IMG/VR virus record: IMGVR_UViG_3300008050_000371
Location: 1 to 22,016 of that record
Direction: 5' to 3' (one strand)
Origin: a virus
DNA: 22,016 nucleotides
In this document: positions 1 through 22,016 of the stretch, piece after piece
Layout of the letters: every line of letters starts with the position of its first letter
Numbering within the stretch: the first letter of the stretch is position 1
Notes under the pieces: generated by a model
Told to the model about the DNA's origin: nothing
The model's input: the letters and a program-made list of their open reading frames with translations, nothing else
Database searches by the model: none
Program-made: the position numbers and the translations under genes

Positions 1-2
1 CA

Positions 3-1289
3 GCCGGATCTATGCTTAAAACACTTCTTTTGGGCGGCGAAGCCGCGGCAACAGATACTTTAACTTTCGCAGGAGTCAGACAAAATATTATGTCCAAGGC
101 TTCAACTGCAGCGACTTGGCTAGCGATCGCCGCTCGTGGGGCGTATCAGGTTGTTACAGGCATCTTAACTTTTGCCACTTATGCTTTGACTGGCGCTATA
201 TGGGGGCAGGCAATTGCTTCTAAGGCTAGTGCAGCTGCTTCATGGATAGCATCAACTGGTCTCTGGGCCATGGCCTCCGGAGCATGGGCTGCAGCCGGCC
301 CAATTATAATGTTGGTCGGGGCTCTGCTGCTTCTCGGCGTCGCCATGTTCGTCGCGCTGCATTCGCCACCGTTGTGGATTGGGCTGGGCTTGTTAGCTAT
401 TCTGTTCTGGGCTCTTGTACCAGGTCTAACAGCTCTTGCACCCGTCCTTGCAGCTGCAGGTACAGGAATGATTTTCTTTGGTTTTGGGGCTGCCATCGCC
501 GGAGTAGGAATGTTAACCGCAGGCGTTGGCGCCCTCTTTTTCGGTGGGGCAATGATTATGGTTGCAGTCGCCCTGGTAATTGCTTCTGTTGCTTTGTGGA
601 TTGCAGTTGGGGCAATATTGGCTTTGGCATTAGGGGTAACTTTAATTGGCTTGTTTGCCTGGATAGCGGCTCCTGGTTTAATATTCTTAGCTGCAGCAAT
701 TGTAATATTATCAATAGTTCTTGTTAGTTTTGCTACTATTTCTTGGCTGGTGTTACCTCCATTATTCTTGCTAGCAATTGCTGTCTCTATGATAGGTATT
801 TCGATGGCATTAATGTTCAACGCCATGTCAAATGGCGTCGGTGACATTGGCACCATGGCTTCTGGCTTAAGAGAAATTGCAGCTGCGATGTCTGAGATGT
901 CATTGGGCTCGGTTTTCAAATTCCTTTTGCTGACTGAAGGATTTGAAAATATGATAGGCGTTGGCGATGCCACACCCGCCCTCAAAGCAACTGCTGATGT
1001 AATTAAATCAACGATCGAGGTTGACACCACCAAGGTCGAAGCAGTGGAAGATTTGGTTGATTCTCTGAGTACTCTAGCTATAGCAGCTGCAATTTCACCA
1101 GGCCTCGTCATCGCAGGCGCCCTTATGGGCGGATTATCTGAAGCGTTCGGCGGAGGGCCCGGCGCCGCCGGAGGCGAAACTGGGCAAGACATCTATTTAG
1201 TAATGGATCCCGCCGGCACTAAAGTTATAGCGAAAGCCGTCGACGTCCAACTTAACAAAATGCACAGTGTTATAGCGAGGAGGTCATAA
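3..1289 (+). CDS. Tape-measure-like tail protein, C-terminal part (5' end outside window)
   Basis: The reading frame is open from the first bases. The first ATG, at 12, has no SD site, so the true start lies upstream and this is a C-terminal fragment of about 429 residues. It is very rich in Ala, Gly, Ile, Leu and Val. It holds a long run of hydrophobic segments over roughly residues 85-280, then a more polar, charged region, and ends in a short basic tail (IARRS). Tape-measure proteins of long-tailed phages commonly carry such hydrophobic stretches, which are thought to act at the host membrane during DNA ejection. The baseplate-type genes directly downstream fit this role. No catalytic motif is visible. 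A multi-pass membrane protein is the alternative. The tape-measure assignment rests on composition and context, not on a signature. Confidence 0.55.
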   Translation, partial: AGSMLKTLLLGGEAAATDTLTFAGVRQNIMSKASTAATWLAIAARGAYQVVTGILTFATYALTGAIWGQAIASKASAAASWIASTGLWAMASGAWAAAGPIIMLVGALLLLGVAMFVALHSPPLWIGLGLLAILFWALVPGLTALAPVLAAAGTGMIFFGFGAAIAGVGMLTAGVGALFFGGAMIMVAVALVIASVALWIAVGAILALALGVTLIGLFAWIAAPGLIFLAAAIVILSIVLVSFATISWLVLPPLFLLAIAVSMIGISMALMFNAMSNGVGDIGTMASGLREIAAAMSEMSLGSVFKFLLLTEGFENMIGVGDATPALKATADVIKSTIEVDTTKVEAVEDLVDSLSTLAIAAAISPGLVIAGALMGGLSEAFGGGPGAAGGETGQDIYLVMDPAGTKVIAKAVDVQLNKMHSVIARRS

Positions 1290-1291
1290 TT

Positions 1292-2002
1292 ATGGCTGAT
1301 GGTCATGATGGCAGCAATCATTTACGAAATACAGGACAGGTCATCACAATCGAGGATGCCCGCGGCCTTGAAGACTTAATCGAATTTAAAGCATTCATTA
1401 CGGCTTTTGAAGACAAATTTGATTCGAACTGGAATGAAACAGAAGTCTATGCCAGAATGGATCCAATTTATACTTTTCAAAATACTAAAAGAACAATTTC
1501 CATTAGTTTTACTGCACCATCTTTTGACACAAAAGAGGCCGAAGAAAATATGAAAAAGTCAATGACCATGTCCAGGCTTATGTATCCCTCATATGATATC
1601 AATGAAGGCGTGTCAACATTGTCTGCGGCACCAATATTTAAAGTACAGTTTGCGAATTTAATTATGGATCCAAACACAGGAGGCCCGATGTTCGGCGTTA
1701 TAAAAGCTTATAGCTTTAAACCAAAATTAGAAGATGGGTGGCACACGCAAGGAAACACGATTGTGCCAAAGGCCTTAGAAATAAGCTTTGATTTTAATGT
1801 ATTACATTCACATCCGCTGGGATACAACAGCACTGAGCAGAAATTTCGTACTGGCGAACCAAAGGATTATCCATATGGCTCTTTTGGCTTAGAATCCCAG
1901 TCGATTAGCCCCCCCTCTTCAAGGCCATTGAGCGTAACTTCAGATCGAACAACTGGCCCAGGCGCCATCAGAGATGCACAAAATACCAATGTGCTTACAT
2001 AA
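1292..2002 (+). CDS. Probable phage tail/baseplate structural protein
   Basis: This gene encodes 236 residues with no signal peptide, membrane segment or recognisable catalytic motif. A strong SD (GAGGAGGT, 1277-1284) sits inside the end of the preceding gene, 7 bases from the ATG, so the two are translationally linked. The protein has alternating beta-type segments (for example ISISFTAPSF near residue 69 and ISFDFNVLHSHPLGYN near 163). It ends in a Ser/Pro-rich tail that is probably flexible. Its size and its place between a tape-measure-like gene and a LysM/gp53-like gene suggest a tail or baseplate component. I do not recognise a named family. Confidence 0.5.
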   Translation: MADGHDGSNHLRNTGQVITIEDARGLEDLIEFKAFITAFEDKFDSNWNETEVYARMDPIYTFQNTKRTISISFTAPSFDTKEAEENMKKSMTMSRLMYPSYDINEGVSTLSAAPIFKVQFANLIMDPNTGGPMFGVIKAYSFKPKLEDGWHTQGNTIVPKALEISFDFNVLHSHPLGYNSTEQKFRTGEPKDYPYGSFGLESQSISPPSSRPLSVTSDRTTGPGAIRDAQNTNVLT

Positions 2003-2041
2003 AATATAATTACATTTCGGGACGAAAGGAAAATATAAAAC

Positions 2042-2383
2042 ATGTCAATATCTAGATTTCAACTAAGAAGACGTACACTAAACGCCAACAAGATGTATAA
2101 AGATATATTCCATGAGCGTGGTGTAAAATATATTAAACACTACCGAACTGGAAAATTAGAGTATCCTAGCCAAAAGCAACTACAAAAATTAGAAACAGTG
2201 CAACATCTTTGGAAGCTTGGTGATAGATATGAAAAGCTGGCATATAAATATTATGGCGACAGCCGATTGTGGTGGGTTATAGCATGGATTAATCTTAGAC
2301 CGGCCGAGTTTTCAAATTCAGCTGGAGACGTTTTATACATACCCACTTCTTTAGAAAATACTCTAAGTATGTTGAACATTTAG
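2042..2383 (+). CDS. LysM-containing baseplate wedge protein, gp53-like
   Basis: The product has 113 residues. The N-terminal half is basic (RRRTLNANKMYKDIF). The C-terminal half, about residues 59-105, has the LysM layout: a GDRYEKLA opening, YYGDSRLWWVIAWIN, then GDVLYIPTS. T4 gp53, a baseplate wedge subunit, includes such a LysM-like fold, and many myoviruses encode short LysM wedge proteins beside the hub and tape-measure genes. The protein is shorter than T4 gp53 (about 196 residues), so it may be a reduced version. It probably acts in the virion baseplate rather than as a free peptidoglycan-binding enzyme. The SD is AAAGGA at 2025-2030, a rather long 11 bases from the ATG. Confidence 0.65.
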   Translation: MSISRFQLRRRTLNANKMYKDIFHERGVKYIKHYRTGKLEYPSQKQLQKLETVQHLWKLGDRYEKLAYKYYGDSRLWWVIAWINLRPAEFSNSAGDVLYIPTSLENTLSMLNI

Positions 2384-2392
2384 GAGTGGAAA

Positions 2393-4960
2393 ATGTCTCA
2401 CGAGCCAGGCCACAAAGAAGAAACGACAGAAGATCCAGATCCGATTGAAAATGAAGATGATTCTGCATCCGAAGCAAGATTTCAAGAACAATGTTTTTTA
2501 ATGCGCGCCCTAGTTTCTCACGGGCTAGGAAGGCGCCTTAAAAACCCTACACAAAAATATAAAAATTTCATTAAAGTTTCTTCAAGCGATCCAGCTCTAG
2601 TTATGAGCCAGCTGACAACGACCAAGGGCGCCGATGAACTTCTAGATATTACCGATAAAGAATTGGCATTTTTACAGCCAATGATAAGAATATTTAAAGT
2701 CTCTGAAGAGGAGGGCCAAACGACTGAGGTTGAATATAGATTTGATGAAGGTTCTTTTCATCAGGCCGGCCCAGGCCAGTCGATATCTATTTTCGACGAT
2801 AGAGATACTCGCGGCGCTGAGGTCGGCTTACAGAGTGTGAGCTTCGAATGGATGGGCACGCAGCCTGCTGAAGTTACAAACAATATTCGCTGTTCGATGA
2901 CTTTATTTTTTCAGAATTTATCTGCTTTAACAACAAAACGAGCGGCCCCTGACGGTACTGAATATAGCTACGCTGATTTAATTTTACGCCCTCCAGGCTA
3001 TAAAGGGGTTACACAGTATAAGCCAGAACACTATAGAATAAAATTGATTGTCGGCTGGGCAAGGCCACCCATTGGTGCAGACATCCGCCCAGAAGTAAGA
3101 GACGCGCTTATAAGAACAAGGACTGTGTTAAATCTTACTTTGAAAAATCATACTTTTAGTTTTAACATGGATGGCACCGTAACCATGGAAATTGAATATC
3201 ATGCTTGGGCTGAGGGCGCCATGTCACACCCAGCAACTGATATATTTTATCCAGAGGCCAAAGACGCACAAAAGATCAAGCAATTGGATGCCGCTGAAGA
3301 TTATTCTAAAAAGCAGAAGAGGGCGCTGCAAGGCAAGACCTCCGGCACCGGCGGGAGCCCTCCCGATCCACCTCCTGACGATCCACCAGAACCTTCAGAC
3401 GCGGAAGAACAAATTGATGACAATATAACCTCCCTTCGTGAAAGACGAAATCAGATTAAACGCGCCAATAGGGCCAAGGCGTATCGCCGTTTGGTAAACA
3501 TGCTTTTAGAAAGCTCGGATTCTAATATATATTATATTGATGCATCGGCCGCCCAGCTTGGAAAGCTTGGTGGAGATCCAGACGATCAAGCGAAAAGGAG
3601 CGCTTCATCTAAAGTTAACAAAAGTAAGTGCAAGGACTTGGTTGCCGATACTTCTATTAACGGACAGCCCAGCATGGGTAAGATGCCTTCTGGCACAACT
3701 GCTGCCAATAAATCTCTTGACGACACCATCGACCACGTCGCCAATACAGGCGAAGGAAATTGGTTTGGCCCGTGGACGGCTAGTGACAACAATGACATTG
3801 CCGACGCCGCCAACGAGTCGTTGCGAACTTTAAAGCCAGAAATGTCTCCAAAAGGTGGCGGTACTTTGCGTGTGAACTATTTTTATTTTGGCGACTTGCT
3901 TAATGTGTGTTTAAAAATACTCAGAGGTGGCTCCAGCACCAAAGGAGATTCTTTTCCAGGTAGTGCTGAATATAAAGCATCCCCGGCTAGTAAAGTTTCA
4001 ATAATGTGCGGCCCAGTGTATATAACTAATCCATGTACCGGCGAGGCAACGCCTATTAACATTGCAGATATACCGATATCATTAAATCTTTTTACAGCTT
4101 GGTTTACTAACACGGTTATACGAAAACAGGTAGATACATATTTATTAAGAACTTTTGTTAATGATGTGATAGGAACGCTTCTTCCTGCGGCTCTAGGAGA
4201 GGGTTGTGTAGAGGGCGGTGGACAGAGCGTCGTGAAAATTATGGCCAATGTGCTAACAGTACGCGGCGACGGATCCCCCACCGCTCCCTTCAAGCCAGGT
4301 GATGTTGTAGATGTCAATGCCATAACAGAGAAAATGCAGGGTGTTGATTGGACAGGACCCATTGGTGCTAAAAAGACCTATGATTATTTATTCTTATATG
4401 CTACTGGCTTTTCACCTAATTGGCTCGGCGGGGATAAAGAAAAAGATAGAGCAAATGGTATATATCATTTTTCCATCGGCGCAGACCGCGGCCTAATTAA
4501 AAAATTCGAATTTACTAAGAACGATGCGCCTTATCTGGGGGAAGCTAAAGTCACAGGCGAGAATAATATTGCAAATGATCTTGGTGGAGGAGGTATATAC
4601 CACTGTAAGGCTGATTTAATTGGCAATAGTTTGTTTGTTCCCGGGCAATATATATTTGTTAATCCTGCGGCGATGGGGATCGGCCATCCTGCTGCTGATG
4701 GCACCGGCGGTATGGAACACTCTATAGCTAATCGAATTCGCCTGGGTGGATACTATTTTATACACAAAGTAGAGAGTACTCTCGAAAGAGGCAATTTTAC
4801 AACTGCAATTGAAGCAAAGTGGGAGTCCGGCGGCGGAAAATCTGCGAAGCCCCCACCCACTCCGGCCCAAAGCTTGTCCTCAGCGTTAACTGAGGAAGCC
4901 AAGGCTGGCTTTGCAGATGCGACCGTCGATGAAGACGACTATACAAACCCAGGAGGATAA
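2393..4960 (+). CDS. Large baseplate hub-like virion protein
   Basis: This 855-residue protein is the largest complete gene in the window. The SD GGAG (2383-2386) overlaps the stop of the previous gene. The acidic N-terminus is followed by a beta-rich domain to about residue 285. A Pro/Asp-rich linker at about 320-340 (SPPDPPPDDPPEPSD) comes next. The C-terminal part includes PFKPGDVVDV, SLFVPGQYIFVNPAAMG, RLGGYYFIHKVES and FTTAIEAKWES. The pattern 'PGQY-x-valine/isoleucine-NP ... LGGYY-x-hydrophobic-xKV ... F-x-T-x-(I/V)-x-A' is what I associate with C-terminal domains of baseplate hub proteins (gp27/gpD-like). No lysozyme motif is visible. It is most likely the hub or another central baseplate protein. 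The hub assignment is by pattern and context. Confidence 0.45.
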   Translation: MSHEPGHKEETTEDPDPIENEDDSASEARFQEQCFLMRALVSHGLGRRLKNPTQKYKNFIKVSSSDPALVMSQLTTTKGADELLDITDKELAFLQPMIRIFKVSEEEGQTTEVEYRFDEGSFHQAGPGQSISIFDDRDTRGAEVGLQSVSFEWMGTQPAEVTNNIRCSMTLFFQNLSALTTKRAAPDGTEYSYADLILRPPGYKGVTQYKPEHYRIKLIVGWARPPIGADIRPEVRDALIRTRTVLNLTLKNHTFSFNMDGTVTMEIEYHAWAEGAMSHPATDIFYPEAKDAQKIKQLDAAEDYSKKQKRALQGKTSGTGGSPPDPPPDDPPEPSDAEEQIDDNITSLRERRNQIKRANRAKAYRRLVNMLLESSDSNIYYIDASAAQLGKLGGDPDDQAKRSASSKVNKSKCKDLVADTSINGQPSMGKMPSGTTAANKSLDDTIDHVANTGEGNWFGPWTASDNNDIADAANESLRTLKPEMSPKGGGTLRVNYFYFGDLLNVCLKILRGGSSTKGDSFPGSAEYKASPASKVSIMCGPVYITNPCTGEATPINIADIPISLNLFTAWFTNTVIRKQVDTYLLRTFVNDVIGTLLPAALGEGCVEGGGQSVVKIMANVLTVRGDGSPTAPFKPGDVVDVNAITEKMQGVDWTGPIGAKKTYDYLFLYATGFSPNWLGGDKEKDRANGIYHFSIGADRGLIKKFEFTKNDAPYLGEAKVTGENNIANDLGGGGIYHCKADLIGNSLFVPGQYIFVNPAAMGIGHPAADGTGGMEHSIANRIRLGGYYFIHKVESTLERGNFTTAIEAKWESGGGKSAKPPPTPAQSLSSALTEEAKAGFADATVDEDDYTNPGG

Positions 4961-4964
4961 GCAC

Positions 4965-6320
4965 ATGTCTTATAAGAAAAAAATTGCTGAGACTAAAGAG
5001 CCTCAAGACTACAAGGGCAATCGATTTTCAGAATATCTTGCTAAGAACCGCACTGATTCTAACGAGAAGCTTTTTGAAAGTCGAAAGTATTATCGTGATG
5101 CTGCATTTGAAAAAGAATTTTTAAAAAACAAAAATCCAATTAATTTCTGGACAGGGAAAATGGGAGCTTATTACGGAAAAGTTAATTTTGACGAAGAGCC
5201 AGTTTATATTAATGAACATTATCTTAAACAATATAAATCTGATCAAACGTTTTTTGGTCTCGCCCCGGTTGTTGAAGCCTTTACTGATATGACTGAGCAC
5301 ATAAAACAAAACCAGCTGAATTTAGGTGGACTTTCTGGAGGCGCCAAAAGTATTTTCAGGCGCGCCAAGCCCAAGGGAGGCTGGGAATCTTTAAATGGTA
5401 ATTATTCTAAATATTTACAAGATTTAGGTATGGCTTTCGTCAGGAAATATCTGACTCCGGCTAAAGAAAAAAGAATTCGAGATTTTAAAACTTTTTTAAC
5501 TGTTTTTACTGAATTCGTAACCAGTGGATTTTTGGGAGAGATGCCGTTAACGTTAACCGGTTACATGCGTTCAAGATTTTGTAACCCTAGAGTAAGTGGA
5601 TTGGTTGTAGAGGTGTTTGATGCAGAATATGACAATGACGTTATTAAAAAGGGGTTTTTAGAAGATCCTGGTTTAGATTTTTGGGTGGAGACTGCGGAAA
5701 AGTTTGGATTTTTTGTCGATAAAAATGCGCCATGGCGACTGACAGCTAATATAACATATAGTACTGCGATGGGTCGGTATATGTCTAAGCATGGGGTACC
5801 ATATGGCGCACATAATAGAAAAAAAATATTTAATAGATTTTATAGAAGAGCTTACGATATAGAGATACCTGTTATGCAGCATTATTTGGCGGAGATATAT
5901 AATAACTACGTTAATAGCCGACCGACGATTGCTGTTGCTAGCTTAAAACAATATTGTGTCGCCGGCAATCCCTTACTAAAAAATAATTACAATAGAGTTA
6001 CTAGCGTTGAGACAGTTAGAAGAGAGTCTATGGACTGCTTTGTTAACAGAAGATTGAATCCTGCTAGTACCTATTCCCAAGAATATGGTGAACTTTTTTG
6101 GATTCGTTACTATTATAACTTGAGAATGCTTGAAGAAAAAAAGGCAATCGATACCGCTATTTTAAACGCAGATTTTCGCAAGCGTCTTCATCCTTATTAT
6201 CGAGTGCATGGCCTTGTGCCCACGATCAGAGCGATAAATCAAGAGCTGAATCGTACGCCAACTCATGCCCCACGCGTGACTCGCGAATTAAAACAAGCAT
6301 ATTATAAACGACGGAAGTAA
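4965..6320 (+). CDS. Conserved phage protein of unknown function, 451 aa
   Basis: The frame is open from 4911, but the start at 4965 is chosen because AGGAGG (4951-4956) stands 8 bases before it; the upstream ATG lies inside the preceding gene. The product is basic and rich in Tyr, Phe, Arg and Asn, with no signal peptide or membrane helix. A block near residues 205-275 includes YMRSRFCNPRVSGLVVEVFD, FLEDPGLDFW, KFGFFVDKNAPWRLTANI. I associate this NxPWRL-type block with uncharacterised proteins of marine myoviruses. The C-terminus is strongly basic (ELKQAYYKRRK). It lies at the junction between structural and replication genes, so it could be a virion protein or a DNA-associated factor. No function can be assigned. 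Confidence 0.6.
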   Translation: MSYKKKIAETKEPQDYKGNRFSEYLAKNRTDSNEKLFESRKYYRDAAFEKEFLKNKNPINFWTGKMGAYYGKVNFDEEPVYINEHYLKQYKSDQTFFGLAPVVEAFTDMTEHIKQNQLNLGGLSGGAKSIFRRAKPKGGWESLNGNYSKYLQDLGMAFVRKYLTPAKEKRIRDFKTFLTVFTEFVTSGFLGEMPLTLTGYMRSRFCNPRVSGLVVEVFDAEYDNDVIKKGFLEDPGLDFWVETAEKFGFFVDKNAPWRLTANITYSTAMGRYMSKHGVPYGAHNRKKIFNRFYRRAYDIEIPVMQHYLAEIYNNYVNSRPTIAVASLKQYCVAGNPLLKNNYNRVTSVETVRRESMDCFVNRRLNPASTYSQEYGELFWIRYYYNLRMLEEKKAIDTAILNADFRKRLHPYYRVHGLVPTIRAINQELNRTPTHAPRVTRELKQAYYKRRK

Positions 6321-6323
6321 TCA

Positions 6324-7511
6324 TTGATTTTTCAAACTTTAGATGACAAGCACATGTGCCCGGCAGTCTACGCTGATGGACAGATAATAAAAGAAAATTT
6401 TCCAAAACAATTAAGCCAGACGTGGTGTTATTCTTCTTTTTTGAGAGATATGCAGGTCGACTACGCTCAATTATATTGTGAAGGAAAATCTTTAGACGAA
6501 GTATGTCCTGAAAATTTAAGGCCTAGGTGGGACAAAGTCTCACTGAAGCTTAAGGCTTTTTTGCGTTCCTTTCAGGAATCTAAGATCGACCTACAGCAGC
6601 ACTGCTTCTTTGATCTGGTACCACAAAGTTTTCTTTTAGAATTCTGTGAAATAAAAAACGATATCACAAATCACGTTTTCCAAAATTTTTTGCGGCCCAA
6701 AAATTACAGATTTTTGCTTTCCCTGACAAAGCTGATTGACGATATAAAATATCGTGAATTGAATATTGATTATGAGCTGCTAGAGGCCAACATGGCAAAT
6801 TATCGAATTCGCCAACTAAAGAAAAAAGTTGAAAAGAACCGTTTTATCAAATATAATATTTTTGGTACCAAAACGGGAAGGCTTACAACCACCAAAGACA
6901 GCTTTCCTATATTGACGCTCGATAAGAAATACCGCTCGCTTTTAAAGCCCAACAATGATTGGTTCATCGAGCTAGATTTTAATGCAGCCGAGATTCGGAC
7001 TTTTCTATCTCTGGCCGGAAAACCTCAACCCGAAGATGATATACACGCCTGGCTTGGAAAAGCCGCTTTTAATGGCGAATGCGATAGAGAAATGATCAAG
7101 AAAAATGTTTTTGCTTGGTTATACAACCCTAGTGCTAAGAACGAATATTTAGACAAAATATTTGATAAAAATAAGGTAATTTTGGACCACTATGCCAATA
7201 ATATTGTTGTGAATCCTTATGAGCGCAAAATAAACTCTGATATGCACCATGCTTTGAATTATTTAATACAGAGCACGACTAGCGATATATTATTGAGGCG
7301 CATGATCGCCATATCAGAAAAACTTAAAGAAAGAAAGACATTCGTGGCCTTCAGCATTCACGATAGTGTTATTCTTGATTTTAGTGATGAGGACCGAGAA
7401 ATCCTTTTGTCTATTATTGAAGAATTCTCTAACACTGAGTTGGGAAGGTTTAAAGCCAATATAAGTGTAGGAAAAGATTTTGGAAATATGAGGAATTTGA
7501 TGGTAAAATAA
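6324..7511 (+). CDS. Compact family A DNA polymerase, polymerase domain only
   Basis: The start is TTG at 6324, supported by GGAAG (6313-6317) 6 bases upstream. The 395-residue product carries the family A polymerase motifs in order: TGRL at 184-187; motif A LDFNAAEIR with Asp218, steric-gate Glu223 and Arg225; motif B REMIKKNVFAWLY with Arg255, Lys259, Phe263 and Tyr267 at the E. coli R754/K758/F762/Y766 spacing; NYLIQSTTSD with Gln316; motif C IHDS with His346 and Asp347. Phe263 and Glu223 indicate dNTP rather than rNTP use. Motif C has Ser348 where the family has Glu. Only about 180 residues precede TGRL, so there is no room for the usual exonuclease domains. A separate 5'-3' exonuclease gene lies at 12433. 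Likely roles are primer processing, gap filling or bulk synthesis. Confidence 0.88.
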   Translation: MIFQTLDDKHMCPAVYADGQIIKENFPKQLSQTWCYSSFLRDMQVDYAQLYCEGKSLDEVCPENLRPRWDKVSLKLKAFLRSFQESKIDLQQHCFFDLVPQSFLLEFCEIKNDITNHVFQNFLRPKNYRFLLSLTKLIDDIKYRELNIDYELLEANMANYRIRQLKKKVEKNRFIKYNIFGTKTGRLTTTKDSFPILTLDKKYRSLLKPNNDWFIELDFNAAEIRTFLSLAGKPQPEDDIHAWLGKAAFNGECDREMIKKNVFAWLYNPSAKNEYLDKIFDKNKVILDHYANNIVVNPYERKINSDMHHALNYLIQSTTSDILLRRMIAISEKLKERKTFVAFSIHDSVILDFSDEDREILLSIIEEFSNTELGRFKANISVGKDFGNMRNLMVK

Positions 7512-7520
7512 CTATTTATT
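7511..7520 (+). repeat. ACTATTTATT motif, copy 1
   Basis: This is one of four same-strand copies of ACTATTTAT in the window (7511, 11561, 12062, 17208). It begins within the TAA stop of the polymerase gene, 27 bases before the next start. Its reverse complement, ATAAATAGT, resembles the T4 late promoter core TATAAATA, but on the strand opposite to the genes. Confidence 0.45.
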
Positions 7521-7537
7521 ATACGCGGGAGACAATT

Positions 7538-7846
7538 ATGAAGATCACGAAAGAAAAACTTAAAAAATTAATTCAAGAAGAAGTTGCTGCCTTCCAGGTT
7601 GAGGAATCCACCGCTGTCGGCACCGCAGCCGGCATAGGTTCTTCTGAAATGGCCAAGCGAAGCCGTGACCTGGGCAAGGCTCAAGGTGCCGATCCAAAAG
7701 AAGGAGATGTCGCCACCAACCTAGCGCAAAAGCTAATGGCCGCCGCTAAGGTTACAAATATTCGCGCCGGCGCCATAGGCGCGCTCCTGGGGAAACTCTT
7801 CGCAGAATTAGAGAGGACCACCGGCGGCACTCCCCCAGAGGCATAA
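7538..7846 (+). CDS. Small Ala/Gly-rich protein with an N-terminal helical tag
   Basis: The product has 102 residues. The SD is GGGAGA, 5 bases from the ATG. It opens with a lysine-rich amphipathic stretch, MKITKEKLKKLIQEEV, followed by a Gly/Ala/Thr-rich linker and a helical Ala-rich half ending AIGALLGKLFAELERTTGG. The opening resembles those of the proteins starting at 12089 and 17270 and of the 36-residue peptide at 7850. It contains an I-x-E sequence like the T4 prohead protease site. I recognise no catalytic motif or family. A small virion or internal head protein is possible but unproven. Confidence 0.6.
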   Translation: MKITKEKLKKLIQEEVAAFQVEESTAVGTAAGIGSSEMAKRSRDLGKAQGADPKEGDVATNLAQKLMAAAKVTNIRAGAIGALLGKLFAELERTTGGTPPEA

Positions 7847-7849
7847 ATT

Positions 7850-7960
7850 ATGGGTGAAATGAAACTCATAATGGAGAATTGGCGGACATATACAGAAAAA
7901 GCTTTTGCTAATTATATGAGATCTAAGGGATATTTTGGTGATGTTGAACCTCCTAATTAA
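7850..7960 (+). CDS. 36-residue peptide with MKLIMENW opening
   Basis: This short frame begins 3 bases after the previous stop. AGAGG (7837-7841) stands 8 bases upstream. The product starts MGEMKLIMENWRTYTEKAF and ends FGDVEPPN. The MKLIMENW-type opening is one I associate with N-termini of small marine phage proteins, and it again contains an I-x-E sequence. The real start could be the ATG at 7859 (MKLIMEN). The peptide is too short for a fold-based call. Its support comes from the SD, the tight spacing and the tag-like N-terminus. Confidence 0.45.
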   Translation: MGEMKLIMENWRTYTEKAFANYMRSKGYFGDVEPPN

Positions 7961-7981
7961 TTTACAATATTAGAGTTTTAA

Positions 7982-8827
7982 ATGGAAACAATAATCGGTT
8001 TAGGTAGCGCAGGCTGTAATATCGCCGAGAAGTTCATGCAATATCCTCAATATGATGTATATCGTATTGATTCTGAGAAACGTAAGGGCTCTAAATTTAA
8101 GAAAATTCCCGAACGAGAGACCCATGAAGAATATGAGGCGAAATTTCCATCTTTAAAAACATTCTTCAAAGATGCCAAGCCCCCGTATTTATTTGTTGTT
8201 GGTGGATCCGGAACAATATCAGGCGCCACACTTCGTGTTCTAGAACAGTTAAATAGCAGTGATTTGTATGTTTTATACATAAAATCAGATACATTGTTGA
8301 TGTCTAGATCACGCCAGATGCAAGATAGAGTAGTATTTCAAATTCTGCAACAATATGCACGCTCTGTCAGGCTTAAGCGTATGTTTATCATTGATAATTC
8401 AATTCTTGAAAATATATATAAAGATATCCCTGTTGTTGGCTATTATGATAAACTAAACGACGTAATAGTCAGCACTATACATATGATTAATGTATTCAAC
8501 AACACAAAATCAATCATGGACACTTTTTCTAGCCCTGTAGAGACGGCTAGAATATCAACCTTTGGGATAGTTGACATCGAGTCCGGTGAAGAAAATTTAT
8601 TTTATGACTTGACTTATCCTCGCGAGAAGTTATATTATTACTCGATGACGAAAAAACGACTTGAAACTGAAGGGAATCTTCTTAAGAGGATAACAGGACA
8701 AGTTAAAGACAAGATACAAGATGAAATGAAAGTATCTTACGGGATTTATTCTAGTACATACGAGCAGGACTACGCTTATTGTGTGGCGCATGCTACTTTG
8801 GTACAAGAACAAAAAGCCCTTGACTAA
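7982..8827 (+). CDS. Divergent FtsZ/tubulin-superfamily protein
   Basis: The product has 281 residues. Its N-terminus, IIGLGSAGCNIAEKF, matches the FtsZ T1 nucleotide loop (GxGGxGxN): Gly6, Gly8, Gly11, Asn13. GSGTISGA at residues 75-82, after the strand YLFVV, matches the tubulin/FtsZ signature GGGTGTGA with Ser and Ile replacements. The following order also fits FtsZ: strand LYVLYIKSD, helix with RQMQDRVVFQIL, strand MFIIDNSILENI (compare FtsZ IVIPND-type), then YYDKLNDVIVSTIHMINVF (compare the FtsZ helix containing AD-x-VL). The T7 catalytic loop NxDxxD is not clearly kept; MDTFSS at about 179 may correspond. It is shorter than FtsZ (about 380 residues) and the phage tubulin PhuZ (about 315). 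The SD is weak (TAGAG). It may be a cytoskeletal filament protein or a non-polymerising relative; a different Rossmann-like GTP-binder is the alternative. Confidence 0.55.
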   Translation: METIIGLGSAGCNIAEKFMQYPQYDVYRIDSEKRKGSKFKKIPERETHEEYEAKFPSLKTFFKDAKPPYLFVVGGSGTISGATLRVLEQLNSSDLYVLYIKSDTLLMSRSRQMQDRVVFQILQQYARSVRLKRMFIIDNSILENIYKDIPVVGYYDKLNDVIVSTIHMINVFNNTKSIMDTFSSPVETARISTFGIVDIESGEENLFYDLTYPREKLYYYSMTKKRLETEGNLLKRITGQVKDKIQDEMKVSYGIYSSTYEQDYAYCVAHATLVQEQKALD

Positions 8828-8847
8828 CCCAAAAAGGTTATTATATT
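8820..8847 (+). promoter_or_regulatory. Sigma-70-like promoter for the ssb gene
   Basis: The -35 box TTGACT (8820-8825) is followed by 16 bases and TATATT (8842-8847). TATTAT at 8844-8849 with an 18-base spacer is an alternative -10. It lies just after the FtsZ-like gene, and the ssb start is about 60 bases downstream. An inverted repeat AGGTTA/TAACCT (8835-8840 and 8853-8858) flanks the -10 and could be an operator. Confidence 0.6.
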
Positions 8848-8908
8848 ATAGTTAACCTAGATGTTCGGGAGATTAGCCGAATATACTTTAATAATAGGAG
8901 AAGTAATT

Positions 8909-9661
8909 ATGGGTATTGATATGAAGAAGATGAGGGAGAAGCTCACCACCCTCCAAAGCAAAGGTGACCGCAAGTCAGATCTTTTCTGGCGTCCGTCAGA
9001 CGGAGAGCAGACAATTCGAATCGTTCCAACTCCCGATGGAGATCCGTTCAAGGAGTTTTGGTTCCATTATGATGTGGGCAATAATCCTGGTTTCCTTAGT
9101 CCGAAGAGGAATTTTGGCGAGGATGATCCCCTTGATTCATTTGTGCGCCAGCTATGGAAGGAGGGATCCGAAGATAGCATTAAGATGGCTAAGAAGCTTT
9201 CTGCACGTCAGCGTTTCTTTTCACCCGTGATTGTACGCGGCGAGGAAGACAAGGGTGTCCGTATCTGGGGATATGGGAAGATGGCTTATCAGGAGCTATT
9301 GAATCTGGTGCTTAACCCTGATTACGGTGACATTACTGACACTGATGAAGGTACGGATTTGGTGCTTACTTATGGCAAGCCTCCAGGGGCACAATTTCCA
9401 CAGACCAATCTGACTCCTCGCCGAAAGGCTTCACCGATGATGCCGTCTGAGGAGAAAATCGGACAGATGTTGAATTCGATTCCTGACTACTCAACTTTGT
9501 TTGAGCGTAAGACTCCAGAGCAGGTTCAGTCCATGCTTGATGAGTTCTTGCTCGGCGAAGACGATGCTGAAGAAACTTCACACGAGTCGAAGAAGTACAA
9601 GAGCAAGCCGGCTTCTGGTGATAATGCAGTTGATAAGGCTTTTGCGGAACTACTAACGTAG
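8909..9661 (+). CDS. T4 gp32-like single-stranded DNA-binding protein
   Basis: The start at 8909 is preferred over an in-frame ATG at 8861 because AGGAG (8896-8900) precedes it and the upstream codons lie in the promoter's leader. The 250-residue product begins MGIDMKKMREKLTTLQ. It then has the gp32 core pattern: FWRPSDGEQTIRIVPTPDGDP, FHYDVG, KRNFGEDDPL, a basic stretch near residue 85, and RIWGYGKMAYQELL. An acidic segment (LLGEDDAEE) lies near the C-terminus. In T4, gp32 coats ssDNA and recruits UvsX, gp41 and polymerase, all of which have counterparts here. The protein has no cysteine at all, so the zinc site found in T4 gp32 is absent. The order ssb-uvsX is consistent with recombination-dependent replication. 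Confidence 0.8.
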   Translation: MGIDMKKMREKLTTLQSKGDRKSDLFWRPSDGEQTIRIVPTPDGDPFKEFWFHYDVGNNPGFLSPKRNFGEDDPLDSFVRQLWKEGSEDSIKMAKKLSARQRFFSPVIVRGEEDKGVRIWGYGKMAYQELLNLVLNPDYGDITDTDEGTDLVLTYGKPPGAQFPQTNLTPRRKASPMMPSEEKIGQMLNSIPDYSTLFERKTPEQVQSMLDEFLLGEDDAEETSHESKKYKSKPASGDNAVDKAFAELLT

Positions 9662-9733
9662 CGTTGAATCTGAGTCTTATCCCCGCAGGGAGGCATGGGG
9701 TGACAGATGTCTCATTTATAAAAGAGGATTAAA
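9662..9733 (+). other. 72-base gap between ssb and uvsX with imperfect hairpin
   Basis: No peptide and no good -35/-10 pair are visible here. ATCCCC (9680-9685) and GGGGTGA (9697-9703) could form a short stem around a GGGAGG-containing loop, with TGAG (9671-9674) and CTCA (9711-9714) able to pair outside it. There is no U-run, so this is not a classic terminator. It may be a structured leader for the uvsX mRNA. Confidence 0.3.
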
Positions 9734-10855
9734 ATGGCCAAAAAGGCAAGTAAAATTGGTAGATTAAATTTAACTGAGATGCGCAATCTCATTAATAAGA
9801 AAGTGGGTACCAACTTGGCCCATGATCTTCGCGGCGATAATCCAACTCAAGTTAAAGATTGGATTCCGACAGGCTCAAGATGGTTAGACAGTATGATATG
9901 TCGCGGCCAGCTAGCTGGGATTCCAATGGGCAAAATTGTAGAGATTGCTGGCTTAGAAAGCAGTGGCAAATCTTATATGGCCGCGCAGATTGCTGCCAAT
10001 GCCCAAAAAAAAGATATTGATGTAGTTTATTTCGATTCAGAATCAGCAATCGACCCTGGCTTTTTAGAAAGCGCAGGTTGCGAATTAGATAGGCTATTAT
10101 ATGTACAGGCTCAGAGCGTCGAATTTGTTTTAGAAACAATTGAGGAGCTAATAGGATCGAATGAGAATCGCATGCTTTTCATTTGGGATAGCTTAGCCTT
10201 GACACCGGCTATCAGCGACGTTGATGGCGACTTCAATCCACAGTCTTCAATGGCAGTCAAAGCTAGAATATTATCAAAAGCCATGTCAAAGTTGACAGTG
10301 CCAATTGCTAATTCTGGATCGACATTACTAGTTTTGAACCAACTTAAGACTAATATTACGAATAACGTTGCAGAAGCTATGACGACACCGTATGTGACTC
10401 CTGGCGGCAAAGCGCTAACATACGCATATTCATTGCGTATTTGGCTTACTGGGCGCAAGGCGAAAGCTTCGTTCGTGAAAGATGACCGAGGATATCGAAT
10501 CGGATCCGAGGTTAAATGTACTTTAAAGAAAAGCCGGTTTGGTACACAGGGCCGGCAATGCACATTTAAAATTTTATGGGGTGGAGATGTTTTTATCCAA
10601 GATGAAGAGAGTTGGTTTGAAGCTATTAAGGGCTCAGAGAACATTGAACAAAAAGGCGCGTGGTATAATCTTATTCATAAAGATGGAACATCAGAAAAGT
10701 TCCAGGCGTCGAAGTGGAAAGAAAAATTAAAAAATGAAAAGTTTCGAAATCGGGTCTTGCAAATCATGGATGAAGAAGTGATTATGAGATTCGAAGAGAG
10801 ATCTGGCGATGCAGCCAGCTTCTATGACATTGATAAGGAGGAAGAAAATGCATGA
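9734..10855 (+). CDS. uvsX: UvsX/RecA-type recombinase
   Basis: The product has 373 residues, a normal length for UvsX. AGAGGA stands 6 bases before the ATG. The Walker A loop GLESSGKS is at 73-80. The strand VVYFDSESAIDP follows at about 95-106. A Walker B-type strand MLFIWDSLAL is near 146-155, and the L2 region with TPGGKAL is near 224-230. This ATPase forms filaments on ssDNA and catalyses strand exchange, driving recombination-dependent replication and repair in T4. It acts with the gp32-like protein encoded just upstream. The last 8 bases overlap the start of the next gene. RadA-like and other RecA-fold ATPases are less likely given the length and the conserved E-S-S-G-K-S loop. The host RecA-like ancestor cannot be separated from UvsX without alignment. 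Confidence 0.88.
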   Translation: MAKKASKIGRLNLTEMRNLINKKVGTNLAHDLRGDNPTQVKDWIPTGSRWLDSMICRGQLAGIPMGKIVEIAGLESSGKSYMAAQIAANAQKKDIDVVYFDSESAIDPGFLESAGCELDRLLYVQAQSVEFVLETIEELIGSNENRMLFIWDSLALTPAISDVDGDFNPQSSMAVKARILSKAMSKLTVPIANSGSTLLVLNQLKTNITNNVAEAMTTPYVTPGGKALTYAYSLRIWLTGRKAKASFVKDDRGYRIGSEVKCTLKKSRFGTQGRQCTFKILWGGDVFIQDEESWFEAIKGSENIEQKGAWYNLIHKDGTSEKFQASKWKEKLKNEKFRNRVLQIMDEEVIMRFEERSGDAASFYDIDKEEENA

Positions 10856-11555
10856 ATTAATAATTCAAATTTGTTTTGTCGTGGCCGGCGTGGTCACAGG
10901 TTGTACTGACGGCCATATACGCACTAGCGATCCGTATTTGACTAGTCAGGACATGTCACCCGTATATGTATATGATGCGCCACAATGTGTAAGCAATCAT
11001 TACCACACGTCTCATACACCATCGGTAACTGTTGGTCCCCTTCGCTTGTATTGGCCTACATATACAAGCCATCATCGAGCACACCCTTGGTGTACTAACT
11101 CTCACAGCCACTACCATGGAAATCATTGGTATACTTGGAAGAAGAAATACAAGACTTGGAATAGGCACAACCACCACGCTCACCGCCCGGGCGCCCGTCA
11201 TGGGCACCATAAAAAGCACAAGAAGCGGAAGGTTATTGTACGCCGTTCCGGTCCTTCGAAGGTGGTTATTAAACCAAAAGGAAAATACAACCACCATAAG
11301 AAGAAGGTTGTTATAAAGTCCAAGAAGAACAAACACTTCAAGAGAGACAACATCACGGTAAATCGCTCTGGTCCATCGAAAGTGATTATTAAACCACGGA
11401 ATTCCCAGCAGCGCAATTGGCGCCGCCATGGTACTCGACCAAAGTTGAATATACCGAAAAACCTGTATAGACCTGAGTCCAAGGACAAGAAGGGTAAAAA
11501 GCAAGGCAAGAAGAAGGGTAAGAAACAGAACAGGCACCGACCACATCGCCGTTAA
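10848..11555 (+). CDS. His/Lys-rich putative lipoprotein with internal repeats
   Basis: The start at 10848 is supported by AAGGAGGA (10836-10843), 4 bases upstream, and overlaps the uvsX end. The product has 235 residues. A hydrophobic N-terminus ends in a lipobox, VTGC, with Cys19. This start gives no basic n-region. The in-frame ATG at 10824 would add RRKK, but it has no SD. The mature protein is rich in His (HYHTSH, HSHYHGNHW, HHAHRPG), Trp, Tyr and Lys and ends with a strongly basic tail. Two 15-residue repeats (129-143 and 169-183) share RSGPSKV-(V/I)-IKP. The sequence looks exported, membrane-anchored and positively charged. Metal binding, envelope or DNA contact, and superinfection exclusion are all possible. 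I recognise no family. The terminator at 11568 follows directly. Confidence 0.6.
   Translation: MHELIIQICFVVAGVVTGCTDGHIRTSDPYLTSQDMSPVYVYDAPQCVSNHYHTSHTPSVTVGPLRLYWPTYTSHHRAHPWCTNSHSHYHGNHWYTWKKKYKTWNRHNHHAHRPGARHGHHKKHKKRKVIVRRSGPSKVVIKPKGKYNHHKKKVVIKSKKNKHFKRDNITVNRSGPSKVIIKPRNSQQRNWRRHGTRPKLNIPKNLYRPESKDKKGKKQGKKKGKKQNRHRPHRR
11232..11396 (+). repeat. Two-copy internal repeat in the lipoprotein gene
   Basis: The repeat units are 11232-11276 and 11352-11396, in frame. Each encodes a V/I-x-V-x-RSGPSKV-(V/I)-IKP sequence. Third positions differ between the copies, so the protein sequence has been kept while the DNA has drifted. A shorter related piece (KKKVVIKSKK) lies between them. Confidence 0.75.
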
Positions 11556-11557
11556 CC

Positions 11558-11585
11558 TTGACTATTTATCCCCCGTACCTATAAT
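11558..11585 (+). promoter_or_regulatory. Sigma-70-like promoter nested in a terminator
   Basis: TTGACT (11558-11563), a 16-base spacer and TATAAT (11580-11585) form a near-consensus promoter for the deaminase gene. The -10 box is in the loop of the terminator hairpin. Initiation would fall near 11592, inside the right arm, giving a leader of only about 16 bases. Confidence 0.7.
11561..11569 (+). repeat. ACTATTTAT motif, copy 2
   Basis: This copy overlaps the -35 box of the nested promoter. The shared part is ACTATTTAT; the downstream bases differ because the terminator stem begins there. Confidence 0.35.
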
Positions 11586-11607
11586 AATGGTACGGGGGAT
11601 TTTTTTT
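11568..11607 (+). terminator. Rho-independent terminator after the lipoprotein gene
   Basis: The left arm CCCCCGTACC (11570-11579) pairs perfectly with GGTACGGGGG (11589-11598). Two further A-T pairs (11568-11569 with 11599-11600) give a 12-base-pair stem. The loop is TATAATAAT, and a run of eight T (11600-11607) follows. It would end transcripts coming from ssb, uvsX and the lipoprotein gene. Confidence 0.88.
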
Positions 11608-12057
11608 ATGAATAATAGTGAATCGCCATTTAAGCCTCGCAATTCAATTGCCGGGCACTGTATCAATAAAACTAACAAAATTGAAAGGTATTTAGAATTA
11701 GCCAAAAATGAAGCCAGGCAAAGCAAGTATGGAAAGCTTCGCCACGGCGCTGTGTTGGTAAAGGGTGGGTCTGTCATTAATGTTTCTTACAACAAGAACA
11801 ACTTTAGTTCTTTTGGCAACCGATTCCGCAAGGCCGGCCATGGCCTCGCCACACACCATGCAGAATTGGGGTGTATCCTCGGCTTAGATAAGTCTAAGAC
11901 GTCCGGAGCCACCATGTATGTGGTCAGGATCAACAAGGATGGTGACTATAGGCTATCTAAGCCATGTGACATGTGCCACGAAGTTTTGAAGTACTGCGGC
12001 GTGAGAAAAGTTGTTTATACTATTGATGAGAACAAAATAGCTTCTTATAAGTTATAG
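11608..12057 (+). CDS. Cytidine/deoxycytidylate deaminase family protein
   Basis: ATG at 11608 directly follows the T-run of the terminator; the in-frame ATG at 11587 lies inside the hairpin and is not used as the start. The product has 149 residues. It carries the zinc deaminase signature: HAE at 84-86 (HHAELGCI) and PCDMC at 119-123. His84, Cys120 and Cys123 should bind zinc, and Glu86 should act as the proton shuttle. With ThyX and ribonucleotide reductase nearby, dCMP to dUMP is the likely reaction, feeding dTMP synthesis. The size is nearer to cytidine deaminases and short dCMP deaminases than to T4 Cd (193 residues), so the substrate (dCMP, cytidine or a modified base) is open. The only SD-like sequence is GGGGGA, which lies in the hairpin arm. 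Confidence 0.75.
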   Translation: MNNSESPFKPRNSIAGHCINKTNKIERYLELAKNEARQSKYGKLRHGAVLVKGGSVINVSYNKNNFSSFGNRFRKAGHGLATHHAELGCILGLDKSKTSGATMYVVRINKDGDYRLSKPCDMCHEVLKYCGVRKVVYTIDENKIASYKL

Positions 12058-12061
12058 TCGG

Positions 12062-12071
12062 ACTATTTATT
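12062..12071 (+). repeat. ACTATTTATT motif, copy 3
   Basis: This copy lies a few bases after the deaminase stop codon and 27 bases before the chosen start of the next gene. The extended form ACTATTTATTA is shared with copies 1 and 4. Confidence 0.45.
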
Positions 12072-12088
12072 ACATGGAGCATAACAAA

Positions 12089-12436
12089 ATGGAAACGGTT
12101 TCATTAAAGAATTTAGTTCGCGAATATGTAGTTAGTAAAATGTTCGAAGCAATTGTCAATCTTGACTCTGATAGGACACAAAACCTTACGGCTCTTTTAG
12201 ATCAGTTACGTGGTGTTTGTGGTATTACTGTTGTCACAGTGTTAGAACCTGCAAGGCCTCTCTCACAAGCAAGAGAACAAACAAAGATTAAGTGTAAGTT
12301 CTTACAGACTCACCCAAGCCTAAATATACATATAAAGACTATGAGGGCAGCTGCTAAACAGCTTCCTGGCATCTATTCCTTTCGTGTGATGAGTGTAGAT
12401 CAAATTGAAACCAAAGAAAAACCGAGGACGTCTTGA
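12089..12436 (+). CDS. Small alpha/beta protein with N-terminal helical tag
   Basis: The start at 12089 is chosen because GGAG (12076-12079) stands 9 bases upstream; the ATG at 12074 contains that SD and has none of its own. The product has 115 residues. It opens METVSLKNLVREYV, similar to other tag-like N-termini here. The remainder reads like a small ferredoxin- or ACT-like sandwich: helix LTALLDQLRGVCG, strand ITVVTVLEP, strand KIKCKFL, helix IKTMRAAAKQLPG, strand SFRVMSVDQI. Such domains often bind small ligands, RNA or partner proteins. No catalytic residues stand out. The stop overlaps the TTG start of the exonuclease gene, so the two are translated together. Function unknown. Confidence 0.6.
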   Translation: METVSLKNLVREYVVSKMFEAIVNLDSDRTQNLTALLDQLRGVCGITVVTVLEPARPLSQAREQTKIKCKFLQTHPSLNIHIKTMRAAAKQLPGIYSFRVMSVDQIETKEKPRTS

Positions 12437-13404
12437 AACAAAAGAAGCGTTTGCTGGTAATAGACCAGCTAAATTTATTTTTTAGATCCTATATTGTTAA
12501 TCCCTCTCTCTCCACTGACGGCCAGCCCGTTGGCGGGCTCGTAGGAGTTATTAAATCTCTACAGAAAATTTGTAGAGAAGTCAACCCTGACAAGGTTATT
12601 ATTTGTTGGGACGGCGAAGGCGGCTCTAAAAAGCGAAAGCTGATGAAAAAGGACTACAAAGCCGGCCGCAAACCAATTCGCCTTAACAGGGACATACGTA
12701 CTCTTTCTGAGTCAGAAGAAAGAAGCAATAAGGTTTGGCAGCTTGAAAGGGTAATGGAATACCTTAATCACATGCCAGTGATTCAGTTCATGTATCGAGG
12801 CATCGAGGCAGACGATGTTATTGCATATGTGTGTGGGCTTAAAGAATACAAGAGTTGGCAAAAAGTCATTGTATCGAGCGATAAAGATTTCTTCCAGCTT
12901 TTAGATGATGAAACGGTATTGTACCGGCCCATACAAAAGAAGATCTTGAACAAATATAAGCTGATAGAAGAATTCAATATTCATCCTAGAAACTTTGCAA
13001 TTGCCAGAGCTATGGTCGGCGATCGATCGGATAACCTAGCCGGCGTGGGAAATGTGGGCCTTCCATCAGCTGCAAAAAGATTTCCATTCTTAAAGGACGA
13101 CAGGTCGGCAACTGTTGCTGAGGTCTTAGAATTTTGTAAAGAAGCCCTTAGCGAGAAGAAGCTAAAAATTTATGAAAACGTTATCAACAATAAAGACGTT
13201 TTTGAAAGAAACTATCAAATGATGCAACTTTATACTCCTAGTTTAAGCATTAATGCAAAAAAAGAAATAAGAGAAACTTTGAAAAATGCTGACTTGTCTT
13301 TCAATAAGACTGGCGTGGTCACCATGATGGTGCGCGATGGGTTCGATGACCTAGACTGGCGCGAGCTTCAGGCATTTTTTCGAAGATTAGCCCTAGACAA
13401 CTAG
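12433..13404 (+). CDS. FEN-type 5'-3' exonuclease / flap nuclease (T4 RNase H-like)
   Basis: The start is TTG at 12433, overlapping the upstream TGA and preceded by GAGGA. The nuclease fold begins at once (RLLVIDQLNLFFRSY, Asp11), so no later start fits. The product has 323 residues, usual for T4 RNase H and for the 5' nuclease of DNA polymerase I. Acidic metal-site motifs: ICWDG (Asp60), GIEADDVIAYV (Glu125, Asp127, Asp128), VSSDKDFFQLL (Asp150, Asp152) and the helix-hairpin region GDRSDNLAGVGNVG (Asp197, Asp200). The enzyme removes RNA primers and flaps from lagging-strand fragments. It supplies in trans the 5' nuclease that the family A polymerase at 6324 lacks. The promoter for the helicase gene overlaps its 3' end. 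Confidence 0.87.
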   Translation: MKQKKRLLVIDQLNLFFRSYIVNPSLSTDGQPVGGLVGVIKSLQKICREVNPDKVIICWDGEGGSKKRKLMKKDYKAGRKPIRLNRDIRTLSESEERSNKVWQLERVMEYLNHMPVIQFMYRGIEADDVIAYVCGLKEYKSWQKVIVSSDKDFFQLLDDETVLYRPIQKKILNKYKLIEEFNIHPRNFAIARAMVGDRSDNLAGVGNVGLPSAAKRFPFLKDDRSATVAEVLEFCKEALSEKKLKIYENVINNKDVFERNYQMMQLYTPSLSINAKKEIRETLKNADLSFNKTGVVTMMVRDGFDDLDWRELQAFFRRLALDN

Positions 13405-13409
13405 GCTAA
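13387..13409 (+). promoter_or_regulatory. Inverted repeat over the helicase promoter -35 (possible operator)
   Basis: TTAGCC-C-TAG (13387-13396) and CTAGGCTAA (13401-13409) pair as nine base pairs with one bulged C and an ACAA loop. The -35 box lies in it. No U-run follows, so it is not a terminator. Confidence 0.4.
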
Positions 13410-13421
13410 AAATCCTATAAT
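13394..13421 (+). promoter_or_regulatory. Sigma-70-like promoter for the helicase gene
   Basis: TAGACA (13394-13399), a 16-base spacer and TATAAT (13416-13421) precede the helicase start by about 20 bases. The -35 overlaps the end of the exonuclease gene and sits in an inverted repeat. Confidence 0.6.
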
Positions 13422-13440
13422 TAAAGAAACCGGAGTATAC

Positions 13441-14808
13441 ATGTCTACAAGTGTAACTTTTTCTAAGTATGGCAAGGCCTTTCAAGAGACCTTAGCACAT
13501 CTTATCTTAGAAGATCGTCCCTTCGCCGATCAAATGAGCGAGGTATTAAACATCAATTTTTTTGAGCTTAAGTACTTGCGCGTTTTTGTTGACAAGATTT
13601 TTGGCTATAAGAAGAAGTATGATGTCCAGCCGGGTAAGAAAGTCATATCTACTATTTTGAGGGTGGAATTAGAACAAGAAAACGACGCGGTACAAAAACA
13701 AGTAAGAGACTACTTTGCCCGTATCTGTGTTAACAAAATATCTGATGTCGATTATGTTAAAGAAACTGCACTAGATTTTTGCAAAAAACAAAAACTGAAA
13801 GAGGCCATGGTAAAGTCTGTAGAACTATTACAATCTTCGTCTTTTGATGAAATCAAAAATGTAATTGATACCGCACTTAAGCTTGGCTTGGATAATAATT
13901 TTGGCCATGATTACAAAAAAGATTTCGAAGCTAGATATCAATTGATATCACGCAACCCAATTGCGACTGGCTGGAATGTTGTTGATAAGATCTGTCGCGA
14001 CGGCCTGGGCAAAGGGGAATTAGGGGTGGTGATTGCACCAACTGGAGCTGGCAAATCTATGGTGTTGGCACACCTAGGATCCTCTGCTCTTAAGAAGGGC
14101 ATGCATGTAGTCCACTATACCCTGGAATTGTCAGAAGAATCGATCGGCCAGAGATATGATAGTTGTTTGACCGGCGTACATTTAAGCGAGCTGTTTTCGA
14201 AAAAAGAACAAGTTCACGAAGAATGTATTGATATTCCAGGTGAACTAACTATCAAGGAATATCCGACTAAATCAGCCTCGGTGAATACGCTCCGAGCGCA
14301 TTTAGAAAAAATAAAAAAATCTGATCAAAAAATCGATATGATTATAGTAGATTACGCTGATTTACTACGTAGTGGGGCAAATTACAAGGAGAAAAGACAT
14401 GATCTGGAGTCTATTTATGAGAGTCTACGTGCTATAGCACAAGAAAATGAATGTCCCTTGTGGACCGCCTCACAAACAAACAGGTCAGGGTTAAATGCTG
14501 AAGTCATTACCATGGAGTCCATATCAGAAGCTTTTAATAAATGTTTTGTCGCAGATTTTATTTTCTCGCTGTCGAGAACAGTCAAAGACAAGACCGCCAA
14601 TTCAGGTAGGTTATTTATAGCGAAGAACAGAAATGGCCCTGATGGTATTGTTTTTCCTATTTTTATGGATCCATCACGCGTCAAAATTGATGTATTTGAA
14701 ACAACGGGCGAGACCGTGGCCGATATAAAAATGGAAAGCGCTAAGAAAGAAGTTCAGGATTTGAAAGAGAGATACAAAAAGTTTAGGCAAAATGGAGGAA
14801 AGAATTAA
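13441..14808 (+). CDS. DnaB/T4 gp41-like replicative helicase
   Basis: The product has 455 residues, close to T4 gp41 (475). The SD is GGAG, 5 bases upstream. The N-terminal 160 residues are helical, as in the DnaB N-domain. The RecA-like motor follows: Walker A APTGAGKS at 199-206, HYTLELSEE (catalytic Glu region) at about 225-233, Walker B MIIVDYADLL with Asp304, then ASQTNRSG (motif H4-type, with the sensor Gln) and RLFIAKNRNGPDG with a possible arginine finger region. It should form a hexamer unwinding the fork 5' to 3' on the lagging strand. No primase gene is seen in the window. The end overlaps the ribonucleotide reductase start by one base, so helicase and reductase share an operon. 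Confidence 0.87.
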   Translation: MSTSVTFSKYGKAFQETLAHLILEDRPFADQMSEVLNINFFELKYLRVFVDKIFGYKKKYDVQPGKKVISTILRVELEQENDAVQKQVRDYFARICVNKISDVDYVKETALDFCKKQKLKEAMVKSVELLQSSSFDEIKNVIDTALKLGLDNNFGHDYKKDFEARYQLISRNPIATGWNVVDKICRDGLGKGELGVVIAPTGAGKSMVLAHLGSSALKKGMHVVHYTLELSEESIGQRYDSCLTGVHLSELFSKKEQVHEECIDIPGELTIKEYPTKSASVNTLRAHLEKIKKSDQKIDMIIVDYADLLRSGANYKEKRHDLESIYESLRAIAQENECPLWTASQTNRSGLNAEVITMESISEAFNKCFVADFIFSLSRTVKDKTANSGRLFIAKNRNGPDGIVFPIFMDPSRVKIDVFETTGETVADIKMESAKKEVQDLKERYKKFRQNGGKN

Positions 14809-16664
14809 TGGAACTACCTAGCACAATCTTATCGGATATAACCGTATACATGAAGTACGCGCGTTACTTGCCGCGAAAAAAGAGACGCGAGACATGGAGG
14901 GAACTAGTTACTCGCAACAAAAAGATGCATATTAAGAAATATCCGGATCTTAAAGAGGAGATTGAGGTGGCCTATAGGTACGTTTATGATAAAAAAGTTT
15001 TACCATCTATGCGATCGATGCAGTTTGGCGGCAAGCCAATTGAAGTGGCTCCTAACCGGATTTATAACTGCGCTTATCTTCCTATTGATCATCGTGCTTC
15101 TTTCAGTGAGTGCATGTTTCTCTTGCTTGGTGGAACTGGTGTCGGATACTCTGTCCAGAAGCACCATGTTGAAAAGCTACCAGAAATACAGAAGCCGAAT
15201 ACAAAAAGAACGAGAAGGTTTCTTGTTGCTGATTCAATCGAGGGCTGGGCAGATTCAGTCAAAGCGCTAGTAGAATCTTATTTTAAAGGCGGATCAAAGT
15301 TACGTTTTGACTTTTCTGATATCCGTGCTAAAGGTTCACGACTAGTTACTAGTGGAGGCAAGGCCCCGGGCCCGCAGCCTCTTAAGGAATGCCTTGTCAA
15401 ATTGCAGGGTATATTAGAAGAAAAAGAAAACGGAGATAAACTTGAGCCCATTGAAGTCCACGATATTATTTGTCATATTGCTGATGCCGTTCTCGCTGGC
15501 GGGATACGTCGCGCTGCTCTCATATCGTTATTTTCAGCCGATGATGAAGAAATGCTTGCAGCAAAGGCGCAAAACTGGTGGGAAAGTAACCCCCAAAGGG
15601 GAAGAGCAAACAACTCAGTCGCCCTGATGCGACACAGGATCACGAAAGAATATTTTGAAGAGTTGTGGGAGAGAGTTAAAACTTCCGGCTCTGGAGAGCC
15701 TGGTTTCTATTTTACCAATGATAAAGATTGGGGTACCAACCCCTGTTGTGAAATAGCCTTAAGGCCATATCAGTTTTGTAATTTGGTGGAAGTCAACGCA
15801 TCAGACCTAGAAAACCAAGAAGACTATAATGACAGGGTGAAGGCCGCTTCTTTTATAGCTACTCTTCAGGCTGGATATACTGATTTTCATTATTTGAGAG
15901 AGGTATGGCGTAGAAACACTGAAAAAGATGCCTTAATAGGCGTTTCGATGACTGGAATCGCTTCTGGTAGGGTCTTGGAACTGGACATGAAGAAAGCCTC
16001 TTCGATAGTTAAAAAAGAAAATATTAGAGTTTCGAAATTAATAGGAATCAATCAGGCCTCTAGAACAACATGTGTTAAGCCGGCCGGAACCACCTCCTTG
16101 ACGCTGGGTACCTCCAGTGGAATCCACGCGTGGCATAATGATTGTTATATACGAAGGATCAGGGTGGGAAAGAACGAGCCAATCTATACACACTTGTTAA
16201 TACACCACCCTGAGTTGGTTGAAGACGAATATTTTAGGCCGCACGATACCGCTATCATATCAGTACCACAGCGCGCCCCCGAAGGCGCCATAACTCGCAA
16301 CGAGAGTGCTCTGCAACTACTTAAAAGAATAAAATCAGTTAATGAGCAGTGGGTCAGGCCAGGCCATCACCGTGGACAGAATACTCACAATGTTTCTGCA
16401 ACAATATCAATTCGTCCTGCTGAGTGGACTGACGTAGGAGAGTGGATGTGGGAAAATCGCAATTGTTATAACGGCTTGGCTGTATTGCCATATTCTGATC
16501 ACAACTATAAGCAAGCACCCTTTGAAGATTGTTCACCAGAAAAGTATCAAGTACTTTATGAGGCTCTCAACGAGGTTGATTTGGCGAAGATTGTTGAATA
16601 CGAGGATGATACTAATTTGACAGGCGAATTAGCATGCTCCGGCGGAGCATGTGAAATTATATAA
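14808..16664 (+). CDS. nrdJ: Class II (B12-dependent) ribonucleotide reductase
   Basis: The product has 618 residues. GGAGG (14794-14798) stands 9 bases upstream, inside the helicase gene. The sequence fits the monomeric adenosylcobalamin-dependent enzyme (Lactobacillus RTPR type): IYNCAYLPI with Cys88, NPCCEIALRPYQFCNLVEVN (residues 311-330) with Cys313 as the likely thiyl radical site and Cys324 as the redox partner of Cys88, then CVKPAGTTSL and a C-terminal CSGGAC pair (Cys610, Cys615) that re-reduces the active site. It is about 120 residues shorter than the 739-residue Lactobacillus enzyme, as expected for compact phage forms. It makes deoxyribonucleotides without oxygen or a second subunit but needs host cobalamin. 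The second Cys in NPCCE, where Gly is usual, is a small oddity. Confidence 0.92.
   Translation: MELPSTILSDITVYMKYARYLPRKKRRETWRELVTRNKKMHIKKYPDLKEEIEVAYRYVYDKKVLPSMRSMQFGGKPIEVAPNRIYNCAYLPIDHRASFSECMFLLLGGTGVGYSVQKHHVEKLPEIQKPNTKRTRRFLVADSIEGWADSVKALVESYFKGGSKLRFDFSDIRAKGSRLVTSGGKAPGPQPLKECLVKLQGILEEKENGDKLEPIEVHDIICHIADAVLAGGIRRAALISLFSADDEEMLAAKAQNWWESNPQRGRANNSVALMRHRITKEYFEELWERVKTSGSGEPGFYFTNDKDWGTNPCCEIALRPYQFCNLVEVNASDLENQEDYNDRVKAASFIATLQAGYTDFHYLREVWRRNTEKDALIGVSMTGIASGRVLELDMKKASSIVKKENIRVSKLIGINQASRTTCVKPAGTTSLTLGTSSGIHAWHNDCYIRRIRVGKNEPIYTHLLIHHPELVEDEYFRPHDTAIISVPQRAPEGAITRNESALQLLKRIKSVNEQWVRPGHHRGQNTHNVSATISIRPAEWTDVGEWMWENRNCYNGLAVLPYSDHNYKQAPFEDCSPEKYQVLYEALNEVDLAKIVEYEDDTNLTGELACSGGACEII
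16633..16651 (+). other. Perfect hairpin at the end of nrdJ
   Basis: CATGCTCC (16633-16640) and GGAGCATG (16644-16651) form an eight-base-pair stem with a GGC loop. It covers the codons of the C-terminal CSGGAC redox pair. No T-run follows, so it is not a normal intrinsic terminator. It may slow RNA decay or be a by-product of the coding sequence. Confidence 0.5.
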
Positions 16665-16670
16665 GGTATC

Positions 16671-16698
16671 TTGACAGCTATGATTTGGTTGTTATGAT
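16671..16698 (+). promoter_or_regulatory. Sigma-70-like promoter for the GapR-like/co-chaperonin operon
   Basis: A consensus -35 TTGACA (16671-16676), a 16-base spacer and TATGAT (16693-16698) lie in the 61-base gap after nrdJ. A strong SD and the next start follow within 30 bases. Confidence 0.75.
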
Positions 16699-16725
16699 TA
16701 TAGTGTTTCGGATTAGGAGGAAACA

Positions 16726-16974
16726 ATGAGTGATGAGAAGACTACAGAAGAGTATATTGTTGAGTTTATTAAGGCATTTAAGGCCGTCGAGGACGAGATG
16801 GAGCCCTACAAGGAGCACCGCCGCGACCTTAAAAAGAACTATGTCGAAAACGGCTGGATCAGTAAAGATGAACTACGCTTTGCCGTTCGAGCCTACCGAA
16901 TGATGAAGTCCGGTGATGATTTTGACCAGTTCACTAATATCTATGAGAAGCTTTCTAAGTCTATAGGGGCATAA
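16726..16974 (+). CDS. Small charged helical protein, possibly GapR/DUF2312-like
   Basis: The product has 82 residues, with AGGAGG 5 bases upstream of the ATG. The sequence is almost all helix and highly charged: EEYIVEFIKAFKAVEDEMEPYKEHRRDLKKNY, then NGWISKDELRFAVRAYRMMKS and a final helix. The layout resembles GapR (DUF2312), an alphaproteobacterial protein that clamps overtwisted DNA ahead of moving forks and RNA polymerase: a long helix with spaced Glu/Lys, a 'G-x-x-x-K-x-LR' turn and a basic second helix. The match is by eye and weak. If right, the protein would help relieve or sense torsion during phage replication. It has its own promoter and is probably co-transcribed with the co-chaperonin, DUF3293-like and thyX genes. 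Confidence 0.6.
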   Translation: MSDEKTTEEYIVEFIKAFKAVEDEMEPYKEHRRDLKKNYVENGWISKDELRFAVRAYRMMKSGDDFDQFTNIYEKLSKSIGA

Positions 16975-16976
16975 CA

Positions 16977-17264
16977 ATGAATTTTAAGCCTTGCAACAGG
17001 CATCTTTTGATAGAGCCGACAATAGAAGAACCCTCGAAGGACACAGCTTCTATCTTGGTGCCAGAAGAATATAAGCCCAGTCCGGCTTTTATAACAGCAA
17101 GAGTGTTGGCCCAGGCCAGCGATTGTAAACTAATTTCTACTTTGCATCCGGATACTAGAGTTGTATGTAACAATTCTATGATTGAAGAAGTGAAAATTGG
17201 TGAAGAAACATACTATTTATTACTTGAGAACTATGTAATGGGTTTAATTATCCTTGAGGAGTAA
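16977..17264 (+). CDS. GroES/gp31-like co-chaperonin
   Basis: The product has 95 residues, the usual length of GroES and near T4 gp31 (111). AGGGG in the end of the upstream gene stands 6 bases before the ATG. It follows the GroES layout: KPCNRHLLIEPTIEE (compare KPLxDRVLVK), a probable mobile loop EPSKDTASILVPEEY, FITARVLAQAS, then HPDTRVVCNNSMIEEVKIG, YYLLLENYVMGLI. Phage co-chaperonins such as T4 gp31 replace GroES on host GroEL to fold the major capsid protein. Divergence from the GroES consensus in the middle (an insertion near residues 42-52) is common in such phage forms. The mobile loop shows a hydrophobic ILV triad as expected for GroEL binding. Confidence 0.7.
   Translation: MNFKPCNRHLLIEPTIEEPSKDTASILVPEEYKPSPAFITARVLAQASDCKLISTLHPDTRVVCNNSMIEEVKIGEETYYLLLENYVMGLIILEE
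17208..17218 (+). repeat. ACTATTTATTA motif, copy 4
   Basis: This copy lies inside the co-chaperonin gene, 62 bases before the next start. It shares ACTATTTATTAC with copy 3. Being coding, it may be coincidental. Confidence 0.3.
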
Positions 17265-17269
17265 GCACA

Positions 17270-18022
17270 ATGGATTTGAAGCAATTGAGGAATTTAATTA
17301 GTGAAACAATAAACTCTGATTCTGTTTTGTTAGCCAAGCCATTATTGAAAGAAATGACCTTTAATCGTGCCAAAAAGCACATTGAAAAAGAGGCGGTTGA
17401 ATTCGTGATGATCAGCGCATATCGTGGCGGTAAGGATAATCCTGGCAATCGCGTACGGCATAAAGAAATGAAATCTGCCTTTAAGGATGCCGGCTTTCCT
17501 TTTGTCGACATGCTTGGAGGATATTCAGAGGAAGAGCATGGTGACGTTTCAGAACCATCTTTATTAGTATTGGGGTATGCCAGGCCAGATTTCAAGGACG
17601 AGCGCGTTGAGGGACTTTTTCAATTAGCAGCGCAGTTAAGTAAAAATTATCAGCAGGATAGTTTCATATACGGCGCCCCCGCAAAGACTTCATCTGGAGA
17701 TGCGGCCTTATTTGATGATCCTAAAACAGGCGAACTTAGGCCGATTATGGATATTCGGGCATACGATAACCACGGAGAATCCATCGGCGAGCCATGGGCC
17801 GGCCCTTGGAACAATTTGGTTACGGCGAAAGAGGATGATGTATATTGGTCAGTTGTGGCCGGGAAAAAAGGAAAGCTTGTTGAAACTCGCGCGCGCTACA
17901 CCAAATTTATCCCCCTTAAACGAGAAGATGCAATGAAGAAAGATCACTATCTTAAATCAACACGCGCTGGAATTAAATTCTTAGAAAAGAGATTAAATGA
18001 AAGAAAAGAACATCGCAGTTGA
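17270..18022 (+). CDS. DUF3293-like protein with N-terminal helical tag
   Basis: The product has 250 residues. GAGGAG (17256-17261) stands 8 bases upstream. It opens MDLKQLRNLISETI, a tag-like start shared with other genes here, then LLKEMTFNRAKKHIEKE. The core EFVMISAYRGGKDNPGNRVR, a short helix, FVDMLGGYSEE, SLLVLGY and a Q-x-SFIYG strand matches what I recall of DUF3293: 'TA..P....N' then 'E.s.lV.G' then 'Q.a'. That family has no assigned function. The second half contains WAGPWNNLVTA and an RARY segment. The last 26 bases overlap thyX. There is no signal peptide or membrane segment. Confidence 0.6.
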   Translation: MDLKQLRNLISETINSDSVLLAKPLLKEMTFNRAKKHIEKEAVEFVMISAYRGGKDNPGNRVRHKEMKSAFKDAGFPFVDMLGGYSEEEHGDVSEPSLLVLGYARPDFKDERVEGLFQLAAQLSKNYQQDSFIYGAPAKTSSGDAALFDDPKTGELRPIMDIRAYDNHGESIGEPWAGPWNNLVTAKEDDVYWSVVAGKKGKLVETRARYTKFIPLKREDAMKKDHYLKSTRAGIKFLEKRLNERKEHRS

Positions 18023-18716
18023 TTTATACGCCGATGGCATTGGCACTATAGAATTAGTTGACTATATGGGCAGCGACTTGACGATCGTCAATGCTGCTCG
18101 TGTATCTTTCGGCGCTCAAAAAGAATCATTAGACGAAAAAGATGAAAAGTTAATTAATTATTTAGTTAAACACAAACATACGTCGACATTTGAGCATAAT
18201 GTGGCTACGTTTAGATTTGTCGTGCCACTATTTGTAAGGAGCCAGCACCATCGGCATAGAACTTGGTCTTACAATGAAATAAGCCGTCGATATACTGATT
18301 ACAATATTCAGTTTTACGAACCTGAAGAGTTTCGTACTCAACACAGTTCTAACAGGCAGGCTAGTAATCCTGATGAACTGTTCAATCCCCTGATAGAACA
18401 AAACAACATAGCAGGCGGAAATTGTGCTAGTTATTTAATTCACTGCCATCATCGTAAATCTTTGGTTTTATATGACAAATTAATCAAAAATGGAATATGT
18501 AGAGAACAGGCCCGAGGAGTATTGCCTCAAAATATGTATACAGAATATTATGGAACTTCCAACTTGAACAACCTACTTAAATTTATAAGTTTACGTAGTC
18601 ATAAAGGCGCCCAATGGGAAATTCAGCGAGTTGCAGAAGGAGTTCTGGAGATAATAACAGAATTGTGGCCTGTGGCTGTGAATACATATAAAGAGAATTC
18701 AAAATTAGGAGAATAG
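17997..18716 (+). CDS. thyX: Flavin-dependent thymidylate synthase ThyX
   Basis: The product has 239 residues, the normal ThyX length. The defining RHRx7S motif is present as RHRTWSYNEIS (residues 86-96), followed by RRY. The companion elements HTSTFEHNVATFRFVVPLFVR (about residues 61-81), REQARGVLPQNMYTEYY and a FISLRSHKGAQWEIQ segment near the C-terminal third are all present. The enzyme makes dTMP from dUMP using methylene-tetrahydrofolate, FAD and NADPH. With the deaminase and NrdJ, it completes a dTTP supply route in this phage. The start overlaps the upstream gene by 26 bases, and the SD is modest (AAGAGA). No sign of truncation. Confidence 0.95.
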   Translation: MKEKNIAVDLYADGIGTIELVDYMGSDLTIVNAARVSFGAQKESLDEKDEKLINYLVKHKHTSTFEHNVATFRFVVPLFVRSQHHRHRTWSYNEISRRYTDYNIQFYEPEEFRTQHSSNRQASNPDELFNPLIEQNNIAGGNCASYLIHCHHRKSLVLYDKLIKNGICREQARGVLPQNMYTEYYGTSNLNNLLKFISLRSHKGAQWEIQRVAEGVLEIITELWPVAVNTYKENSKLGE

Positions 18717-18720
18717 AAAA

Positions 18721-19383
18721 ATGTTTTCGAGTTTAGTATCGGCTTTGTTGGCAGTGACAATTGTGGCAGGTAGCCCGAGTCCAACAGTTTATTATGAAAT
18801 TAAAGAGCAACCAATCACCTATGAAGAGTTGATTGAGGAGGCAACGTATGATTGCCGCTGGCGCAAATGGTCCGACGTTGATGCCGAACTGCTTTGGAGC
18901 TTGGTTGAAATTGAAAAGAAGTTCAATGTCCCGGCAGAATTGCGTGGTATGCTTTTAGCAGCTGCGTGTATGGAATCTGGCTATAATCCCTTGGCGCTAG
19001 GGGACTATCGCAAGAGAGGCAAGAAAAAGATCGCCAAGGCGGTAGGGATATTACAGCTTTGGCCCTGGTTTGAAAATAAAAAGAGAGGCTATGGTATCGA
19101 TCGTAAAGATCCTATCCAGGCTGCTGGTGCCTGGATGACACACATTTTTAAACAGATACCCAAGGTTAAAAAGCGTTGTGGTTTCAAGAATGAAGTACGC
19201 GTTTGGAAGGCAGCGTGGGTGACAGCTGTCCGTGCCCCGAAAGATGGCGGACGTTGTTACGAGCGAGTCAACCATCTTAAAGTTCTTAATCGATGGCACA
19301 AAAACATAAAAAGAGTGCGCGAGCGAGCATTGAAAGATGCCAAATCTGGAGAAATTACAAATCAAGATGGTGATGGGTGCTAA
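18721..19383 (+). CDS. Secreted lytic transglycosylase-like muralytic enzyme
   Basis: The product has 220 residues. AGGAGA stands 8 bases upstream. The N-terminus MFSSLVSALLAVTIVAGSPS looks like a weak signal peptide or signal anchor, without a basic n-region. The catalytic domain has the SLT signature: AACMESGYNPLALGDY, with Glu85 as the probable general acid, and AVGILQLWPW at 107-116 (the 'GxxQ-x-x-P' motif). Four cysteines (44, 83, and two later at about 158 and 179) could form disulfides in the periplasm. It would cleave peptidoglycan glycan strands, as an endolysin or for local wall remodelling. Its place among nucleotide genes rather than lysis genes is unusual. No holin was identified beside it. 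Confidence 0.75.
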   Translation: MFSSLVSALLAVTIVAGSPSPTVYYEIKEQPITYEELIEEATYDCRWRKWSDVDAELLWSLVEIEKKFNVPAELRGMLLAAACMESGYNPLALGDYRKRGKKKIAKAVGILQLWPWFENKKRGYGIDRKDPIQAAGAWMTHIFKQIPKVKKRCGFKNEVRVWKAAWVTAVRAPKDGGRCYERVNHLKVLNRWHKNIKRVRERALKDAKSGEITNQDGDGC

Positions 19384-20144
19384 GGGATCATATATATAGT
19401 TATGATCATATCACAATAGGAAGCGATCTAGATGCTGTCATATACGCATACAAAACAGGTAGTCTTTTCATCAATAATGCTGTGGTTCGCATATTTCCTT
19501 ACGATACCATCAGTCATCCAATTGATTTGGGGCTAACCCATTTTCGGCCTGGCACCCCAAAGATAGAAATTTATCAAGAGCTATCATACCGACTGAACAT
19601 GCAGGGGCAAAACTTTTTAGGACATGATGTTGAATCAATCTCTCTCAATCTGGAAGAAAATGAATTATCAGTCTCTTCAAAAATATTTCGGCCTAAGAAA
19701 ATCAAATTTTCGACTTTGACTTTATTCGATACCGAAAACGTTTTCGGTGCCCCTAATGAAAGGCCGAGAATTAAAGCATATCAAGTGTTCGACTGGTTTC
19801 ACGTCAGGTCAGGCATGAAGCACGAATTTGATATTTTGGAATCCGAATCTGACTTCGTACGAAAAATTCATTTTTATTTATCATCGAGAATCGATGGAAA
19901 TCGACTTTTAAAGGATTTGGTCGCTGAATCATTGATGACAGAGAGCCAGATTCACAACGTAGACTATTCTGACTCTCTGGCTCGTTTGAAAGTACTGTCT
20001 ATGATGAAAGAGGCTGGTATTAGGGGTCCTGCTAACGGATCAGGCAAAAATTTAAGTTTGAAAATCGAACTAGCCGAAAGACAAGTATTCCCGATTAAAA
20101 GTTTTTTTAAACATGTTATACTTGGGAAAGAAAACGAGGTTTAA
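19377..20144 (+). CDS. Rossmann-like N-terminus, unknown function
   Basis: The start is GTG at 19377, overlapping the previous TAA; the SD is poor. The product has 255 residues. The N-terminal YDHITIGSDLDAVIYAYKTG reads like a beta-alpha-beta nucleotide-binding unit in which GSDLDA replaces GxGxxG/A. The strand FINNAVVRIFPYD follows. The rest is polar with scattered aromatic residues, and no second motif is visible. The next gene begins one base after the stop and encodes a nucleotidyltransferase-like protein, so the two may act together, for example on a sugar-nucleotide or a modified nucleotide. The start and the Rossmann assignment are both tentative. An FAD- or NAD-binding role would need a clear second half, which I cannot see. 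Confidence 0.55.
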   Translation: MLRDHIYSYDHITIGSDLDAVIYAYKTGSLFINNAVVRIFPYDTISHPIDLGLTHFRPGTPKIEIYQELSYRLNMQGQNFLGHDVESISLNLEENELSVSSKIFRPKKIKFSTLTLFDTENVFGAPNERPRIKAYQVFDWFHVRSGMKHEFDILESESDFVRKIHFYLSSRIDGNRLLKDLVAESLMTESQIHNVDYSDSLARLKVLSMMKEAGIRGPANGSGKNLSLKIELAERQVFPIKSFFKHVILGKENEV

Positions 20145-20996
20145 ATGCACCTAGCTGGTATTATTCCAGTGGCCGGCCAACCGTTAAATTTTAATATGCC
20201 ATGGCATGATTGTTTAATGCCTATTTCCTGCGACTATTTAGCAATCGAACGCGCCGTAGTAGAATGTGCATATGCTGGCTGCGAAACTATATGGATTGTT
20301 TGTAATGATGATATGCAACCCCTTATCAGGTATAGACTAGGGGAATATGTACAAGACCCCGTGTGGGTTTTGAGGCCTTTTACCTATAACAAAGGAGAGC
20401 ATAAAAAGCCGATTCCTATTTATTATGTGCCGGTCCACCCGAAAGATCGTAACAAGAGGGATTGTTTGAGTTGGAGTGTACTTTATGGCGCCACGACCGC
20501 AAAAAGAGTTTCCAGTGCTTTAAGTAAATGGACAATGACTAAACAGTATTATGTTTCGTTCCCATATGGGGTATATGAGCCGAATATTCTCCGTGACCAC
20601 CGAAAAGATATATCGTCACCACGGCCGTTTTTTCTTTCATATAACAACAAAAATATAACACATGGCGAATACTTGGGGTTCACATTCAATAACGAAGTGT
20701 GCGGTGAATTATTGCAACAGGTTAGACAAAAATCAACCGGCTTGTATAGAGATTTAGATAGGAAAGAAAAGTTATCCATTGACGAAAGGTTTTCCTACAG
20801 GTTCTTCTCATTAAAAGATGTTTTTGGGGATTTAAATTTAGATACCTCTAAAGCTTGTGAGTTGCCTAGTTATCACAATATAGACAATTGGCAAGGTTAC
20901 TGCAGCTATTTAGGAACATCCGATTTGCAGATCCACCGCCCAGGCCGATCAATTTTAAATTATAAAGAATGGAGCGGCATGTCCGTTGACGATTGA
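20145..20996 (+). CDS. Nucleotidyltransferase-like (GT-A fold) protein
   Basis: The product has 283 residues. GAGGT stands 4 bases upstream. The N-terminus MHLAGIIPVAGQPLNFNMPW followed by CLMPISCDYLAIERAVVECAYAGCETIWIVCNDD matches the general plan of sugar-1-phosphate nucleotidyltransferases and GT-A enzymes: an opening strand and a loop, 'P(I)xxxxLaIerav', 'A-G-C-x-x-I-W-I-V'. The canonical GxGxRxxP loop is not preserved, so the activity may be changed or lost. KKPIPIYYVP and CLSWSVLYGA follow. It directly follows the Rossmann-like gene. Its promoter-distal neighbour (dnaE) has its own promoter. Glycan, nucleotide or DNA modification are possible roles; none is proven. Confidence 0.5.
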   Translation: MHLAGIIPVAGQPLNFNMPWHDCLMPISCDYLAIERAVVECAYAGCETIWIVCNDDMQPLIRYRLGEYVQDPVWVLRPFTYNKGEHKKPIPIYYVPVHPKDRNKRDCLSWSVLYGATTAKRVSSALSKWTMTKQYYVSFPYGVYEPNILRDHRKDISSPRPFFLSYNNKNITHGEYLGFTFNNEVCGELLQQVRQKSTGLYRDLDRKEKLSIDERFSYRFFSLKDVFGDLNLDTSKACELPSYHNIDNWQGYCSYLGTSDLQIHRPGRSILNYKEWSGMSVDD

Positions 20997-21020
20997 CATT
21001 TAGTTATTCGTTCTTATAAT
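20993..21020 (+). promoter_or_regulatory. Consensus sigma-70-like promoter for dnaE
   Basis: TTGACA (20993-20998), a 16-base spacer and TATAAT (21015-21020) match both consensus hexamers exactly. AAGGAG (21028-21033) and the ATG at 21040 follow. A second TTGAC at 20986 is a partial direct repeat of the -35. Confidence 0.82.
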
Positions 21021-21039
21021 TAATCGGAAGGAGAATTTC

Positions 21040-22016
21040 ATGGAAAGAGAGAAGTCTAGTATCCCGTTTGTGGGGCTACATGCGCATAGTGTGGTCGGGT
21101 CGCCTTTTGATGGCTTTGGATACCCGCAAGAACACATGGATCATGCATGGAAGAGCGGCATGTCGGCCCTGGCACTGACAGATCATGGTAATATGAATGG
21201 CCTATCTTACCAAGTATTACATGCGAAAGAGATGAGAGCAGCTGGCAAGGAATTCAAGCCTATTTTTGGCGTTGAGGCCTATTTTGTTCCTTCGATCGAA
21301 AAATGGAAGGAAGCTTACGACCAAGCCAAAGCAGACAAGAAAACGGCGCGCCAGCTGGAAAAGAATGATGGCAAGATGCAAACAGAAGACGAGGGTTCTT
21401 CGAAAAGCAAGAACAACATCATTAAGCAGCGCAGCCATTTGATACTTTTAGCCATGAATCAAACGGGTCTGAATAACATATTCAAGATGGTCTCCTCGGC
21501 TTATCAGGGAGATAATTTTTATCGATATCCAAGAGTCGATTACAAACTATTGGAGAAGTACAATGAAGGCGTTATTGCTTCATCGGCATGCCTAGGCGGC
21601 GTATACGCTGGCAACTATTGGGATAACTGTATATACGAAGAATATGTAGATGAAGAAACGGGTAAGACTAAGTCTCGGAAGATCGGCGAAAACGAAGAGT
21701 CCATTCTAGACGCGATGCGTCAAACAACAGAACAAATGGTTTCTATCTTCGGCGATCGTTGGTACGGTGAGCTGCAATGGAACAATATACCAGAGCAGCA
21801 CAGGCTAAATCAGTATGTCGTTCGCATGCGTGAAGAGTATGATATTGAATTGATCTCCACAGCTGATAGCCATTACCCCAATCCAGATGCCTGGCAAGGC
21901 CGTGAACTATATAAGCGCTTGGCCTACATTAACAGGCCCAACAAGCCTGAGTGGATGACTTCCGAGTTGCCCATCGGCGTCGACGAAATGGGAATGGAAC
22001 TATATCCAAAGAACGG
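21040..22016 (+). CDS. dnaE: DNA polymerase III alpha subunit (DnaE-type), PHP domain; 3' end outside window
   Basis: The frame is open to the right edge, giving 325 residues of a longer protein. AAGGAG stands 6 bases before the ATG. The N-terminal PHP domain is clear and appears to keep its metal ligands: LHAHS (His14, His16), FDG (Asp24), ALTDHGNM (Asp48, His49), FGVEAYF (Glu79), RSHLILLA, ASSACLGG and STADSHYPN. PHP domains of bacterial DnaE-type polymerases with intact ligands can act as proofreading exonucleases. A charged insertion at about residues 85-125 (EKWKEAY to SKSKNN) interrupts the PHP fold, a common site of variation. The catalytic palm is outside the window. The family A polymerase at 6324 makes this a two-polymerase phage. 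The promoter is near consensus, so host RNA polymerase probably transcribes it early. Confidence 0.9.
   Translation, partial: MEREKSSIPFVGLHAHSVVGSPFDGFGYPQEHMDHAWKSGMSALALTDHGNMNGLSYQVLHAKEMRAAGKEFKPIFGVEAYFVPSIEKWKEAYDQAKADKKTARQLEKNDGKMQTEDEGSSKSKNNIIKQRSHLILLAMNQTGLNNIFKMVSSAYQGDNFYRYPRVDYKLLEKYNEGVIASSACLGGVYAGNYWDNCIYEEYVDEETGKTKSRKIGENEESILDAMRQTTEQMVSIFGDRWYGELQWNNIPEQHRLNQYVVRMREEYDIELISTADSHYPNPDAWQGRELYKRLAYINRPNKPEWMTSELPIGVDEMGMELYPKN

Follow-up and report, generated by a model that had tools for sequence, protein, structure and literature searches.

The locus and its gene order

The stretch of DNA analysed here (the window) has a length of 22,016 nt and corresponds to positions 1-22,016 of the IMG/VR record IMGVR_UViG_3300008050_000371. 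An open reading frame for a protein of 281 residues lies on the same strand as its neighbours, downstream of a gene for a family A DNA polymerase (polA) and upstream of one for a gp32-like ssDNA-binding protein (SSB), and its product is referred to below as the window tubulin (Table 1). A first-pass annotation had described it as a phage gene beside replication genes, which is supported; the length of the reading frame and the motifs GLGSAGCN (residues 6-13) and GSGTISGA (residues 75-82) were also found as described. After the SSB gene the order is UvsX, dCMP deaminase, exonuclease, DnaB and ribonucleotide reductase.

Table 1. Genes of the replication block and features of the tubulin gene (window coordinates).
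Feature	Coordinates	Strand	Basis
Family A DNA polymerase, 395 aa, upstream neighbour	6324..7511	+	PHROG 17, E 3.5e-16; synteny
Tubulin/FtsZ-superfamily protein, 281 aa, ATG start	7982..8827	+	AlphaFold2 fold and profile match
T1 phosphate loop, residues 5-15, IGLGSAGCNIA	7994..8026	+	Profile-aligned to FtsZ T1
T4 phosphate loop, residues 74-82, GGSGTISGA (FtsZ GGGTGTGA)	8201..8227	+	Profile alignment
R127-S128, end of helix H4	8360..8365	+	R127 in 161/161, S128 in 160/161 members
N139, aligned with E. coli FtsZ N165 (guanine contact)	8396..8398	+	Profile alignment
N159 in core helix H7, aligned with E. coli FtsZ N186 (guanine contact)	8456..8458	+	Profile alignment
HMINVFNN, C-terminal half of H7, family signature	8480..8503	+	Conservation
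T7-equivalent stretch, residues 174-190, without conserved Asp/Glu (FtsZ NxDxxD)	8501..8551	+	Conservation
gp32-like ssDNA-binding protein, 33 nt downstream of the tubulin gene	8861..9661	+	PHROG 1192, E 4e-24; synteny
UvsX-like recombinase	9734..10855	+	PHROG 97
5'-3' exonuclease	12433..13404	+	PHROG 107
DnaB-like helicase	13441..14808	+	PHROG 19
Ribonucleotide reductase	14808..16664	+	PHROG 367

IMG/VR was searched with the SSB and polA proteins, and not with the tubulin, and the contigs showing both were kept, which resulted in 125 loci. The tubulin gene was present in 125 of these 125 loci, some of which share a contig, and the order was always polA-tubulin-SSB; due to the fact that the loci are the best-scoring relatives, this statement applies to the present clade. 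The median gaps in the block were -4 nt (stop-to-stop frames) and 69 nt, and the genes were located on the same strand in 145 of 145 cases. This synteny is evidence of co-inheritance and not of physical contact. Among cultured phages, the replication block has its closest relatives in Flavobacterium immuto (MW353175) and Microcystis Mel-JY01 (PP395634), neither of which has a tubulin gene; a check for a hidden one between their polA and SSB genes found none.

Two further features of the surroundings were recorded. Just upstream of polA, window positions 4911-6320 encode a 469-aa protein with counterparts in almost every related contig (20-35% identity). The G+C content of the SSB gene is 47%, compared with 36% in polA and tubulin.

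Sequence family and carrier phages

The window tubulin has at least 285 relatives in IMG/VR. Single-sequence searches gave no convincing Pfam, PHROG or PDB match, tblastn with three family members against INPHARED (50,697 annotated phage records) yielded no convincing relative, and PDB sequences searched with the family profile returned nothing, despite the clear fold described below. The present assignment names a protein left blank by PHROGs v4. All conservation counts refer to 161 non-redundant family members, and an alignment of 55 family sequences (A2) was the input to AlphaFold2 and to the FtsZ profile comparison. Strong purifying selection acts on the family, with NG86 dN values of approximately 0.03-0.16 against dS values of 0.5-2.5 in close pairs.

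The family is carried by uncultured bacterial viruses of T4-like type, most of them marine. One tubulin copy was present in each of ten long contigs (101-204 kb); a T4-type gp23 capsid protein was found in all ten and a sheath match in nine. Searches for the phiKZ shell protein (chimallin) and for the multisubunit RNAP family gave no match in these ten long, possibly incomplete contigs, with a positive phiKZ control; the query of the shell search was one protein, the reach of which extends to close relatives only. A T4-type sliding clamp was likewise not found in the ten contigs, in a search run without a positive phage control.

Two matches from outside this group were rejected. The Methanoperedens match is an archaeal FtsZ-family protein and not a family member, and a match in a WOR-3 MAG (CP070664.1, labelled chromosome) was discarded as a host link: the polA, tubulin, SSB and UvsX genes there belong to a phage piece flanked by N runs within a scaffolded record, and this piece is therefore likely a mis-scaffolded phage contig. 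One further record (G007:57602-58432) shows a single in-frame TAG inside the tubulin match, which may be a sequencing error, a break or stop recoding.

Fold and superfamily placement

The AlphaFold2 model of the window tubulin, built from the 55-sequence alignment, reached a pLDDT of 94 and a pTM of 0.91. Its secondary-structure elements follow one another as in the tubulin superfamily, and it contains a core helix of 20 residues (154-173) as well as a C-terminal alpha/beta domain. All 50 of the 50 matches listed by Foldseek against the PDB were FtsZ, TubZ or tubulin (E approximately 1e-12 to 1e-10), and the VIA-align Z-scores were 24.5 for CetZ, 23.8 for TubZ and 21-22 for tubulin and FtsZ, with about 259-278 residues aligned. 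These structural matches span residues 1-281 and cover both H7 and the C-terminal domain. Among the five best matches in BFVD are phage proteins, 10-15% identical, whose annotations read FtsZ, cell-division protein or tubulin.

Independently of the model, the A2 profile was aligned by hhalign to the FtsZ profile over residues 3-167 with P of approximately 1e-5 to 1e-4, and the score of 39-46 was above 100 of 100 column-shuffled controls, the highest of which reached 28. FtsZ (TIGR00065) was also the NCBIfam family matched by most members, namely 12 of 55, with a best E of 0.00028 and a score of 13.2 bits, which is below the curated cut-off of 295.2. Since the structural matches and the profile match agree, membership of the full-length protein in the tubulin/FtsZ superfamily is secure, and the divergent FtsZ/tubulin fold proposed from the sequence is borne out over the whole length by FtsZ, TubZ, CetZ and tubulin matches. 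The placement is by fold and homology, and the protein is not classed as an active GTPase.

The alternative of an unrelated Rossmann-type protein, the GxGxxG of which merely resembles FtsZ, could draw on the blank single-sequence searches and on weak TrkA_N matches (best E 0.001). However, it would have to account for a structural match over the whole length including H7 and the C-terminal domain, for leading matches that all belong to the tubulin superfamily and for an FtsZ profile score that exceeds every shuffled control. The first-pass annotation had named two grounds for giving up the assignment, another fold or a better Rossmann match; both were looked for and neither was found, so that this reading is largely refuted and very improbable.

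Predicted nucleotide-binding site and T7 region

Within the T1 loop, G6, G8, G11 and C12 are nearly invariant in the family. The T4 signature GGGTG[TS]G is replaced at the same place by a degenerate form, GGSGxISG, which agrees with the altered signature noticed previously. The counterparts of E. coli FtsZ N165 and N186, the positions that contact guanine in the superfamily, are kept in 151 (N139) and 152 (N159) of the 161 members, and the canonical members are predicted on this basis to bind GTP.

The reported loss of the NxDxxD loop was substantiated, as none of the columns within residues 171-190 is acidic in more than 65% of the 161 members. D180 lies in the T7 stretch and might have stood in for the catalytic acid, but this was rejected because the residue is not conserved. 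The AlphaFold2 model has no helix H8. Two catalytic aspartates are borne by the T7 loop of FtsZ, as described in PMC8936486, where the role of loop T6 is also given. R127 and S128 probably lie on the face away from the nucleotide, judging from the helix direction in the superfamily, and the residues at the ends of H1, H4 and H7 should occupy the face opposite the nucleotide, where FtsZ contacts the next subunit.

The pocket has been lost in a part of the family. G77 is replaced by E or D in 11 of the 161 members, nine of which lack both N139 and N159 and one more of which lacks N139 only. The nine that lack both asparagines span several lineages, and approximately five losses were counted by parsimony, at least three of them forced by supported branches. 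Co-loss of G77, N139 and N159 is expected if the three serve one ligand; the formal test, with few independent events, was not significant. Y24, L84, Q123, R127 and S128 are retained in the degenerate members, and H167 in most of them. In a degenerate pair dN was still far below dS, and the predicted fold of one degenerate member was the same, from an alignment which included canonical members. The pocket was repeatedly and secondarily lost with retention of other residues.

Relation to described tubulins

The phage tubulins known so far belong mainly to nucleus-forming jumbo phages and to partition systems, and their GTP hydrolysis drives motion. FtsZ (TIGR00065 / PF00091) has the whole-length fold, T1, T4, the guanine-contacting asparagines, H7 and the C-terminal domain in common with the window protein. 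In contrast to FtsZ, to which it is about 10-19% identical, the window protein has the changed T4 loop, neither NxDxxD nor H8, and no C-terminal linker or FtsA/ZipA-binding peptide, its end lying about 10 residues past the last strand of the C-terminal domain in the model; the family gene, moreover, sits in a phage replication block. PhuZ (phiKZ gp39, 201phi2-1 gp59) is likewise a small phage-encoded protein of tubulin fold, but hhalign against phiKZ PhuZ gave a probability of 0.9%, that is, no profile similarity. The catalytic aspartate D190 and the extended C-terminal tail of PhuZ (PMC4244570) are both missing from the family, and the shell and RNAP genes that form the phiKZ background of PhuZ were not found in the ten long contigs. 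TubZ (Bacillus plasmids and phages) and CetZ (archaea), which had the best structural Z-scores, differ from the family by an identity of 12-18% and by the T7 acid that the family lacks. The partners of TubZ are TubR, which is difficult to recognise from sequence, and iterons (tubC); no iterons were found in the window near the tubulin gene. Four phage FtsZ/tubulin-like proteins in BFVD (A0A6J5RW92, A0A8S5UFG9, A0A8S5USZ9 and A0A513PW51), the first of which is the closest by Foldseek (E 2.8e-12), have the same fold but are longer (321-452 aa) and 10-15% identical.

The family is distinct from PhuZ, TubZ and FtsZ proper, and the earlier suggestion of a branch apart from PhuZ and TubZ was upheld. 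No description of this branch was found in the open-access papers searched. Tubulins outside nucleus-forming phages had already been glimpsed, since an FtsZ homologue was reported in 2020 in a circular phage contig without a nuclear-shell protein (PMC7452251). Phage tubulin as a kind is already known; the branch is new in its sequence, its setting and the state of its active site. It is separate and widespread, and its place in the replication block is fixed in T4-like phages without detected phiKZ-type nucleus genes.

Possible role in phage replication

The reading tentatively favoured here, which leads the others while falling short of probable, is that of a GTP-binding, canonically non-hydrolysing tubulin whose stable oligomers or filaments scaffold or anchor the phage replication complex. 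Most family members would bind a guanine nucleotide, and canonical hydrolysis of GTP would fail, since the T7 loop, which completes the active site of the neighbouring subunit, no longer has its acids. The tubulin would be made together with polymerase and SSB and would assemble into stable oligomers or filaments comparable to those of catalytically dead PhuZ D190A; these assemblies, with the conserved residues located on the assembly or partner face, may then serve as scaffold or anchor. PhuZ D190A, without its T7 aspartate, still requires GTP, has a tenfold lower critical concentration, shows no turnover and forms stable, GTP-dependent filaments (PMC4244570). Loss of the T7 acids may also result in no filament at all, since D210N and D213N suppress assembly of S. 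aureus FtsZ (PMC8936486), and by analogy the family could follow either path. That the two cultured phages with the most closely related replication block manage with no such gene also speaks against the favoured reading.

Two observations favour a stable GTP-loaded scaffold: the gene is co-inherited with polA and SSB, and some members have lost the pocket although other residues remain fixed. A non-filamentous replisome accessory is placed next, and a dynamic filament or a poison of FtsZ is considered less likely. It is possible, if doubtful, that the protein is a pseudo-GTPase scaffold and a constitutive part of the phage replisome, in which the surface facing polA and SSB, and not the nucleotide cycle, is under selection and the site is repeatedly lost.

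As a non-filamentous replication accessory, the protein would be a monomer or small oligomer which binds polymerase or SSB via its conserved residues and acts as a subunit for processivity, loading or regulation; GTP would then be either a switch or a ligand with a structural role. This is unlikely but has to be taken seriously in view of the strict polA-tubulin-SSB synteny, of a pocket that is dispensable in some lineages with other residues fixed, of the lost T7 acids and of a model without H8 or C-terminal tail; the T4-type sliding clamp not found in the ten long contigs, although searched for without a positive phage control, points in the same direction. However, family A phage polymerases often function without a clamp, and we know of no tubulin-superfamily protein in such a role. 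A dynamic, PhuZ- or TubZ-like cytomotive filament which positions or segregates phage DNA is quite unlikely, and would call for hydrolysis by non-canonical residues, e.g. R127, H167 and N170/N174 in place of the T7 aspartates. Superfamily membership, the retained guanine contacts and the strong conservation of the C-terminal half of H7 and of the H4 end are consistent with such a filament, whereas the T7 region without a conserved acid, the loss of the pocket in several lineages, a search beside the gene that found neither iterons nor an obvious tubC, and a model without a PhuZ-like C-terminal tail argue against it. Positioning of virions in the manner of PhuZ, which the first-pass annotation had suggested, is less likely as well, because the gene is located in the replication block and not with late genes, phiKZ-type shell and RNAP genes were not found, and the catalytic aspartate that makes PhuZ dynamic is missing.

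Poisoning of host division by an FtsZ mimic, through co-assembly with or capping of host FtsZ, had been raised on the same occasion; it gained no specific support and is improbable. FtsZ is the NCBIfam family that most members match, but identity to it is low, and the gene is fixed inside the replication block and not among variable host-takeover genes. The FtsZ poisons known so far, moreover, are small proteins unrelated to FtsZ. That phage inhibitors of FtsZ exist, such as lambda Kil and P1 Icd, speaks for the mimic.

If the favoured stable scaffold does support replication, the tubulin fold would be tied directly to a replisome, and the natural series of members with an intact pocket, without catalysis and without a pocket could be used to probe the function of the fold free of GTPase activity.

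Other observations in the window

At window positions 17270-18022 a match to the S-adenosylmethionine lyase family was obtained (PF23780, E 1.4e-7, above cut-off), and the protein starts with a short MDLKQLRNLISETI-type stretch. S-adenosylmethionine lyases can counter host defences. Similar short helical motifs (e.g. MKITKEKLKKLIQEE) are located at the N-terminus of three window proteins (7538, 12074 and 17270), and a protein of a Microcystis phage (L100:6628-7914) has such a motif at its C-terminus.
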